From Aureibaculum flavum (GTDB taxonomy: Bacteria > Bacteroidota > Bacteroidia > Flavobacteriales > Flavobacteriaceae), in NCBI RefSeq assembly GCF_016406085.1, contig NZ_JAEHFJ010000004.1, forward strand, positions 186,001 to 250,000: 64,000 nucleotides of DNA, given 5' to 3'. The notes under the pieces are model-generated. The model worked only from the letters and a program-made list of their open reading frames with translations, ran no database searches and was not told the origin of the DNA. Below are positions 1-64,000 of this stretch, piece by piece. A program made the position numbers and the translations under genes. Numbering within the stretch: position 1 is the stretch's first letter; every line of letters begins with the position of its first letter.

Positions 1-788
1 TCATTAGCCAAGCTTGCATTTGAAAGATCTGAATGAAGTGGATTTGTCAGACTAAAATCTAATAATTTGGTTGTGTTGATGGTATTTGCGGTGTTAAGCA
101 AGTTATCTATATTGAAAACAAATGCTGATGGTCCAACACTTGTTCTTGAAATTATAGGAATTCCACTCGACTGTCCTGTAATATGCGTTCCACCGAACAC
201 ACTTTTTAAATTTTCTGGAATGGGTGAAATCCAACCAGAAGTATGGCCTGATCCTCCTTCAAATTTTAAATAGCCCTTTAGGGTACTATCCTCTAAATTA
301 TTCGCATTATCAATAAGTAGCGTTGAAACCGTATTGTCGCCCGGAGCATCGTAGTATTCGTAAGCATTAACTATTAATTTTTGTTTGCCATTATTTAGTA
401 TCGGAAACAGTCCTCCTATCCTATTCATACCTTCAGGGTTACCATCTGGAGTTTCATTGAGGAATTGGGTAAAGACTTGCATAGGTTCTTTCACGATATT
501 TAAGTCAGCAATTACAGTAGTATTTACTAAATTGGGTATTTTAAACTCTGCAATCGCTTGATGATGACTATGACCCACAATAAAAATTGAATTATTTACA
601 GAATTATAGGCAAAGGGACCTTGAGCAAAATTCATATTGGATGCTCCATAGGTTCCAGCATCTACTCTGAAGGCACCTTGATAGTCAAGGTTATCCATGC
701 TAAACAACGGTAAACTTGAAAGCTCCTGTGCAGAAACAATAATTATTGAAAACGCAAAAAATAGATATGTAATATAATTTTTAATCAA
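1..788 (-). CDS. Secreted protein of unknown function, C-terminus cut by the window edge
   Basis: An open frame runs on the minus strand from a TTG codon at 788 to the left edge, at least 262 codons. The first 20 or so residues (MIKNYITYLFFAFSIIIVSAQ) form a clear Sec signal peptide, which is why I chose the TTG although no ATG lies upstream of the signal sequence. The mature part is rich in Asn, Gly and aromatic residues and begins with a segment about a value that recalls surface or beta-propeller-like proteins of Bacteroidota, but I recognise no domain. It is probably exported, perhaps by the type IX system; the C-terminal sorting region that would tell lies outside the window. Confidence 0.65.
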   Translation of the reverse strand, partial: MIKNYITYLFFAFSIIIVSAQELSSLPLFSMDNLDYQGAFRVDAGTYGASNMNFAQGPFAYNSVNNSIFIVGHSHHQAIAEFKIPNLVNTTVIADLNIVKEPMQVFTQFLNETPDGNPEGMNRIGGLFPILNNGKQKLIVNAYEYYDAPGDNTVSTLLIDNANNLEDSTLKGYLKFEGGSGHTSGWISPIPENLKSVFGGTHITGQSSGIPIISRTSVGPSAFVFNIDNLLNTANTINTTKLLDFSLTNPLHSDLSNASLAN

Positions 789-889
789 ACCAAACCTGTT
801 AACTTTGTTGAAATAACGAAAAAACGTTAAAAAAATTATAGTAACACTGGAGAAAAGTCATTTAACTAACTCCTAATCAAGCAGTAATA

Positions 890-1108
890 ATGAATAAGAA
901 AAATTTTAAATTAAGAGAAGGTCAGCCCTATATTACTTTAAACAAACTACTTCAGGTTGTTGGAATTGCACAAACTGGTGGACATGCAAAAATTATCATT
1001 CAAAATGAAGAAGTGTTGGTAAATGGACTTGTGGAAACTAGAGTAAGGAATAAGTTGGTTATTGGTGATGTTATAAATGCAAGCAACACTCAAATTGAAA
1101 TTGAATAG
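890..1108 (+). CDS. Small S4-domain RNA-binding protein (YbcJ/YaaA type)
   Basis: This 72-residue protein is essentially a single S4 RNA-binding domain. The stretch from about residue 14 to 62 has the typical S4 pattern: a helix containing L-N-K-L-L-Q, then T-G-G-H-A-K, then V-L-V-N-G and R-N-K-L-V-I-G-D-V. The family (YbcJ in E. coli, YaaA in Bacillus) binds structured RNA, usually rRNA, and its exact role is poorly known. It stands alone, diverging from the secreted gene to its left and converging on tamL to its right. The ATG at 890 leaves a normal N-terminus. Confidence 0.85.
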   Translation: MNKKNFKLREGQPYITLNKLLQVVGIAQTGGHAKIIIQNEEVLVNGLVETRVRNKLVIGDVINASNTQIEIE

Positions 1109-1127
1109 TCTTTTTTAATAAAAAGGT

Positions 1128-3455
1128 TTAAAATGGATATCCAATTGCAAAATTGAATACAGGTTCATCCCATTTAAAATTATAACTATCTTCTTTTGGG
1201 TCATGAAAGGGTGCTGCCAAATCAAATCTAATTACAAAACCTTGAACATCAATACGAAGTCCTATTCCTGCACCAATACCTAATTCATTTATAAAATTAT
1301 CAGTGAATTTGCCATTAGGAAAAGTCTCATTTTCTTTAGACGTCCAAATATTTCCTGCATCCGCAAAAACAGCTCCCTTAACAAACGAATAGATAGGAAA
1401 CCTATATTCGATGTTTGCTTCAAGTTTAATGTTTCCTGAATTATAGAAAAGATAATCAGAATCACCGCCATCTACTTCTTCATCATATTGACCAGGCCCT
1501 AAGGTCCCAATTTGAAAAGCTCTTACACTATAGGGTCCACCAGCATTATATTGCTTTGTAAACGGTAATACCTCAGAATTTCCATAGGCATAACCGTAAC
1601 CTGCAAAAACTCGTGTTGCAATTTTCTGTTCTTTTCCAAAATTAAAGTGATAATGTAAGTCAAGATCAGCTTTGGCATATTGTGCAAACTCAAGACCGAA
1701 TATCGTTTTAGAATCTTCTCCATTATTTTTACCAAATAAACTTATAGAATTACCCACAATGTCTAATGTGGAATTGACATAGAATTGATGGGTTTTCTTA
1801 CTGTCTACCATCTCATTATAGGTAAACGAATAATTGAGTCCAGAAATAAATTCTTGATCAAAACTACTACTCAAATACTCATTTTCAGAGCGTATTTCGT
1901 CAAATGCTTCTGTGGTATTAGACAATTGAGTGTACGTAGTTGAAATTGGAATAATTTCATGCGTAACGTATCTATTGGCATTCCATAAATATCCAAATTG
2001 TGCTGTACCTGATACTAAAGTATATAATTGCGTTCTTTGTAAATAATCCAACCCTAAACTCATTTTTGTCTTAGGGATAGCATATTTAAAGTAATTGCTA
2101 CTTATTTTTATTGGAAAAATGATTCTTGGGTAGATTAATTCAGATGATAATCCTAATTGAAGAATGCTTGTTCCATTACTGTTTCCTCCTGCAATTTGCC
2201 ATTCATATCCAATATTTGAACTAAGATTCAAGATTTCTCCACCTTCAAACAAGTTTCTATTTGTGTAGGTAAATGCCAACGTGGGGCCAGCAAAATTATT
2301 CGATTTAGACACGGCTTCTAATGAGGCTTTAAATGCCCTTTTATTTAACGGGGAAAGAAAAATATTAGTTTCTAAAAATCCGATGCTATCATTTTTAGCA
2401 ATAGTATCCAATTGGTTGTACTGAATATTTACAAATTTATAAGAACCAATGGTGGACAATCGTCTTGCCGTATTTTTTGATGTTTGCGGATTGTATAACT
2501 CCCCTTCTTTTAAAGTAATATAAGGGTCGAGGAATTTCGTTTTAAAATAGGGTCTTTGCTCAATGAAGTTTTTATTATTATAACGAATAACAGTATTCGG
2601 TAATGAATCTTGTTGGAGATCATAATTTGAATAGATATTAATTTTAGAGATTCTATACGGTACTATTGCTTTTTTAGGGACATCTTTTTTTAATTTTAAA
2701 AATAAATCAAACCGTTTGTCTTTATATCTATTTGTATCCGCTTCAAAAATTAAAAAATTAGAGTTAAAATTGTAGTAACCTTTCATTTTCAAACCATTGT
2801 CTATACGGTCTCTTTCTAATTTTAAAAAAGATAAATTAAAACGCATATCCTTTTTAAAAGGCGTATCCGATAGGTACCCTTGCATTTCTTTATAAATTGG
2901 AGGTTGCAGTGTATCTAATTGATAGCTTTCCATTCTATAGGGTTGCTGAACAGTAATATTATAATCGATTGTCGCTGTTTTTTTCTTATCATTACTAGTC
3001 CAATTAGAGGTAAGGTTATTGTAATAAAATCCATTATTTTCTAGTCGGTTTATCAGCACTTCTTTAATAGCAGTAGCATTTACATCTGATTGATATACTG
3101 GTTCCTCTCCTATTTTTTTATTTAGCCATCGGTTAATAAATCCTGGGTTTTTATTTTGAGATTTGAAATGATAATACAAACCATAATACCATCCTAAAAC
3201 CTTTTTATTTGTTTTTTTTTGAATGGCCGTTTTTAGATTTTCTTCTAAGGCCTTTTCATTTTTAACGATACTATCTGATTTTATATCAATGGAAGCACCT
3301 TTGTAGAGTCGTTCATTATTGGGAATATATTTTTGTATACTACATGATTGAAATAGAATCAATAGCATAGAAAGCATAAATCCTATATAGTGTTTTATTA
3401 AAATATTCGTTTTAATAAATTGTATTATAGCTATATTTTTATGTTTATATCTCAA
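1128..3455 (-). CDS. tamL: TamL, lipoprotein-type Omp85 outer-membrane assembly protein
   Basis: This 775-residue protein is the outer-membrane partner of TamB. It has a hydrophobic N-terminus ending in a lipobox (L-F-Q-S-C, Cys38), then POTRA-like modules over roughly residues 45-400, and an Omp85 (surface antigen) beta-barrel to the C-terminus, with barrel segments such as Y-N-A-G-G-P-Y-S-V-R-A-F near 660 and the final strand ending in F-A-I-G-Y-P-F. In Bacteroidota the TamA homologue is a lipoprotein, TamL. The start is a TTG whose codon overlaps the tamB stop (4-base overlap), so the two genes are co-translated. The 37 residues before the Cys are long for a lipoprotein signal, so the exact start is uncertain. 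Confidence 0.88.
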   Translation of the reverse strand: MRYKHKNIAIIQFIKTNILIKHYIGFMLSMLLILFQSCSIQKYIPNNERLYKGASIDIKSDSIVKNEKALEENLKTAIQKKTNKKVLGWYYGLYYHFKSQNKNPGFINRWLNKKIGEEPVYQSDVNATAIKEVLINRLENNGFYYNNLTSNWTSNDKKKTATIDYNITVQQPYRMESYQLDTLQPPIYKEMQGYLSDTPFKKDMRFNLSFLKLERDRIDNGLKMKGYYNFNSNFLIFEADTNRYKDKRFDLFLKLKKDVPKKAIVPYRISKINIYSNYDLQQDSLPNTVIRYNNKNFIEQRPYFKTKFLDPYITLKEGELYNPQTSKNTARRLSTIGSYKFVNIQYNQLDTIAKNDSIGFLETNIFLSPLNKRAFKASLEAVSKSNNFAGPTLAFTYTNRNLFEGGEILNLSSNIGYEWQIAGGNSNGTSILQLGLSSELIYPRIIFPIKISSNYFKYAIPKTKMSLGLDYLQRTQLYTLVSGTAQFGYLWNANRYVTHEIIPISTTYTQLSNTTEAFDEIRSENEYLSSSFDQEFISGLNYSFTYNEMVDSKKTHQFYVNSTLDIVGNSISLFGKNNGEDSKTIFGLEFAQYAKADLDLHYHFNFGKEQKIATRVFAGYGYAYGNSEVLPFTKQYNAGGPYSVRAFQIGTLGPGQYDEEVDGGDSDYLFYNSGNIKLEANIEYRFPIYSFVKGAVFADAGNIWTSKENETFPNGKFTDNFINELGIGAGIGLRIDVQGFVIRFDLAAPFHDPKEDSYNFKWDEPVFNFAIGYPF

Positions 3456-6400
3456 TTTTGTTTCTTTTCCTTTTTATTTTTATCTGATTTTTCAACTTTA
3501 GTCTGACCGTGCAATAGAGCATACCAGAGCTCATCAAACTTATTAAATTCTTGAGTAAAAATTAATGCAATACCACTAATAATAGTTTGACCATCAATTA
3601 CATTTTCAAATTCATTTTTTCTAAATCCTTTAAGCCGATATCTTCCATTATCAGTTAATAAATATTCTACACTTACATTACCAATAATTGGAGTAGATTC
3701 GTCTGAACTGCTACTTCCTTCTATATCAATATCACTACCAACACTTACAATTAAACGATCATTAAATAGTTTTTTCTTAGCCGCAACTTCTAATTGTGTC
3801 CGGTCTTCTGGAGAATCACCTTGGTAATCGGTATAACTATCTAAACCAAAATTGAGTTCAACACCTGTATCACCTAATAATTTGTCTGAAAATACATTCA
3901 ATTGATCAGAAAGTGCATCATTTAGATTATTTCTAGCAATTGAAGCAAAACCACCACTGCTTCCATCACTATCAGACTGTGGATAAAATCTACTTAATAC
4001 TAATAATGAAAAGACTTGTTGATTCAGTTCGTTTTCTTGCTTATTGACTTGTTGAACGCGTGCATATACTTGTCCACTTATAGCACCTTGTTCTTCCTCT
4101 GGCATATCTAATTCAAAGGAAATCTCAGGTTGCATTAGCTCACCATCAACATTCAGATAGACATAAAATGGCAATACTTCCTGATATTGGCTTTTTATAG
4201 ATGCGTCAGAACTAGTTGTCTGCGATGCCATTAATGGTGATGCTGATGCGTCTATTTTATACAATGCCTTAACATCTAATTTAGCATCAAATGGATCTCC
4301 ATACCAACTAATACGACTGTCTGACGTTAATTCAAACTTTCTATTTACGATATTGTATAAGTTCATTTCATAATGACCATTAGCAATTTCATAAACTCCA
4401 GTTAAGTTTACGGAACCATTTGGACTCATTTTCAACTTAAGATCCCCGTTTCCAGAAACTTGAAAATTATCATTTGTTTCGGCATCAATGATTACCTTTA
4501 CTTTTGCACTTTTATCTACTTTTAAATTCGCATTGACATCAAAACCGGTAATTTTTACGGATTCTTCTTCTGTTCGTGTTAATATGGCATCAGGATTTTC
4601 TCGGTTTACAAAAATAACCACACCGTCTTGTTCTTCAATATTTACCGCTGCCGATGGTAATATATAGGTAATGTCTGTTTCCGAACCTACGTTTAGGTTC
4701 AAATCTATTTTTGGGATTTCCAAATTGCCTTTAATAGTGCCGTCGGCATCAAAAACTGCTTTGCCATACACTAAATCATTGTCTTCTTTTGTAGCGTTAA
4801 TGACTTGAAAATTTTTGGCATTTATTTTTAAATCGAACGTTGGATTGCTAAAACTTTCAGTACCAATAAAGCCCGAAAGCATAAAAGTATTTTTATTTTC
4901 ATCTTGAATAGTAAAGTTATCCACGTACAAGCCTTTGTTTTCTATGTTTAACTCATCATTGTCTAAGGTGAAACTTTCGTTGAGTTGTGTGATTTTTAAA
5001 TTGGCATTGTTAAATGCAATTTTCCCTAAATATTCGGGCTTATCTAAACTCCCTTTCAAATTAAAACTTCCAGAAAAATAGCCTGAAGTGTTGCTTACTT
5101 CACCTTCGGTAAACCCTTCTATGGCTTTTATATTGAATTTATTAATTTCTACATCTAGATTTATTTGAGGTGCAATATTATCTGCTAGAAAATCACCTTT
5201 CAATGTCAAATCTACTTCCCCACCATTTAGACCAACATTAAAGTCATACTTATTGTTCTCTCCCGATTTTGCATCTAAAGACAAAGTTCCCAAATCAACG
5301 TTTAAAAATTTCAATTGCTGAATTTTTAAATCCGTTACAATTCCCAAATCTTCAAAAGGATTTTCAACGCTAAAATCACCATTTAGAACCCCAGAAGCTA
5401 TTTCATTTTCGGGATTTAAGTAATTAATGATTTTGTTAAGTTTAAAATTGTCGAAATTGATATCAATTCTATCCTTGTTGGAACTGCTTACAACATCTGT
5501 AATAGCCACAGCTTCGCCATTTCTGCTAAACTTAAAATCATTAAAAGATAATTTGTTGTTGTTAATTAGAATTTCGTTGGAATTAGGTGTTTCCCATTTA
5601 TTTTTATTCAAAATAAGATTATCGTTCAACACGTGAAAACGTAAGGAATCTCGATGGCCGGTAATTGTAGATTCAATATTTATCAATTTTTTTTGGTCAT
5701 AGAAAGAAGTGAAACTTAACGCCAGTTCATTATTTACTTGATTTCCCGTAATGCTCGTTTTTTTGATGGCAAGTGGACCACTATTGATTTCTTTAAAACC
5801 CAAATCAAATACAAACTTGTCCATTTCTGTATTGATATTAAAGGCTAAGCTATCAATCTCATTTCCAGCATAATTAATATGCGGTGCAGTAATTTTGGCT
5901 TTTAATTTTCTAGCTTTTTCATTAAAATTAACAGCAACATCTATGGTGTCCAACTCTTTTAAATTGAGCAACAATACTTCGTTTAAAATAGGAGCTTGAC
6001 TGATCTTACCGTTCAGTACCAAATTCACAGGTTTTTTTATCGAATCTGCAACCATAGTATCTCTATAAAAATAGCTTGACAAATGTTGTTCTATGGAAGT
6101 TGTGAAATTTTGAGGATTGCTATTGGAATGTAATTCAAAATTCAAAACCTTATTTTTTACGGTCGCTGAAGTCGTATCTGTATCAACAAATGCGTTTATA
6201 GTAACGCCACCAAGTACATATGATTTGTCATCATAGAACACTACACCATCTTCAACACTTGCCTTCAACTTGAATTTATCTGAATTCCCCTTAAAATTAG
6301 CATTGAGTTTTAACCCTGTTCGCACATTACGTTGCATAATACCTAAAGCTTGCAAATCTGCTCCAATGATGTCTAAATCTAAGGAAACTTGTGGTGAAAT

Positions 6401-8452
6401 AGAATCCAACCTCAGGTCTGCAAGTAAATTGAGATTTAAGTTATCATTTTTATAATTTGATATGATTTCCCCAAGTCCGTCTTTAAATTTCCCGTCGATT
6501 ATTAAGTCTTTAATTTCATAATTATTAAGACCAAAATGTTCTATGGTAGCTAATATTTCCCCATCGAGATGATTGATATTCCTTCCATTTCCTTTTGCAG
6601 TAACACTTGCCGTTAGTCCACCTAATTTACTATCATTTAACAAATTGCCTAGCTCATAATTATCAATTTTAAGATCTGCATCAAATGCCAATTCATTCTC
6701 ATTATTAAAATGACCTTTAAGGTTGGCTTTTCCTTGCGTAGTGTTTAATGCGATACTGGTATTGATGTCATTTATACTTCCTTTAGTATTCCCTTTTAGA
6801 ACAACTAATTTAGGAAAACTGATTCCCAAACTATCTTCATTTACAAATAGCGATAGGCTTTTTTTATTGGTTTGAGCGTTAAACTGTAAAATATCAAATT
6901 GCAACTTATCAATGTCCGTAACATTTTCTAATTGCCCAGTTAGTGATAATTCAGTTTCCTTTCCCCAGTTTACTTTTATTGTTGGAATAGTTAACGACGA
7001 TAATGTACCAGAAGCTTCAATATTTCCATTAAAATATTGTTTTGAAAGTAATTGAAAAATTTCATTCTTACGCAACTCTGGTTGAAATTGATAAACATCC
7101 TTTATATCAAACTGAAAAGTTGGGATATTAACGGTAAGCTGTGCATCATCTGGTTCTTTGATGAAAGAAGCCAAGCTATTAAAATTTAATTTCGTGTTGC
7201 CTTGAAGTCTATTATCGTTTAATGATAAATTAAAACTATTGACTGAAAGCGAATTATCTGATACATTAGCGTTTAGTTGAAGTGTTTTTAGTTGATTTCC
7301 AGAAGCTTCATTAAAATTGAAATTTTCAATATTAAAACCAACCTCTTTATCCTTTAGGAAAATTTCTTTTCCTTGAAAAGTAAGATTATTAAGAACAATT
7401 GCATCACCATTAAAAACTCCATTTTTAGGAATCGCATTGTTATTTACATAGCTAAATGTATTATTTTTCATAGTGAGATAACCTACATTTATTTTAAAAT
7501 TTGGCCATTCAAATGTCGTTGCAACTATGGGACCATCATTTTTAACGGTAATTTTATTAGCAGTCGTTGTGTTTATTAAAATTTTAGAGTCATCTAGTTG
7601 GAATCTTACAATTTCCAATGTATTATTGGTTAAATCAATTTTTGGAATTTCTGTTCGAAGTTGTGCAATGTTGATATGATAACGACTATGATCAACTTCT
7701 GAATTATAATCTGCAACGACATTATTCAGATTTAATTTATCAACAGCTAAAAAAGGTAAATCATTGTTCTCGTTGGACATTGATGGCAGAACAGGATATT
7801 GGGTATATTTAATAGTTGCATCTTTTAGGTTGATGGATGCAGTCCGAAAATCCATTTTTTCTATATCGACGTTAGCCATAGCTAGGGATAAATTTCCGAG
7901 TACAAAATGACTTTCAATGCCTAAAACGCCATCATTAAAGATAATGTCAACCGTATTTAAATCGACCGATTCAATTATGATCTTCAAAGGTCCTGAAGTC
8001 GTATCGTTCTCAACTTCAGCATTCTCAGTAGCGAAAGCATCTATCAAAAACTGAAAATTATACCCTTCAAGAGAATCTTTTCGAATAATATTTGCCTTAA
8101 GCCCATTCCATTCCAAATTATCAATACCTATCCCCTTTCCATTAATAATTGACCAAAGAGGCATGTTGGCTTCGAGGGAATTGGAATACACCAACGTATC
8201 ACCTTTAGTATCCTCTAAATAAAGTCCGTTGAGCATGATGTTTCCACCAAAAGTGATGTATAATTTGTCTATTTCAACTTTAGTGTGTGTTTTTTCTGAA
8301 ACATATGTGACAACCTTATTTACGATGATGTCTTGTCCCCATTTACTACGAATAAATAAAATAAGCAAAATAAATAGTACCACAAGACCAAGACATAGTT
8401 TACCTACACCTCTTAGTATGCGACTTTTAATACTTTTATTTTTGTCTTTCAA
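3452..8452 (-). CDS. tamB: TamB, translocation and assembly module protein
   Basis: This is a 1666-residue TamB (DUF490/AsmA-like) protein. One N-terminal transmembrane helix lies at about residues 18-37 (L-C-L-G-L-V-V-L-F-I-L-L-I-L), followed by a very long beta-rich body made of repeated D-x-N/L-x-L-x-G-x-F strands, and the conserved C-terminal TamB domain over roughly the last 400 residues (G-x-Y-E-I-A-N-G-H-Y, S-W-Y-G-D-P-F). The family spans the periplasm as a hydrophobic groove and works with TamA/TamL in outer-membrane protein or lipid transport. It is encoded directly upstream of tamL with overlapping stop and start. The only usable start before the membrane helix is a TTG at 8452. 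Confidence 0.92.
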   Translation of the reverse strand: MKDKNKSIKSRILRGVGKLCLGLVVLFILLILFIRSKWGQDIIVNKVVTYVSEKTHTKVEIDKLYITFGGNIMLNGLYLEDTKGDTLVYSNSLEANMPLWSIINGKGIGIDNLEWNGLKANIIRKDSLEGYNFQFLIDAFATENAEVENDTTSGPLKIIIESVDLNTVDIIFNDGVLGIESHFVLGNLSLAMANVDIEKMDFRTASINLKDATIKYTQYPVLPSMSNENNDLPFLAVDKLNLNNVVADYNSEVDHSRYHINIAQLRTEIPKIDLTNNTLEIVRFQLDDSKILINTTTANKITVKNDGPIVATTFEWPNFKINVGYLTMKNNTFSYVNNNAIPKNGVFNGDAIVLNNLTFQGKEIFLKDKEVGFNIENFNFNEASGNQLKTLQLNANVSDNSLSVNSFNLSLNDNRLQGNTKLNFNSLASFIKEPDDAQLTVNIPTFQFDIKDVYQFQPELRKNEIFQLLSKQYFNGNIEASGTLSSLTIPTIKVNWGKETELSLTGQLENVTDIDKLQFDILQFNAQTNKKSLSLFVNEDSLGISFPKLVVLKGNTKGSINDINTSIALNTTQGKANLKGHFNNENELAFDADLKIDNYELGNLLNDSKLGGLTASVTAKGNGRNINHLDGEILATIEHFGLNNYEIKDLIIDGKFKDGLGEIISNYKNDNLNLNLLADLRLDSISPQVSLDLDIIGADLQALGIMQRNVRTGLKLNANFKGNSDKFKLKASVEDGVVFYDDKSYVLGGVTINAFVDTDTTSATVKNKVLNFELHSNSNPQNFTTSIEQHLSSYFYRDTMVADSIKKPVNLVLNGKISQAPILNEVLLLNLKELDTIDVAVNFNEKARKLKAKITAPHINYAGNEIDSLAFNINTEMDKFVFDLGFKEINSGPLAIKKTSITGNQVNNELALSFTSFYDQKKLINIESTITGHRDSLRFHVLNDNLILNKNKWETPNSNEILINNNKLSFNDFKFSRNGEAVAITDVVSSSNKDRIDINFDNFKLNKIINYLNPENEIASGVLNGDFSVENPFEDLGIVTDLKIQQLKFLNVDLGTLSLDAKSGENNKYDFNVGLNGGEVDLTLKGDFLADNIAPQINLDVEINKFNIKAIEGFTEGEVSNTSGYFSGSFNLKGSLDKPEYLGKIAFNNANLKITQLNESFTLDNDELNIENKGLYVDNFTIQDENKNTFMLSGFIGTESFSNPTFDLKINAKNFQVINATKEDNDLVYGKAVFDADGTIKGNLEIPKIDLNLNVGSETDITYILPSAAVNIEEQDGVVIFVNRENPDAILTRTEEESVKITGFDVNANLKVDKSAKVKVIIDAETNDNFQVSGNGDLKLKMSPNGSVNLTGVYEIANGHYEMNLYNIVNRKFELTSDSRISWYGDPFDAKLDVKALYKIDASASPLMASQTTSSDASIKSQYQEVLPFYVYLNVDGELMQPEISFELDMPEEEQGAISGQVYARVQQVNKQENELNQQVFSLLVLSRFYPQSDSDGSSGGFASIARNNLNDALSDQLNVFSDKLLGDTGVELNFGLDSYTDYQGDSPEDRTQLEVAAKKKLFNDRLIVSVGSDIDIEGSSSSDESTPIIGNVSVEYLLTDNGRYRLKGFRKNEFENVIDGQTIISGIALIFTQEFNKFDELWYALLHGQTKVEKSDKNKKEKKQN

Positions 8453-8618
8453 ATAGAATAGTGCTAATTGAGTATTCCCTACTTTAACAAGTAAAATTAC
8501 GCTATAAAAAATTATTGAATTAACTTTAATGCTTAAATCTTTAGCTCAAAAAAAAGTAGTTAAAAGATACAAACGTATTGAGATCTTAAAAGACTCACTA
8601 TAAAAAAAATTGATAATG

Positions 8619-9536
8619 CTATTTTCTAAATCTAGAATACCTAGTCAATTTCTTTGTAGTATTAATAAAGTATACACCTGTTAAAAGTACAATAGCTGCA
8701 ATAATAGATTGCTTCGTTATTTGTTCCTCTAAAAAGTACCAACCTAAAAGTAACGCAATAATAGGATTGACATACGTAGACGTTGCTACCTTCTCAGGGG
8801 AAACATTTTTTAAAAGGTAGTTAAAAGATGTAAATGCCACTATACTGCCAAAAGTAATTAAAATGAGCATTGAGAATTGCACTTTACCACTCCATTCTAT
8901 TGGATTGGTCCATTGTTCTCCAAATAGAAAACTGGCAATAAGTAACATAGTTCCACCAGCTAGCATTTGATATCCTGTATTTACAAAAAAATTACTTGGT
9001 AAATCGGCTTTGGCTACAAATATGCTACTGTATCCCCAACTTATCATACAAGCAAATATCATTAATAGGCCTATGATTGTATTTTCATTACTAATTATTT
9101 CTGTTTGACTGACTAATAAGTACATTCCTATCATACCTAGAACAATTCCTACAATAGACATCGGTTGAATCTTTTTCCTTTCAAAAAATCGCATTAATAA
9201 AAGTACAACGAGTGGTTGAGCAGAAATTTCTAGAGCAGCAAAGCCACTATCTACATATTTTAAAGCCCACACCACTACTCCATTTCCAAAAGTTAAGAAT
9301 AAGAATCCGGCTATTACCGTATTTTTAAACTGTTTTCTCGTAATTGCAATACCTATACCCAAAATTTTAGCGATTATAAAAATAAGTATGCTTGCTACTA
9401 AAAACCGGATCGCTGCTAATTTAAATGGAGGAAGCTCTGTTACCGCAATTTTGTTTAGTAAATAGGTAGAGCCCCAAATTACATAAATTGAAAAAAAAGC
9501 TAATACTATAAGTACTTTGTTGTTGGGTTTGGTCAT
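8619..9536 (-). CDS. EamA-family (DMT superfamily) permease
   Basis: This 305-residue protein has about ten hydrophobic helices and two EamA repeats, each about 140 residues. The first repeat carries V-I-W-G-S-T-Y and A-A-I-R-F-L-V, the second C-M-I-S-W-G-Y-S-S and the closing W-Y-F-L-E-E-Q-I motif, which is typical of drug/metabolite exporters of the RhaT/YdcZ type. It sits in the inner membrane and probably exports an amino acid or another metabolite; the substrate cannot be read from the sequence. It stands alone, with 166 bases between it and tamB. The C-terminus is basic, as usual for the cytoplasmic end. Confidence 0.88.
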   Translation of the reverse strand: MTKPNNKVLIVLAFFSIYVIWGSTYLLNKIAVTELPPFKLAAIRFLVASILIFIIAKILGIGIAITRKQFKNTVIAGFLFLTFGNGVVVWALKYVDSGFAALEISAQPLVVLLLMRFFERKKIQPMSIVGIVLGMIGMYLLVSQTEIISNENTIIGLLMIFACMISWGYSSIFVAKADLPSNFFVNTGYQMLAGGTMLLIASFLFGEQWTNPIEWSGKVQFSMLILITFGSIVAFTSFNYLLKNVSPEKVATSTYVNPIIALLLGWYFLEEQITKQSIIAAIVLLTGVYFINTTKKLTRYSRFRK

Positions 9537-9572
9537 CGATTAAAATAATTCGCGATAAAATTATACATTAAT

Positions 9573-9893
9573 CTACAACGAATCGACATTTATATGATAA
9601 TTAAAAATAAATAGCTTAGTGTTCTGTTTAATCTTACACTTGTTGCAATGTGAAACATGGACAAATACATACGGTTGTTCTATTTTAAAAACAGATCCAT
9701 TGTCAACCATTTTAAACATGCGATCACAATCAACAACACCTTGAGGTGTATATCTTACTATTCTATATGTATTGCTAAGAGTTTTTGTTTCTATACTAAA
9801 CCAACATCCGGCTCCTTGCCCAGATAACCATTTTGAATTTTCAGGAATGGCATTTGGTAAAATCGGTGGTAAGAGTGTTCCCGTTAATTCCAT
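9573..9893 (-). CDS. Small protein of unknown function next to a DUF6695-like gene
   Basis: This 106-residue soluble protein has no signal peptide or membrane segment. It begins with a Pro-rich stretch (L-L-P-P-I-L-P-N-A-I-P-E) and W-L-S-G-Q-G-A-G-C-W-F, followed by alternating beta-like segments (Y-R-I-V-R-Y-T-P-Q-G, C-D-R-M-F) and a C-terminal C-N-K-C pair. It lies 62 bases downstream of the DUF6695-like gene and in the same direction, so the two are probably one operon. From memory, related sequences are found beside or joined to DUF6695 proteins, but I cannot verify that here. A small beta-rich (lipocalin-like) fold would fit. Confidence 0.6.
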   Translation of the reverse strand: MELTGTLLPPILPNAIPENSKWLSGQGAGCWFSIETKTLSNTYRIVRYTPQGVVDCDRMFKMVDNGSVFKIEQPYVFVHVSHCNKCKIKQNTKLFIFNYHINVDSL

Positions 9894-9955
9894 TGTAATT
9901 CTTTAAAAATTATCATTCTCTACCTCTTTATTAAAATATTATATTCATATGTTTC

Positions 9956-10627
9956 TTAATTTAAAAACCATTTTTTGAAAAAATAAAACTTGCTTTTCTT
10001 CTTATAAATTTCATTATCAATCACTTCAAAAAAATGTGGTAAATCATTCAATACTTTAGCATTTGACCTTGGTGTCGCTGAAATGGTATACGGAACTCTT
10101 ATTAATAATTTAGTTACCCAATTTTTTGAAGAAGCTAAAACGACTTGTACTACAAATCGGGAACAATTTGTTCCCTTCCATTCAAATGGGCCATAGCTTA
10201 TGGCTTCACAATCCTGCATTGCTTTTATTTTTTTAAAAGCACGTTCAAAATTAATCCCCTTAACAATTGAGGCCAACAATCTTCCATCACCATGACAAGC
10301 TTTATTACGATATCTATCAAACAATAATTGGTCTAAATTGAGAATCTCTCCATTCTTAATTTCTGCTTTTATATTCATTTGAATATCTGGATCGGTCAGT
10401 TTACTCCTTACCCTTCCATATTTTATTGGTGTTTGGTATCTTCCAAAATCAAAATAATGGACCTCCTTATTGTTATGGTTAATAAGTAAAAATGCGGCAT
10501 GACCAGCTGAATAATACCCATCTTTCAGCACTCCAACCCATTTCATAGGGATATCATACCATTTACCTTCTTGAATGACTTTGGTGTCTGGCCAAGCTAA
10601 TGCTATTATTGTTGCGTCTTTAACCAT
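9956..10627 (-). CDS. DUF6695-like protein, probable permuted NlpC/P60-fold hydrolase
   Basis: This 223-residue cytoplasmic protein matches what I know of the flavobacterial DUF6695 family. It has A-L-A-W-P-D-T near the start, A-G-H-A-A-F-L-L (His43), Y-F-D-F-G-R-Y at 58-64, C-H-G-D-G at 111-115 and T-N-C-S-R-F-V (Cys155). A His early and a Cys late in C-S-x-F/L-V is the order found in circularly permuted NlpC/P60 (YiiX/YaeF-like) papain-fold enzymes, so a peptidase or acyl-hydrolase role is a fair inference, not a proven one. There is no signal peptide. A promoter lies upstream at 10649-10679, and the small gene at 9573 follows in the same transcript. Confidence 0.6.
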   Translation of the reverse strand: MVKDATIIALAWPDTKVIQEGKWYDIPMKWVGVLKDGYYSAGHAAFLLINHNNKEVHYFDFGRYQTPIKYGRVRSKLTDPDIQMNIKAEIKNGEILNLDQLLFDRYRNKACHGDGRLLASIVKGINFERAFKKIKAMQDCEAISYGPFEWKGTNCSRFVVQVVLASSKNWVTKLLIRVPYTISATPRSNAKVLNDLPHFFEVIDNEIYKKKSKFYFFKKWFLN

Positions 10628-10648
10628 AAAAAGGTATCATCTGCTAAA

Positions 10649-10679
10649 CAAATTTAAAGTTTCGATTTCATAAGACATA
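10649..10679 (-). promoter_or_regulatory. Promoter of the DUF6695-like operon
   Basis: Read on the minus strand there is TATG, a 19-base spacer and TAAATTTG (10656 to 10649). This matches the Bacteroidota sigma-ABfr pattern TTTG-N19-TAnnTTTG with one mismatch in the upstream box. The start codon is 22 bases further on, at 10627. Confidence 0.55.
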
Positions 10680-10996
10680 TTCGTACTCAAAACAGGACTA
10701 AGATACTGGATTCAATTTAAATAGATTTTATTTTTAATGTGAAAACTCCATATTATAATAGGTGTTTCAAATTATTGAACAGTCTTATAAATAAATTCCA
10801 TCATAAGTCATCTTATAATTGATTGTAATAGCACCCTATGCAAAATTTTAAATACACCCGTAATAGGGCTGTTTTTGAACTCTTTCCTAAAATTAAGAGT
10901 ACATGAGCAAAATGTTATTAACGACAAGATCTTGTAACTACTTATTTTTCAGTCTATTAAATTTAGAACTGTTTTTAATAAAACTTATTAATTATA
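10680..10996. other. Intergenic region between divergent genes, no gene seen
   Basis: I see no coding frame or RNA gene in this AT-rich stretch between the divergent DUF6695-like and OmpA genes. The only structure is a loose inverted repeat, CCCTAT (10834-10839) and ATAGGG (10863-10868), followed by five T residues at 10872-10876. It could be a weak terminator or chance. Confidence 0.5.
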
Positions 10997-11027
10997 ATTG
11001 TTTAATTCATAGTTTATTATAAATTTG
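10997..11027 (+). promoter_or_regulatory. Promoter of the OmpA-family lipoprotein gene
   Basis: ATTG at 10997-11000, exactly 19 bases, then TAAATTTG at 11020-11027. This is a near-perfect Bacteroidota promoter and predicts a transcript start near 11034 with a leader of about 45 bases before the ATG at 11081. It is the clearest promoter in the window, in line with the high expression expected for an OmpA-type protein. Confidence 0.75.
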
Positions 11028-11080
11028 CACCTACAAAAAAACACTAGTTAAACTCTAAGTTAAATTAAAAACATTAAATT

Positions 11081-11917
11081 ATGAGAAAAGTATCAGTATT
11101 ATTATTGACAATGGTATTATTGTCTGCATGTGTATCAAAAAAGAAATATGTTGCACTTGAACAAGACAGAGACCAAATTAAAGGTGAATTGCACAAAACT
11201 GCAATTGAAAAAGATGAATTACAATCTAAATTTGCTGCAATTGAAGCAAAAGTTGATGCTTATAATTCAAAAATAAATGCCCTTAAAGAAGAAAGTGATG
11301 CTAAGTTAACTACTTCTGATGGAAGTGTTATCTCTACAGAAGCAAAAAAACAAATGAGAGCTACCATCTCAAAAATGGATTCAGATGCTGTTAAAGGTGC
11401 GAAAACATTAAAAGATTCTATGAATCTTGCGGTTTCTTATAATTTAAAGAAAACAATGGCAGGTAGCGAATTAGGTGAAGATACTAACGGAGAAGTTGAT
11501 ATTAACATTAACGAAACTGTAGTAATGATTACTATTGCTGACAATTTATTGTTTAGAACTGCTAGCTATAGAATGAATAGTAAAGCAGATGGTATTTTAC
11601 AAAAAATTGCTGATTTATTAGCTTCTGAGCCTAGCTTAGATTTAATGGTTGAAGGTCATACAGATTCTAGAACTATCAATACAGGTGCTATTAAAGACAA
11701 CTGGGACTTAAGTGTATTACGTGCAACTTCTTTAGTTAGAAGAATGCAAGATAAATTTAAAGTTGATCCTGCAAGATTAATTGCTTCAGGAAGAAGTAGC
11801 TACCAACCTTTAGTTGAAAATGATTCTAAAGAGAACAGAGCAAAAAACAGAAGAACTCGTATCGTTATTATGCCAAATATTGATAAATTCTTCGCATTAA
11901 TGGCTGACAAAGAATAA
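11081..11917 (+). CDS. OmpA-family peptidoglycan-binding lipoprotein
   Basis: This 278-residue protein has a short signal peptide with a lipobox (L-L-S-A-C, Cys17), a charged coiled-coil segment from about 24 to 75, and a C-terminal OmpA/MotB domain at about 150-270. The OmpA domain shows N-L-L-F-R-T-A-S-Y, E-G-H-T-D-S at about 193-198, a W-D-L-S-x-x-R-A motif and the closing N-R-R-T-R-I-V-I, the residues that hold diaminopimelate in peptidoglycan. It is anchored in the outer membrane and ties it to the cell wall. Codon use is strongly biased (many GAA, AAA, TTA), which fits high expression. It is monocistronic, with a strong promoter upstream and a strong terminator downstream. Confidence 0.9.
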   Translation: MRKVSVLLLTMVLLSACVSKKKYVALEQDRDQIKGELHKTAIEKDELQSKFAAIEAKVDAYNSKINALKEESDAKLTTSDGSVISTEAKKQMRATISKMDSDAVKGAKTLKDSMNLAVSYNLKKTMAGSELGEDTNGEVDININETVVMITIADNLLFRTASYRMNSKADGILQKIADLLASEPSLDLMVEGHTDSRTINTGAIKDNWDLSVLRATSLVRRMQDKFKVDPARLIASGRSSYQPLVENDSKENRAKNRRTRIVIMPNIDKFFALMADKE

Positions 11918-11941
11918 GCTCATTAAATAAATTATTTAAAA

Positions 11942-11975
11942 TGCCTGATGAAATTTTCATCAGGTATTTTTTTTT
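11942..11975 (+). terminator. Rho-independent terminator of the OmpA gene
   Basis: A stem of CCTGATGAAA and TTTCATCAGG encloses a very short loop and is followed by nine T residues (11967-11975). It lies 25 bases after the OmpA stop codon. Confidence 0.85.
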
Positions 11976-12054
11976 GCTTCACATTTGAAAAAATAAGGCT
12001 TGGCACATATCAATTAGTTTAAACAGCTCTATTTGCATAATGACATGAAAGGTA

Positions 12055-12183
12055 TTAAAGGCCTAATAACTTTAAAATAGCCTCTAAATGCGAATCACAA
12101 CTGGCCCATACGCTGTTGGCTACATTTCTTTTAATTAAATAAAACGCAATACCTGTAACATCATTAAAATTGTGGATGGTCAT
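12055..12183 (-). CDS. Possible 42-residue small protein, or remnant of a gene
   Basis: In the space between the OmpA and cold-shock genes the minus strand has an ATG-initiated frame of 42 codons that ends in TAA at 12055. The peptide (starting M-T-I-H-N-F-N-D-V-T-G and containing N-S-V-W-A-S-C-D-S-H-L) has an amphipathic, protein-like composition with Trp, Cys and His and a helical Leu-rich end, unlike the usual AT-rich noise. It has no promoter of its own and lies just after the cold-shock gene's terminator. It may be a small gene or the tail of a decayed one. I recognise no family. Confidence 0.25.
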   Translation of the reverse strand: MTIHNFNDVTGIAFYLIKRNVANSVWASCDSHLEAILKLLGL

Positions 12184-12201
12184 AGACCTAAATAAAAAGC
12201 A

Positions 12202-12239
12202 TAAAAAAACCCAATGAGAAACTCATCGGGCTTTTTTTT
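12202..12239 (-). terminator. Terminator of the cold-shock gene
   Basis: Inverted repeat CCCAATGAG / CTCATCGGG with a three-base loop, flanked by seven A residues on the left and eight T residues on the right, so it can act in both directions. In minus orientation it ends the cold-shock gene 18 bases after its stop. Confidence 0.8.
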
Positions 12240-12256
12240 AAGGTTATAATCTTCGC

Positions 12257-12694
12257 CTATTGCTGTTTTACTCTAACTGCATTTAGACCTTTTTGTCCTT
12301 TTTCAAGTTCAAAAGTTACTTTATCATTTTCTTGAATATCATCTATTAAACCACTTACGTGACAGAAGTATTTTTCATTATTCTCCATATCTACAATAAA
12401 CCCAAAACCTTTCTTATCGTCATAGAAATTAACCTTTCCTTTCCTGATTGGATCTTCTTCTTCGTAATCCTCTTTCTTAGGTACACCAACAACAATATCC
12501 GCAGCAGCGACTTTTAACTTTCTTGCCGGGTCTGGCGGTGTATCTGTAAGCTGCCCAAATTCATCAACATATACAAATGTATCGTCTTTTTCACCAGATT
12601 TACGGGCTTCTTTACGCTTTTTTTTATCTTCGCGTTTTTTTAATCTCTTTTTTTCTCGTTCTTTTTTTCCAAAGGTTTCTTGTGCTCTTGCCAT
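12257..12694 (-). CDS. Cold-shock domain protein with a charged N-terminal extension
   Basis: This 145-residue protein ends in a cold-shock domain at about 84-143, with G-K-V-N-F-Y-D-D-K-K-G-F-G-F-I as RNP1-like and K-Y-F-C-H-V-S-G as RNP2-like strand. The first 35 residues are almost all Lys, Arg and Glu (a K-K-R-E-K-K-R-L-K-K-type helix), followed by an acidic linker. Such basic extensions are known on some Bacteroidota cold-shock proteins and probably add non-specific RNA affinity, perhaps at ribosomes; that is inference. It is monocistronic with a terminator behind it. A second, minimal cold-shock protein is at 24728. Confidence 0.88.
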   Translation of the reverse strand: MARAQETFGKKEREKKRLKKREDKKKRKEARKSGEKDDTFVYVDEFGQLTDTPPDPARKLKVAAADIVVGVPKKEDYEEEDPIRKGKVNFYDDKKGFGFIVDMENNEKYFCHVSGLIDDIQENDKVTFELEKGQKGLNAVRVKQQ

Positions 12695-12780
12695 TCTTTA
12701 TCTACAAACTGTTTTAATGCTTTTTCAAGCTGTTACACTGCAAAGATAGTGAATTTATTGCAATTTTTTTTCGATTTCAC

Positions 12781-13773
12781 TTATTGCTTTGCTAATTTTC
12801 GTAAAGCGACCCATTGTTTTAGCATTTCTCTAGATTCTGTAGCAGGGTAACCAAGCATTATTTTTCCTGCTGCTACATCGCCCATAACACCAGATCCAGC
12901 ACCAATAGTTGCACCTGAATGAATGGTAGTATGATCTTTAATAGAAGCACTACCTCCTATAATAACACCATCCCCCAAGGTAACTGAACCGGCCAAGCCA
13001 CTATGGCCAGCCATTATACATGATCTGCCCATAACACAGTTATGAGCTATCTGTACTAAATTATCAATTTTACATCCATCTCCGATGATGGTTGAGCTAA
13101 ATTTACCTCTATCTACACAACTATTCGCTCCTATTTCAACACCATTACCAATAATTACATTACCAATTTGCGGAATTTTTACCAACCCTCTACCATCATC
13201 ACTTGGTCTGTAACCGAAACCATCGGCTCCAATACTCACATTGGTATGAAAGATACAGTAAGCACCAATTTCTGTACGTTCTCTAATAACTGTACCTGAC
13301 CAAACAATGGTATGTGCACCAATAGTGGTTTCATCCATTATGGTAACATTTGGATATAAAATAACACCATCTGCCAGAACTACATCTTTACCTATATAAC
13401 ACCCTGCTCCTATTTGACAACCTTTGCCCAGTTTTGCAGTTTCATGTACCACTGCCGTAGGATGGATATCAATATCAAAAACTGGAGGTGGAGGATTAAA
13501 AATTTCTAAAAGTTTTGCCATGGCCAAATCTGCATTTTTCACTTTTATTAAGGCACGATTCTCTCCGGGTTCAACATTGAACTTTTCATTTACAATGGCT
13601 GCTGAAGCCTTTGATGAATCCCAAAATTTAATATATTTTGTACTCCCTATGAATGTTATGTGGTTATTTTCAGCTTTATCTAGTTGTTCTGGACCTGTAA
13701 TTTGAGAAGTTGTATTTCCTACAAGCTCTCCGTCCAATATATTATTAATTTCTTCTATTGAATATGATTGCAT
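12781..13773 (-). CDS. lpxD: LpxD-type UDP-3-O-acylglucosamine N-acyltransferase
   Basis: This 330-residue protein has an N-terminal LpxD uridine-binding domain (about 1-100) and then a left-handed beta-helix of hexapeptide repeats (about 105-305), such as I-G-A-G-C-Y and I-I-G-G-S-A. The active-site region I-A-H-N-C (His244) and G-F-G-Y-R-P (about 185-190) match LpxD, which adds the N-linked 3-hydroxyacyl chain in lipid A synthesis. The length agrees with E. coli LpxD (341). It stands alone and not in an lpxC-fabZ cluster, so a second copy may exist elsewhere in the genome and this one could be a paralogue with another acyl substrate. Confidence 0.82.
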   Translation of the reverse strand: MQSYSIEEINNILDGELVGNTTSQITGPEQLDKAENNHITFIGSTKYIKFWDSSKASAAIVNEKFNVEPGENRALIKVKNADLAMAKLLEIFNPPPPVFDIDIHPTAVVHETAKLGKGCQIGAGCYIGKDVVLADGVILYPNVTIMDETTIGAHTIVWSGTVIRERTEIGAYCIFHTNVSIGADGFGYRPSDDGRGLVKIPQIGNVIIGNGVEIGANSCVDRGKFSSTIIGDGCKIDNLVQIAHNCVMGRSCIMAGHSGLAGSVTLGDGVIIGGSASIKDHTTIHSGATIGAGSGVMGDVAAGKIMLGYPATESREMLKQWVALRKLAKQ

Positions 13774-13838
13774 AGTACTGTTTTACTTTTTTAATTTGAA
13801 TGATAAATATAATGCTATTTAATATAACAGTACAGATA

Positions 13839-15140
13839 TTACTGAGGATTTTTAGCTTTTATAGATGCTATGATAAGCGTTATCAAAAAAATAATATTAA
13901 GATAACTGATATAACTGTAAGATCCCAAAGTGGTATAGCTATAGCTAAACAAGCTCGGAGCAACGGCACTTGCAATCACTAAAAAACTCATTATTTTACC
14001 ACTAATAGCCCCTAGATGTAATCTGCCATAATATCTAGGCCATGACACTGCATTGATTACTGAAAACATACCGCCCATACCTCCTAAACCTATAACTAAT
14101 ACATAAATTCCAACTGAATTACCGAGTAACAACAACCCAACAGTTGCTAACAACCCGCTAAACAACATCAGGTAAAGTAATAGTTTTTGACGCACATAAT
14201 CGCTTAAAATATTAAAAAGCGTTCCTACAGAAATAGCTATAATTGATATGGGTAAAAAAATGGAAATAGCCTCACTTTTAGAATAATCATGATTTGCGAA
14301 TATGGATACGATATGAAAAGTAAATCCTGTGATAAAAAAACTATTAAATGCTAATGTAAGTCCGAACACCCAAAATGCTCGTGTTTCTTTTGCTTCTTTT
14401 AATGTAAATTGATGTTCTACTTTTTTTACTTTTACCTTATCCTCTACTATTTTAGAACCATCGGGTATCATGTTAAAATCTTCAGGATTATTTCTATAGA
14501 ATTGTAAAATGAAAAAGCTAAAAATCAACAAACAAATAGCTATAAGTTGCCAACTGAGTTGCCATCCATTATCATCAATAAGCTTATTGAGTAGTATAGG
14601 AGAGCTAGAAAACCCGAGTGAAACCGCAACACTACTTAAAGCATTAACTTTACCTCGGTTCTTATCAAACCATATCATAATCATATTTCTAGAAGCCATG
14701 GTTAGTACCCCTTGTCCACTAAACCTTATCATAAAAAACAATAAAGAAATTACTGAAAATGGAATAATCCAAGAGGTATTGTTGAGTAACGTCTTAAAGA
14801 ATTCACTAATTGAAACCGAAACGGAAGCTAATAATAAAGATATAGCTAAGACTATGGCCGCAAAGAATGCAACATACCGAGCCCCATATTTATCAAAAAG
14901 TACACCTGCCCTTGCCACAAAAAAGGAACTCATAAAAGTACCTATCATATAGGCATTACTAAACTGATTTCTGGTAAGTCCTAAGGCATCTTTAACAGGA
15001 TCTGTAAATACAGATACACCAACTGTTTGACCTGGTATACTCGCCCAAACACCAATAGTACCGATAAACAAAACGATATACCCATAAAAAAATGGAACTT
15101 TATTTGGATTTACGAAGGAGAATTTATTTGTAGTTGACAT
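13839..15140 (-). CDS. Major facilitator superfamily transporter
   Basis: This 12-helix transporter of about 433 residues shows the MFS loop motif G-V-L-F-D-K-Y-G-A-R-Y between helices 2 and 3 and a second, weaker copy in the other half. I start it at the ATG at 15140 (M-S-T-T-N-K-F); a TTG seven codons upstream is less likely. The soluble link between the halves (about 200-235) is Lys- and Glu-rich. It resembles the oxalate/formate or monocarboxylate-type group by its F-F-Y-G-Y start, but the substrate is unknown. Another MFS gene lies 101 bases upstream in the same direction. Confidence 0.85.
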   Translation of the reverse strand: MSTTNKFSFVNPNKVPFFYGYIVLFIGTIGVWASIPGQTVGVSVFTDPVKDALGLTRNQFSNAYMIGTFMSSFFVARAGVLFDKYGARYVAFFAAIVLAISLLLASVSVSISEFFKTLLNNTSWIIPFSVISLLFFMIRFSGQGVLTMASRNMIMIWFDKNRGKVNALSSVAVSLGFSSSPILLNKLIDDNGWQLSWQLIAICLLIFSFFILQFYRNNPEDFNMIPDGSKIVEDKVKVKKVEHQFTLKEAKETRAFWVFGLTLAFNSFFITGFTFHIVSIFANHDYSKSEAISIFLPISIIAISVGTLFNILSDYVRQKLLLYLMLFSGLLATVGLLLLGNSVGIYVLVIGLGGMGGMFSVINAVSWPRYYGRLHLGAISGKIMSFLVIASAVAPSLFSYSYTTLGSYSYISYLNIIFLITLIIASIKAKNPQ

Positions 15141-15241
15141 CAAAGATTTTAAGGTTGCCAAAGGTACTGATATAAGTAATTTTGAAGGTCTTATTTAAAT
15201 CTAATTTCAAAAAAATATATGAATGAGATCAAAACTAAATT

Positions 15242-16507
15242 TTACTCCTTTTCATGTTCTTCAATATCTTTACGAAGGTCTAGTTTTCTCAATTTAGGAA
15301 AGAAAGCCCCAGTCATACCAACGGTAAGTAAAGTCATGGCTCCTCCAAATACAACCGCAGTTACCGTACCCATAAGTTTTGCTGTAAGTCCACTTTCGAA
15401 CGCCCCTAACTCATTAGAAGAGCCAACAAACATTGAATTTACAGATGCTACTCTACCACGCATATGGTCGGGTGTTTTTAATTGTAAAATGGTTTGTCTA
15501 ATAATCATAGAAATACCATCTGTTACGCCACTTAAAAAGAGGGCTACAACTGAAATCCAAAACCAAGAAGACAAGCCAAAGACGATAATACAAATGCCAA
15601 ATCCAAATATGGCAGCTAATAATTTCATACCTGCATTTTTTGTTAAAGGAAAATAGGCCGAGGTAAACATGATCAATAATGCTCCTACTGCCGGAGACGC
15701 TCTTAGAATACCAAATCCTTCTGAGCCAACATGCAAAATATCTTGTGCAAAAATGGGTAATAAAGCTACGGCACCTCCAAATAAAACAGCGATCATATCT
15801 AAGGTTATGGCACCTAAAATTACTTTAGTTGAATACACAAACTTGATTCCTTCTTTTAAGCTTTTAAATACATTTTCACCAATTTTGGGATTTAATATCG
15901 GTTTTTTAGAAATAAAAGACAAACTGATTAGTGCTATTATTGAAAACGCAAAAACGAGACACAACGACCAATGTACACCAATCCAATTGATAGAAAATCC
16001 GGCCAACGCTGGGCCAAGAACAACACCCATTTGCCAAACAGAACTACTCCATGTTGCGGCATTAGGATATATTTTTTTTGGAACAATTAACGCAAATAGA
16101 GAAAAAATGGTTGGTCCTAAAAAGGCACGAATAAATCCACCTAAAAAGACTAAAAAATAAATAGAATACAAAATTTTATTGGAAGACCAACCTAAAACTA
16201 CTTCTGGCCATGTTAGTAAAAACAAGCCAAAACTAATAACCGAAAAAGCCAATAGACATTTAAGTAGCAGTCCTTTCTTCTCTTTTTGATCTACAATATG
16301 TCCTGCAAACAGAGCTAAGGAAACGGCTGGAATCACTTCCATTAAACCAATAATCCCTAATGAAAGTGGATCTTTAGTTAAACTATATACCTGCCATTCG
16401 ATAACTACAAATTGCATGGACCAAGCAAATACCATCGCAAAACGCATTACTAAAAATATATTAAACTCTTTAAAACGCAATGCTGCGTAAGGATCGTTCT
16501 TTTGCAC
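15242..16507 (-). CDS. MFS exporter of the EntS/MFS_3 type
   Basis: This 421-residue membrane protein has twelve predicted helices and the MFS_3 pattern: F-N-I-F-L-V-M-R-F near the N-terminus, A-G-H-I-V-D-Q-K-E-K-K between helices 2 and 3, and the D-H-M-R-G-R-V-A-S-V-N motif around residue 340 that marks enterobactin- and macrolide-type exporters. It probably exports a small organic molecule from the inner membrane. The start is GTG at 16507, giving M-Q-K-N-D-P-Y. It is followed 101 bases later by another MFS gene of a different branch, so the two are probably not duplicates. Confidence 0.85.
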   Translation of the reverse strand: MQKNDPYAALRFKEFNIFLVMRFAMVFAWSMQFVVIEWQVYSLTKDPLSLGIIGLMEVIPAVSLALFAGHIVDQKEKKGLLLKCLLAFSVISFGLFLLTWPEVVLGWSSNKILYSIYFLVFLGGFIRAFLGPTIFSLFALIVPKKIYPNAATWSSSVWQMGVVLGPALAGFSINWIGVHWSLCLVFAFSIIALISLSFISKKPILNPKIGENVFKSLKEGIKFVYSTKVILGAITLDMIAVLFGGAVALLPIFAQDILHVGSEGFGILRASPAVGALLIMFTSAYFPLTKNAGMKLLAAIFGFGICIIVFGLSSWFWISVVALFLSGVTDGISMIIRQTILQLKTPDHMRGRVASVNSMFVGSSNELGAFESGLTAKLMGTVTAVVFGGAMTLLTVGMTGAFFPKLRKLDLRKDIEEHEKE

Positions 16508-16593
16508 TTTTATTATAGTTTTAGTTCTATTGCAAAAATTTTATTATCAATAGCTAATGCAATTATAAAATTATCGTTGAAGAGATCAAAGAT

Positions 16594-16644
16594 AAAAAAA
16601 CGCAAAACATGTATAGCTATACAGCCAAACTATTTTACGTTTTT
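16594..16644 (-). terminator. Long imperfect hairpin, probable terminator of the CocE-type gene
   Basis: AAAAACGCAAAACA (16596-16609) pairs with TATTTTACGTTTTT (16631-16644) at 12 of 14 positions. Inside it sits the perfect palindrome TGTATAGCTATACA (16610-16623). In minus orientation it follows the stop of the hydrolase gene by about 80 bases and ends in a T run. Confidence 0.45.
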
Positions 16645-16724
16645 AAATTAAATAAATCAATTTGCTAAAAAATAACAAATCAATACTATAAGTCTATACT
16701 TTTATACTTCAAAAAACGAAGACT

Positions 16725-18623
16725 TTATTTTAATACGATAGGTAGTTTAATGTGAGACGGGTATTGTCTAGAATGATGGATCTTATTATGAGCTACAACA
16801 CCTTCTGTTTCATCGTAATTTTTACCACCTGTATTCAAGTTTCTTGCAAAACGAGGAAAATTACTACTTGAAATCTCTATACGAATACGATGTCCTTTTT
16901 CAAAATAATTACTCGTGGTCATCGGACTTAAATTTACTTCGTAAACTTTACCATTTTCCATAAACACTTCTTTATCATAACCTTCTCTATATCTAACACG
17001 TTGAATTGTTTCATCTAAGTTATAGGCCTTTCCATCAGGATACACATCAATAATTTTGATGGTAAAATCAGTATCCTTTGCGTCAGAAGATACATAAAGT
17101 GTAGATTCTATAAATCCACTCACTTCGATACCTTTTTTTAAAGGGTCAGAGGTATATACTAAGATATCGTCTCTTTTTTCCATTTCACTTTGATCAAATG
17201 CTCCTCCTTTTACAGCATTTCCTGTGCAACAAACATTACCACCATAAGAATTAACAGGGCTCATTGGATCATATGTAAATCCGTCAGGCTGATCTTTACT
17301 ACTCGGTTTTTTAGTGGCTAAGACGCCATCTCCATTTAAAGTATTTGCCTTACCTGCACTATTCAGGTAATATGTGAAAAGTTTAGTACCTTGTGGTGGA
17401 AAAGTCTCAGAAGATTGCCATTTATTGATACCCATGGTGTAATACTGAACCCGAGGCGTTTTTTCTTTAAAATCATTTTTTTCTCCTTTCAACCATAAAT
17501 CGAACCAAGCATATATCTGTTCTTCATAATTTAGTCTGGCATCACCAACAGAACGCTCTCCAACCACCGTATTTTCTTTAGCTCTCGTGTACCCGCAATG
17601 CATTGTGGGAGCAATAACTAAATATTGATTATCTCTAACTTCAGCATCTTTACCATGTTCTCTAACATGATTAAATAGAGCTATATTTGGTCCAACAGAA
17701 ACATCATACCAAGACGCAAACCAAAAACTTGGAACTCCGAAATTATCATCGGCTTGATAAATACCACCTTTAGCCCAATCTGGATGATTAGGGGTTCTAC
17801 GTATCATTTTATCAAAAATTTCCTTTTTACCATGTATGTTTTTTAAAATGTCTTGTAGTGGTAAATGATTTAATGCTTCTGCCATATCTACTTTCGGATT
17901 TTCAGGAGCTAAATCATAAAATCTAGAAATTCTAATTAAATCTTCCTGTGTAGCTCCAGCAGGTATTCTAGGTTTAAATTTATCGTGCTCAACACCGTAT
18001 AACCAAGAAAAAAAGAGCATTTGCTCTACGCCTCCTCTATACCAATTACCTTGCTCATTAAATGGCCCCACTTTACCAACTCCTGCTCCATAACCTTGTG
18101 GAATCATTGCGGCATGTGAAGGATGATCTAAAGCGGCAACCGCCATTTGCCATTCTGCAGTTGAAGAACAACCGATAGTTCCTATTTTTCCATTAGACCA
18201 TTCTTGATCTTTCATCCAGCTAAAGGCATCATAACCATCTGTTAAGGGTACACCTAAAATATCCCATTCACCTTCAGAATAATATCTTCCTCGTTCATTT
18301 TGTACTACATAAGCGTAACCACGTTTAATTGCAGATAATGCATTATTAGCTGTTCTTGTGCGTTGTTCTCCATCACCCCATGAGTTAAAATTGTAAGGCG
18401 TTCGTGAAAATATAATCGGGTATTTACCATCACCTTTAGGCCGATAAATATCTGTTGCTAGCCGAATTCCGTCACGCATTGGCATCATCACTTTTTGATC
18501 AACGACTGCTATTTCTTCCAGTTCTTTTAAGATACTATTTTCTTCTTGTGCCTGTAAGAAAAAGGTTCCGACAGCAAAGAAAAAAACTAGAAATAAAATG
18601 TTTAGAATTTGTTTTTTCATCAT
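16725..18623 (-). CDS. Exported CocE/NonD-family (X-Pro dipeptidyl-peptidase-like) hydrolase
   Basis: This 632-residue protein has a signal peptide (cleavage after about residue 26, L-Q-A-Q), an alpha/beta-hydrolase domain from about 45 to 380 and a C-terminal jelly-roll domain of the X-Pro dipeptidyl-peptidase type (about 400-630). The nucleophile is probably Ser153 in I-G-C-S-S-T, and the catalytic His lies in P-T-M-H-C-G-Y near 343. The family cleaves ester or amide bonds, such as cocaine esterase, glutaryl-7-ACA acylase and X-Pro peptidases; which substrate applies here is not visible. The export suggests peptide scavenging. It is monocistronic; M-M at the start leaves two possible ATGs. 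Confidence 0.85.
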
Positions 18624-18702
18624 TTGGAGAGGTTTAGTTATAGTTAATTGTAAAAGTAATCAAAAATACAGAAATGAATTTTGATTGAATTCAGATCTGA
18701 TT

Positions 18703-19524
18703 TTACTCATTAAAATGTACGTACTTTTTAAGATTAGAATCCTCACAGATAAAAGAAAGGTTTTCGTTATAAATCCCCTTATATTCAGAATATACTTGCC
18801 CACAATTGGATTCATTATAATGATTGATAATAACAAGTTTTCCCGCATCTAAGAAGCTTTGTGCTCCAGATTGATCCCACCAATTTTTATCGTCATTATA
18901 AGATTCATAAAGTACACCATCAAAATCAGAGGCATTCTCTACACTATTTTTTGCCATACATTTCATACCTTTAGAATGAACATAATTACACAGTTGTTGA
19001 TAGTAATCAACACCTTCATTTTCTGTCACTTCCACTCCATAAGTGGTTCTTAATTCATCATCATAAAACCAGTCCATATTATCAAACTCTACCCAATCAA
19101 AGCCCCATGTAGCAATTTTATCTATTCTTGCTTTCATAACTTCTAAAATACCTGAGGTAGTAGATTTTACAAAAAACTCATCAGGCCATTCTCCCCAAGG
19201 CGTCGAAACTAAATAAGCTTGCATTTCATTATAATCATCTCTATAAGTTTCACCTGTACCAATACTAATATAAGCTCCTACTTGATTGTTCTTAGCTTTT
19301 ATATCGTCAATATGTTCTGTAACATCATCTTGAAATGGATCCAGTAAAACATAACCATTTTCTGCATTATTTTTAATATAATCAATAGTATCTACTGCAT
19401 AATTCTCTTGATAGGCTTGGTTATAAATTGGGATGGCATCACTATCTACAGGTTCATCTACTTTAGTTTCACTATCACAAGAATATATAATTGAAAGAAT
19501 AGCAATCAGTTGGTAATATTTCAT
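18703..19524 (-). CDS. GH114-like lipoprotein (endo-alpha-1,4-polygalactosaminidase type)
   Basis: This 273-residue lipoprotein (I-I-Y-S-C, Cys16) resembles the TIM-barrel family GH114, whose members cut alpha-1,4-polygalactosamine. Signature stretches are the N-terminal I-D-Y-I-K-N-N, G-A-Y-I-S-I-G-T-G-E-T-Y at about 83-94, W-G-F-D-W-V-E-F-D-N-M-D near 139-150, M-A-K-N-S-V-E-N near 190 and E-S-Y-N near 207. The acidic residues in F-D-N-M-D and E-S-Y fit catalytic carboxylates on strand ends. The lipid anchor suggests the cell surface or periplasm, acting on exopolysaccharide or biofilm. No other carbohydrate genes or SusC/D pair are near, so it is not part of an obvious utilisation locus. 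Confidence 0.72.
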   Translation of the reverse strand: MKYYQLIAILSIIYSCDSETKVDEPVDSDAIPIYNQAYQENYAVDTIDYIKNNAENGYVLLDPFQDDVTEHIDDIKAKNNQVGAYISIGTGETYRDDYNEMQAYLVSTPWGEWPDEFFVKSTTSGILEVMKARIDKIATWGFDWVEFDNMDWFYDDELRTTYGVEVTENEGVDYYQQLCNYVHSKGMKCMAKNSVENASDFDGVLYESYNDDKNWWDQSGAQSFLDAGKLVIINHYNESNCGQVYSEYKGIYNENLSFICEDSNLKKYVHFNE

Positions 19525-19631
19525 TTTAGTTTGTTTGTTATTTATTTTTTTTAAAAGTATTGCTTATAAATTTAATAGAAGTATTTACTTATATAAATGA
19601 TACTTAAACTTTAGTCCCTTACTTTTAAAAA

Positions 19632-19661
19632 TTTGATTATTTTTACAATTCTATACATTAA
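19632..19661 (+). promoter_or_regulatory. Possible promoter of the dipeptidyl-peptidase gene
   Basis: TTTG at 19632-19635, an 18-base spacer and TACATTAA at 19654-19661. Spacing and the TA are right for the Bacteroidota pattern, but the downstream box lacks the TTTG end, so the match is moderate. Confidence 0.35.
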
Positions 19662-19684
19662 TATTTTAACGAAATTTTTATTCT

Positions 19685-21757
19685 ATGTTTCAAATAAAAC
19701 AATTTAGAAAACTATTATTATTTGCATTTACCCTAAGTGTATCTTTTATTTTTGCCCAAGATAAACTTAAAAGCATGCCTGGCTATGAGCGATACTCTGA
19801 AATAGCTCCTCAAATTAGAGGTGCGGTGAAAAGTGGAGCTATAAGCGTAGATTGGCATAAGAATGGAACTAATTTTGAATACAATAAAGATGGAAAACGT
19901 TTTTTATATGACATTTCCATAGATGAAACTAATGAAATTGGAAACGCCGTTGTTCCAGATTGGAGAGCAAGATATGCTAACAGACCACAACGTGGTAGAC
20001 AATATGCTTCTACTGATTCACCTGATGGAAAATTAAAAGCATATACCAAAGATAGGAATATGTATATCAGTGATATTGATGGAAATAATGTAGTAGCGAT
20101 AACCACTGAAGGAAATGATGATAATCAAATAAAATATGGAATAGCGACTTGGGTATATGGTGAAGAATTAAGTCAAAACACAGCGATGTGGTGGTCTCCT
20201 GATAATAAAAAAATAGCATTCTATCGTTTTGATGAAAAAGAAGCTAAAAAATACTACGTCTTATATGATCAAACTAAAATTCAAGATTCTGTTGAAATAG
20301 AAGCCTATCCGAAAGTTGGAGCTAAAAATTTGCCAGTAGATTTGATGATGTACGATTTAACCACTAAAAAAATGATTACGCTTGACACTCGCGATGGAAA
20401 ATCATTTAATGATGGTGATTTAGGCACCTATTTATATGACATTTCATGGTCACCTGATGGTAAAGAATTATTATACCATAGCACCAATAGAAAGCAAAAC
20501 ATAATGGAACTTAAAGCAGCTGATCCAGCTACTGGTAAAAGTCGTGTTGTTGTGCGTGAAGAATGGTTACCTAGTTTTACGGAGAATTCACCCGAATTTC
20601 ATATTTTAAAAGATGGAAAACGATTTATTTGGGCTTCTGTCCGAAATGGTTATAACAATTACTATCTGTATGACTTTAACGGAAAACTTCTAAAAACGTT
20701 AACCAATCATAATTTTGAAGTATCAAGTATTGTTGACGTCGATGAAAAGAAAGGTCTGTTATATTATATGGCTAGAAGTGGTGACAACTTCATGAAAATG
20801 CAATTGCATAAAGTGAAGTTAAATGGTAAAGGTGATGTTCGTTTGACAAATCCTGCATATAATCATAGTGTTAGTATATCTCCAAATGGTAAATATATTG
20901 TTGATGTAGCTGAAACACATGACATTGCTCCTTCTACTAATTTATTAAATGCAAAAGGTAAAATCATTAAGAAGTTATATGAAAGTGACATGACTGATTT
21001 TGATAAATTAGGCTTGAAAAAAATAGAAGTCTTCACGTTTACTTCTGCTGATGGTACAACGCAATTACATGGTATGTTGCATTTTCCTTCAAATTTTGAT
21101 CCAAATAAGAAATATCCGCTTTTATTAAGTAATTATGGTGGACCGGCAACCAATGCATTTAGAGAAAACTTTAGAACACCTGATGCGTTAACGGAATATG
21201 GCTTTTTAGTTGCGAATATTGACGGAAGAAATGTACGTGGACGTGGTAAAAAATTATTAGATCAATTGTATGGTAATTTAACTATTGTAGAACAAGATGA
21301 TTTTGCTGAAGGGATCAAGTCGTTATATGATAGACCTTATTTTGATAAAGACAATGTTGGTGTGTTTGGTACTTCATATGGTGGTACAACAGCGGCAGCA
21401 AGTTTATTACGTTTTCCTGAAGTATATCATGCAGCCGTTGCAAACTCGGCAGTAACCGATTGGAGAAATTATGATAATATTTACACCGAGCGTTTTATGA
21501 ATACGCTTGAAGATAACAAAGCAGGCTATGATGCGGCTAGTTTAATGACGTATGCTCCTAACCTTAAAGGTGAATTAATGATATTTTTTGGTACTAGCGA
21601 TAATAATGTACATCCAGCAAATTCTTTGCAACTAATTCAGGCATTACAAAAAGCTGGTAAAAGTTTTGAAGTACAAATTGGTCCAGATAAAGGGCATACA
21701 CGTGTCAATGTGGATAGAATGATGGAGTTTTTTATTGAACATTTGGTTTTGGATTAG
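19685..21757 (+). CDS. Exported S9 family peptidase, dipeptidyl-peptidase IV type
   Basis: This 690-residue protein has a signal peptide (F-I-F-A-Q at about 21-25), an eight-bladed beta-propeller (about 60-450; DPP-IV N-terminal region, with W-S-P-D-N-K and W-S-P-D-G-K blades) and an alpha/beta-hydrolase domain (about 460-690). The nucleophile is Ser564 in F-G-T-S-Y-G-G, and the catalytic His is in K-G-H-T-R near 674. The E-E-L-S motif (about 162) in the propeller helps bind the free N-terminus of substrates in DPP-IV. The family removes X-Pro dipeptides in the periplasm, feeding peptide uptake. It is monocistronic, with a strong terminator behind. Confidence 0.9.
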   Translation: MFQIKQFRKLLLFAFTLSVSFIFAQDKLKSMPGYERYSEIAPQIRGAVKSGAISVDWHKNGTNFEYNKDGKRFLYDISIDETNEIGNAVVPDWRARYANRPQRGRQYASTDSPDGKLKAYTKDRNMYISDIDGNNVVAITTEGNDDNQIKYGIATWVYGEELSQNTAMWWSPDNKKIAFYRFDEKEAKKYYVLYDQTKIQDSVEIEAYPKVGAKNLPVDLMMYDLTTKKMITLDTRDGKSFNDGDLGTYLYDISWSPDGKELLYHSTNRKQNIMELKAADPATGKSRVVVREEWLPSFTENSPEFHILKDGKRFIWASVRNGYNNYYLYDFNGKLLKTLTNHNFEVSSIVDVDEKKGLLYYMARSGDNFMKMQLHKVKLNGKGDVRLTNPAYNHSVSISPNGKYIVDVAETHDIAPSTNLLNAKGKIIKKLYESDMTDFDKLGLKKIEVFTFTSADGTTQLHGMLHFPSNFDPNKKYPLLLSNYGGPATNAFRENFRTPDALTEYGFLVANIDGRNVRGRGKKLLDQLYGNLTIVEQDDFAEGIKSLYDRPYFDKDNVGVFGTSYGGTTAAASLLRFPEVYHAAVANSAVTDWRNYDNIYTERFMNTLEDNKAGYDAASLMTYAPNLKGELMIFFGTSDNNVHPANSLQLIQALQKAGKSFEVQIGPDKGHTRVNVDRMMEFFIEHLVLD

Positions 21758-21790
21758 TAGATTTATTCAAAAAATATAAGACGTTACTAA

Positions 21791-21826
21791 AATTCCCCTT
21801 CTTACTCAAGAAGGGGAATTTATTTT
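21791..21826 (+). terminator. Terminator of the dipeptidyl-peptidase gene
   Basis: A perfect 13-base stem (AATTCCCCTTCTT / AAGAAGGGGAATT) with a four-base loop is followed by TATTTT. It lies 33 bases after the stop codon. Confidence 0.85.
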
Positions 21827-21928
21827 ATCAATAGGATGCTAAATTGCTGTAAATATCTCTAACAAAATAAAAATCTCACATTATATATTACGTTCGAAAT
21901 TTATCTTGATTTTATAAATGAGTATTGC

Positions 21929-22498
21929 TTATTTAAAAAAATTGACTAATTTTTGAATGGCTTTGCCTCTATGACTAATTGCACCTTTCTCTTTCATTGA
22001 CATTTCGGCAAAAGAAGTATCAAACCCTTTGGGTTTAAAAATAGGATCATACCCAAAACCATCTTTTCCTTGTTGAGCCTTCAGTATTTCACCTTTACAA
22101 ATACCATCAAAAATATGTTGTTCTCCATTTAAATTCAACACAACAACCGTTTTAAATTGAGCTGATCTATCTTTTTTGCTTTTTAAATTCGATAATAATT
22201 TCGCCATATTAGCAACAGCATCATTTGCTGGTCCTGCATATCTTGCAGAATACACACCAGGCTCACCATTTAAGGCAGTCACCTCTAAACCTGTATCATC
22301 GGCAAAGCAATCATAACCATAAGTGTTGGTAATATAATCTGCTTTAATTTTTGCATTACCCAATAAGGTATTGGCTGTCTCTAAGATTTCTTCATTACAA
22401 TTAATATCTGAAAGACTTAATAATTCAATGCTCTCTGGCATTAATTGTTGAACTTCTTTTAATTTATTAAGATTATGTGTTGCAAATACTATTTTCAT
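21929..22498 (-). CDS. rdgB: RdgB/HAM1 XTP/dITP pyrophosphatase
   Basis: This enzyme hydrolyses non-canonical purine triphosphates (ITP, dITP, XTP) to monophosphates and pyrophosphate, so that they are not built into DNA or RNA. I take the ATG at 22498, which gives M-K-I-V-F-A-T-H-N-x-x-K, the usual RdgB start; an earlier start would add ten residues that the family does not have. Further signatures are D-D-T-G-L-E-V near 66, P-G-V-Y-S-A-R-Y-A-G near 77 and F-G-Y-D-P-I-F near 146, with the C-terminal S-H-R-G-K-A. Length 189 matches the family. It stands alone. Confidence 0.93.
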   Translation of the reverse strand: MKIVFATHNLNKLKEVQQLMPESIELLSLSDINCNEEILETANTLLGNAKIKADYITNTYGYDCFADDTGLEVTALNGEPGVYSARYAGPANDAVANMAKLLSNLKSKKDRSAQFKTVVVLNLNGEQHIFDGICKGEILKAQQGKDGFGYDPIFKPKGFDTSFAEMSMKEKGAISHRGKAIQKLVNFFK

Positions 22499-22686
22499 CC
22501 GTGCTCTCTTATTTATATTAATTGTCAATTGCCGTTAGTTATTTAACTTTTAGGTAGCTAGCCCAAAATGATAGGTTCGGTTTCTTGCTGTTCACAAAAT
22601 TAAGAAAAGGTTTTAATGGAAGGGTTGCATAACTCAACAATTATTAGCAATTTTATAAGCTATAAATTAAATCAAAATCCACATAA

Positions 22687-23427
22687 ATGGAAATATTAGG
22701 TATAGATGTTGGCGGTACTGGTATTAAAGGAGCAATAGTAAATATTAAAACTGGAGAACTGGTGTCTAAAAAGTATCGTATCCCAACACCTGAAGGAGCT
22801 AAACCAGATGATGTTGCTGATGTTATCGCAAAAATAGTAGCACATTTTAAATGGAAAGGAGAAGTTGGCTGTGGTTTTCCAGCAATTATTAATCACGGAC
22901 AAGTTTTAACGGCAACTAATATTCACGATAGTTGGAAACAGGTACATGCTGACGAATTATTTTCAAAACGTACAGGTTTAGAGTTTCATATCGTTAATGA
23001 TGCTGATGCTGCGGGATTGGCTGCCATGACTTTTGGGGCAGGAAAAGATAAAAAAGGCACAGTAATAATGATAACTATCGGTACTGGTATTGGTTCCGGA
23101 ATGTTTTATGATGGTGTACTTATTCCGAATATTGAACTAGGGACGGCTCCATTTAGAAAAAACTTAAATTTTGAGCAATATGCAGCCGATTCTGTGCGTA
23201 AACGCGAAAATTTATCCTATAAAAAATGGGGAAAACGATTTAATGAATTTTTGAATTTTGTGAAATTCTTAGCCTCTCCTGATTTAATTATTTTGGGTGG
23301 TGGAGCCAGTAAAAAAATAGATAAATTTAAAGATGAGTTAACTGTAGATGTACCTGTTGTACCTTCGCAATTTGAAAACGAAGCTGGTATTGTTGGTGCT
23401 GCAATTGCTGCTTCAAGAAAATTATAA
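22687..23427 (+). CDS. ppgK: Polyphosphate glucokinase (ROK family)
   Basis: This 246-residue protein phosphorylates glucose with inorganic polyphosphate (and perhaps ATP). It has the phosphate-binding D-V-G-G-T-G-I-K-G at 6-14, the glucose-binding V-N-D-A-D-A-A-G at about 103-110 and I-T-I-G-T-G-I-G-S-G at about 130-139, and I-I-L-G-G-G-A-S-K near 202. The short length and the G-T-A-P region after I-E-L are those of polyphosphate-dependent ROK kinases, not of the longer ATP-only glucokinases. The NlpC/P60 gene starts 9 bases later, so the two are probably co-transcribed, without an obvious functional link. Confidence 0.82.
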   Translation: MEILGIDVGGTGIKGAIVNIKTGELVSKKYRIPTPEGAKPDDVADVIAKIVAHFKWKGEVGCGFPAIINHGQVLTATNIHDSWKQVHADELFSKRTGLEFHIVNDADAAGLAAMTFGAGKDKKGTVIMITIGTGIGSGMFYDGVLIPNIELGTAPFRKNLNFEQYAADSVRKRENLSYKKWGKRFNEFLNFVKFLASPDLIILGGGASKKIDKFKDELTVDVPVVPSQFENEAGIVGAAIAASRKL

Positions 23428-23436
23428 TTATATTTT

Positions 23437-24639
23437 ATGAAAGGAAGAAAGTATATTTATACGTTTTTAGCATTTAGTATTTTCATTTTAACATCTTGCG
23501 AAAGTAATGTTGAAAAAACGAAAGAGAATCCTTTGGAGGATCAAATCACTCTTGTTAAAACCGAGTTTGCTCCTGATAAACGTGTCGCTTTATTTGATGT
23601 TAGTTCTGTTGAAACAGACCATCAGATTATTCTTAAAGGGACTTCAAACTTACCCGAAGCCGTTAATACCCTAAAGGAAAACTTAAAGAAAGAAGAGATT
23701 TCATTTATTGATAGTATACAAATGTATCCCGATGCTATTTTAGATGGAAAGATAAAAGCAGTTGTAAAAATATCTGTTGCCAATTTAAGAAGTAACCCTA
23801 AACATTCTGCAGAATTAGCGACACAAGCTACTTTAGGAACGCCTTTAAATGTATATACAAAAAAAGACAATTGGTACTTAATTCAAACACCAGACAATTA
23901 TTTAGCTTGGGTAGATAGTGGAGGAATTGAATTGATGAAAGAATCTGATTTTGCAACATGGAAACTAGCAGATAAAATAATATTTTTAGGTACTTACGGT
24001 GAATCTTTTGAAAAAGAAAGTAAGTTTAGTCCTGTCGTATCTGATGTAGTAGCTGGTGATATTTTTGAAGTACTTGATGAAGTTGGCTTATTTTTCAAAG
24101 TGAAATATCCAGATGGTCGGATAGCTTATGTTGAAAAAAACAAAGCTATGAATTACAATAGTTGGTTGGCAAGTTTAAACCCGACGCAAGAATCTATGGT
24201 AGAAACTGCAAAAACGTTAATGGGACTTCCCTATTTATGGGGTGGCACATCTTCAAAAGGTGTTGACTGTAGTGGTTTTACGAAAACAATATTCTTTTTA
24301 AACGGAATGGTAATACCTCGTGATGCTTCTCAGCAAATACATACTGGTAAATTAATTGATGATGATAAAAGTTTTGATAATATGGAACCTGGTGATTTAC
24401 TATTCTTTGGTAAACCAGCAACAGAAACTTCAAAAGAAAGAGTAATTCATGTAGGTATGTGGATAGGGAATAATGAATTTATTCATTCTGCCGGAAGAGT
24501 TCACATTAGTAGTGTTGATAAAAATGCAGCCAATTATGATGCCTATAATTACAATAGATATTTACGCTCTAAACGCTTGCTTAATGAGGAAGATGCCAAT
24601 ATTATTAACCTAAAAAAACCAGGTGTTTTTAGAGATTAA
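23437..24639 (+). CDS. NlpC/P60 lipoprotein with SH3-like domains
   Basis: This 400-residue lipoprotein (L-T-S-C, about Cys21) is probably a periplasmic peptidoglycan endopeptidase. It has an N-terminal region of unknown fold, two bacterial SH3-like segments (about 105-165, with V-A-N-L-R-S-N-P, and about 190-240) and a C-terminal NlpC/P60 domain (about 250-385). Catalytic residues are Cys278 in V-D-C-S-G-F and His338 in I-H-V-G-M-W, followed by the usual E-F-I-H-S-A-G. The family cuts gamma-D-Glu-diaminopimelate bonds. It follows ppgK by 9 bases. Confidence 0.87.
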   Translation: MKGRKYIYTFLAFSIFILTSCESNVEKTKENPLEDQITLVKTEFAPDKRVALFDVSSVETDHQIILKGTSNLPEAVNTLKENLKKEEISFIDSIQMYPDAILDGKIKAVVKISVANLRSNPKHSAELATQATLGTPLNVYTKKDNWYLIQTPDNYLAWVDSGGIELMKESDFATWKLADKIIFLGTYGESFEKESKFSPVVSDVVAGDIFEVLDEVGLFFKVKYPDGRIAYVEKNKAMNYNSWLASLNPTQESMVETAKTLMGLPYLWGGTSSKGVDCSGFTKTIFFLNGMVIPRDASQQIHTGKLIDDDKSFDNMEPGDLLFFGKPATETSKERVIHVGMWIGNNEFIHSAGRVHISSVDKNAANYDAYNYNRYLRSKRLLNEEDANIINLKKPGVFRD

Positions 24640-24690
24640 TCGTGATTTTATTAAAAATAAAAAAAATTATTAAAATTCAATAAAATTCAT

Positions 24691-24698
24691 TATCTTTG
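24691..24698 (+). promoter_or_regulatory. Downstream promoter box of the small cold-shock gene
   Basis: TATCTTTG fits the TAnnTTTG box exactly and lies 30 bases before the ATG. The TTTG box 19 bases upstream is poor (TTAT). Long A-rich runs precede it. Confidence 0.5.
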
Positions 24699-24727
24699 CG
24701 ACTAATATTAATTTATAATTTTTAAAC

Positions 24728-24919
24728 ATGAGTAAAGGAACAGTAAAATTCTTCAATGAATCTAAAGGATTCGGTTTTATAACAGAAGAAGGCTCTAACA
24801 AAGAACATTTTGTACACATTTCTGGATTAATCGACGAAGTACGCGAAGGTGATGAGGTTGAATTCGATTTACAGGAAGGTAGAAAAGGACTGAACGCAGT
24901 AAATGTAAAAGTATTATAA
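24728..24919 (+). CDS. Small cold-shock protein (CspA family)
   Basis: This 63-residue protein is a single cold-shock domain: G-T-V-K-F-F-N-E-S-K-G-F-G-F-I (RNP1 at about 11-18) and E-H-F-V-H-I-S-G (RNP2 at about 26-33). It binds single-stranded RNA or DNA and acts as an RNA chaperone. It is monocistronic with its own promoter box and a strong terminator, as usual for csp genes. Its C-terminal half (G-R-K-G-L-N-A-V-N-V) is very like the cold-shock domain of the larger protein at 12257, so the two are close paralogues. Confidence 0.95.
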   Translation: MSKGTVKFFNESKGFGFITEEGSNKEHFVHISGLIDEVREGDEVEFDLQEGRKGLNAVNVKVL

Positions 24920-24950
24920 TATATATCTTTTAAAATTTTTACTTACAAAG

Positions 24951-24979
24951 GCCTATCAAAATTTGATAGGCTTTTTTTT
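24951..24979 (+). terminator. Terminator of the small cold-shock gene
   Basis: GCCTATCAAA / TTTGATAGGC form a ten-base stem with almost no loop and are followed by eight T residues. Confidence 0.88.
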
Positions 24980-25032
24980 GTCTTAATTTTAAATATTTTG
25001 CACAATAATTATAGTTTACAATCTATTTAGTT

Positions 25033-25593
25033 ATGAAAAGTGAAAAAGAAAAAATGTTGATGGGCGAACTCTATAATCCTGGTGATAAAGAGTTAAGTGC
25101 AGAAAGACACGAAGCCCGTTTAATATTTAGAAAAATAAACACGATTTCAAATAATGACACCAAATTAACGAATAACTTATTTCGTGATCTTTTTGGAAAA
25201 ACAGGAAAAGGCTTATTTATTGAACCTCCTTTTTACTGTGATTATGGTTACAATATAAAACTTGGAAATCAGGTTTTTATGAATTACAACTGTTGTATTT
25301 TAGATGTTGCAGAAGTTACTATTGGCAATAGAGTCATGTTTGGTCCAAATGTTCAAATTTATACAGCTACGCACCCACTCGATGCTAAAACCAGAGCTTC
25401 ATGGTTAGAATTTGCTAAACCTATTACGATTGGTGATGATGTATGGATTGGTGGTGGTGCCATTGTGTGTCCAGGAGTTACTATTGGCAACGGTGCCGTA
25501 ATTGCGGCTGGTGCTGTAGTTACTAAAGATGTAAAAGCGAATGTTGTTGTAGGTGGAAATCCTGCTAAAATTATAAAGGAAATAGATAATTAA
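25033..25593 (+). CDS. Maltose/galactoside O-acetyltransferase-like enzyme
   Basis: This 186-residue protein belongs to the LacA/Maa acetyltransferases, which move acetyl from acetyl-CoA to a sugar hydroxyl. It has the N-terminal Maa segment ([11 protein letters not shown], about 4-14), F-Y-C-D-Y-G-Y-N-I at about 66, the catalytic His in Y-T-A-T-H-P-L (about 113-119), and hexapeptide repeats G-D-D-V-W-I-G-G-G and V-T-I-G-N-G. The real substrate in the cell is not known for most members. It overlaps the end of the convergent queD by four bases. Confidence 0.88.
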
Positions 25594-26009
25594 TTACCAC
25601 TATAATTCACAAAATTTCTTGGTGTTTCGTATAATGTCACCGAAAGCTCATGATCCTTATTGATATGTGCACGTAACTTATTCCAAATGACAACTACTAT
25701 ATTTTCGGCAGTTGGGTTTAATCCGTCAATATCATTAAACTCAGCAACTTCTTTGTTTAGATTTTTATGATCAAAGGCATCTTCAATTTCTATTTTAATG
25801 ATGTCTTTTAATACCTTCATATCCATTACAAAACCTGTATCAGGATCAATTTTTCCAGTAACAGCAACTGTTAAATCATAATTATGACCATGGTAGTTGG
25901 GATTGCTACACAACCCAAAAACTTCCAAGTTCTTTTCATCAGACCAATCGGGTTTAAATAACCGATGTGCGGCATTAAAATGGGCCTTTCTATTTACAGT
26001 TACTTTCAT
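25590..26009 (-). CDS. queD: 6-pyruvoyl-tetrahydropterin synthase/QueD family protein
   Basis: This 139-residue enzyme makes 6-carboxy-tetrahydropterin from dihydroneopterin triphosphate in queuosine synthesis, or a related pterin. It shows the zinc ligands F-N-A-A-H-R near residue 15 and N-Y-H-G-H-N-Y near 38-44, the catalytic C-S-N-P (about 34-37), D-H-K-N-L-N near 80 and the C-terminal E-T-P-R-N-F that holds the pterin. Its start overlaps the stop of the idi gene by four bases, so the two are translationally coupled. No other queuosine genes are near. Confidence 0.88.
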
Positions 26010-26533
26010 ACTTTTGCTTTATGTATATGTGTATAAAATCGATCAAAAATAATTTTAAACCATTCCGTGTATAGTTCAGGTTGCTTTTGCATATCAGATT
26101 TTACCTCCTCTAACGTCATCCATTTAAAAGCTTCTACTTCTTCAACATTAATGTTGGGATTCTCATTAAAACTGCCCACCAAAACATGATCCAATTCATG
26201 TTCTGTTAAGCCATTATCAAAAGGTGCTTTATAAATAAAAGACAACACATCTTTTAATTCGGTAACAAAACCCATTTCTTCAAATAAACGACGTTTACCT
26301 GCTTCAATATTTGTTTCGCCTACCCGTTGATGACTACAACAGGTATTTGTCCATAGCAATGGTGAATGGTATTTCGTAGCTGCACGCTGTTGCAATAATA
26401 ACTGATCATTATCATTAAATACAAATACTGAAAAAGCTCTGTGTAATAAGGCTTTTTCATGAGCTTCCATCTTGGCCATAGTGCCAATTTGCTCATCCTT
26501 TTCATTTACTAAAATTACTTGTTCTTCTGCCAT
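26006..26533 (-). CDS. idi: Isopentenyl-diphosphate delta-isomerase, type 1
   Basis: This 175-residue Nudix-fold enzyme interconverts isopentenyl and dimethylallyl diphosphate. Catalytic Cys lies in W-T-N-T-C-C-S-H (about 61-68), the Nudix helix is R-R-L-F-E-E-M-G (about 81-88), and the second catalytic acid is Glu in T-E-H-E-L-D-H (about 110-116). The N-terminus V-I-L-V-N-E-K-D-E is typical of the family. It is the first gene of a two-gene operon with queD. The pairing does not suggest a common pathway and is probably arrangement for expression only. Confidence 0.93.
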   Translation of the reverse strand: MAEEQVILVNEKDEQIGTMAKMEAHEKALLHRAFSVFVFNDNDQLLLQQRAATKYHSPLLWTNTCCSHQRVGETNIEAGKRRLFEEMGFVTELKDVLSFIYKAPFDNGLTEHELDHVLVGSFNENPNINVEEVEAFKWMTLEEVKSDMQKQPELYTEWFKIIFDRFYTHIHKAKV

Positions 26534-26551
26534 AATATATGCCGCAATTTA

Positions 26552-27772
26552 CTAAATAAAAATAGTTGAATCAACACTTTTTATTTTTATAGAAGTAGTT
26601 TCTCCGTTTAGGTCAGTCCAAGCTACATATATTATACCTTTAACTACCTCTAATTGAGGAAAGCCACTTGCTCTTGCAGCTGATATATTTGCTATTGTTA
26701 TAGGCTCAGATTTTGTTCCATCTTTATGAACTTTTAAAATTTTAATCTCAGCTTCATCCTTCTTAGTTTCCATCCAACTGACCAAGGCATTATCTTTATC
26801 TAATAAGGCCACATCTACTCTACCAATCGGTTTTCCATTATCAATCTGAATGGGTTTATCAAAATTACGACCATTATTACTAGAAAAAATTAAATTTACT
26901 TTAGGCACTGAATTGGCTGCGGTAAACCAAGCCACCACTAATGTAGAATCAATTGCTGCGGCTTTTGGTCCATTTACTGGGCACCCTTTTATGGCCCAAT
27001 TATCATTATGGATGGTTTTTGGAATCGTCCAACTACCATCTACAAATCTTGATATAGAAATATCTCTTATTTCGTCATCAGTTCGGTCTCTATAAACGAC
27101 AATAGGTCCGTTACTTGTAATGGCGGCACTTGTTTGGCAACATTCACAAGTTTTGGCATCTAATAAGTTGTCATCTATAACATCACCAGTTGACAATACA
27201 GTAGCTGCTCTTATATTCATGGCTCCACTACTTTCATGCTCCTCACCATGTGCTCCTCCACTCGTATTTCTACCATCTAACCAAGTTGCAAAGAAATTGT
27301 CTTTATAAGGTAAAAGGGTTACAAAACCATGTTCAGTGGCGGTATCGTCATTGTGTAGCAAGAAATCAGAACCAAAGGTATCTCCATTGGTATTAGAAAC
27401 CATTAAATGAACATCATAGGCATAGGTAGCGGGTGCTGATTTTTTCAAATAATGAATAAGTATGTTATCATTGTTCTTTGCTATTGCAGTAAAATCAGCC
27501 CAGTTGACAAATAAATCATATTCCTTGGTCAGTTTTATTGGGCTTGTCCATTTTCCATTAATATATTCCGCATAATTTACAGAAGCTAATGAATCATTTA
27601 TTTGATGTGTAAATGAAAGTAATAATTCATCACCATTAGCAAATAAAAAAGGGTGTTTACTGTTTTCAGGCAATAGCATGTCAACATCATTTATTACGAT
27701 ATCTGTTTTATCCTTTTTACAAGAAATAAATACACTTAGAGTAATTATACAAATAATAACGAATCTTCTCAT
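26552..27772 (-). CDS. Sialidase-like (BNR/beta-propeller) lipoprotein with a C-x-C-C motif
   Basis: This 406-residue lipoprotein (F-I-S-C, Cys18) folds as a BNR-type beta-propeller and belongs to a Bacteroidota group usually labelled exo-alpha-sialidase. True sialidase residues (an Arg triad and Tyr-Glu) cannot be placed with certainty. Instead it carries striking Cys clusters: T-C-E-C-C-Q-T near 209-215 and G-C-P-V-N-G-P near 267. It is co-expressed with a TlpA-like thioredoxin upstream (four-base ATGA overlap), so disulfide handling or metal binding by these Cys residues is plausible. Function is unknown. Confidence 0.65.
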   Translation of the reverse strand: MRRFVIICIITLSVFISCKKDKTDIVINDVDMLLPENSKHPFLFANGDELLLSFTHQINDSLASVNYAEYINGKWTSPIKLTKEYDLFVNWADFTAIAKNNDNILIHYLKKSAPATYAYDVHLMVSNTNGDTFGSDFLLHNDDTATEHGFVTLLPYKDNFFATWLDGRNTSGGAHGEEHESSGAMNIRAATVLSTGDVIDDNLLDAKTCECCQTSAAITSNGPIVVYRDRTDDEIRDISISRFVDGSWTIPKTIHNDNWAIKGCPVNGPKAAAIDSTLVVAWFTAANSVPKVNLIFSSNNGRNFDKPIQIDNGKPIGRVDVALLDKDNALVSWMETKKDEAEIKILKVHKDGTKSEPITIANISAARASGFPQLEVVKGIIYVAWTDLNGETTSIKIKSVDSTIFI

Positions 27773-28230
27773 TCTATGCTTTTTAATTGTTTTATCATTT
27801 CTTTAGAATTCCATTCTTGAGCTCCATCCCATCGTTTTACCAATTCTCCTTTTGTATTATAAATAAAGGTTGCTGGCAATGCATGAATATTTAATTTATC
27901 TAATGAGGACTGATAGCGTACATACTGAAAAGGAAATTGATGTTTTTCTTTAAACTTATCAATCTTAGCCATTTCATCTGTAGTAGCAAATAAGAAAATA
28001 TAGTTTTCTGAGGCTAACAATTCTTGAGCCTCAGCCATAGCTGGCATTTCTTCTATGCAAGGCACACACCATGTAGCCCAAAAATTTACCAAGATCTTTT
28101 TTCCTTTAAAATCAGAAAGTAATACGGAATTACCTTCAAGATCTTTAAAGTCGGCTGTAGATTCACTTTTCTGTGCACAACCAATAATTATTATAAAAAG
28201 AATACTGAAAATAGTGTGTTTTAACGACAT
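27769..28230 (-). CDS. TlpA/ResA-like thioredoxin lipoprotein
   Basis: This 153-residue protein has a lipoprotein signal (I-I-G-C, Cys18) and a TlpA/ResA thioredoxin fold with the active site W-A-T-W-C-V-P-C at about 51-58 and cis-Pro in H-A-L-P-A-T-F near 120. It acts in the periplasm as a reductant or oxidant of cysteine pairs, for example in cytochrome c maturation. It is the first gene of an operon with the sialidase-like lipoprotein, whose Cys cluster may be its client; that is inference from the overlap. Confidence 0.88.
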   Translation of the reverse strand: MSLKHTIFSILFIIIIGCAQKSESTADFKDLEGNSVLLSDFKGKKILVNFWATWCVPCIEEMPAMAEAQELLASENYIFLFATTDEMAKIDKFKEKHQFPFQYVRYQSSLDKLNIHALPATFIYNTKGELVKRWDGAQEWNSKEMIKQLKSIE

Positions 28231-28278
28231 TTATAAAGATATAAGAATCAAATTTACAAAGATTTACTTGAATACTTT

Positions 28279-28286
28279 TATATTTG
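28279..28286 (+). promoter_or_regulatory. Downstream promoter box of the cyclophilin gene
   Basis: TATATTTG matches TAnnTTTG and lies 14 bases before the ATG at 28300, which would give a very short leader. No good TTTG box is seen 19 bases upstream. Confidence 0.4.
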
Positions 28287-28299
28287 TAAGAGATTAACT

Positions 28300-29016
28300 A
28301 TGGATATGAAGGGAAGAATTTTACAATTACTTATTCTTATTTGTATTGCTTTTAGCATTATAAATTGTAAAAAAGAAACGCCAACCGAAATAAGCAAACC
28401 GGAGGCTATTGAAAAACCGGTACAAACGAAGCCTAAAAAAGAGAAAGCTATTGCCCAAAAACCATGGGACTCTATTACGCATGATAACACCATAGATTTT
28501 TTAATAGCGTATGGCAAAGAGCATAAAGAAAATAAATTACGTGTTAAAACACGTTTGGGAGATATGATTGTTCAATTGTATGACGATACACCATTGCACC
28601 GAGCAAGTTTTTTGTTTTTGGTAAATGCAGGATATTTTAATACCACTTGTTTTCATAGGGTGGTACCAGGTTTTATAGTGCAAGGTGGTAATTCAGAAAA
28701 CTATTCAACCGTGAAAATTAAAAATAAGTACGAAAACTACACCATTCCGCCTGAGTTCAGAAAAAACCATAAACATAAATTTGGTGCCTTAGCTGCGGCT
28801 AGAGAATGGGAAAATAACATCAGTAAAAAATCAAATCCGTTTGAGTTTTACTTTATACAAGCTAAAAATGGGGCCCACCATATAGATGGTGAACATACCG
28901 TTTTTGGTGAAGTAATTAGTGGTTTTAATGTATTAAACAAAATTGCAAAGTTAAAAACAGGAAGAGATGAATGGCCCTTAAAAGATGTTTTTACAAAGAT
29001 TGAAGTCATAGAATAA
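28300..29016 (+). CDS. Cyclophilin-type peptidyl-prolyl isomerase lipoprotein
   Basis: This 238-residue lipoprotein (I-N-C, Cys24) has a Pro/Lys-rich linker to about residue 55 and a cyclophilin domain from about 80 to 236. The domain contains the catalytic Arg and Phe in F-H-R-V-V-P-G-F-I-V-Q-G-G (about 123-135) and F-Y-F-I-Q-A (about 184-189), and the conserved H-T-V-F-G-E-V near 205. It helps periplasmic proteins fold by proline isomerisation. It diverges from the TlpA operon. The FKBP-type GldI of flavobacteria is a different family. Confidence 0.9.
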   Translation: MDMKGRILQLLILICIAFSIINCKKETPTEISKPEAIEKPVQTKPKKEKAIAQKPWDSITHDNTIDFLIAYGKEHKENKLRVKTRLGDMIVQLYDDTPLHRASFLFLVNAGYFNTTCFHRVVPGFIVQGGNSENYSTVKIKNKYENYTIPPEFRKNHKHKFGALAAAREWENNISKKSNPFEFYFIQAKNGAHHIDGEHTVFGEVISGFNVLNKIAKLKTGRDEWPLKDVFTKIEVIE

Positions 29017-29158
29017 GTCTTCAGTACCAATTGGCAGTTTTTTTTCGCATAAAAAAACGTAAGTTCTAGTGTTTACTTTAAAACGAGAGCTTAGATAAAT
29101 TCTGATATTTCGGGGACTCGAGTACTAGTTTTAAAAACTATTTAATAAAAATGAATAC

Positions 29159-29839
29159 ATGAAAAATAAAATAATTCCAATATTATTATTCACCTTTATA
29201 ATATTATCTACTACTATAAACGCCCAATCTGAAACCAAATTTAGGGATACCATTGCTATTAATTACCAAGATAATAAGACCCTATTAGACATTCTAAAAG
29301 TGTTGCCAATAAACGTATTTGATAGTTGGGAATGGTCTGATGACGATAGAATTAAAACGGTAGACTTTATTGCTAAAAACAATTATTTAATTGACTCTAC
29401 CGCTGCATTTAATAATATAAAACATATTACCCCAAATTATTTAAATATTCAAGTGGTTGATGGTGTTTGGTTATTGGCCATTTACAAGTTTTCAGAAAAT
29501 GATTTTTTTGTGGTAACTGATGATATTGTTGGTGATGGAAATACCGTACATACCTTTAATTATAAAAACAATAAACTTACGCCAACAAAAATGTTAAATT
29601 GGTTCAGTAGAATTAAATATAAAATTTTATTAAATGACACACCTGAATGTAGAGCTTTAATAGATGAAAATGAAGCATTCTTTGACTATACCTTGGGTGA
29701 AAAAGATACTATTATAATTTCTTCTTGGCTTTTTAACAAAGAAGAACATGGCAAATGCTTCAAAGGAAATACGATAAGACTAAAAGCAAACAAAAAACTG
29801 GGGAGGTTTGATATTGATAAGGTGTATTGGGTTGAATGA
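29159..29839 (+). CDS. Secreted protein of unknown function
   Basis: This 226-residue protein has a signal peptide (I-I-L-S-T-T-I-N-A-Q, cleavage near 22) and no domain I recognise. The mature part is rich in acidic and aromatic residues, with W-E-W-S-D-D-D near 62, a lone V-V-T-D-D-I-V-G-D-G-N near 122, and two late Cys residues (C161, and C199 in H-G-K-C-F-K-G) that could form a disulfide. It ends Y-W-V-E. It stands alone and lies just before the NUDIX-helicase operon, without an obvious link. Periplasmic or outer-surface location is expected. Confidence 0.7.
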   Translation: MKNKIIPILLFTFIILSTTINAQSETKFRDTIAINYQDNKTLLDILKVLPINVFDSWEWSDDDRIKTVDFIAKNNYLIDSTAAFNNIKHITPNYLNIQVVDGVWLLAIYKFSENDFFVVTDDIVGDGNTVHTFNYKNNKLTPTKMLNWFSRIKYKILLNDTPECRALIDENEAFFDYTLGEKDTIIISSWLFNKEEHGKCFKGNTIRLKANKKLGRFDIDKVYWVE

Positions 29840-29855
29840 TTAGGAGTGTTAATTG

Positions 29856-29900
29856 TGATTATGTTAATCATAATAATTTAGTAGATTTTTGTTAAGTTTG
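29856..29900 (+). promoter_or_regulatory. Promoter with an inverted repeat before the NUDIX-helicase operon
   Basis: TAAGTTTG at 29893-29900 fits the TAnnTTTG box. Where the upstream box should be (around 29870-29873) there is no TTTG but a perfect inverted repeat, TGATTA TGT TAATCA, at 29856-29870. A repressor or activator site overlapping a weak promoter is a reasonable reading. The start codon is 18 bases downstream, at 29919. Confidence 0.45.
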
Positions 29901-29918
29901 ATTTAGATAAATGTACCA

Positions 29919-30314
29919 ATGAAAAAAGTAGAAGTAGTTGCCGCTATTATAAAATGTAATAAGGAAATTCTTTGTGTTCAAAGAGCCGAAAATTCATTAG
30001 AATATATATCTAAAAAATTTGAATTTCCTGGAGGTAAGATAGAAAAAGGTGAATCAAAGAAGGAAGCTTTGCAACGAGAGCTTTTGGAAGAATTAAATAT
30101 TACAACAAATATCAAATCTTTATTTCTTACAGTAATTCATGAATACCCAGATTTTGAATTAACAATGCACAGTTTTATTTGTGAAGTTAAAACAAAAGAA
30201 CTCACTCTAAATGAACATATAGCACAAGAATGGTTAACATTAGGAAACCTTGAAAACCTTGATTGGGCAGCCGCGGACATTCCAATAGTGAATAAATTGG
30301 TAAACAATGGATAG
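29919..30314 (+). CDS. NUDIX hydrolase, MutT-like
   Basis: This 131-residue protein is a MutT-type NUDIX hydrolase. The complete Nudix box G-G-K-I-E-K-G-E followed by R-E-L-L-E-E-L starts at about residue 38. The N-terminal V-V-A-A-I-I-K and the F-E-F-P-G-G-K are typical of (deoxy)nucleoside triphosphate pyrophosphohydrolases. The length matches MutT. Its last eight bases overlap the helicase gene start, so the two proteins are made together. Similar NUDIX genes are known beside DUF3427 helicases, which suggests clean-up of damaged nucleotides, or of a signal nucleotide, for that system; the actual substrate is unknown. Confidence 0.88.
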   Translation: MKKVEVVAAIIKCNKEILCVQRAENSLEYISKKFEFPGGKIEKGESKKEALQRELLEELNITTNIKSLFLTVIHEYPDFELTMHSFICEVKTKELTLNEHIAQEWLTLGNLENLDWAAADIPIVNKLVNNG

Positions 30315-33300
30315 AATTACCGAAATTTTTAATACTAGTTTACAAACAGGTTATGTAGATAGAACTATTTTATCAAATGTTGATTATCAACCTGAATTAT
30401 TGGTAAATCAGAAAAACCCGCCTAAAAAAGTTCTATCCACTATTATTCATGAGCTTGAAAATTGCAATCAGTTTTTTATTTCTGTTGCCTTTGTAACAAC
30501 GAGTGGAGTAGCAACCATAATCAATAAGTTGAAAGAACTCGAAAACCGCGAAATTAAAGGCGAAATTTTGGTCTCTCAATATTTAAACTTCACACAACCA
30601 GAAGCTTTAAAAAGATTAAAGCAGTTTAAGAATATAGACTTAAGAATTGCAACAACTGGCAATGCACATGCTAAAGGTTATATTTTTAAAAATAAAGAGC
30701 ATTATAATTTAATTGTTGGGAGTAGTAATTTAACGGCTCAAGCATTATCTACTAACAAGGAATGGAATATTAAAGTCTCAGCCTTAGATGAAAGTGGTTT
30801 GGTTGAAAAAGTTCTTAATGAATTTCATTCAGATTTTGAAAAAGGAACAACAGTAACTGCAAAATATATTGCCTCATATGAAGAAATATATAAGAAGCAA
30901 TTTTTTTCAAACAAAAAATATAATCTTGAAAACTTAATTCAACCCCAAACTGTTATTACTCCAAATTCAATGCAAATTGAGGCACTGGAAAACCTAAAAA
31001 TATTACGGGCGAAGAAAAAGAATAAAGCATTAATAATTTCTGCAACTGGAACAGGTAAAACTTATTTATCTGCTTTTGATGCAAAGGCTTTTAATCCAAG
31101 AAAACTATTGTTTGTAGTTCACAGATTGACTATTGCAAAAGATTCATTAAATACATTTAGAAATGTTTTTGGAAAGTCTGTAACTATGGGATTATACTCT
31201 GGTGAAAAAAGAGAACTGGATTGTGACTTTGTGTTTTCAACTATACAAACAATTTCAAAGACCACTCACTTAGAAAATTTCTCAAAAAATCATTTTGATT
31301 ACATAATTATTGATGAAACTCATAGGTCAGGTGCAGATTCTTATTTACGATTAATTGATTACTTTGAACCTAATTTCCTTTTAGGAATGACAGCCACTCC
31401 AGAAAGAACAGATGGGAATGATATTTTCAAACTATTTGACCACAATATTGCTTATGAAATTCGACTAAACAGAGCAATGGAAGAAGAAATGCTTAGTCCG
31501 TTTCATTATTATGGAGTAACCGATTTATTAATTGATAATAATGTGGTCGATAATAAATCTGATTTTAAACTATTAGTTTCTATTGAAAGAGTTAATAGGA
31601 TAATTGAGCAGGCAAATTTTTACGGTAGTGATAACGGTATTACTAGAGGTTTAATATTTTGTTCAAGAAAAAACGAAGCTATTGAACTTTCTAATTTATT
31701 AAATCTAAAAGGATATAGAACTATAGCCTTAACTGGTGATAGTACAGAAGAAGAAAGAGCAAAATCAATTGAAAAATTAGAATCGGATAATTTAAGTGAA
31801 AAACTCGATTACATTTTTACAGTTGATATTTTTAATGAAGGTATTGATATTCCAAAAATTAATCAAATAATTATGCTACGCCCTACGGTATCTGCAATTA
31901 TTTTCATTCAGCAATTAGGCAGAGGATTACGAAAAATTGAAGGAAAAAGCTATGTAACCGTTATAGACTTTATAGGAAACTATGAAAATAATTATTTAAT
32001 TCCTATTGCATTATATGGTGACACTTCTTATAATAAAGACTCTATAAGAAAATTAATTACTGAAGGCAGCAGAATGATTCCTGGCTCCTCAACTATTAAT
32101 TTTGATGAAATCACCAAAGAAAAAATATTTCAATCTATTGATTCTGCGAAAATGCAGTTGTTGTCGGATTTGAAAAAAGACTATTACCTCTTGAAATTCA
32201 AGTTGGGTAAAATTCCAATGATGATGGATTTTATAGAACATGGCTCAAGAGATCCTTATTTATATGTAAATTATTCTAATTCATATTATAATTTCATTGT
32301 AAAAGTTGAAAAGGAATTCAACGAAAAACTATCTACAGAACAGGTTAAACTTTTAGGGCTTTTTTCTAAAGAAATAAACAACTCTAAAAGAGTTGAGGAA
32401 AGCTTAATAATCAAATTATTAATTGAAACTGGCACATTGTCCATTAATACTTTGAAAGAAAATGTTTTAAAAAAATATCATTACTACATTTCTGATGAAA
32501 CAATTAAATCATGTGTTTCAAATTTAAATTTTGAATTCATTAGAGAAAAAAGTAACGGTAAATTGATTTCAGCAAAAGAGATATACAAATTAGATATAAT
32601 TAAAATTGATAAAGGTAGTTTTGTTTTTTCAGAAGTATTTCTTTCATACTTAAATCAAAACTCTTTTAAAAGCTTTCTACTTGATTCAACCAATTATTCC
32701 ATAAATAAATTCGACAAATTATTTGATTCTAAACTTTGGCATAATGGATTTGTACTGTATAGAAAATATTCTCGTAAAGATGTTTTTAGAATACTAAATG
32801 TTTCGCAAAATCCAGTAGCACAAAACGTGGGTGGATATCTTGTAAATCCCGACAACGCTCATTGTCCAATTTTTGTGAATTATCATAAAGAAGAGGGGAT
32901 TTCTGAATCGACGAAATATGAAGATGAATTTGTAAATAATAAAGAATTTGATTGGATGTCAAAATCTAATCGTAAAATTGATAGCAACGATGTTCAATCT
33001 ATTCTGGGTAAAAATGGGAATATTCGACTTCCATTATTTATTAAAAAGAATAATGACGAAGGACAGGATTTCTATTATATGAGTGATGTTTTACCAGAAT
33101 TAAATCAGGTTGAACAAACCACGATGAGTAATGATAAGGGTAAGCAAGTTTCGGTTGTGAAAATCCGTTTTAAATTAGCAAGTCCAGTACGTACAAGTAT
33201 ATATAACTATCTACAAGAAAAAGGAGGTGCTACCATTTCCAAAACTTTAGAGAAAGTAATAGTATCACCATCACAACAAACTATTAGTTTTGAAGAAGAA

Positions 33301-33762
33301 CTAAAAAATCCTATCCCATTATATAATTTTTATGCAGCGGCAGGCACGTTTAGTGAGATTCAATCGGAAAAAGATTTCACTTTAATTGAAGGCCCTGTAA
33401 ATCACAATGTCAACAGTAATTATTTCGCTTGTAGAATAGTTGGAGAATCAATGAATAGAGTTATTCCAAATGGTTCAATTTGTTTGTTCAAACCTTATAC
33501 AGGAGGTAGTAGAAATGGTAAAATTGTATTAGTGGAAAACCTAGATATTCAAGACCAAGATTTTAATTCAGCTTTTACAATAAAGACGTATTCAAGTGAG
33601 AAATCTGTTTTGGAAGAAACTTGGGGACATGAATCTATTGTTTTAAGGCCAAATTCGTTCGACAATTCTTATAAAAATATTATTATCACTGAAGAAAATG
33701 CTTCCGAAATGAGGGTAATTGGAGAATTTGTTGAAATTTTGATCGATGATAAAGAAGAATGA
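30307..33762 (+). CDS. PLD nuclease-SF2 helicase-DUF3427 protein with a C-terminal S24 (LexA/UmuD-like) peptidase domain
   Basis: This 1151-residue protein has four parts. Residues 1-190: a phospholipase D-type domain with A-H-A-K-G-Y-I (His121, Lys123) and G-S-S-N-L-T (138-143), as in BfiI-like nucleases. About 215-570: an SF2 helicase, with Walker A A-T-G-T-G-K-T (246-252), D-E-T-H (336-339), M-T-A-T-P-E-R (361-367) and motif VI Q-Q-L-G-R-G-L-R (about 535-542). About 600-965: the DUF3427 region that normally follows such helicases. About 1000-1151: an S24 peptidase-like domain, with Ala1012-Gly1013 as the expected cleavage bond in I-P-L-Y-N-F-Y-A-A-A-G, the nucleophile Ser1048 in V-G-E-S-M and Lys1093 in F-T-I-K-T. 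PLD-helicase-DUF3427 proteins are known and tend to occur with defence genes; the S24 tail is unusual to my knowledge. The start overlaps the NUDIX gene by 8 bases. Confidence 0.88.
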   Translation: MDRITEIFNTSLQTGYVDRTILSNVDYQPELLVNQKNPPKKVLSTIIHELENCNQFFISVAFVTTSGVATIINKLKELENREIKGEILVSQYLNFTQPEALKRLKQFKNIDLRIATTGNAHAKGYIFKNKEHYNLIVGSSNLTAQALSTNKEWNIKVSALDESGLVEKVLNEFHSDFEKGTTVTAKYIASYEEIYKKQFFSNKKYNLENLIQPQTVITPNSMQIEALENLKILRAKKKNKALIISATGTGKTYLSAFDAKAFNPRKLLFVVHRLTIAKDSLNTFRNVFGKSVTMGLYSGEKRELDCDFVFSTIQTISKTTHLENFSKNHFDYIIIDETHRSGADSYLRLIDYFEPNFLLGMTATPERTDGNDIFKLFDHNIAYEIRLNRAMEEEMLSPFHYYGVTDLLIDNNVVDNKSDFKLLVSIERVNRIIEQANFYGSDNGITRGLIFCSRKNEAIELSNLLNLKGYRTIALTGDSTEEERAKSIEKLESDNLSEKLDYIFTVDIFNEGIDIPKINQIIMLRPTVSAIIFIQQLGRGLRKIEGKSYVTVIDFIGNYENNYLIPIALYGDTSYNKDSIRKLITEGSRMIPGSSTINFDEITKEKIFQSIDSAKMQLLSDLKKDYYLLKFKLGKIPMMMDFIEHGSRDPYLYVNYSNSYYNFIVKVEKEFNEKLSTEQVKLLGLFSKEINNSKRVEESLIIKLLIETGTLSINTLKENVLKKYHYYISDETIKSCVSNLNFEFIREKSNGKLISAKEIYKLDIIKIDKGSFVFSEVFLSYLNQNSFKSFLLDSTNYSINKFDKLFDSKLWHNGFVLYRKYSRKDVFRILNVSQNPVAQNVGGYLVNPDNAHCPIFVNYHKEEGISESTKYEDEFVNNKEFDWMSKSNRKIDSNDVQSILGKNGNIRLPLFIKKNNDEGQDFYYMSDVLPELNQVEQTTMSNDKGKQVSVVKIRFKLASPVRTSIYNYLQEKGGATISKTLEKVIVSPSQQTISFEEELKNPIPLYNFYAAAGTFSEIQSEKDFTLIEGPVNHNVNSNYFACRIVGESMNRVIPNGSICLFKPYTGGSRNGKIVLVENLDIQDQDFNSAFTIKTYSSEKSVLEETWGHESIVLRPNSFDNSYKNIIITEENASEMRVIGEFVEILIDDKEE

Positions 33763-33883
33763 TCATTTTGGGTTTAATCGAGTTTTAAAGTTGATAAAAA
33801 AAACAAAATTTAATTGGAAAAGGAAAACTGATTAGACATATTAAAAACACGTATTCTGGCATTTGTGCCGAACAATGGCAAAA

Positions 33884-33942
33884 ATGTCATAAGATTGACA
33901 TAATAATGACGCAATCACTAAAACAATATTGAAATATCTTTG
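33884..33942 (+). promoter_or_regulatory. Operator-like repeats and promoter box of the XRE gene
   Basis: TATCTTTG at 33935-33942 fits the Bacteroidota downstream box, 27 bases before the ATG. Upstream is a perfect inverted repeat ATGTCA TAAGAT TGACAT at 33884-33901, and a further TGAC copy at 33907-33910. A shorter one, GGCA TTTG TGCC, lies at 33858-33869. These are good candidates for binding by the XRE protein itself. Confidence 0.45.
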
Positions 33943-33968
33943 CTGAGTAATCATTAAAATATATTAAA

Positions 33969-34586
33969 ATGAAAAATCAGAACTTCTCAATTAAAATTAA
34001 GGACTTACGAAATCGTAAGGGATTTTCTCAAGAACAATTATCAGAAGCATCAAAATTAAGTCTAAGAACTATTCAACGAATTGAAAAAGGTGAGTCAATA
34101 CCCCGTGGAGATACATTAATTAAATTAACACAGGCTCTTGGAGTTACTCCAGACGAACTTTTAGTATGGGCGGAGCTTCAAGACAAGGGCTATTTAACTC
34201 TTTTGAATTTAAGTGCCATGGCAGGGCTATTATTTCATCCTATATTGGGAATAATAATCCCATTAGTAATGTGGATACTTAAAAAGGATAAGATAAAGTT
34301 TGTAGACAATTATGGGAAAAGAATCATTAGTTTTCAAATTACTTGGACATTGTTAATCTATTCCGTTTTTTTAATTGCAACAAAAGGTTCTAATATTAAG
34401 TTTGATTTTAATATTTTTGATATTCTATCAGCTTTGGTTAATTTCAATATTGATAAACAACTTATTTATATTGTCATTATCGGCATTCTTTATTTATACA
34501 ATCTTTCATTAATATTTAAAAATTTGAGACGAATAAAAAAGGAAAAGGAAAGTTGGTATTTCCCCGCGATATCTTTTCTAAAATAA
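33969..34586 (+). CDS. XRE-family regulator with a DUF4870-like membrane tail
   Basis: This 205-residue protein has an N-terminal helix-turn-helix of the Cro/cI type (about 7-62; K-G-F-S-Q-E-Q-L-S and S-L-R-T-I-Q-R-I-E-K-G) joined to about three membrane helices (about 80-101, 120-140 and 160-185) that resemble DUF4870. Such proteins occur widely in Flavobacteriia; they are thought to sense a membrane or ion signal while bound near the membrane, but this is not proven. It follows the helicase gene by 206 bases and has its own promoter box and operator-like repeats, so a joint regulation with the helicase is possible but not shown. Confidence 0.82.
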   Translation: MKNQNFSIKIKDLRNRKGFSQEQLSEASKLSLRTIQRIEKGESIPRGDTLIKLTQALGVTPDELLVWAELQDKGYLTLLNLSAMAGLLFHPILGIIIPLVMWILKKDKIKFVDNYGKRIISFQITWTLLIYSVFLIATKGSNIKFDFNIFDILSALVNFNIDKQLIYIVIIGILYLYNLSLIFKNLRRIKKEKESWYFPAISFLK

Positions 34587-34942
34587 AAATTATTAAATAG
34601 AATTAATTATTTGGCGACCCTATTTACTAAAATTGCAAAAACAGTTTGTATTGAGTTTACTGTCTGTTTATTTTGGCTAACTTATCTCTTACATTACTTA
34701 CAAGCCAAACAGTCAAAAACACGAACTTCTAGAATAGAAAAAGGGTCGAAAAAATATTTAATGGAAAAGCCTTAAATGATTGTACTTTCCATACTCTAAA
34801 TGCCTGCTTAAATGTGACGGTTCTCATAAACACTTGTAATTTAACTTTATTCTTACCTTTATTTAAATTATTGTAAAATAAATGCAATAGATTAAAAAAG
34901 TGTCGTCTTTACTATCAAAGAACCTTCAAACTGGTTTTTTAA
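34587..34942. other. Intergenic region before the ECF sigma operon, no gene seen
   Basis: I see no coding frame or RNA gene here. There is a loose inverted repeat TTTGGCT (34672-34678) and AGCCAAA (34703-34709). A weak promoter for the sigma factor gene may lie near 34834-34861 (TTG, 17 bases, TACCTTTA). Confidence 0.5.
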
Positions 34943-35476
34943 ATGAATTTGGAAACAGAAAATAACAAAAAACTTAAGGATTTTTTTGGAAGTGAATATC
35001 AATCGCTCAAACGGTTTGTGAACACAAAAATAAGTGATACCGCAAACAGAAATGCAGAAGATATTATTCAAGATGTTGCCTTAAAATTATTTTCTGGTGC
35101 AGATCGATATGCTCCTATAAATAATGTTGCTGGTTTTGTGTACAGGTCCATAAAAAATAAGATAATTGATGTATTGCGTACTTCTAAACCAAGCCATTCT
35201 CTTGATGTTGACAGCCATTATTTAGAGTTGGCAGAAGTATTCAACACTACTGCGGAAACGTATACTTCAGAAAAAATGAAATTGGTTTTAAAAGAATGTA
35301 TTCAACAATTAAAGCCTGCTTATAGAGATATCATTATTGCGGTAGACTTTGAAGGGTATACGTATAAAGAAATTTCAAAAGAAACAGGAATTCCTGAAGG
35401 AACTTTAATGTCTAGAAGGCATAGAGCCATTGGAATATTATATAAAAAAATAGAAATAAAAATTAACAATTATTAA
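34943..35476 (+). CDS. ECF RNA polymerase sigma factor
   Basis: This 177-residue protein has the two sigma-70 regions of ECF factors: region 2 (about 14-85, with N-A-E-D-I-I-Q-D-V-A-L-K-L-F and V-A-G-F-V-Y-R-S-I-K-N-K-I-I-D) and region 4 (about 110-165, with Y-R-D-I-I-I-A-V-D-F-E-G-Y-T-Y-K-E-I and the helix G-I-P-E-G-T-L-M-S-R-R-H-R-A). It directs polymerase to a small regulon, probably on an envelope or metal signal. No anti-sigma gene of the FecR/zinc-finger type follows; instead two small genes do, at 35488 and 35914, 11 and 9 bases apart, so all three form one operon. Confidence 0.9.
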   Translation: MNLETENNKKLKDFFGSEYQSLKRFVNTKISDTANRNAEDIIQDVALKLFSGADRYAPINNVAGFVYRSIKNKIIDVLRTSKPSHSLDVDSHYLELAEVFNTTAETYTSEKMKLVLKECIQQLKPAYRDIIIAVDFEGYTYKEISKETGIPEGTLMSRRHRAIGILYKKIEIKINNY

Positions 35477-35487
35477 ATATAGAAATC

Positions 35488-35904
35488 ATGAAAAATTTTT
35501 TCACTCATAAATTTAGAAAAAAATCACCCTTAGAGATTGTTGGAATAATCATTTTTGGTGCCATTGCCATTACGGGGCTGGCAATATTATTTGGTTTTGT
35601 AATCATGTGGTTATGGAATTGGTTAATGCCACTGATTTTTGGTCTGCCACTACTCAACTATTGGCAAGCTGTTGGGTTATTTATTTTACTTAAAATTCTT
35701 ATTGGTGGATGTGGAACCGGAGGCAGTAGTAAATCATCTAAGCATTCAAAAAATGAATGTAAAGATGATTCTAAAACCGATTTTTCAAAATGGAAACATT
35801 ATGATAAGTTTTGGAAAGAAGAAGGCGATGCTTTTTTTAAGCAATTTGTTGACAAACAAAATTCTCAAAATGAGGATAATAGTACTCAATCAGAATCACA
35901 TTAA
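35488..35904 (+). CDS. Small membrane protein of the ECF sigma operon
   Basis: This 138-residue protein has two closely spaced membrane helices (about 17-44 and 53-73), joined by a short loop with G-L-P-L-L-N-Y-W-Q-A. A Gly/Ser/Lys-rich turn (G-G-C-G-T-G-G-S-S-K-S-S-K) and a charged soluble tail follow (about 85-138), with W-K-H-Y-D-K-F-W-K-E-E-G at about 101. I recognise no named domain. In flavobacterial genomes such proteins follow ECF sigma genes; it may hold the sigma factor at the membrane, as an anti-sigma-like partner. That is inference from position. Confidence 0.7.
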   Translation: MKNFFTHKFRKKSPLEIVGIIIFGAIAITGLAILFGFVIMWLWNWLMPLIFGLPLLNYWQAVGLFILLKILIGGCGTGGSSKSSKHSKNECKDDSKTDFSKWKHYDKFWKEEGDAFFKQFVDKQNSQNEDNSTQSESH

Positions 35905-35913
35905 AATACGATT

Positions 35914-36132
35914 ATGGAACTACTCATATTTAAAACCGATATAAAATCTAGAAAAAAGGTAAAATCTTTAAGACCAATATTTAAAAAGCATTCTGATATT
36001 TTACAATGGTCAGTTGATTTAGAGGATATTGATAATGTACTAAGAATTGAAGCTACTGATAATCTAACAGAAAATGAAATTATCGATTTGGTTCAGTTAA
36101 ATGGTTTTTATATAAAAACATTACCAGATTAA
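35914..36132 (+). CDS. Small ferredoxin-like (HMA-fold-like) protein of the ECF sigma operon
   Basis: This 72-residue soluble protein shows an alternating beta-alpha-beta-beta-alpha-beta pattern: L-L-I-F-K-T-D-I, a helix, L-Q-W-S-V-D-L, V-L-R-I-E-A, a helix, and F-Y-I-K-T-L. This is the layout of heavy-metal-associated chaperone domains, but the C-x-x-C metal site is absent, so it may only share the fold and bind a partner. It ends the three-gene operon of the ECF sigma factor. A compound hairpin follows at 36178. Confidence 0.6.
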   Translation: MELLIFKTDIKSRKKVKSLRPIFKKHSDILQWSVDLEDIDNVLRIEATDNLTENEIIDLVQLNGFYIKTLPD

Positions 36133-36177
36133 AACAGCTAAACAGGAGTTAAATTTTAATTGTTTATAAAATCAAAA

Positions 36178-36229
36178 AAGTACTTTTGAATACATTGAAA
36201 AGGGAGTTTTCAATATAACAAAAGTACTT
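36178..36229. terminator. Compound hairpin between convergent genes
   Basis: An outer stem AAGTACTTTTG (36178-36188) / CAAAAGTACTT (36219-36229) encloses an inner stem ATTGAAAA (36194-36201) / TTTTCAAT (36207-36214) with a GGGAG loop. A run of six A residues precedes it on the left, which is a T run for the minus-strand SulP gene. It probably ends transcription from both sides. Confidence 0.7.
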
Positions 36230-36252
36230 CAACTCACAATAATTGCTAACCA

Positions 36253-37935
36253 CTATATTGTTGAAAGAGCCAGTTCTGTAACATTTAAAATATTAGACGG
36301 AACTTTGGTTCCATTTACAATTTTATCTGGAGAGACAGGTCCTTCATTATCTGATACAACCGATGTAACATGCGTTGTTGAGTTATCTATCTTATATTCT
36401 TTTCGAAACCCTACAAGTTGTATAGAAATATTTTTATCTCTAGAACCTTCGTTTGCAAACTCTTTTATCAATTGCAATACATCATAGTCTATATATATTG
36501 TATTAGAAGCATCAATTACTACTTCACTATTTTCTGGTAAGTGTGCAAAAGTTTGTTTGATTGCCGCTTTATTTAAAAATGATACTTCTTGTGCTAATTC
36601 CATATTAATAATTTCACCAGCGGTATGTTTATCTTTCTTAAAGAAGTAAGCTAATTTTACATTACCACGTAAAATAAAGTAAATACTAACCGCTAAACCA
36701 ATACCAACACCTACTAATAAATCGGTCATAACTATGGCAACTACTGTGATTACAAACGGTATAAATTGAAATTTTCTACTATTTTTCCACATGTGTACAA
36801 ATATTCTAGGACTCGCCAACTTATACCCTACTACTAATAGAACAGCAGCTAATGACGCTAACGGAATTTTGTTTAAAAAGAACGGGATAGTAATCACTGC
36901 TATCATTAAAAAGACACCATGTGAAATGGCAGCAATTTTGGTTCTACCACCAGACTCAACATTGGCAGACGTTCTCACAATTACTGAAGTAACAGGTATT
37001 CCTCCAATCAGAGAACTAATCATATTTCCAATGCCTTGTGCTTTTAATTCTCTATTTGTTCGTGTATATCTTTTTAACGGATCCATTTTATCAGCTGCTT
37101 CAATACATAATAAAGTTTCAATACTTGCAACAGTAGCAATGGTAATGGCCACCACCCAAATTTCAGAATTCCCTATTTGTGAAAAATCAGGAAGACTAAA
37201 TTGACTCCAAAATTGATTCATAGATTCCGGTATTGGCAGACTTACCAAATGGTCTTGTCCAATTGCCAATGAAGAACCTGTTAATTTAAAAACTTCGTTG
37301 ATAGCGATACCCGCTAAAACCGCTATCAAAGCACCGGGTAAAGATTTCATTTTCATCAAAAATGGCACTTTCATAAAAGCTATTAAAATGGCCAAAGAGG
37401 CTAATACGACAATTAAAGCTCCTGGATGTATATAATTAACCATATTGCTTAGGGTTTGAAAGATTTGATGCTCACCTGTTGCATTGATATAAAAATAGTC
37501 ACCTTCATGCATTTCATCGAAACCAACAGCATGTGGTAATTGAGATAATATGATAATAATACCGATAGCGGCTAACATACCTTCAATTACGTTAGAGGGT
37601 AGGTAATTAGACAAAACCCCTGCTTTTAAAAAGCCAAAAATGATTTGCATTGCACCTGCTAAAAAACCTGCAAGTAAAAAGGCTTCAAAAGAACCTAAAC
37701 TTGCAATAGCTGCAAGTACAATAGCCGTTAACCCAGCTGCTGGACCAGAAACACTCAGTTGCGAATCACTAAGCATACCTACCACAATACCTGCCACTAC
37801 ACCCGATATAATACCCGCAAATAATGGGGCTCCACTTGCCAATGCAATCCCCAAACACAAGGGTAAGGCCACTAAAAAAACTACTAATCCAGATTTTATA
37901 TCTGATTTTAAATATTTTGTCGAAAAATTTTTCAT
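36253..37935 (-). CDS. SulP/SLC26-family anion transporter with STAS domain
   Basis: This 560-residue inner-membrane protein has about twelve helices in the SulP layout, starting V-V-F-L-V-A-L-P-L-C-L-G-I-A-L-A-S-G, with G-L-T-A-I-V and the G-G-I-P-V-T-S-V motif around residue 315. A short C-terminal STAS domain follows (about 450-540). SulP proteins move sulfate, bicarbonate or other anions; the G-G-I-P-V-T-S form is common in the bicarbonate-type group, and in Bacteroidota it often sits near carbonic anhydrase, which is not seen here. The start of the protein is the first of a minus-strand unit with the Usp-like gene 38 bases upstream. Confidence 0.87.
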   Translation of the reverse strand: MKNFSTKYLKSDIKSGLVVFLVALPLCLGIALASGAPLFAGIISGVVAGIVVGMLSDSQLSVSGPAAGLTAIVLAAIASLGSFEAFLLAGFLAGAMQIIFGFLKAGVLSNYLPSNVIEGMLAAIGIIIILSQLPHAVGFDEMHEGDYFYINATGEHQIFQTLSNMVNYIHPGALIVVLASLAILIAFMKVPFLMKMKSLPGALIAVLAGIAINEVFKLTGSSLAIGQDHLVSLPIPESMNQFWSQFSLPDFSQIGNSEIWVVAITIATVASIETLLCIEAADKMDPLKRYTRTNRELKAQGIGNMISSLIGGIPVTSVIVRTSANVESGGRTKIAAISHGVFLMIAVITIPFFLNKIPLASLAAVLLVVGYKLASPRIFVHMWKNSRKFQFIPFVITVVAIVMTDLLVGVGIGLAVSIYFILRGNVKLAYFFKKDKHTAGEIINMELAQEVSFLNKAAIKQTFAHLPENSEVVIDASNTIYIDYDVLQLIKEFANEGSRDKNISIQLVGFRKEYKIDNSTTHVTSVVSDNEGPVSPDKIVNGTKVPSNILNVTELALSTI

Positions 37936-37973
37936 ATTTATTTTTTATTATTGAATCTCTTTTATAAATGTTA

Positions 37974-38453
37974 CTAGTTAAAAATGTTTATTAATGAAAA
38001 TTTTTGTTGTGGTAGTTCTGTCGAAACTTTATAAGGAACTTCAACAATGTTAGTTACATTCTTTTTAAGGTATTTTGTAGGATCAAACCATCTTTTACCA
38101 TGGTAACAGAGCGATTTTTCTTTTGGTACAATAGCATCATTTGCATTTAACTTGATTAAGAAATTTTTAAATGCATAAGAGTTTACACCCGTAAATAATT
38201 GAATACTTATACTATTGATATTCTTTTTATGTTGATGTACAAGACTTTTCTTCGCTGAAATAAAGTCATCGTTAAGTTGTTTGTTAATTTGCTCGCGGCC
38301 ATTAAAGTGCATTAACGTGATGCGGTTATCTGGTAATTTGTAACCTGCGAGCAAAATAATATCTATGCAACTATCTGGATAATTTAAAATAACATATTCT
38401 ACAAGCTGTAATGACTCCGTTGTAAAATCAGTTGGAATTAATATTTTTTTCAT
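37974..38453 (-). CDS. Universal-stress-protein-like small protein
   Basis: This 159-residue protein begins M-K-K-I-L-I-P-T-D-F-T-T-E-S, the usual opening of the UspA fold, and has an alternating beta-alpha pattern, but the later G-x-x-G-x-G ATP-binding motif of Usp proteins is missing, so it may be a degenerate, non-binding member. It lies 38 bases upstream of the SulP gene in the same direction and is probably co-transcribed. That pairing suggests a role in ion or pH stress, but nothing in the sequence proves it. Confidence 0.6.
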   Translation of the reverse strand: MKKILIPTDFTTESLQLVEYVILNYPDSCIDIILLAGYKLPDNRITLMHFNGREQINKQLNDDFISAKKSLVHQHKKNINSISIQLFTGVNSYAFKNFLIKLNANDAIVPKEKSLCYHGKRWFDPTKYLKKNVTNIVEVPYKVSTELPQQKFSLINIFN

Positions 38454-38538
38454 GTTTTTAACTTTTGGACAAAACTAATTGCCTAAAGTTAGAACCGTAT
38501 AAGAACCAAATTAGAATGAGATTAGAATTTAAAACCCC

Positions 38539-39918
38539 TTAATATGTATAGGTAGATTTACTTTGAAGTGTAATTTTAACCATTGTACCCCTATTTATTT
38601 GTGAAACTACCCTAATTTCACCTGAATGCATTTTAATAATACGGTATGCTAAAGGAAGTCCAAAACCAAAACCATCTATTTCTCTTACATTAGAGGCTCT
38701 GAAAAAAGGTTCAAAAATATTTTTTAATTCATCGTCTGGAATACCAACACCTTCATCATTTATAAGAACAATAATGTTGCCTGTCTCTGATATTAATTTT
38801 AAGGTTACTTTTTTATAATCAGAAAACTTACACGCATTTTCTAAAATATTACTTAGAGCTACTCTTAATAAAGAGTCACTTCCTAAAACGGTTATAGCAT
38901 CTTCATTTTCTGGTAACCCTTCAAAATCTATTTTTATTTTGTTATCAGGAATTGAAACGTCAAGATTCTTTTTTATATCTAATACCAATTCATCAATTCT
39001 AATGGCGTCAATGACAAAACCCTTAGAATCAAAATCAGTTTTCGCCAATTTAAGTAATCCGTTCACCAAAAAATCGAGTCGCGATGCTTCTCTATCTATT
39101 TTGTTCAAAATACTAAGGTAATAAACTGCACTTCTTGGCTTATAAAGTGCGATTTCTATTTGGCCTAATATTGCCGTAAGCGGATTACGAAGTTCATGAG
39201 AAGCATTATTGATAAAATTACTTTGTAAATCGAAAGATATTTGCAACCTATCCAACATCTTATTAAAAGTAGTTGAAAGCTCTGCCAATTCATCTTTTCC
39301 ATCTGCCGTATTTAAACGTAATGATAAATTTTCGGCTCGTATGGTGTTTACTTCCTTTATAATTTTTGAAATAGGACTTAATGCTTGTTTTGCGTAATAC
39401 GTACCAAATATGGAAATAAAAGCAATACTGATTAGAAATGCAAAAATTAGCGTGTCTCTTAAATTATCAAGTTTACCAAATCCATAAAGGTCAGTTGCTG
39501 ATAACACAACAATAAAATCTCCTTGATTATCGTGATATAATAAACCTGTGTAATAATACTCGTTTTGCTTTAGTTCTGCATATCCATTTTTAAATATTTT
39601 ATCATAAAAACTGTCTGGAAGACTATTATCTAGGGCTTTTAATGGTTTTTTAAATTTAGCATCTACAGGATATATAACTTCTTTTTCGTTGGGTAATGTT
39701 TGTAAATGTTTAACCCGAATATCTTCATAAATATCACTGTTTAATTCATCTGCTTCCAAATAACCTTCTGCAGCAATGGTTGCTCGTTGACTTAAACGCA
39801 GGTAAAATTCACGTTCTGTATAATCTTTAGACAGTAAATAAATAATGATAAAAACGGCCGTTAAAAACAAGCTTGTCAATACTATAAAAACGGATGTTAT
39901 TTTTGTTCTTATCTGCAT
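38539..39918 (-). CDS. HAMP-domain sensor histidine kinase
   Basis: This 459-residue kinase has two membrane helices (about 8-30 and 155-173) around a periplasmic sensor region of about 120 residues, a HAMP linker (about 175-230), a dimerisation domain with His241 in N-A-S-H-E-L-R-N-P-L and an ATP-binding domain (about 345-455). The latter has the N box N-I-L-E-N-A-C-K-F, D-E-G-V-G-I-P and G-F-G-F-G-L-P. It pairs with the response regulator gene just upstream, 13 bases away. The signal is unknown. Confidence 0.93.
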   Translation of the reverse strand: MQIRTKITSVFIVLTSLFLTAVFIIIYLLSKDYTEREFYLRLSQRATIAAEGYLEADELNSDIYEDIRVKHLQTLPNEKEVIYPVDAKFKKPLKALDNSLPDSFYDKIFKNGYAELKQNEYYYTGLLYHDNQGDFIVVLSATDLYGFGKLDNLRDTLIFAFLISIAFISIFGTYYAKQALSPISKIIKEVNTIRAENLSLRLNTADGKDELAELSTTFNKMLDRLQISFDLQSNFINNASHELRNPLTAILGQIEIALYKPRSAVYYLSILNKIDREASRLDFLVNGLLKLAKTDFDSKGFVIDAIRIDELVLDIKKNLDVSIPDNKIKIDFEGLPENEDAITVLGSDSLLRVALSNILENACKFSDYKKVTLKLISETGNIIVLINDEGVGIPDDELKNIFEPFFRASNVREIDGFGFGLPLAYRIIKMHSGEIRVVSQINRGTMVKITLQSKSTYTY

Positions 39919-39931
39919 TTATATCATCTTA

Positions 39932-40612
39932 TTATTTAAGTATATAGCCCATTCCGATTACTGTATGTATCAGTTTTACTTCAAAATTTTTATCAATTTT
40001 ATTTCGTAAATAATTGACATATACATCTACCACATTGGTACCCATATTAAAATTAATATCCCACACTTTTTCAAGTATATCTACACGGTTTAATACCCTG
40101 TTTTTATTTAATAATAAGTATTGCAATAATCGAAACTCTGTTGAAGTCAAACTAATCTCCTCGCCTGCTCGTGTTACCAATTTAGCCTCTGTATCTAATT
40201 CTAAATCTTTTAAGGTTAATTTTGGGTTGTTAACAACAGGTACACCTTTAGTTCTAGTACGAGCACGAATTCTAGCCAAAAGTTCTTTAAACTTAAACGG
40301 TTTTATAAGATAATCATCTGCACCAGAATCTAAACCTTTAACGATATTTTCAGTAGTTCCTAAGGCGGTTAGCATTATTATAGGAAGATAGGTATATCCC
40401 ATTTCTCTAATTTTTTTTGCAACTTCTCTCCCATCCATTTTTGGCAAAATAACATCAAGTACTACTAAGTCTATTTGCATTTGCTGCAATAAATCTAAAC
40501 CGTTAGAACCATTATAGTCCAAAAAAACCTTATAGCCAGATTCTTGAAGTCCTTGACTTATAAATGCCGCAACATTCGGTTCGTCTTCTATTACTAATAT
40601 TTGCTTTACGAT
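39932..40612 (-). CDS. OmpR/PhoB-type response regulator with a non-canonical start codon
   Basis: This regulator has an N-terminal receiver domain (about 1-120) and a C-terminal winged helix (about 130-225). The only ATG, GTG or TTG in frame (TTG at 40522) would cut off the first strand and the acidic Mg pocket. Reading upstream gives V-K-Q-I-L-V-I-E-D-E-P-N with an ATC at 40612; an ATT at 40624 is the other option and a stop lies at 40625-40627. Counted from the ATC the protein has 226 residues, with acidic residues 9-11 and phospho-acceptor Asp53 in V-V-L-D-V-I-L-P. A promoter box (TATCTTTG) at 40637-40644 puts the transcript start within about 20 bases of those codons, which supports the longer protein. 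It forms an operon with the histidine kinase. A sequencing error is the alternative. Confidence 0.82.
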   Translation of the reverse strand: MVKQILVIEDEPNVAAFISQGLQESGYKVFLDYNGSNGLDLLQQMQIDLVVLDVILPKMDGREVAKKIREMGYTYLPIIMLTALGTTENIVKGLDSGADDYLIKPFKFKELLARIRARTRTKGVPVVNNPKLTLKDLELDTEAKLVTRAGEEISLTSTEFRLLQYLLLNKNRVLNRVDILEKVWDINFNMGTNVVDVYVNYLRNKIDKNFEVKLIHTVIGMGYILK

Positions 40613-40636
40613 TTTATATAAAATTTAGATAATCTG

Positions 40637-40644
40637 CAAAGATA
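40637..40644 (-). promoter_or_regulatory. Downstream promoter box of the response regulator operon
   Basis: TATCTTTG on the minus strand (40644 to 40637) fits TAnnTTTG. The upstream TTTG box is poor. The predicted transcript start near 40630 leaves a leader of only 6-18 bases before the ATT or ATC codons of the regulator. Confidence 0.45.
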
Positions 40645-40776
40645 TAGTATTGTGTGAAAGAGGATTCATTCTCAGGTTAGAATTCCATTAGAATATGAAA
40701 TGGTGGTATTAAATTGTTTACTATGAAGCATATGACCATGTTTTGTTTTTTAATTTTTAATCTTGAAACTTAACAC

Positions 40777-40784
40777 TATCTTTG
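40777..40784 (+). promoter_or_regulatory. Downstream promoter box of prfC
   Basis: TATCTTTG matches the TAnnTTTG box and sits 19 bases before the prfC ATG. No TTTG 19 bases upstream is clear in the T-rich sequence. Confidence 0.4.
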
Positions 40785-40803
40785 CCATCCATAAAAAATA
40801 AAC

Positions 40804-42390
40804 ATGTCCTTTTTAAAAGAAATTGAACGCCGAAGAACTTTCGGAATTATATCGCATCCAGATGCGGGTAAAACTACATTAACTGAAAAACTATTACTTT
40901 TTGGTGGTGCCATACAAGAAGCCGGTGCTGTAAAAAATAATAAAATAAAAAAAGGTGCTACGTCGGATTTTATGGAAATTGAGCGTCAACGTGGTATTTC
41001 TGTAGCAACATCAGTATTGGCTTTTATCTATAAAGACAAAAAGATTAATATTTTAGATACACCTGGACATAAAGATTTTGCTGAAGATACCTTTAGAACT
41101 TTAACGGCTGTAGATAGTGTTATTGTGGTAATTGATGTGGCAAAAGGTGTAGAAGAACAAACCGAGAAATTAGTAGAGGTTTGTAGAATGCGTAACATAC
41201 CCATTATCGTTTTTATTAATAAGTTAGACCGTGAAGGTAAAGATGCCTTTGATTTATTAGATGAAGTAGAACAAAAATTAGGATTAAAAGTTACGCCTTT
41301 AAGTTTCCCTATTGGTATGGGTTACGATTTTAAGGGTATTTATAATATTTGGGATAAAAAATTAAACCTATTTTCTGGTGATAAAAAACAAGTGGTCTCA
41401 GAAGGCGTTGAATTCGATGATATAAACAACCCTGAATTAGATATTATGATTGGCGAAAAAGCAGCCAATGTATTACGTGAAGAGTTAGAATTGGCCATAG
41501 AAGTGTATCCAGATTTTGATTTGGAAGCCTATAGAGCGGGACATCAACAACCTGTGTTTTTTGGTTCCGCCTTAAATAATTTTGGCGTAAAAGAATTGTT
41601 AGATTGTTTTATTGAAATTGCTCCTTCCCCACAGCCTAAAAAAGCTGAGGAACGTTTGGTAGATTCTAAAGAGGAAACATTAACGGGGTTTGTATTTAAA
41701 ATTCACGCCAATATGGATCCTAAGCATCGAGATCGTTTGGCATTTGTAAAGATTGTATCAGGTACTTTTAAGCGAAATGCTCCGTACTTGCATGTCCGTC
41801 ATAATAAAAAATTAAAGTTTTCTAGTCCCAATGCGTTTTTTGCAGAGAAAAAAGAAATTGTAGATGAGTCTTTTCCCGGAGATATTGTAGGCTTGCATGA
41901 TACCGGACATTTTAAAATTGGAGATACCTTAACAGAAGGTGAAGTATTGCACTTTAAAGGGGTGCCAAGTTTTTCTCCGGAGCATTTCCGTTATGTAAAT
42001 AACGCGGATCCTATGAAATCTAAACAGTTGACTAAAGGTTTAGACCAGTTGATGGATGAAGGAGTTGCTCAATTGTTTACCCTTGAGATGAATGGTAGAA
42101 AAGTAATAGGAACGGTTGGTGCGTTACAATATGAAGTAATTCAATACCGTTTAGAACATGAATATGGTGCAAAATGTACTTATGAAAACTTAAATGTTCA
42201 TAAAGCATGTTGGGTAGAACCTACAGATCCTAAAAATGATGAATTTGCAGATTTTAAACGTGTTAAACAACGTTATTTGGCAAAGGATAAACAAGGACAA
42301 TTGGTATTTTTAGCCGATTCTGCTTTTACCATGCAAATGACACAAAGTAAATACCCAAGCGTTAAATTACATTTTACAAGTGAGTATTAA
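40804..42390 (+). CDS. prfC: Peptide chain release factor 3
   Basis: RF3 is the GTPase that removes RF1 and RF2 from the ribosome after termination. The 528-residue protein has the complete G domain: Walker A H-P-D-A-G-K-T-T (18-25), the R-G-I-S-V switch I (about 64-68), D-T-P-G-H (about 86-90) and N-K-L-D (about 142-145), then EF-Tu-like domain II and the RF3 C-terminal domain, with H-F-R-Y-V-N-N-A-D-P around 395. The length matches E. coli PrfC (529). The next gene starts 10 bases after its stop. Confidence 0.95.
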   Translation: MSFLKEIERRRTFGIISHPDAGKTTLTEKLLLFGGAIQEAGAVKNNKIKKGATSDFMEIERQRGISVATSVLAFIYKDKKINILDTPGHKDFAEDTFRTLTAVDSVIVVIDVAKGVEEQTEKLVEVCRMRNIPIIVFINKLDREGKDAFDLLDEVEQKLGLKVTPLSFPIGMGYDFKGIYNIWDKKLNLFSGDKKQVVSEGVEFDDINNPELDIMIGEKAANVLREELELAIEVYPDFDLEAYRAGHQQPVFFGSALNNFGVKELLDCFIEIAPSPQPKKAEERLVDSKEETLTGFVFKIHANMDPKHRDRLAFVKIVSGTFKRNAPYLHVRHNKKLKFSSPNAFFAEKKEIVDESFPGDIVGLHDTGHFKIGDTLTEGEVLHFKGVPSFSPEHFRYVNNADPMKSKQLTKGLDQLMDEGVAQLFTLEMNGRKVIGTVGALQYEVIQYRLEHEYGAKCTYENLNVHKACWVEPTDPKNDEFADFKRVKQRYLAKDKQGQLVFLADSAFTMQMTQSKYPSVKLHFTSEY

Positions 42391-42400
42391 AAAACGATTT

Positions 42401-43159
42401 ATGAAAAAAGTATTGCTATTGAGTGTTTCATTTTTTATTATGAGCAACACATTTGCCCAGCAAAAAATTGAAAAACACTATTTTGATCAATTAGGAATTA
42501 AAACGGATAGTGTAAATGCTGTCACCAGTTCACATTATATTTTTTCAGATACGATCACTGGTGCTGGTGTATTAAAAAAGTTTGATAAATCTGGAAAATT
42601 GATTATTGAATCCTATTATTCAAATTTAAATATAAAGAATTCTAGTATTGATCGTTGGACGAGACATGGTACTAGTAAAATTTATAATCCGTCAGGGTAT
42701 CTTCAAATCATAGAAAATTACAAAGACGATAAATTAAATGGCGAATTAGTTACCTATTACAAAGATAAAAGTATAAGACGAAAAGATATTTTCAAAAATA
42801 ATACTTTCGTTGAAGGCCAATGTTTTGATGAAAAAGGTAACGAAATTGAACATTTCGACTATTTTATTCATCCTGAATATGAAGGTGGGGTTAACGCTAT
42901 TTATAGTCACGTAAGAAAACAAATGCGATACCCAGAATTAATGCAACAACAAGGTATTTCGGATAAAGTATATGTTCAGTTCACTATTTCTAAAGAAGGA
43001 GCACTAAAAAACATTAGAGTTAATAAAAGTAAAAGCGATCTCTTTAAAAAGGAAGCCATACGCGTTGTTAGTTTAATGAAAAATTGGATACCGGGATCAA
43101 GAGATGGTGAAAAAATAGATGTAAAATATACACTGCCTATTAGTTTTAAGGTCTATTAA
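42401..43159 (+). CDS. Exported protein with toxin-antidote (MORN-like) and TonB C-terminal repeats
   Basis: This protein of 252 residues starts at the ATG at 42401 (M-K-K-V-L-L-L-S); an earlier in-frame start overlaps prfC and would spoil the signal peptide (cleavage near F-A-Q, about 19). The middle part has MORN-like antitoxin repeats (K-I-Y-N-P-S-G-Y-L, N-G-E-L-V-T-Y-Y-K-D) and the C-terminal 90 residues are a TonB-like domain, with Y-P-E-L-M-Q-Q-Q-G-I-S and V-Q-F-T-I-S-K-E-G. Such proteins are common in Bacteroidota and may couple envelope sensing to TonB-type contacts; their role is not known. Confidence 0.75.
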   Translation: MKKVLLLSVSFFIMSNTFAQQKIEKHYFDQLGIKTDSVNAVTSSHYIFSDTITGAGVLKKFDKSGKLIIESYYSNLNIKNSSIDRWTRHGTSKIYNPSGYLQIIENYKDDKLNGELVTYYKDKSIRRKDIFKNNTFVEGQCFDEKGNEIEHFDYFIHPEYEGGVNAIYSHVRKQMRYPELMQQQGISDKVYVQFTISKEGALKNIRVNKSKSDLFKKEAIRVVSLMKNWIPGSRDGEKIDVKYTLPISFKVY

Positions 43160-43186
43160 AATAATTTTATCACAATATCAAACGAA

Positions 43187-43213
43187 AAAAAGGCTCCAAA
43201 ACGGAGCCTTTTT
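43187..43213. terminator. Bidirectional terminator between convergent genes
   Basis: GGCTCC / GGAGCC with a five-base loop, flanked by A residues on the left and five T residues on the right. It ends the TonB-domain gene and, in minus orientation, the T9SS-sorted gene. Confidence 0.85.
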
Positions 43214-43234
43214 CAATTAACCAACTATTATTAA

Positions 43235-44059
43235 TTATGGCTTAATCACCTTAAAAACACCAGTGTTTTCGCCAATATTAACCTTTACTACATAAGCACC
43301 AGATGCCAAATGTTGCATGTCAAGTTTAGATTCTAAATTAACCGCTTCTTTTGTCATTATTACTTGTCCGATACTATTATATACATTTATCGATGAGATT
43401 TCTTCACTAGATTCTAAGGTTAATTCACCTTCTACCACAGGGTTAGGATAGTACCTAAAACCAACACTTTCCAAACCTTTAATACTTGATCCTTGTACAC
43501 CCATTAATTTATAATCGTCTATACCAACACCCCATGTTAAAGAGTTTTCATCATCAAAAACGAATTCAACTTTAAAATCGCTATTGATATACGGAGTAAC
43601 ATCTAAAACACTTGAAGTATGCTCACCACTATTTTTATCACCAGAATCAGCAGCCGTATTTAAAATGTTTTGCCAAATTTCGCCATCCCAAACATTTACT
43701 TTGAATGAACCATCACTGGCAAAAGATCTTAGATTGTAGGTGATTTCTATAGAAGCTTCCACAATACCTTTTTCAACCAAATTAATTGAAGGACTTGTTA
43801 AACCTACCACGTTGTGGTTGAAGCTACCTGCGTTATAATCATTAAAAACCACACCACCCGATTCAAAAGAAGCAGGGTTTTCCATACCACTCCCTTTTAG
43901 AGGGGTTGTATCACCAAAGGTCCAACTATGACCATTTGCAGAATTAGTAGCTGACCATCCGTCAGGCATACTTGTTGAGTTAAAATCTTCGTGTTGCAAC
44001 TGAGCGTTTGCTATAAAGCCAACACAAACTAAAATATATATAAAACTTAATTTTTTCAT
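43235..44059 (-). CDS. Secreted protein with a type IX sorting domain (choice-of-anchor J-like)
   Basis: This 274-residue protein has a signal peptide (cleavage after about A-N-A, residue 19), a jelly-roll adhesion-type domain (about 20-185, with F-N-S-T-S-M-P-D-G-W near 25 and G-V-G-I-D-D-Y near 178) and a C-terminal type IX secretion sorting domain of about 75 residues (R-Y-Y-P-N-P-V-V-E-G-E-L-T-L near 204, ending V-F-K-V-I-K-P). It should be carried across the outer membrane by the T9SS and anchored on the surface. It is preceded by another secreted protein 28 bases upstream. Confidence 0.85.
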   Translation of the reverse strand: MKKLSFIYILVCVGFIANAQLQHEDFNSTSMPDGWSATNSANGHSWTFGDTTPLKGSGMENPASFESGGVVFNDYNAGSFNHNVVGLTSPSINLVEKGIVEASIEITYNLRSFASDGSFKVNVWDGEIWQNILNTAADSGDKNSGEHTSSVLDVTPYINSDFKVEFVFDDENSLTWGVGIDDYKLMGVQGSSIKGLESVGFRYYPNPVVEGELTLESSEEISSINVYNSIGQVIMTKEAVNLESKLDMQHLASGAYVVKVNIGENTGVFKVIKP

Positions 44060-44087
44060 CTTTCTAAATTATTTAATTAAAACTGGC

Positions 44088-45701
44088 TTAATAAACTTCT
44101 ACTTCTACACGTTGAACAAATACTGCCGTATTACCTGCCGCATCAGTCACGGTCCATTCTCTTACCCATAAATCAGCTCCATCTCTCGCTCTCACACATT
44201 TTGTAAAGGCTCCATCCATTTCAATATGCTGGCCACTAGCAATAGCTTGTCCGTTTGCATTACCCGAATAAGCTAAATAGAAAGCAACACTTGGATAACC
44301 AAATTGATCTCTAGGTCCAATATCTAAATAATGTGGATCACTATTTACTAATGCAAGATTATCATTTGCATTTGCTCCAAATCCTTTAAAATCATTGGTT
44401 TTTGTAAAATCTACATTAGCATATTTATGTCTGTCTTTATCCGCTGCAGTTGGTGCTTGTCCACCTGCATTCATCCACAATGCATAACCCATTACGGTAT
44501 CAAAGTATAAATTAACATCCCAACCAGAATTGGTGTCGGTGTTGTTTCGTATTCTTCCTAATATTTTAGCAGAACCATCGAGTACTTGAACATAATGTCC
44601 TTTGCTCCAAGAATAATCTGTGTTACCTGCCATTCCATTAAATGTAACATTTGAATCTGTATTGGTCGTATTAAAATCAATATCACAAGATTCTCTACTT
44701 TTATATTCTTTATATTCTATAGTAACTGCTGAACAGTTGTCAGAAAAAGTAACCTCTGGCATTTGAGAAAGGTCTTCTAATAAAATGTAATCCTGAAAAT
44801 TATCTGCGGTTGGTAATTCTGTATCATTTTCTACACAACTACATCTCACATTTGTTTTAATGGCACCACCCATAACCCAAGATTGTCCATTTACGGTTTG
44901 ACCATTCTTTTTAGTACGTGTATCTATTTTTATTTCTATCTCATCTACGTTACTAGCAACATTTGTCATTTCAAGTTCAAAAACTTTAATACAACATTGT
45001 CCTGTAGGAAAACTATCAATTGTCTCTGTTAATTCAGCAAAACTACCGTCAGCTGCAGAAACTTCAATATGAATATATCTTCCGTCTGGTGTTAATTCAG
45101 AAATAGGTAATTCTACAGTTACCGTTCTAGGACCTGAATCCGTTTGAATAGGAATTGTAGTTGTTTCAATATTATTATAACCACTTAATGCAGTAAAAAC
45201 TCCTGAACTAGAAGTTCCATTATTTTTCTTTCTAAATACATACGCTAAAATAGATTGTGCATGACTGGCTTGTGCCGTATTATTATAATTAACTGTTGAA
45301 GTAGCTGGTAATTCAGCTCTATAATACCAAACATTGGTGCTACCACCAGTGGGTACCACTCTAGAGGCTGCATACGTATTACCGTCAGCATCTTCAATTT
45401 CTATAGTACTTCCAGGGTTATTCCCTTTGTAAACGATTTCAACAACAACACGCTCAATATCTTTAGTATCCCCAATACTTAAAGAAACAGGCACATTATT
45501 TTTTAATCCTAAACTTAATAATTCAACTTCAATACCGTCATCACAGGTATACGACCATCCTGGGTCTGTAGTACTGGTAAAGGAATTTGAGTTGATTGGC
45601 ACCTCTTTTGAAGTAACAATTAAACCTTCATTAGCGAAGGCTGTTAGTTGTGATAGTAATAAAACCATCACAAATAATTCTGTTAAATAATTTTTTTTCA
45701 T
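44088..45701 (-). CDS. Large secreted protein of unknown function with an HYR-like end
   Basis: This 537-residue protein has a signal peptide (L-T-A-F-A-N, about 22) and a beta-rich mature part with many Asn, Thr, Asp and Gly residues. Two Cys pairs stand out (S-C-D-I-D-F near 327, and C-S-C-V near 284). The C-terminal part, W-T-V-T-D-A-A-G-N-T-A, is a HYR/CUB-like strand. The sorting domain of its downstream neighbour is absent, so it may be a soluble or cell-surface partner. I recognise no function. Confidence 0.7.
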   Translation of the reverse strand: MKKNYLTELFVMVLLLSQLTAFANEGLIVTSKEVPINSNSFTSTTDPGWSYTCDDGIEVELLSLGLKNNVPVSLSIGDTKDIERVVVEIVYKGNNPGSTIEIEDADGNTYAASRVVPTGGSTNVWYYRAELPATSTVNYNNTAQASHAQSILAYVFRKKNNGTSSSGVFTALSGYNNIETTTIPIQTDSGPRTVTVELPISELTPDGRYIHIEVSAADGSFAELTETIDSFPTGQCCIKVFELEMTNVASNVDEIEIKIDTRTKKNGQTVNGQSWVMGGAIKTNVRCSCVENDTELPTADNFQDYILLEDLSQMPEVTFSDNCSAVTIEYKEYKSRESCDIDFNTTNTDSNVTFNGMAGNTDYSWSKGHYVQVLDGSAKILGRIRNNTDTNSGWDVNLYFDTVMGYALWMNAGGQAPTAADKDRHKYANVDFTKTNDFKGFGANANDNLALVNSDPHYLDIGPRDQFGYPSVAFYLAYSGNANGQAIASGQHIEMDGAFTKCVRARDGADLWVREWTVTDAAGNTAVFVQRVEVEVY

Positions 45702-45904
45702 GGTGTTTAGCTTTAATTAGAATTGCGAAAAAATCGCCGTTGATATTCCTATTTATATATTAAACAACTAACATTTAAAAATTCCTACCCCTATCCTAAA
45801 GTTTTTTTTATTTTTTTTTATTTGATTCAACTTTTCTCTATTTTTAATTCTTTATTTTTACCCAAATTACATTTAAATTAAAAATTCATTTTTTAACAAA
45901 CCCC

Positions 45905-46426
45905 ATGGATACAACTAAAATTATTGAACTGTTAAGTTATACGTTACCTGCTATTGTAACAGGATTAGTGGCTATTTTCTTTTTTAAACAAGTAAGTAAA
46001 AACGAATCTAACAGACGTACGTTTACGCTGTTAAAAGAAAATCAAAAAACAGCATTACCCCTACGCTTGCAAGCTTATGAACGCATGGTTCTTTTTTTAG
46101 AACGAATTTCTCCTAACAATTTATTAGTGAGAGTAGTACCTTCTAGTGAAGATAAACCTGCTTATTTCAAAAAATTATTAGCAAACATAGAACAGGAATA
46201 TGAGCATAACCTTGCTCAACAAATTTACATTAGTAGCAATTGTTGGAAAACGATAGTAACTGCAAAAAATAACACCCTAAATTTGTTGAAAGAAACCATG
46301 TTAGAAGGTGAAGTAGGTACGGCAAACAAAATGAGAGAAGCCGTATTGCAAAAACTTTTAAATGAAGAATCACCTACTCAAACAGCAATTGAACTTGTGA
46401 AACATGAGGTGAAAAAAATTATGTAG
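45905..46426 (+). CDS. Flavobacterial membrane-anchored protein, DUF7935-like
   Basis: This 173-residue protein has one N-terminal membrane helix (about 9-27, P-A-I-V-T-G-L-V-A-I-F-F-F) and a long helical, cytoplasmic part rich in Lys, Glu and Gln. The conserved block is P-L-R-L-Q-A-Y-E-R-M-V-L-F-L-E-R-I (about 52-68), which I associate with the DUF7935 family of Flavobacteriia. Its function is unknown; the shape suggests a coiled-coil scaffold at the membrane. It stands alone, 203 bases from the divergent gene upstream, and the next gene is 97 bases downstream. Confidence 0.75.
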   Translation: MDTTKIIELLSYTLPAIVTGLVAIFFFKQVSKNESNRRTFTLLKENQKTALPLRLQAYERMVLFLERISPNNLLVRVVPSSEDKPAYFKKLLANIEQEYEHNLAQQIYISSNCWKTIVTAKNNTLNLLKETMLEGEVGTANKMREAVLQKLLNEESPTQTAIELVKHEVKKIM

Positions 46427-46523
46427 TAACAAATTCTTTCAAAGGTGTTTCTAGAAATAATTAATTTATTTATTTAAAAATAGTATTAGATTAATATCTA
46501 TACGCTAATATCCCTATGAAATT

Positions 46524-47282
46524 ATGAATAAAATTATTTTATCCTGCGTTTTTTGTCTACTAAGTATTAGTTTCAATTATGCACAACGAATTCCTGCAGA
46601 CACTATAAAAACTAACGATGGTACTATTGTCATTCAACCTATAACACATGGATCTTTAGTTCTTCAATGGAATAACATGACCATTTATGTAGATCCATAT
46701 GGTGGAGCGGAACTTTTTAAAGGAATGGCTGCTCCTGACCTTATTTTAATTACTGACATTCATGGGGATCATACAGATATAAAAACATTGGCTGGTATAG
46801 ATACTAAAAAAGCAACGTTTATTGTACCTCCAGCTGTAGCCGAAATGCTTAAAACCGATTATGAGAGTCAATTGGAAATAGTTAAGAATGGAGAAATGTC
46901 TGTTCATGGAGAAGTTTTCATCAATACTATTCCTATGTATAATTTGCCTGAAGAGGAAAATTCTAAGCATCCAAAGGGACGAGGCAATGGTTATTTTATA
47001 AATCTCGGAGGTAAAGCTATTTATATTAGTGGTGATACGGAAGATATTAAAGAAATGCGAGCTTTAAAGGATATAGATATCGCCTTTGTTTGTATGAATT
47101 TACCTTATACCATGGATATTAAACAAGCCGCAAGTGCTGTGCTAGAATTTAAACCAAAAATTGTATATCCTTATCATTATAGAGGCAATCCGGATATGAG
47201 TGATACCAAAGCTTTTAAAAAGTTGGTAACTGATAAAAACAGTACTATTGATGTAAGACTTAGAGATTGGTACAAGAAATAA
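46524..47282 (+). CDS. Exported metallo-beta-lactamase-fold hydrolase (UlaG-like)
   Basis: This 252-residue protein has a signal peptide (F-N-Y-A-Q, about 20) and an MBL-fold domain of the UlaG/lactamase_B_2 type. Metal ligands are in D-I-H-G-D-H-T-D (about 77-84), I-S-G-D-T-E (about 169-174) and Y-P-Y-H-Y-R (about 214-219). The family hydrolyses phosphodiester or lactone bonds, for example in ascorbate use; the substrate cannot be read. The YdcF-type gene starts 12 bases later, so the two are probably one operon. Confidence 0.85.
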   Translation: MNKIILSCVFCLLSISFNYAQRIPADTIKTNDGTIVIQPITHGSLVLQWNNMTIYVDPYGGAELFKGMAAPDLILITDIHGDHTDIKTLAGIDTKKATFIVPPAVAEMLKTDYESQLEIVKNGEMSVHGEVFINTIPMYNLPEEENSKHPKGRGNGYFINLGGKAIYISGDTEDIKEMRALKDIDIAFVCMNLPYTMDIKQAASAVLEFKPKIVYPYHYRGNPDMSDTKAFKKLVTDKNSTIDVRLRDWYKK

Positions 47283-47294
47283 TTACAACACACT

Positions 47295-47786
47295 ATGTAT
47301 CAAGAGATTCTAGTTGTTTTAGGCTCCCCTAATTCTCCAAATGGAGATTTAGGTACTATTTCTATCAGCAGATTAAACAGTTGTTTAAAACGTTATAAAA
47401 AGAATAATTTAGTACTTTGCACTGGTGGTTGGGGGCCACACTTTAATATTTCATCTGAATCTCATGCTTCTATTGCCAAAAATTATTTAATTGACAAAGG
47501 AATTCCTGAAAATGCTTTTTTAGAATGTGCTTTATCATCAAACTCTGTTGATGATGCGGTTAAAATTATTCCTATTATCAAAAACTTAAGCCACATTAAG
47601 TTGACAGTTATAACTTCTGATTATCATTTAGAAAGGGTCAAGCTGATTTTTAATGAAATATTAAAAGGGTTTACAATTTCTTATGTTGGTGTTGAAAGTG
47701 ATTTACCTAAGGATAGTTATGATACTATCATAGCACATGAAAAGAAAGCCATACATTCAATTCAAAAAAACGGACTTTACTATTAA
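47295..47786 (+). CDS. YdcF/ElyC-family (DUF218) protein
   Basis: This 163-residue protein is a soluble DUF218 domain: V-L-G-S-P-N-S-P-N-G at the start, C-T-G-G-W-G near 47, N-S-V-D-D-A near 88 and L-T-V-I-T-S-D-Y-H-L-E-R near 105. Members with this domain (YdcF, SanA, ElyC) are tied to envelope biogenesis and may bind S-adenosylmethionine or nucleotides, but their reaction is unknown. No membrane helix is present. It lies 12 bases after the MBL-fold gene. Confidence 0.82.
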   Translation: MYQEILVVLGSPNSPNGDLGTISISRLNSCLKRYKKNNLVLCTGGWGPHFNISSESHASIAKNYLIDKGIPENAFLECALSSNSVDDAVKIIPIIKNLSHIKLTVITSDYHLERVKLIFNEILKGFTISYVGVESDLPKDSYDTIIAHEKKAIHSIQKNGLYY

Positions 47787-47830
47787 TATTTGTAGTGTAG
47801 CTTTTAATTTTAATAATTTTATTTATAGAC

Positions 47831-48172
47831 ATGGAAAATAATCAAATTAATTATATTGAATTTAGAGCTAAAAATCTTGATGAGATAAAGAAATTTTACT
47901 CCAAAGCATTTGGCTGGATTTTTACGGATTATGGACCTACTTATACCGCATTTACAGATGGCAACCTTGACGGTGGATTTGAATTTACTGAAGATGATAT
48001 TGTGAATGGAGTTTTAGTTGTTTTGTATCATAAAACCCTAAATATTATAAAAAATAAAATATTGGAGGGTGGTGGTACAATAACCAAAGATATCTTCTCT
48101 TTTCCTGGTGGAAAAAGGTTTCAATTTTTAGATCCTTCTGGAAACGAACTCGCCATTTGGTCAGATAAATAA
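47831..48172 (+). CDS. VOC-family (glyoxalase/bleomycin resistance) protein
   Basis: This 113-residue protein consists of one vicinal-oxygen-chelate domain: N-Y-I-E-F-R-A-K-N-L-D-E at the start, F-Y-S-K-A-F-G-W near 22-29, G-G-F-E-F near 48 and F-L-D-P-S-G-N-E-L near 99-107. It should bind a metal ion and a small ligand, or sequester an antibiotic; the real ligand is unknown. It follows the YdcF-type gene by 44 bases and may be in the same transcript. Confidence 0.85.
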   Translation: MENNQINYIEFRAKNLDEIKKFYSKAFGWIFTDYGPTYTAFTDGNLDGGFEFTEDDIVNGVLVVLYHKTLNIIKNKILEGGGTITKDIFSFPGGKRFQFLDPSGNELAIWSDK

Positions 48173-48184
48173 AACCAATAAAGG

Positions 48185-48952
48185 TTACTTGATTAGTGTA
48201 AGTGCTTTGGGACAGATTCTTTCCGAAAACTTGCGGTATGCTTTACCTGAAGGATGTAAATTGTCACTAGCTACCAAATCAGGATCATTTAATCCTTGTC
48301 TGGTTATATCTGTAATGTTTATAAAGAGTACACCATATTTATTCGCAGTATCTTCAGCAAACTTATTATACTGGTCAATTTCACTAGAAATTTTACCGGG
48401 ATTACCACTTTGTCCAAAAGGTGTATAAGCATAATCCGGAATGGAAACTACAATTACATTATTCTTATTGTTATTAGCCAGTTGGATTGCCTTCTCTAAT
48501 AAAATGACGAATTCTTTTTCATAAATACTAAATAACCGCCCTTGATATTGATTGTTTACACCAATAAGTAAGGTTACTAAATCATAAGAAGCTCTCTTGG
48601 TTCCATAATCTATAGCGTTAATTAAACTACTAGTTGTCCAACCTGTGGTGGCTATAATTTCTAAATCTATTTGAGCTTCAGGCGTATCTTCAAGACATTT
48701 GGCCAATTGAGCGGGGAAACTTTTTTCAGAAGAAACACTCTGCCCAATGGTATAACTATCGCCTAACGCTAAATAGTGTTTTATCGTATTAACTGGTACA
48801 GTAACCGTGTCTGTTGCTATATTTGTAGTATCTGACACCATAATTATGGAATCATTTTCTGTAATTAAACTTTCTGTTTCAGGTAGAATTGTATTATTAG
48901 CCGTACAACTAGTTAAAATAATTAGGATAGTTAAAGCTTTTAAAATATGCAT
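48185..48952 (-). CDS. SGNH/GDSL-family hydrolase lipoprotein
   Basis: This 255-residue lipoprotein (I-L-T-S-C, Cys16) has a Thr/Asp-rich linker (about 20-58) and an SGNH domain with the block I serine A-L-G-D-S-Y (about 61-66), Gly/Asn block G-V-N-N-Q-Y near 130 and the catalytic D-N-L-H-P-S-G near 235. The family removes acyl groups from lipids, peptides or polysaccharides; this one is exported and membrane-anchored. It runs against the VOC gene. Confidence 0.87.
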   Translation of the reverse strand: MHILKALTILIILTSCTANNTILPETESLITENDSIIMVSDTTNIATDTVTVPVNTIKHYLALGDSYTIGQSVSSEKSFPAQLAKCLEDTPEAQIDLEIIATTGWTTSSLINAIDYGTKRASYDLVTLLIGVNNQYQGRLFSIYEKEFVILLEKAIQLANNNKNNVIVVSIPDYAYTPFGQSGNPGKISSEIDQYNKFAEDTANKYGVLFINITDITRQGLNDPDLVASDNLHPSGKAYRKFSERICPKALTLIK

Positions 48953-48990
48953 AATTTGCTTTTTATACTATTTACGAAAAAATAAGAAGT

Positions 48991-49019
48991 ACAGTTTTAT
49001 AGCATCATATTAAAACTGT
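48991..49019 (-). terminator. Hairpin behind the phosphatase gene
   Basis: ACAGTTTTA (48991-48999) and TAAAACTGT (49011-49019) pair perfectly with an 11-base loop. In minus orientation a T-rich run follows within ten bases, so it probably ends the phosphatase gene. Confidence 0.5.
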
Positions 49020-49044
49020 AGAAAATAGTTCATCAAGTCTATAA

Positions 49045-50139
49045 CTATTCTAAAATAGTTGGAATGGGTTTCCCCATTTTTTCTTTTGAAACAGAAACGT
49101 TCAACAACTCAAGTACAGAAGCTGCCACTTGATTGTTATAGAATTGAGTATCCTCTTTAACCTCACCTTTTGCCACCATTTTTGGGCCCAATACAGCTAA
49201 CCAAGTTTGAGTAGCTCCAGCCACTTCTTTTCCATGACCAGTCCAGCTACTGCTCTTTTCTACGCCTACGCCTCTACCATGGTCAGTCGTAATAATAAAA
49301 TAAGTGTTGTTTTTATAAAATTCATTTTCTTGAACGTAGTTCCATAAATCTTCAATTAAAGCATCCGTGTTTTTTAAAGACTTTATATAAGAATCAAATG
49401 AACCACCATGTGCAAAATCATCTGTTTCACCGTATGCGATATATACTAATTTCGGATGATTTTTCTTAATATATTCTTTAGCAAAATGATGTGTAAACAC
49501 ATCCAAACGTACATTTTCCCAAATTATAGGAGCTTGCCGCTGCATTTCATTTAATAAAACTTCTTGAGTATTTAAATTTTCAGAAGCATCCATATAACCA
49601 GCATTTACTGGAATTCCACTACGCTTATCATTAATTATATAAGGAAAGACATCCCAACTAGCAAATGCAGCCACTTTACCTTTATAAGCAGGTAAATTGT
49701 TTACTTTCTCTAAGATGGTTGTGTTTTTATTATACGTTTTATTATTACTATCGATATTCTCATCATCAGAAAAACCACTTAGAATCTCATTATAGCCAGG
49801 ATATGAAAAGACCATTTTGTTAATTACATCAACTTTACTCCCGGCATTTCTGTTACCATATAATTGTCCCTTGGTAGCAATAGTATTCCAGAAAAAAGGC
49901 ATTAATTTTTTTCTTTTTTCTTCTGGAGTGTTTCCTTCAAATAAACTTATTAAGTGTTCCTTATTTTCTGTGTAACTTTTATTTTCTATTAATTTAGAAT
50001 CTATACCTGTAAATACTTCTTGCCATCTCACTCCATCTAATGTGATTAAAAACACATTTGGCTCTTTATTTTGAGCACAAAATGCCATGGGCACAATTAG
50101 AAAAGCAATTAAAAAATATAGTTTTACAGGTATCTTCAT
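49045..50139 (-). CDS. Exported alkaline-phosphatase-superfamily phosphodiesterase
   Basis: This 364-residue protein has a signal peptide (A-F-C-A-Q, about 22) and the alkaline phosphatase core. The first metal site is L-I-T-L-D-G-V-R-W (about 31-39), with Thr45 (F-T-G) as a possible nucleophile. The second site is Y-G-E-T-D-D-F-A-H-G (about 235-244), and T-D-H-G-R-G-V-G (about 284-291) gives the third metal pair. The layout is that of type I phosphodiesterases and phosphoglycerate-mutase-like enzymes. The substrate is unknown; it may feed phosphate or nucleoside use. It follows ettA by 27 bases in the same direction. Confidence 0.83.
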   Translation of the reverse strand: MKIPVKLYFLIAFLIVPMAFCAQNKEPNVFLITLDGVRWQEVFTGIDSKLIENKSYTENKEHLISLFEGNTPEEKRKKLMPFFWNTIATKGQLYGNRNAGSKVDVINKMVFSYPGYNEILSGFSDDENIDSNNKTYNKNTTILEKVNNLPAYKGKVAAFASWDVFPYIINDKRSGIPVNAGYMDASENLNTQEVLLNEMQRQAPIIWENVRLDVFTHHFAKEYIKKNHPKLVYIAYGETDDFAHGGSFDSYIKSLKNTDALIEDLWNYVQENEFYKNNTYFIITTDHGRGVGVEKSSSWTGHGKEVAGATQTWLAVLGPKMVAKGEVKEDTQFYNNQVAASVLELLNVSVSKEKMGKPIPTILE

Positions 50140-50166
50140 TTTAAAGGAAAAGCTTTAGAATATAGA

Positions 50167-51858
50167 TTAACGAATTAACTTTTTATATTTAATACGTTTT
50201 GGCATTAAATCACCACCTAAACGTTGTTTCTTATTTTCTTCATATTCACTAAATCCTCCTTCAAAGAAATACACTTCACTATCACCTTCAAAAGCTAAAA
50301 TATGTGTACATATTCTATCTAAAAACCAACGGTCGTGACTAATAACAACAGCACAACCTGCAAAGTTTTCTAGCCCTTCTTCCAAAGCTCTTAGTGTATT
50401 CACATCTAAATCGTTAGTAGGCTCATCTAAAAGTAATACATTACCCTCTTCTTTTAGTGTCATGGCTAAATGCAATCTGTTACGCTCACCACCAGAAAGT
50501 GTACTTACTTTTTTATTTTGCTCACTTCCAGAAAAGTTAAATCGACTTAAATAAGCTCTAGAATTAACTTGCTTGCCTCCCATTAGAACTAAATCTTGTT
50601 CATCAGAAAAGTTTTGCCAAATACTCTTATCAGGATCAATGTTCGAATGTGCTTGATCTACATAGGCAATCTTAGCGGTCTCTCCAACAATAAATTCTCC
50701 TTTATCTGGTTTTTCTTCACCCATTATCATTTTAAAAATAGTGGTTTTACCAGCACCGTTGGGACCAATAATGCCTACGATACCTGCTTGAGGTAAATTA
50801 AAGTTTAAATTCTCATATAATAATTTATCACCAAATGCTTTACTCACTCCTTTGGCTTCGATAACATTTGTACCCAATCGTGGACCATTAGGAATGTAAA
50901 TTTCTAATTTTTCATCCAGTTGTTTTTGGTCCTGACTCAATAATTTATCATAATTCTTTAACCTTGCTTTCTGCTTGGTTTGTCTACCTTTCGCTCCTTG
51001 TCGTACCCAATCTAACTCACGTTCTAAAGTCTTTTGACGTTTAGAGGCTGTTTTACTTTCTTGTGCCAATCGTTTTGATTTTTGATCTAACCAAGAAGAG
51101 TAGTTTCCTTTCCAAGGAATACCTTCACCTCTATCTAGTTCTAAAATCCATCCCGCTACATTATCTAGAAAATATCTATCATGCGTTACCGCTATTACAG
51201 TTCCTTTATATTGAGCTAAATGATGTTCTAACCAATGTACAGATTCCGCATCTAAATGGTTTGTGGGTTCATCTAATAATAAAACTTCTGGTTCTTGTAA
51301 TAACAATCTACATAGAGCAACACGTCGTCTTTCTCCACCGGATAAATTCTTTATAGGTGTATCACCTTCAGGAGTTCTTAAGGCATCCATGGCAATTTCT
51401 AACTTGGTATCTAATTCCCATGCATTAGAAGCATCAATTTTATCTTGAAGTTCTGCCTGTTGAGCCATTAGTTTCTCCATCTTATCTGCATCAGAATAGA
51501 CTTCTTCTAACCCAAACATGTCATTAATTTTATTGTATTCATCAAGAATTGCAACGGTCTCTGCTACACCTTCTTTAACAATATCAATTACAGTTTTAGT
51601 ATCATCTAATTTCGGTTCTTGTTCTAAATAACCCACCTTATAACCTGGAGCAAAAACAACATCACCTTGGTAATTTTTTTCAATCCCTGCAATTATTTTA
51701 AGCAAGGTAGATTTACCCGAACCGTTGAGTCCTAATATTCCAATTTTGGCTCCATAAAAGAAGCTTAAATAGATATCTTTTAATACTTGTTTATTGGTAC
51801 TTTGAAAGGTTTTTGAAACCTTATTCATTGAAAAGATAACTTTTTTATCGTCAGCCAT
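50167..51858 (-). CDS. ettA: EttA, energy-dependent translational throttle ABC-F ATPase
   Basis: This 563-residue cytosolic protein has two ABC domains without membrane segments: Walker A G-L-N-G-S-G-K-S (about 40-47) and G-P-N-G-A-G-K-T (about 349-356), signature L-S-G-G-E-R-R-R and L-S-G-G-E-R-N-R, and Walker B L-L-L-D-E-P-T-N-H-L and its second copy. EttA binds the ribosomal E site and gates the first elongation steps according to ATP level. The length and the E-rich arm between the domains agree with EttA rather than with Uup. It may be co-transcribed with the phosphatase downstream. Confidence 0.92.
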   Translation of the reverse strand: MADDKKVIFSMNKVSKTFQSTNKQVLKDIYLSFFYGAKIGILGLNGSGKSTLLKIIAGIEKNYQGDVVFAPGYKVGYLEQEPKLDDTKTVIDIVKEGVAETVAILDEYNKINDMFGLEEVYSDADKMEKLMAQQAELQDKIDASNAWELDTKLEIAMDALRTPEGDTPIKNLSGGERRRVALCRLLLQEPEVLLLDEPTNHLDAESVHWLEHHLAQYKGTVIAVTHDRYFLDNVAGWILELDRGEGIPWKGNYSSWLDQKSKRLAQESKTASKRQKTLERELDWVRQGAKGRQTKQKARLKNYDKLLSQDQKQLDEKLEIYIPNGPRLGTNVIEAKGVSKAFGDKLLYENLNFNLPQAGIVGIIGPNGAGKTTIFKMIMGEEKPDKGEFIVGETAKIAYVDQAHSNIDPDKSIWQNFSDEQDLVLMGGKQVNSRAYLSRFNFSGSEQNKKVSTLSGGERNRLHLAMTLKEEGNVLLLDEPTNDLDVNTLRALEEGLENFAGCAVVISHDRWFLDRICTHILAFEGDSEVYFFEGGFSEYEENKKQRLGGDLMPKRIKYKKLIR

Positions 51859-51983
51859 TATTTTACTAATTATTAATTTTATTATTAATTTTTGAAACTT
51901 TTACTACAAGTTCTAGGTCGTAGCATTAATTATTTTAGTAGTATCCATCGATGACCTTAAAGAAGGCCAAGAAATATGCTGTT

Positions 51984-52160
51984 TTACACACGTCCTTTTA
52001 GTGCATTAAACACCCATGCATTTGCAAAGAAACCGATTCCTACAGCAGCAAACCCCCATCCAGCAACATCATCATATCTAAAGGCTCCTAGGGCAATTAA
52101 TATTACACCCATTGCAATCATTATTAATGTGGCATAACCCAATACGGTATTTTTGTTCAT
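51984..52160 (-). CDS. Small CAL67264-type membrane protein
   Basis: This 58-residue protein starts at the ATG at 52160 (M-N-K-N-T-V-L-G-Y); a longer version that starts at 52196 gains twelve poor residues. It has two membrane helices (about 8-25 and 33-50) with G-W-G-F-A-A-V-G-I-G-F-F between. It matches, from memory, a flavobacterial family named after CAL67264. Function is unknown. Confidence 0.72.
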   Translation of the reverse strand: MNKNTVLGYATLIMIAMGVILIALGAFRYDDVAGWGFAAVGIGFFANAWVFNALKGRV

Positions 52161-52258
52161 AATCATAATTTTTAGAAGTTTTGGTTGGTTGAGCAAATAT
52201 CGTTACAAATATTTAGAAATGCCAATAAATGGCACATACAATTAGAAAACGGCAAAAT

Positions 52259-52507
52259 TTAGCCTCTTAAGTGCAATTCTTTCATCACTTTATTAAAAGT
52301 ATCAGAGGTTGGGGTTAAATACACTTCTCCGTCTATAATCAGTGTAGGGTATTTTAAAGCTCCATCATATAATTCCTTTGTATGCCTTGCAGCTTCTTCA
52401 TCAATAGCTAAATTTTTGTAAATGAAATCAATTTCAGCCATTCTTAAAAAGTTCTTGAATGCCACAGTATGAGCATCTCCCTTTTTACCATAAATGATTA
52501 TTTCCAT
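52259..52507 (-). CDS. Glutaredoxin-like protein lacking the active-site cysteines
   Basis: This 82-residue protein has the thioredoxin fold of glutaredoxins: E-I-I-I-Y-G-K-K-G at the start, I-D-F-I-Y-K-N near 27, the cis-Pro in Y-P-T-L-I-I-D-G (about 53-60) and L-T-P-T near 65. The position of the C-P-x-C motif is filled by G-D-A-H-T-V and there is no Cys anywhere, so it cannot do dithiol chemistry. It may bind glutathione, a metal cluster or a partner protein only. Upstream lie a CDGSH and an FMN reductase gene, which suggests a redox-stress cluster. Confidence 0.65.
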   Translation of the reverse strand: MEIIIYGKKGDAHTVAFKNFLRMAEIDFIYKNLAIDEEAARHTKELYDGALKYPTLIIDGEVYLTPTSDTFNKVMKELHLRG

Positions 52508-52699
52508 TTTCTAATTTTTAGTTATTAAAACAAAATCAAGTCATTACATCTAAATATTTTCTTGTTTTATCAATTGCAGAGTGCAAACTAACAAAGCTGT
52601 ATTATTATATTTATTTTCACTTAAAAATTGACATTGATTAACACATCATAGTCACCTTTTATGCCAATATTATTTTGAAGAAGTGCTGTTATATAACAG

Positions 52700-52885
52700 C
52701 TAACCTACAAAATTATTTTTTTTATGTTCGCCATCGCAATAGGGTTTATTGTTTGAAGCACCACACCGACAAAAAGCGGTTACTTTCTCTTTTATATCAA
52801 TTGAACCATCAATTTTGGTAACTTCACAAGTTCCATTGACTAAGAGTGGTCCGTTTTCAGCAACAGTTATTTTAATATTTTCCAT
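52700..52885 (-). CDS. CDGSH-type iron-sulfur protein
   Basis: This 61-residue protein starts at the ATG at 52885. It has the CDGSH cluster motif: C-R-C-G (about 37-40) and P-Y-C-D-G-E-H (about 46-52), the three Cys and one His that hold a 2Fe-2S cluster. The preceding strand-rich half (G-P-L-L-V-N-G-T-C-E-V) is typical of small single-motif bacterial members. It probably serves in redox sensing or iron homeostasis. A perfect palindrome, GCTGTTATATAACAGC, abuts the stop codon (52685-52700). The FMN reductase gene is 28 bases upstream. Confidence 0.85.
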   Translation of the reverse strand: MENIKITVAENGPLLVNGTCEVTKIDGSIDIKEKVTAFCRCGASNNKPYCDGEHKKNNFVG

Positions 52886-52913
52886 TTTCAATATTTTTTA
52901 TTTGGTTTCGTTT

Positions 52914-53450
52914 TTATAAAGATTTTTCAAAATCATTAATCGCTTTAATAAATTCAATATTCATTTGTTTATCTGTAATACCTTGTTCGCTATAATTTAC
53001 ATTAAAAAAGGGCAATGAAAAATTAGCTATAATATCCGATCCCATAAAAGGAAATTTACCCAAGGCTAGCTCCATTACAGATGCTCCTCCTCTACCTCCT
53101 GGAGATGTTGATAATAGTAGCATCGGTTTATTTTTCCAAACCATTCCATCAATTCTAGACGCCCAATCCATAATGTTTTTAAAGGCAACGGTATAAGCTC
53201 CATTATGTTCGGCTAAAGAAATTAATATTCCATCAGAATCTTTAAGTAATTCATTAAATCGCTTAGCATCTTCTGGGTATCCATTTTCAATTTCTTCATC
53301 AATACCATATAAAGGTAAATCGAAATCATTTAAATCTAAAATAGTTACATCTACATTTTTTAATTGTTCTGAAGCCAAAACAACCAATTTTTTATTTATG
53401 GATTGCTTGCTGTTACTTCCTGCAAAAGCAATAATTTTCTTTTTAGGCAT
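52914..53450 (-). CDS. NADPH-dependent FMN reductase-like flavoprotein
   Basis: This 178-residue protein has a flavodoxin-like fold with the FMN phosphate loop G-S-N-S-K-Q-S-I-N (about 11-19), P-L-Y-G near 48, L-I-S-L-A-E-H-N-G-A-Y-T (about 76-87, with a Tyr for the FMN ring) and S-T-S-P-G-G-R-G-G near 110. It reduces FMN, quinones or azo compounds with NADPH. It begins a probable three-gene minus-strand unit with the CDGSH and (further) glutaredoxin-like genes. Confidence 0.86.
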   Translation of the reverse strand: MPKKKIIAFAGSNSKQSINKKLVVLASEQLKNVDVTILDLNDFDLPLYGIDEEIENGYPEDAKRFNELLKDSDGILISLAEHNGAYTVAFKNIMDWASRIDGMVWKNKPMLLLSTSPGGRGGASVMELALGKFPFMGSDIIANFSLPFFNVNYSEQGITDKQMNIEFIKAINDFEKSL

Positions 53451-53654
53451 TTAATAAAATTAGGGTTATATAGTAAGATTTTATCAAAGATACGATAAAA
53501 AGTTCTTTTTAAAGATTATCTGATGATCGGCACATATCGTTTTAAAAACTTTTTATTTTTCCTTATCTGTAACTTTAAAAAAATAAAGTTACGACCGCTC
53601 CAAAGTAGAGGTGAAATGGGAAATATCCAGTAATATTATAGATTAAAAATCGTT

Positions 53655-53662
53655 TATTTTTG
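53655..53662 (+). promoter_or_regulatory. Downstream promoter box of the acyl-CoA carboxylase gene
   Basis: TATTTTTG matches TAnnTTTG and lies 31 bases before the ATG. No clear TTTG box lies 19 bases upstream. Confidence 0.4.
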
Positions 53663-53693
53663 TATTTTAGCCAATGCTATCGAAATCAATTTT

Positions 53694-55322
53694 ATGGATA
53701 TAAATTTTAATAAAAACGAAGACCACAACAAATTACAAGTTGGAGCTCTCAGAGATAAATTGCGTGATGTTTATAATGGTGGTGGTAAAAAACGTATTGA
53801 AAAGCAACATGCTAAGGGTAAACTGACGGCTAGAGAACGTATCGATTATTTGTTAGATAATAATTCTAACCGTATCGAAATAGCTGCATTTGCTGGAGAA
53901 GGAATGTATGCCGAACACGGTGGTTGTCCATCAGGTGGTGTTGTAGTGAAAATTGGTTATGTTAAAGGCAATCAATGTATTGTAGTTGCTAACGATGCTA
54001 CTGTAAAAGCGGGAGCTTGGTTTCCAATTACAGGTAAAAAGAACTTAAGAGCTCAAGAAATTGCTATAGAAAACAGACTTCCTATTATTTATTTGGTTGA
54101 TTCTGCAGGTGTCTATTTGCCCTTGCAGGATGAAATTTTTCCTGATAAAGAACATTTCGGTCGTATTTTTAGAAATAATGCTATTATGAGCAGTATGGGT
54201 ATTACCCAAATAGCTGCCGTTATGGGCAGCTGTGTTGCTGGTGGTGCTTACTTGCCAATTATGAGTGATGAAGCCTTAATTGTAGACAAAACGGGAAGTA
54301 TTTTCCTTGCAGGAAGTTATTTGGTAAAAGCTGCCATTGGAGAAAGTATTGATAATGAAACATTAGGAGGAGCAACAACACATTGTGAAATTTCTGGAGT
54401 AACAGATTATAAAGCAAAAGATGACAAAGATGCGTTGGATACTATAAAAAACATCGTTGATAAAATTGGCGATTTTGATAAAGCAGGTTATAATCGTGCA
54501 AAAGCTTTAGAGCCAAAGGAAAACCCCGAAGATATTTACGGAATATTACCGAAATCGAGAGCTGAACAATATGACATGTTCGAAATCATTAAACGATTGG
54601 TAGACAATTCTGAATATGATGAATATAAGGCAGGTTATGGTAAATCATTAATTACCGCGTATGCACGTATTGATGGTTGGGCGGTTGGTATTGTAGCCAA
54701 TCAACGAAAAGTAGTAAAAACATCTAAAGGGGAAATGCAATTTGGAGGGGTTATTTACTCTGATAGTGCTGATAAAGCCACACGTTTTATTGCTAATTGT
54801 AACCAAAAGAAAATACCCTTAGTATTTTTACAAGATGTAACCGGATTTATGGTGGGTAGTAAATCTGAACATGGAGGCATTATAAAAGACGGTGCTAAAA
54901 TGGTGAATGCCGTGAGTAATTCTGTGGTCCCAAAATTCACTGTAATTATTGGGAATAGTTATGGAGCTGGTAATTATGCCATGTGTGGAAAAGCTTATGA
55001 CCCAAGGCTTATTTTTGCTTGGCCAAGTGCTGAATTGGCCGTAATGAGTGGTAATTCTGCTGCAAAAGTATTGTTACAAATTGAAAAAGCATCGTTGGAG
55101 AAAAAAGGAGAAAAAATAACGAAAGAAAAGGAAGATGAACTTTTTAATAAAATAAAAAACCGATACGACCATCAAGTTTCTCCTTATTATGCGGCCTCTA
55201 GAATTTGGACAGATGCGGTCATAGATCCTTTAGACACCAGAACTTGGATTAGTATGGGTATTGAAGCGGCTAACCATGCTCCTATTGAAAAGAAATTTAA
55301 TTTGGGGATTTTGCAGGTGTGA
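53694..55322 (+). CDS. Acyl-CoA carboxylase carboxyltransferase (beta) subunit
   Basis: This 542-residue protein is a biotin-dependent carboxyltransferase with both crotonase-fold halves. N-terminal half: K-G-K-L-T-A-R-E-R-I near 42, V-D-S-A-G-V-Y-L-P near 140 and V-M-G-S-C-V-A-G-G-A-Y (oxyanion hole) near 178. C-terminal half: F-L-Q-D-V-T-G-F near 377, and N-S-Y-G-A-G-N-Y-A-M-C-G near 420. The H-F-G-R-I-F-R-N-N-A and M-C-G-K-A-Y segments resemble 3-methylcrotonyl-CoA carboxylase more than propionyl-CoA carboxylase. No biotin carboxylase gene is next to it, so the alpha subunit must be encoded elsewhere. Confidence 0.88.
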   Translation: MDINFNKNEDHNKLQVGALRDKLRDVYNGGGKKRIEKQHAKGKLTARERIDYLLDNNSNRIEIAAFAGEGMYAEHGGCPSGGVVVKIGYVKGNQCIVVANDATVKAGAWFPITGKKNLRAQEIAIENRLPIIYLVDSAGVYLPLQDEIFPDKEHFGRIFRNNAIMSSMGITQIAAVMGSCVAGGAYLPIMSDEALIVDKTGSIFLAGSYLVKAAIGESIDNETLGGATTHCEISGVTDYKAKDDKDALDTIKNIVDKIGDFDKAGYNRAKALEPKENPEDIYGILPKSRAEQYDMFEIIKRLVDNSEYDEYKAGYGKSLITAYARIDGWAVGIVANQRKVVKTSKGEMQFGGVIYSDSADKATRFIANCNQKKIPLVFLQDVTGFMVGSKSEHGGIIKDGAKMVNAVSNSVVPKFTVIIGNSYGAGNYAMCGKAYDPRLIFAWPSAELAVMSGNSAAKVLLQIEKASLEKKGEKITKEKEDELFNKIKNRYDHQVSPYYAASRIWTDAVIDPLDTRTWISMGIEAANHAPIEKKFNLGILQV

Positions 55323-55382
55323 GGTAAAAAAAGACACGAGGTTTGAGGTGCGAAATACGTAGAAAATTTTCATATGAGTATT

Positions 55383-55398
55383 GTCCCCTTGAGGGGAC
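55383..55398. repeat. Short GC-rich hairpin element, possible dispersed repeat
   Basis: GTCCCC TTGA GGGGAC is a perfect six-base stem in an otherwise AT-rich region, followed by TTTAGCGGTG and a run of T residues. The CCCC-TTGA-GGGG core with a short T run is like intergenic repeats seen in Flavobacteriaceae. It could also act as a terminator for the carboxylase gene, 60 bases upstream. Confidence 0.4.
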
Positions 55399-55514
55399 TT
55401 TAGCGGTGTTTTTTATAATTCGATAAAATTATTCAGTAAGTATTCATACAGAGTTACAACGTAAAAAAACTGAGACAAAGAGAAAATATTCAAATAAAAA
55501 AGTGAAATTTATAG

Positions 55515-56120
55515 ATGAAAAAAATATTAATAATTATAGCCTTTTTATTTGTTATGCCAATGGCCGGGCAAAAAAATGAAGCTATATTATATTTTAAAGA
55601 TGGAACCGAACTAAAAGGTTTAGCAAAAGTGACCTCTAAAAAGAAAATAAAGTTTAGAACCAAGAAAGGTGCAAAGAAACAACTGTATAATTATTTAGAA
55701 TTAGATGGAGTAAAAATAACCTTTAATAACTGGGATAGACTTGTAATATCCACATATTATTATAAGAAAACTGAACAATTTAAATATTCATTACTAAAAG
55801 AAATAATTAAAGGTAAGTTGAGCATTTATCATAAGTCAGGGATACAATCAGGTGAGGATTGGTCTGATATGTCTACAAGTGAAAACGGTTATTATGTTTG
55901 GAAAGAGGGTGACGAAATAGCTGTTTTAATTGAAAATTTTGAGCAGACAGATAATATATTTTCAAAAAAGAATAAAAAGGCTGCTATTAGATATTTCAAT
56001 GATTGCCCTGAATTAGTAAAAAAAATTGAAAATAATGAATTTAAAGGTACAGTGAACCCGCTAAGTCAAAGAATCGATTTAAAAAGGGTAGTGAATTTTT
56101 ATAATGAGAATTGTGAATAG
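55515..56120 (+). CDS. Secreted protein of unknown function, tandem copy 1
   Basis: This 201-residue protein has a signal peptide (L-I-I-I-A-F-L-F-V-M-P-M-A-G-Q, about 18). The mature part repeats Y-F-K-D-G-T-E-L-K-G-L-A-K at the start and N-D-C-P-E-L-V-K-K-I-E near 157, ending with V-V-N-F-Y-N-E-N-C. It has no domain I recognise. Its paralogue follows 27 bases later with an almost identical signal peptide and the same framework, so a recent tandem duplication and divergence is clear. Confidence 0.75.
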   Translation: MKKILIIIAFLFVMPMAGQKNEAILYFKDGTELKGLAKVTSKKKIKFRTKKGAKKQLYNYLELDGVKITFNNWDRLVISTYYYKKTEQFKYSLLKEIIKGKLSIYHKSGIQSGEDWSDMSTSENGYYVWKEGDEIAVLIENFEQTDNIFSKKNKKAAIRYFNDCPELVKKIENNEFKGTVNPLSQRIDLKRVVNFYNENCE

Positions 56121-56147
56121 TTATAAATTAAGGCAATGAAGAATTAA

Positions 56148-56735
56148 ATGAAAGAAATATTAATAATTATAGCCTTTTTATTTGTTATGCCCCTAGCAGC
56201 ACAAAAGAACGTAGCGAAACTATATTTTAATGATGGAACCGAGAAAACTGGACTTGCCAAAATTACGTACAAAAATGAAATCAAATTTAGAGAAGAAAAT
56301 GGTGGTAAAAAAGAGATTTATAATTCAGATGGCATAAAATGTATAGAAATTTTCAATATTTATGAAAAACCTAGAAAAAAAACTTATTGTTATAAAAAAA
56401 TAAACGAAAATAATCCAATTCTATTGAGACAAGTTATTAATGGAAAATTAAGTTTGTATGTATTAGATACAACAACTCACGGTTCTATGGCTGGTCCTAA
56501 CGGCTCTGTTTTTATGACCGGCAACTCCTCTAGCAGTTATTATGTTTGTAAAGGTGATGATGAAATAGTAACCCATTTAGGTGATCGTGGAAACTTATTT
56601 AGTAAAAACTTTATAAAAGCGGCTAGTGAATATTTTAAGGATTGTCCCGAATTGGTTAAAAAAATTGAAGATAAAGCATATAAAAAAAGAGACATTGAAG
56701 AAGTTGTGAACTTTTATAATAAAGATTGTAAATAG
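56148..56735 (+). CDS. Secreted protein of unknown function, tandem copy 2
   Basis: This 195-residue protein is the paralogue of the gene before it. The signal peptides are almost identical (E/K-I-L-I-I-I-A-F-L-F-V-M-P); the first 36 bases coding for it are the same apart from a few changes. Both share Y-F-N-D-G-T-E near 28, D-C-P-E-L-V-K-K-I-E near 163 and V-V-N-F-Y-N-K-D-C at the end; the middle is diverged, with a Gly/Ser-rich insert near 115-130 here (G-S-M-A-G-P-N-G-S). Function is unknown. Confidence 0.75.
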   Translation: MKEILIIIAFLFVMPLAAQKNVAKLYFNDGTEKTGLAKITYKNEIKFREENGGKKEIYNSDGIKCIEIFNIYEKPRKKTYCYKKINENNPILLRQVINGKLSLYVLDTTTHGSMAGPNGSVFMTGNSSSSYYVCKGDDEIVTHLGDRGNLFSKNFIKAASEYFKDCPELVKKIEDKAYKKRDIEEVVNFYNKDCK

Positions 56736-56766
56736 CGATCTTATCAAATAAATTTAAAAAGATTCC

Positions 56767-56774
56767 TACTTTTG
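56767..56774 (+). promoter_or_regulatory. Downstream promoter box of yebC
   Basis: TACTTTTG fits TAnnTTTG and is 44 bases before the ATG. The upstream TTTG box is absent at the right spacing. Confidence 0.4.
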
Positions 56775-56818
56775 CAAGAATCATATAAAACAGAATAAAT
56801 AACCCAATAAAATAAAAC

Positions 56819-57535
56819 ATGGGAAGAGCATTTGAATTTAGAAAAGCAAGAAAAATGAAACGTTGGTCAGCGATGGCTAAAACCTTTACGCGTATTGGTA
56901 AAGACATCGTAATGGCCGTAAAAGAAGGTGGTCCTAATCCTGAATCAAACTCACGGTTACGTGTTGTTATTCAGAATGCCAAGGCCGCTAATATGCCGAA
57001 GGAAAATGTAGAACGTGCTATTAAAAAGGCATCTGATAAAAATACAGCAGATTATAAAGAAGTCCTATTTGAAGGTTATGCTCCACATGGTATTGCAGTG
57101 TTAGTAGAAACAGCAACTGACAATAATAATAGAACGGTAGCTAATGTGCGTGCAGCATTTACCAAATGTGATGGTAATTTAGGAACTTCAGGTTCCGTCG
57201 TTTTTATGTTTGATCATACCTGTAACTTTAGAGTTTCGACAGAGGAATTAAAAATGGATCTAGAAGAACTGGAACTTGAATTGATCGATTTTGAAGTTGA
57301 AGAAATCTTTGAAGATGAAGACGGACTCATGATTTATGCTCCTTTTGAGTCATTTGGTGCTATTCAAGGCTATTTAGATGAAAAAAATGTTGAAATTTTA
57401 TCTTCAGATTTTGAGAGAATTCCAACCACTACTAAAAAATTAACAGAAGAAGAAAGAGCTGATGTTGATAAATTACTAGAAAAATTAGAAGAAGAAGATG
57501 ATGTACAAAATGTATATCATTCTATGGAGGAGTGA
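56819..57535 (+). CDS. YebC/PmpR-family protein (translation or DNA-binding regulator)
   Basis: This 238-residue protein is a full-length YebC/TACO1 homologue: A-F-E-F-R-K-A-R-K-M-K-R-W at the start, the glycine-rich G-G-P-N-P-E-S-N near 39, N-M-P-K-E-N-V-E-R-A-I-K-K-A near 61 and G-T-S-G-S-V-V-F-M-F near 120. Members bind DNA in some bacteria and help ribosomes translate poly-proline stretches in others. The C-terminus is acidic. It stands alone, with a promoter box 44 bases upstream. Confidence 0.92.
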   Translation: MGRAFEFRKARKMKRWSAMAKTFTRIGKDIVMAVKEGGPNPESNSRLRVVIQNAKAANMPKENVERAIKKASDKNTADYKEVLFEGYAPHGIAVLVETATDNNNRTVANVRAAFTKCDGNLGTSGSVVFMFDHTCNFRVSTEELKMDLEELELELIDFEVEEIFEDEDGLMIYAPFESFGAIQGYLDEKNVEILSSDFERIPTTTKKLTEEERADVDKLLEKLEEEDDVQNVYHSMEE

Positions 57536-57636
57536 AATTAATTAGCAGTATTGAGTAGCTGTTGGCAATTAATAAACTCTGAATCTCAAAATATTGAATT
57601 GTATAACACCATATATTATAATCTGGTAACATTAAT

Positions 57637-57703
57637 GAGATTGCGACGTCAGTTAAATAATTATTAATAATCGAAAACCTATCATCAAGTTCCTCGCAAT
57701 GAC
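57637..57703. repeat. REP-like palindromic repeat
   Basis: GAGATTGCGACGTC at 57637-57650 and TTCCTCGCAATGAC at 57690-57703 are the two ends of a widespread palindromic intergenic repeat (GTCATTGCGAGGA ... TCGCAATCTC read on the minus strand). The middle of 39 bases is AT-rich and unlike the usual short loop, so this copy has an insertion or is degenerate. It is GC-rich for this region and lies between yebC and tsaE. Confidence 0.55.
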
Positions 57704-57731
57704 AGTCATATTATTATATTTATAGTATCTA

Positions 57732-58163
57732 ATGAATAAAAATTACACCATAAATCAATTACCAGAAGTAGCCAGTCAAATTATCGATTCGGCGTCAAGT
57801 AAAATCCTACTTTTTTATGGAGAGATGGGAGTTGGTAAAACAACGTTGATAAAGGAAATTGTAAAACAATTAGGTGTTGATGATGTTGTTAGTTCTCCTA
57901 CGTTTTCATTAGTTAATGAATATGAATCAAATGAAGGTGAACGTATTTATCATTTTGATTTCTATAGAATAAATGATGAAGAAGAAGCATTAGATATGGG
58001 GGTAGAAGAATATTTTGATAGTAATAACTGGTGCTTAATTGAATGGCCAGAGAATATTAAAAATTTGTTACCTTTAAAAGCTGATAAAATTTCGTTATCA
58101 GTAAATGAAGATGGAGGTAGAAGTTTAACAGTTAACCAATTATCTAATAACTCAACAACATGA
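57732..58163 (+). CDS. tsaE: TsaE, tRNA threonylcarbamoyladenosine ATPase
   Basis: This 143-residue protein belongs to the t6A tRNA modification complex (TsaB-TsaD-TsaE). It has the P-loop G-E-M-G-V-G-K-T-T (about 30-38), the threonine motif S-P-T-F-S-L-V-N-E-Y (about 56-65), H-F-D-F-Y-R (about 74-79) and E-W-P-E-N (about 106-110). Its stop codon overlaps the alanine dehydrogenase gene by four bases, so the two are translationally coupled, a gene order that I know from other Flavobacteriia. Confidence 0.93.
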   Translation: MNKNYTINQLPEVASQIIDSASSKILLFYGEMGVGKTTLIKEIVKQLGVDDVVSSPTFSLVNEYESNEGERIYHFDFYRINDEEEALDMGVEEYFDSNNWCLIEWPENIKNLLPLKADKISLSVNEDGGRSLTVNQLSNNSTT

Positions 58164-59359
58164 GTAAACAATATTCTCCGTTTAGTAAAGAACAATTAAT
58201 GCCGAAACCTGAAATGCTCGAAATTAGGAAGCAAAAAGGAGAATTGTTTATCGGTATTCCTAAAGAAACGCATTTACAAGAAAAACGAATTTGTCTTACA
58301 CCAGATGCTGTTGCAGCGTTGACAAATCAAGGTCATCGAATAATTATTGAATCAACTGCCGGTGACGGTGCTAACTATACAGATTCTGAATATTCAGAAG
58401 CGGGTGCTCAGATATCATACGATGCAGAAGAAGTCTTTGGATGTAATTTAATTTTAAAAGTGGAGCCACCTTCACTTAAAGAAATAGAATATATAAACCC
58501 ACAAAGTGTATTATTCTCTGCATTACAATTAAAAACTCAAAATAAAAAATACTTTGAAGCCTTAGCTAAAAAGAGAATTACTGCCATCGCATTTGATTTT
58601 ATATCAGATGAACATGGTATTTTTCCTGTGGTAAAATCACTAAGTGAAATTGCCGGAATTTCTTCTATTCTAATTGCGGCTGAATTAATGAATAACAGTA
58701 GTGTTGGTAACGGACTATTATTAGGTAATATTGGAGGTGTTGCTCCACCTGATGTTGTTATTCTTGGTGCTGGAACTGTTGGAGAATTTGCTGCACGTTC
58801 TGCAATTGGTTTAGGTGCTCAAGTTAAGGTGTTTGATAATTCAGTTACCAAATTGAGAAGATTACAGCACAATTTAGGAACACCTATTTATACATCAACA
58901 ATACAACCGAAAACATTACAAAAAGCATTAATGCGTTGCGATGTTGCCATTGGTGCGGTAAGAGGTAGAACTAGAACGCCCATATTAGTAAGTGACGATA
59001 TGGTTCAAATAATGAAAGATGGAGCCATAATTGTAGATGTGAGTATTGATAGTGGTGGTTGTTTTGAAACTTCTGAAGTAACCACACATGACAATCCTAC
59101 ATTTGTAAAACATGGCGTTATTCATTATGCAGTGCCTAATATTCCTTCACGTTATTCAAGAACTGCATCCTTGTCCATTAGTAATATATTTACCCCTTAT
59201 CTTTTAGAAATTGGAGATGAAGGTGGTATTGAAAATGCCGCACGTTTTGATAAAAGTTTACAAAGAGGTATGTACTTTTATCATGGTATTTTAACAAACA
59301 GAGCAGTAGCCGATTGGTTTAGCTTACCTTATAACGACATTAATTTACTTGTTTTTTAA
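58160..59359 (+). CDS. ald: Alanine dehydrogenase
   Basis: This 399-residue enzyme oxidises L-alanine to pyruvate with NAD. The pyruvate/alanine-binding half begins I-G-I-P-K-E-T-H-L-Q-E-K-R (about 32-44), and the Rossmann NAD site is V-V-I-L-G-A-G-T-V-G-E (about 200-210). The motifs M-K-D-G-A-I-I-V-D-V-S-I-D and G-V-I-H-Y-A-V-P-N-I-P (about 335) are those of alanine dehydrogenase and transhydrogenase alpha; the length and the presence of both halves indicate alanine dehydrogenase. The family reaction also runs backward as reductive amination. It follows tsaE with a four-base overlap. Confidence 0.88.
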   Translation: MSKQYSPFSKEQLMPKPEMLEIRKQKGELFIGIPKETHLQEKRICLTPDAVAALTNQGHRIIIESTAGDGANYTDSEYSEAGAQISYDAEEVFGCNLILKVEPPSLKEIEYINPQSVLFSALQLKTQNKKYFEALAKKRITAIAFDFISDEHGIFPVVKSLSEIAGISSILIAAELMNNSSVGNGLLLGNIGGVAPPDVVILGAGTVGEFAARSAIGLGAQVKVFDNSVTKLRRLQHNLGTPIYTSTIQPKTLQKALMRCDVAIGAVRGRTRTPILVSDDMVQIMKDGAIIVDVSIDSGGCFETSEVTTHDNPTFVKHGVIHYAVPNIPSRYSRTASLSISNIFTPYLLEIGDEGGIENAARFDKSLQRGMYFYHGILTNRAVADWFSLPYNDINLLVF

Positions 59360-59372
59360 TTTTAAACTATTA

Positions 59373-59747
59373 ATGGAAATAAAACGCCGATTTATTTTTT
59401 TTGGATTTGGATTTACAATAGGAGTTATTTTATTGTTGGTCATTTTAAACGGAAAAGAAGCTTCTTGTAATTACTTACCTAATGCAAGAATGTTAGAAAT
59501 TCTACGCAGTAAACACAGGGTTTATGATGAAGATGTAATTCAAACAATGACCGATAAAAATATTGATTCTACTGTCATTGTTCAAATGTTACTTAATGGA
59601 GATATTGATTTTTCTAAAAGCAAAGTCCGACAAGAACCATGTCGTTATTATTGGATTGATGGCTATGTTAAAGAAAAAGAAGCTTCTATTTATGTAGAAA
59701 ATTGTGATACTGTTATTACTATTCAACGGCTTACTTTAAGCGAGTAA
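59373..59747 (+). CDS. DUF4258-like small exported protein
   Basis: This 124-residue protein starts at the ATG at 59373 (M-E-I-K-R-R-F), 14 bases after the ald stop; an earlier in-frame start overlaps ald and adds no signal. One membrane helix (about 8-25) precedes a short mature part with a Cys near 32 (A-S-C-N-Y), so it is probably membrane-anchored. The pattern R-R-x-x-x-D-V-I-Q-T-M-T-D-K-N-I near 50-65 and Y-V-E-N-C-D-T-V-I-T near 110 fits DUF4258, which has no known function. It is the last gene of the tsaE-ald operon. Confidence 0.7.
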   Translation: MEIKRRFIFFGFGFTIGVILLLVILNGKEASCNYLPNARMLEILRSKHRVYDEDVIQTMTDKNIDSTVIVQMLLNGDIDFSKSKVRQEPCRYYWIDGYVKEKEASIYVENCDTVITIQRLTLSE

Positions 59748-59766
59748 ACCTAAAACAACTTATTAT

Positions 59767-62616
59767 TTGGAATTATTTACAAAATTTGAAACGAATCGTT
59801 TTCGAACGAATCACGTATTATTTGCACTGCTATTATTTGGCTTATTAAATAGTTCTATAATTGCTCAATCTACCATTCATGGTGAAGTACAAAATACTAA
59901 TGGTATCCTTTTAGAAGGTGTTAATGTTGTGTTGAATCCCACCTATTCTGGAACTACTACAAATACCGACGGACAATTCCAACTTCAAAATATTGCAACA
60001 GGTAACTATATCTTAACGCTATCATATATAGGCTATAAAACCTTAAAGGATACCATTAAGGTAACTAACGAGGACATTTTACGAGATTATTTTTTAGAAG
60101 AGGATTTATTGAACTTACAAAATGTTATTGTAACTGGAACTTTTGAACCTAAAGTGCAATTAGAATCAAGCACTTCCATGAGTGTTCTTAACGCCGATAT
60201 GATCCAACAGGTTTATCCACAAGGCACCGCCAATTTATTGCAAAGTATTCCTGGAACATTTGTAGATGCCGCCGCTGGTGAAATTTTTACTAAAGTTTAT
60301 ACACGCGGTGTTTCCGCTTCCGCAGAAGATGATATGGGATGGTATTATGTTTCTCTTCAAGAAGATGGACTTCCGGTAAGTCTTGCTCAGTATTCTTATT
60401 TTAGTCCTGATTTATTTCATCGGATGGATTTAACAACTGATAAAGTAGAAGCTATTAGAGGTGGTAGTGCTGCTGTTACGGCTTTAAATGCTCCTGGTGG
60501 AATTTATAATTTCATTTCTAAAGACATTCAAAACAAATTTAGTGGTGACATTAAAATATCTACTGGCATTCAAGGTGAAAATAATTATCTCCGTAAAATT
60601 GACGCATTTGTAGGTAGTCCTTTGGGTAATAATTGGTTTTTAAACGCTGGTGGACATTATAGAATTGATGACGGTGCTCGTAATACTAATTTTACTTTTA
60701 GTAAAGGAGGACAGTTTAAATTTAATTTGATTAAACGAAATAAAAATGGGTATCTAAAATTCTATGCTAAACTATTAGATGATTTCACCAATAGATATAC
60801 AGGTGTTGCTGCTGTAAATTGGAATGACCCTACACCTGCTTATGGACAAAACTTTAGTTCTACCTCGTTATTAATGCCAAGCTTTAATGACGATATTCCT
60901 AATGGAAGAAATTTATCACAAGGTGGTAGTAATAGTTTTAATCCATCAAAAGGCGTACATGCAAAAGATCTTGCTTTTGGGTTTGCTATTTCTCAAGATT
61001 TAGGTCATAACTGGAAGCTAAAAAATAATCTTAAATTTTCTACCAAAAGTGCCAATTGGCAGACCTCAATAAGTAATGCCTTTGTTTCATTAAATGATCC
61101 CCTTGCCTATTTTATTAGTGGTGCAGATTTTCCTATTGGACAAGTCGTTTTTAAAGAAGCTCAATCAGGTACAGAAATAGCTCGCATAGATAATAGTGGA
61201 ACTTTAGCAGGACAACCCATTCAATATCTTTCTGATGGTACGTTGCCAAATGATGCCATTATGGGTACATCAGCATGGTATATAGAAAATAATGCTGATG
61301 AGTGGATGAATCAATTAACGATCAGCAAAAAAATAGACCATCACAATATTACTGGTGGTTTAGCATTGGGATTTTCTGATAACTCATTTTTTAACCAAGG
61401 TAGTTTTGGGTATGTTACTTACGAACCCAATCCTAGGATGCTCCAAGTAACACTGGAAAACCCAAGTGAGCCTATTATCGAACTCTCTGATGACAATGGA
61501 ATTAGTAATTATGGAGGATTGTTTTTTGTAAACTCAAAAGCTAATGTAAGTCAAATAGCTACCTTTTTGAATGATAACTGGGATATATCAGAAGATTTTA
61601 ATTTAGATCTTGGGTTACGTTATGAGACTATAAATCATAAAGGAAATAAAGATCGTTTTGCCCCATATGTACAAGATGGTGGTCTTGACGGGAATAGCAA
61701 TACTGCTTATGACAATGGTATTTTAGCACCAACTGGAGAAAAAGATCATTTTAATTTCAACTACAATTACCTTTCTTTTTCCGCAGGTATTAACTATAAA
61801 ATGAATTCTAATTCTGCTGTATTCCTTAGATTTTCGCAGGGAAATAAAGCTCCTGAGTTAAATTATTACTTTAATAATTTTTCAAATGTACCTATAAACA
61901 AAAAAGGAGAAGTTCAAAAAATAAATCAAGCGGAAATTGGTGTAAAATACAGCCAAAGCAACTTTTCATTTACAAGTACATTATTCTGGAGTGAATTAAC
62001 AAATATTGGTACAGCTAATTTTGAATTTGATGCAGATAATAACAGTATTTTCTATACTCCCATACTCTTTAATACCTCTAGAACTATCGGTCTTGAATGG
62101 GAAAGTGTTTATGAACCGATTCAAAATATTACAATCCGTTTTAATGGAGTTGTTCAAGATCCAAAAGCAACAAAATGGAAAATATATGATGCTGCTGGTT
62201 CTGTTGATACCTCTGATGATCAAACCATAGATTATTCTGGTAACACCTTAGCATTTAATCCTAAAATGATGACTAATTTGAGTAGCGAATATCAAAAAAA
62301 TAAAATTTCTGGTTTTATCAAATGGCAATTTATGGGCAAACGTTTTGGAAACGTAGCCAATGGCTTTGAGCTTGATTCTTATAGTATATTCAATATGGGT
62401 GCTGGGTATCAAATAAATACTCACTTATCGGCTCAAATTTTAGTTTCAAATCTATTTAATTCTAAAGGGCTTGCCAATTTCTATGGTGCCAATAGTTTTG
62501 GAGCAAGTGCTAATGGAGCTACTAAAGAATATATAAGTGCAAATCCCGAGGAAAGTTTTGTTGTTTTTCCAGTATTACAGAGAAGTGCCTTACTAGAATT
62601 GAAGTATAGTTTTTAG
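59767..62616 (+). CDS. TonB-dependent outer-membrane receptor
   Basis: This protein of about 949 residues is a TonB-dependent receptor. It has a signal peptide (L-L-N-S-S-I-I-A-Q, about 34), a carboxypeptidase-type regulatory domain (about 36-110, with G-T-T-T-N-T-D-G-Q-F), a plug (about 125-260, with V-E-A-I-R-G-G-S-A-A-V-T-A-L-N) and a 22-strand barrel ending in L-E-L-K-Y-S-F. It lacks a SusD partner, and the plug has an iron-siderophore-like layout, so it probably takes up a chelated metal or siderophore; this is a guess from family. The only start before the signal peptide is a TTG at 59767. Confidence 0.87.
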   Translation: MELFTKFETNRFRTNHVLFALLLFGLLNSSIIAQSTIHGEVQNTNGILLEGVNVVLNPTYSGTTTNTDGQFQLQNIATGNYILTLSYIGYKTLKDTIKVTNEDILRDYFLEEDLLNLQNVIVTGTFEPKVQLESSTSMSVLNADMIQQVYPQGTANLLQSIPGTFVDAAAGEIFTKVYTRGVSASAEDDMGWYYVSLQEDGLPVSLAQYSYFSPDLFHRMDLTTDKVEAIRGGSAAVTALNAPGGIYNFISKDIQNKFSGDIKISTGIQGENNYLRKIDAFVGSPLGNNWFLNAGGHYRIDDGARNTNFTFSKGGQFKFNLIKRNKNGYLKFYAKLLDDFTNRYTGVAAVNWNDPTPAYGQNFSSTSLLMPSFNDDIPNGRNLSQGGSNSFNPSKGVHAKDLAFGFAISQDLGHNWKLKNNLKFSTKSANWQTSISNAFVSLNDPLAYFISGADFPIGQVVFKEAQSGTEIARIDNSGTLAGQPIQYLSDGTLPNDAIMGTSAWYIENNADEWMNQLTISKKIDHHNITGGLALGFSDNSFFNQGSFGYVTYEPNPRMLQVTLENPSEPIIELSDDNGISNYGGLFFVNSKANVSQIATFLNDNWDISEDFNLDLGLRYETINHKGNKDRFAPYVQDGGLDGNSNTAYDNGILAPTGEKDHFNFNYNYLSFSAGINYKMNSNSAVFLRFSQGNKAPELNYYFNNFSNVPINKKGEVQKINQAEIGVKYSQSNFSFTSTLFWSELTNIGTANFEFDADNNSIFYTPILFNTSRTIGLEWESVYEPIQNITIRFNGVVQDPKATKWKIYDAAGSVDTSDDQTIDYSGNTLAFNPKMMTNLSSEYQKNKISGFIKWQFMGKRFGNVANGFELDSYSIFNMGAGYQINTHLSAQILVSNLFNSKGLANFYGANSFGASANGATKEYISANPEESFVVFPVLQRSALLELKYSF

Positions 62617-63921
62617 TTACTCTTTCTTTGCTTTATAAAAGACTTCTTGAATAGCACTTCTAATATTGAATGTGTAAATGCCTCTACTTTTTCTTGTCGG
62701 ATTTACTCTATTTGACAAGAAAATATAAACTAGTTTCTCTTTGGGGTCAGCCCAAATAAAAGTACCTGTAAAACCAGAATGCCCAAAACTTTCGGCACTT
62801 ACTTCTGGTGCAGGATATGCATCTTTTAACGCTAAGGTATCATTACCGATAGATGGTTTGTCAAACCCTAAGCCCCGTCTATTGTCGTTATCTGGATATT
62901 GAATTTTTATAAACTCTTTTACGGTAGCTTCAGAAAAATAACGTTTACCATCATAAACCCCATAATTCTGATACATCTGCATTATTTTAGCTAAATCTGT
63001 AGCCGTTGCAAATAACCCTGCATTACCAGAAATTCCACCTAATAATGCTGCGTTTTCATCGTGTACCCATCCTCTAGTCAAGTCTTTTCTAAAAAGTGAA
63101 TCTACTTCGGTAGGGATAATTTTATTGCTGAAATTCTTAGTTTTAGGAAGAAATCCCATTGTTGTAGCACCTAAAGGTTTGTAAAAAGTTTCTTGTAAGT
63201 AGGTATCGAATGGTTTACCCGTTATTTGTTTAACTAATTCGGGGTACATTAAAAAAGTTAAGCCAGAATATTTATATTTTTTGATAGCAGAAACTTCTGA
63301 CCGATTTGCAATCCGGTACATTTTTCTATTAAATCTATTTTTTATGTACAAACCATTATAGGCTTGATTAGTATATCTTTTCTTTGCTTTTCGTTTTACA
63401 AAACGTTTTTTGATCTCACCATTTTTCTTAAATACTTTACTTAAAAAAACAATATATGGTTGCAGTCCTGCTTGATGGGCTAATATTTCGCGTAAGGTTA
63501 AGTCTTTTTTATTTTTAACATGCCTCCAGCGTTTCCAATAGTCACTAAAAGGTTTGTCTAAATCTAGTTTACCTTCATCAACTAATTTCATTATTGCTGG
63601 TAACGCCGCTGTAATTTTAGTAACTGATGCTAAATCATAAATGTCATTTAATCCCACTTGCTGCACGGAATCATAAGTTTGATAACCGTAGGCCTTATGA
63701 AAAATAATTTTACTGTCTTTAGCTACTAATACTTGAGCTCCCGGAAAAGCATGATTTTCAATTCCTAGGGTCATAATAGAATCAACATTATGATATATGT
63801 ATGTGGAGTCTAAACCAACATCTGAAGGGTTTGCATAGGTCAGTTTATCCTGTGCTGAAACGGAAAAAACCGATAAAAGCACGCAAAAAATTATTATTCT
63901 TGAATGTAATATCGGTTTCAT
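62617..63921 (-). CDS. Exported beta-lactamase-fold serine hydrolase
   Basis: This protein of about 434 residues starts at the ATG at 63921. It has a signal peptide (S-V-S-A-Q, about 24) and a beta-lactamase/penicillin-binding-protein fold (about 30-430), with S-V-T-K (about 99-102) as S-x-x-K and Y-S-G-L near 223 in place of Y-x-N. H-S-G-F-T-G-T near 385 takes the place of the K-T-G box, as in class C beta-lactamase-like esterases. It may cleave esters, D-amino acid peptides or muropeptides. The gene ends exactly where the convergent TonB receptor ends, with no gap. Confidence 0.85.
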   Translation of the reverse strand: MKPILHSRIIIFCVLLSVFSVSAQDKLTYANPSDVGLDSTYIYHNVDSIMTLGIENHAFPGAQVLVAKDSKIIFHKAYGYQTYDSVQQVGLNDIYDLASVTKITAALPAIMKLVDEGKLDLDKPFSDYWKRWRHVKNKKDLTLREILAHQAGLQPYIVFLSKVFKKNGEIKKRFVKRKAKKRYTNQAYNGLYIKNRFNRKMYRIANRSEVSAIKKYKYSGLTFLMYPELVKQITGKPFDTYLQETFYKPLGATTMGFLPKTKNFSNKIIPTEVDSLFRKDLTRGWVHDENAALLGGISGNAGLFATATDLAKIMQMYQNYGVYDGKRYFSEATVKEFIKIQYPDNDNRRGLGFDKPSIGNDTLALKDAYPAPEVSAESFGHSGFTGTFIWADPKEKLVYIFLSNRVNPTRKSRGIYTFNIRSAIQEVFYKAKKE

Positions 63922-63942
63922 ATGTGTCAATAATTCTATATA

Positions 63943-64000
63943 TTATTTAGCCAGTACTTCTTGTACTTTATCAGCAGCTTCTTTAAACTCAGTAGCAGAA
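63943..64000 (-). CDS. C-terminal end of a gene, possibly succinate-CoA ligase beta subunit
   Basis: The last 58 bases of the window code, on the minus strand, for the end of a protein, S-A-T-E-F-K-E-A-A-D-K-V-Q-E-V-L-A-K with the stop at 63945-63943. The motif E-A-A-D-K-V-x-x-V-L at the extreme C-terminus resembles SucC, the succinyl-CoA synthetase beta subunit, as I recall it in Flavobacteriaceae. Too little is visible to be sure. It lies 21 bases upstream of the start of the serine hydrolase and in the same direction. Confidence 0.4.
   Translation of the reverse strand, partial: SATEFKEAADKVQEVLAK

What the first reader, a model, noticed from the sequence alone, without database searches (positions are those of the whole stretch)
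29919..33762. NUDIX hydrolase fused by overlap to a PLD-helicase-DUF3427 protein carrying an S24 peptidase tail
The large gene appears to combine a PLD-type nuclease (His121/Lys123), an SF2 helicase, DUF3427 and a LexA/UmuD-like S24 domain in one chain, and is coupled to a MutT-like NUDIX gene by an eight-base overlap. PLD-helicase-DUF3427 proteins are known; I am not aware of one with an S24 peptidase tail. Such an arrangement would allow DNA-damage-triggered activation or release of a nuclease-helicase, and the NUDIX gene would handle damaged or signal nucleotides. A defence or repair function is inference.
Basis: partly seen in the sequence, partly recalled or inferred. Interest (0 to 1): 0.82.

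Follow-up and report, generated by a model that had tools for sequence, protein, structure and literature searches.

The report
Restriction enzyme with LexA-like tail
A bacterial enzyme of the kind that shreds foreign methylated DNA carries a LexA-type tail that looks able to cut itself, and sits next to an enzyme whose relative destroys methylated DNA building blocks; both look like safety devices that could stop the nuclease from attacking its own cell.

Summary
Residues 1-970 of the large protein are a SauUSI-type (type IV, 5-methylcytosine-dependent) restriction enzyme; a low-confidence linker and a LexA/UmuD-fold S24 domain with Ala|Gly site and Ser-Lys dyad follow. A NUDIX gene accompanies 75 of 78 assessable SauUSI-like genes, tailed or not, in several phyla. 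A member of that NUDIX clade (B. fragilis, PDB 3gwy) hydrolyses 5-methyl- and 5-hydroxymethyl-dCTP near the diffusion limit (published kinetics): the bases SauUSI attacks in DNA. The S24 tail is independent of the NUDIX link and portable: it also ends GIY-YIG/Schlafen-helicase, another Schlafen-helicase type, type I HsdR and HNH proteins (18 of 395 Bacteroidota, 8 of 369 gammaproteobacterial genomes). SauUSI enzymes perhaps gained it twice. In 52 of 54 tails the site reads xAA|G, so cleavage would leave an ssrA/LexA-like end. My model: two anti-autoimmunity devices, a nucleotide-pool guard (NUDIX) and a DNA-damage-triggered self-inactivation fuse (tail). Architecture and identity are well supported; NUDIX substrate is inferred by clade; tail cleavage and its direction are untested. 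My literature searches, of one open-access library with partly capped listings, showed no description of tail or pairing.

The parts
29919..30314 (+). NUDIX hydrolase, 131 aa; PADLOC candidate family PDC-S07; predicted 5-methyl/5-hydroxymethyl-(d)CTP pyrophosphatase
   Evidence: Pfam NUDIX 57 bits; PDC-S07 155 bits; 49.6% identical over 127 aa to the 130 residues of PDB 3gwy printed; in the clade of NUDIX rows from SauUSI-like loci that also holds 3gwy; 3gwy kinetics from PMC5158307
30307..30314 (+). 8-base overlap of the two reading frames
   Evidence: same overlap in 16 of 26 tailed loci
30307..33762 (+). SauUSI-type type IV restriction enzyme with C-terminal S24 tail, 1151 aa
30448..30831 (+). 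PLD-type nuclease domain (residues 48-175; H121-x-K123, GSSN 138-141)
   Evidence: Pfam PLDc_2; residues invariant in 34 rows
30955..31407 (+). SF2 motor, first RecA-like domain (residues 217-367)
   Evidence: Pfam ResIII; aligned to SauUSI
31633..31932 (+). SF2 motor, second RecA-like domain (residues 443-542)
   Evidence: Pfam Helicase_C
32362..33213 (+). DUF3427 = SauUSI coupler (part) plus SRA-type target recognition domain (residues 686-969)
   Evidence: Pfam DUF3427 257 bits; residues of the proposed SauUSI 5mC pocket map to Y844, F856, V857, D873, W883
33223..33297 (+). variable, low-confidence linker (residues 973-997)
   Evidence: pLDDT below 50; unconserved in the alignment
33313..33741 (+). 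LexA/UmuD-fold S24 tail (residues about 1003-1145)
   Evidence: Pfam S24; model and Foldseek; tail profile
33340..33345 (+). predicted self-cleavage bond Ala1012|Gly1013 in FYAAA|GTF
   Evidence: xAA|G in 52 of 54 tails
33448..33450 (+). predicted catalytic Ser1048 (GESM)
   Evidence: Ser in 53 of 54 tails
33583..33585 (+). predicted catalytic Lys1093 (TIKTY)
   Evidence: Lys in 54 of 54 tails

Best explanation
It is a two-gene restriction module with two built-in protections against self-attack. (1) The large protein cuts DNA that carries 5-methyl- or 5-hydroxymethylcytosine, as SauUSI does: the SRA domain recognises the modified base, the SF2 motor translocates, the dimeric PLD nuclease cuts (inferred by homology). 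(2) The NUDIX enzyme hydrolyses 5-methyl-dCTP and 5-hydroxymethyl-dCTP, so that modified cytosine released from destroyed DNA or made by a phage is not built into host DNA, where it would be a target (substrate inferred from a measured clade member; role inferred). (3) The S24 tail is a LexA-type self-cleaving fuse: when the cell's own DNA is broken, RecA-ssDNA filaments trigger cleavage at Ala1012|Gly1013; the nuclease is left with a C-terminus ending -YAAA, which resembles the ssrA tag, and is cleared by ClpXP or otherwise switched off. Shown: architecture, kept residues, portability of the tail, gene pairing. Inferred: cleavage, RecA dependence, direction of the switch, ClpXP.
For: Core; pocket residues against passages of PMC7913695. 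NUDIX: upstream of 71 and convergently downstream of 4 of 80 core loci, absent in 3, not assessable at 2 contig ends (with my recount of L087 and L108); the 19 best NUDIX hits of the 395-genome sample (144.7 bits or more) all lie beside a PLD/DUF3427 nuclease, though 10 of the 19 are rows from which the profile was built; 3gwy falls inside the clade of 82 NUDIX rows from SauUSI-like loci, starred next to three of them, and hydrolyses 5-Me-dCTP at 4.8e6 and 5-MeOH-dCTP at 4.4e6 per M per s (PMC5158307); SauUSI cuts 5mC and 5hmC DNA (PMC3874153). Tail: fold; site and dyad kept except in broken genes; the same tail on five nuclease architectures. Direction: site xAA|G in tails and AAA|G in 12 of 14 HTH-S24 (LexA-like) controls, while P2 is Ser in 15 of 17 UmuD-like controls; tmRNA tag of this genome is GENNYALAA; HsdR is a known ClpXP target in restriction alleviation (PMC4231737, passages). 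PMC8565304 (passages) describes HTH-S24 proteins as LexA of Bacteroidetes, and this genome has an S24 protein of that build.
Against: I know of no cleavage, RecA or ClpXP experiment on a tailed protein. xAA|G may be inherited, not selected as a degron; this genome's own LexA-like HTH-S24 protein reads ASA|G, so the repressor-like reading of P2 is not strict. Cutting phage DNA may also make RecA filaments, so a fuse could disarm the defence during infection. Plasmid-induced EcoKI alleviation does not need LexA cleavage (PMC11109961), and the ClpX degron of EcoKI HsdR was not found by terminal mutations (PMC4231737). Most SauUSI-like enzymes lack a tail: 54 of 80 loci show none, at least two of them cut by contig ends, and one lineage probably lost it (L065). 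3gwy is as good or better on 5-Me-CTP (6.7e6) as on the deoxy form, so a ribonucleotide role is open; its genomic neighbours were not seen. The full-length model has pTM 0.47 and does not place the tail. RecA and ClpX genes of this genome were not searched for.
Confidence: 0.47

Rival explanations
1. The tail is an activation lock: it holds the nuclease inactive, and DNA damage during phage infection triggers self-cleavage that releases it (as UmuD is activated by cleavage).
For: Same residues; UmuD is among the fold matches; UmuD is activated by cleavage (PMC8565304 passage).
Against: P2 of the site is Ala, whereas 15 of 17 UmuD-like controls have Ser. The SauUSI core works as a single chain without any tail (PMC3874153), and the untailed near relatives L063 and L065 have a full core.
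Confidence: 0.22
2. The tail is not a switch but a protein-contact or dimerisation domain, for example one that docks the nuclease on RecA filaments or replication proteins.
For: S24 domains bind RecA (PDB titles); SauUSI is a dimer (PMC7913695).
Against: A pure contact domain would not need Ser, Lys and the xAA|G bond kept across 50-odd sequences of five architectures.
Confidence: 0.17
3. The NUDIX enzyme is an offensive partner that destroys the 5-hydroxymethyl-dCTP pool of phages, or a MutT-like cleaner of oxidised nucleotides, rather than a guard against self-restriction.
For: 5-MeOH-dCTP is as good a substrate as 5-Me-dCTP for 3gwy; MutT models score near NudG models.
Against: Removing 5-hydroxymethyl-dCTP would strip the mark that the nuclease needs; 3gwy is about 50 times weaker on 5-OH-dCTP.
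Confidence: 0.25
4. NUDIX and nuclease are merely neighbours in a mobile defence island.
For: Defence genes cluster (general knowledge); the same-genus genome G107 has no DUF3427 match and other genes after the PPIase gene.
Against: Pairing in 75 of 78 loci from Bacteroidota, Pseudomonadota, Bacillota, Cyanobacteriota and archaea, upstream and often overlapping, or convergent downstream in four Bacillota loci.
Confidence: 0.05

Closest known systems
SauUSI (Staphylococcus aureus type IV restriction enzyme, PDB 7clg)
   Same: Nuclease, motor, coupler and SRA domain over residues 1-969; residues of the proposed 5mC pocket kept
   Different: The match covers residues 1-951 of its 953, so SauUSI has no S24 tail; term searches in two papers (PMC3874153, PMC7913695) found no 'nudix'
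LexA / lambda CI / UmuD (peptidase family S24)
   Same: Fold, Ala-Gly bond, Ser-Lys dyad
   Different: Fused behind large nucleases instead of a DNA-binding domain; Ser-Lys spacing 45 here, 37 in LexA (S119, K156 in PDB titles); autocleavage untested
B. fragilis Q5LBB1 (PDB 3gwy), 5-methyl-(d)CTP pyrophosphatase
   Same: Same clade as the NUDIX partner, 49.6% identity over 127 aa
   Different: Its genomic context was not seen; in the passages read of PMC5158307 it is presented as a hydrolase of mutagenic nucleotides, without a link to a restriction enzyme
ClpXP restriction alleviation of EcoKI HsdR
   Same: A proteolytic brake on a motor nuclease; S24 tails also sit on HsdR
   Different: No degron was found by terminal mutations of EcoKI HsdR and plasmid-induced alleviation is not SOS-dependent; here the switch would lie in the protein itself
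PADLOC candidate PDC-S07
   Same: The NUDIX gene matches it (155 bits)
   Different: A candidate family with no description in that library

Membership tests
SauUSI type IV restriction enzymes | N-terminal PLD nuclease with HxK and GSxN | tested here: met
SauUSI type IV restriction enzymes | SF2 translocase motifs (GTGKT, DExH, QxxGRxxR; motif names recalled) | tested here: met
   T249-T252, D336, E337, Q535, G538, R539, R542 invariant in 34 rows
SauUSI type IV restriction enzymes | Coupler and SRA domain with the modified-cytosine pocket | tested here: met
   Y844, F856, V857, D873, W883 align with SauUSI Y831, F841, I842, D858, W868 (counted by hand on the printed alignment); SauUSI M829 is Gly here
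SauUSI type IV restriction enzymes | ATP-dependent cleavage of 5mC/5hmC DNA | not testable with these tools
   needs the protein
Peptidase family S24 (LexA/UmuD) | LexA C-terminal fold | tested here: met
   35 best Foldseek hits are LexA, CI, UmuD; best E 4.9e-6; model pLDDT 71.6
Peptidase family S24 (LexA/UmuD) | Ala-Gly (or Cys-Gly) bond and Ser-Lys dyad | tested here: met
   A1012|G1013, S1048, K1093
Peptidase family S24 (LexA/UmuD) | RecA-stimulated self-cleavage | not testable with these tools
   needs the protein
5-methyl-dCTP NUDIX clade of SauUSI-like loci | Nudix box catalytic residues | tested here: met
   E45, R53, E54, E57, E58 invariant in 10 rows
5-methyl-dCTP NUDIX clade of SauUSI-like loci | Tree position with the characterised member | tested here: met
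   (130 columns; bootstrap not settled)
5-methyl-dCTP NUDIX clade of SauUSI-like loci | Hydrolysis of 5-Me-dCTP | not testable with these tools
   measured for 3gwy only (PMC5158307)

The most novel reading that the evidence does not exclude
A general, portable 'restriction fuse': one family of LexA-type self-cleaving tails has been attached to at least five different nuclease architectures (SauUSI type IV, type I HsdR, two Schlafen-helicase types, HNH) and turns the cell's own DNA damage into destruction of the nuclease. It works together with dedicated nucleotide-pool guards, a 5-methyl/5-hydroxymethyl-dCTP NUDIX hydrolase for the 5mC-dependent enzyme and a MazG-like hydrolase for the Schlafen-helicase nucleases, which stop modified bases from entering host DNA.
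Probability: 0.33. Interest if true: 0.9.

Novelty: new variant of a known kind. Interest (0 to 1): 0.77.

Why it matters
How modification-dependent and motor-driven restriction enzymes avoid killing their own host is not settled; for EcoKI HsdR a 2014 study could not find the proteolytic signal (PMC4231737). A self-cleaving module inside the enzyme would offer an answer for a whole set of systems and can be tested with one purified tail and RecA. The NUDIX link ties a defence-associated candidate gene (PDC-S07) to published kinetics and predicts a new role for modified-nucleotide hydrolases: protecting the host from its own nuclease.

Tried and rejected
Rejected: that the PLD-helicase-DUF3427 chain is a new class (it is SauUSI-type). 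Rejected: that NUDIX and tail form one unit. NUDIX follows the core with or without tail, and the fetched stretches around the other tailed genes (L148-L159, L160, L169-L176) gave no match to the NUDIX profile at E 0.001. Not supported as far as tested: a phage origin of the tail. A viral-contig scan confirmed none of 39 pattern matches, three weak phage hits, two of them annotated as helix-turn-helix proteins, one plasmid hit, in a frame-broken Halomonas gene. Undecided: one or two origins of SauUSI tails. The careful tail tree puts L067, L068, L071 with GIY-YIG tails (95/90) and the core tree forces three changes, but the AU test does not reject one clade of SauUSI tails (p 0.287). Inconclusive: other phyla; 0 of 146 genomes in the phylum of the Prochlorococcus genome and 0 of 149 in that of the Bacilliculturomica genome gave a tail, without a positive control there. 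Inconclusive: 3gwy's own neighbourhood (86 genomes, found no copy closer than 52%). A suspected identity of L036 and L072 (equal contig lengths) was not borne out.
Full report
Observation. The two genes are as described: NUDIX 29919-30314 and a 1151-residue protein 30307-33762, overlapping by eight bases. Pfam finds PLDc_2, ResIII, Helicase_C, DUF3427 and Peptidase_S24 in one chain, all above curated cut-offs, and NUDIX in the small gene.

What the core is. PADLOC's mREase_IV model matches residues 1-970 with 768 bits, and the only solved chain at E 1e-50 or better is 7clg, aligned over residues 1-969. Its length of 953 equals that of SauUSI in the structure paper (PMC7913695, passages); that 7clg is that structure is recalled. 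SauUSI is a type IV enzyme that cuts DNA with 5mC and 5hmC, needs ATP, and has PLD, SF2 motor, coupler and SRA parts (PMC3874153 and PMC7913695, passages). I mapped its proposed base-flipping pocket onto the window by hand on the printed alignment: Y831, F841, I842, D858, W868 correspond to Y844, F856, V857, D873, W883. In 34 aligned rows F856, V857 and W883 are invariant and Y844, D873 nearly so. M829 is Gly here. The core is therefore a member of a known kind.

The NUDIX partner. In these 80 loci the script counted a NUDIX gene directly upstream in 69, convergently just downstream in 4, none in 5, and 2 cut by contig ends. Two of the five 'none' are script artefacts: in L108 the NUDIX ends 8 bases before the core (a second helicase had shifted the start), in L087 it lies 307 bases before a core ORF that begins late. 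So 75 of 78 assessable loci have it; L105, L119 and L125 do not. The loci include Bacteroidota, Pseudomonadota, Bacillota, Cyanobacteriota and methanogens; the four convergent cases are Bacillota. Turned round: of the NUDIX hits in 395 genomes of the window's phylum, 30 were held as loci with 1.5 kb on each side. The 19 best (144.7 bits or more) and one at 143.5 lie beside a PLD/DUF3427 nuclease, the other ten (121.7-144.1) do not. Ten of the 19 are the rows from which the profile was built, so nine are independent. Part of them belong to a second, more distant DUF3427 group.

Its substrate. The nearest solved relative is 3gwy from Bacteroides fragilis (E 2e-52). Screened against 74 compounds, its best substrates are 5-Me-CTP (6.7e6 per M per s), 5-Me-dCTP (4.8e6) and 5-MeOH-dCTP (4.4e6), with 5-OH-dCTP about 50-fold lower; the authors report large standard errors (PMC5158307, abstract and passages). 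In a 105-row NUDIX tree, 3gwy lies inside the clade of 82 rows from SauUSI-like loci (100/93), starred beside the NUDIX of L042, L109 and L124 (99/86) (130 columns, bootstrap not settled). So an enzyme of this clade destroys the very nucleotides whose bases, once in DNA, SauUSI attacks. The simplest role is a pool guard that keeps modified cytosine out of host DNA. That role is inference.

The tail. Residues 1003-1145 fold as LexA/CI/UmuD. The full-length model gives a low-confidence linker at 973-997 and does not fix the tail's position. A profile of the tail found matches in 18 of 395 genomes of the window's phylum and 8 of 369 of the class of the Vibrio genome G395 (Gammaproteobacteria by its name), the weakest at E 1e-32 although the limit was 1e-12: a family apart from the other S24 proteins of these genomes. 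By protein, first sample: 6 SauUSI-like, 8 intact and 1 split GIY-YIG/Schlafen-helicase, 2 HsdR, 1 cut by a contig end. Second sample: 1 GIY-YIG/Schlafen-helicase, 2 Schlafen-helicase with another N-terminal part that I read by eye as nuclease-like, 2 HsdR, 1 HNH, 2 fragments. Pfam was run on one or two of each new kind (L091, L148, L170, L171, L157, L173), and L158 lies in an operon with HsdM and HsdS. In the intact proteins the tail is C-terminal.

Are its residues kept? In 54 tails the bond reads xAA|G in 52; the two exceptions are a split gene (L149) and a fragment with a stop (L175). Ser is present in 53 and Lys in 54 (two pairs of rows are the same records). Distances fit LexA: Gly to Ser 35 residues here, 34 in LexA (G85, S119); Ser to Lys 45 here, 37 in LexA (K156; LexA numbers from PDB titles).

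Which way does it switch? Controls come from 41 genomes of the same family (30 loci held). Of 13 longer S24 proteins (244-339 aa; helix-turn-helix shown by Pfam for the three scanned), the type that PMC8565304 (passages) describes as Bacteroidetes LexA, 12 read AAA|G and one shows no site. The protein of that build in this genome reads ASA|G, against the pattern: 12 of 14 in all. Of 17 UmuD-like proteins P2 is Ser in 15, Ala in 1, Lys in 1. The tails are thus nearer the repressor type at P2, but not decisively; I lowered the direction from 0.45 to 0.4 for the ASA|G case. Cleavage would leave -YAAA; this genome's tmRNA tag is GENNYALAA. That LexA's fragment ends in a ClpX signal is recalled (Neher 2003, seen only as a reference). 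HsdR is cleared by ClpXP in restriction alleviation, with no degron found by terminal mutations (PMC4231737, passages), and plasmid-induced alleviation in E. coli does not need LexA cleavage (PMC11109961, passages). I favour a fuse that turns the nuclease off, at about 0.4 for direction and 0.65 for RecA-type cleavage at all.

History. A tree of 80 SauUSI cores (29 tailed) needs three changes of the tail label, all forced by starred branches: most simply two gains and one loss (L065). The tails of L067, L068, L071 group with GIY-YIG tails rather than with other SauUSI tails (95/90), but the AU test does not exclude one SauUSI clade (p 0.287). All tailed SauUSI genes seen are from Bacteroidota or Balneolaceae records, or from genomes of the window's phylum.

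A parallel. All ten intact GIY-YIG/Schlafen tailed genes seen have a MazG-like gene directly upstream (L152 and L153 are near-copies), and the three other Schlafen-helicase loci (L160, L170, L172) have one next to them (Pfam MazG-like shown for two). MazG-like genes also occur in seven loci of untailed SauUSI genes, in L065 next to an untailed Schlafen-helicase gene, so they go with that nuclease kind rather than with the tail. A nucleotide hydrolase beside a tailed nuclease is thus not unique to SauUSI, which fits the pool-guard idea and is untested.

Literature. DUF3427 occurs in two held papers, neither with the term S24. Searches for SauUSI with nudix or S24 (83 papers, 30 listed), SauUSI, type IV restriction and nudix (29 papers, 20 listed), six terms around the architecture (none), peptidase S24 with HsdR (2) and DUF2075, GIY-YIG, S24 and others (3) showed no description of the tail or the pairing in titles and abstract starts. 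PMC7159879 names both SauUSI and Nudix, in separate passages. Subscription papers and preprints were not searchable, so novelty is bounded by this library.

Noticed in passing
L148:7207-9740, L150-L156, L169, L091: GIY-YIG/Schlafen-g3-helicase proteins with the same S24 tail, each with a MazG-like gene directly upstream (10 of 10 intact loci).
   Followed up: partly
L158:2838-11570: A type I operon (HsdM, HsdS, S24-tailed HsdR) that contains a PtuA/PtuB (Septu-like) ATPase-HNH pair between HsdS and HsdR.
   Followed up: partly
L171:7280-8956: An HNH protein without a helicase match that ends in the same S24 tail.
   Followed up: partly
L091:6604-12467: An untailed SauUSI plus NUDIX directly followed by MazG-like and tailed GIY-YIG/Schlafen genes in one run.
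   Followed up: partly
L221-L230, L232: A second, distant DUF3427 nuclease group in the window's phylum also has a NUDIX gene next door.
   Followed up: no
L251:7773-12233: In the same-genus genome G107 the PPIase gene is followed by genes that look, by eye, like acetate metabolism, not by the NUDIX-nuclease pair; the pair looks like a variable insertion, but the exact empty site was not resolved.
   Followed up: partly
L252:471-1247: The only other S24 protein found in this genome, by eye helix-turn-helix plus S24 (LexA-like) with an ASA|G site, is divergent to a gene that looks by eye like a DNA polymerase III alpha chain.
   Followed up: partly
window:33969-34586: HTH plus DUF4870 protein just downstream of the system, same strand; no evidence that it belongs to it.
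   Followed up: no
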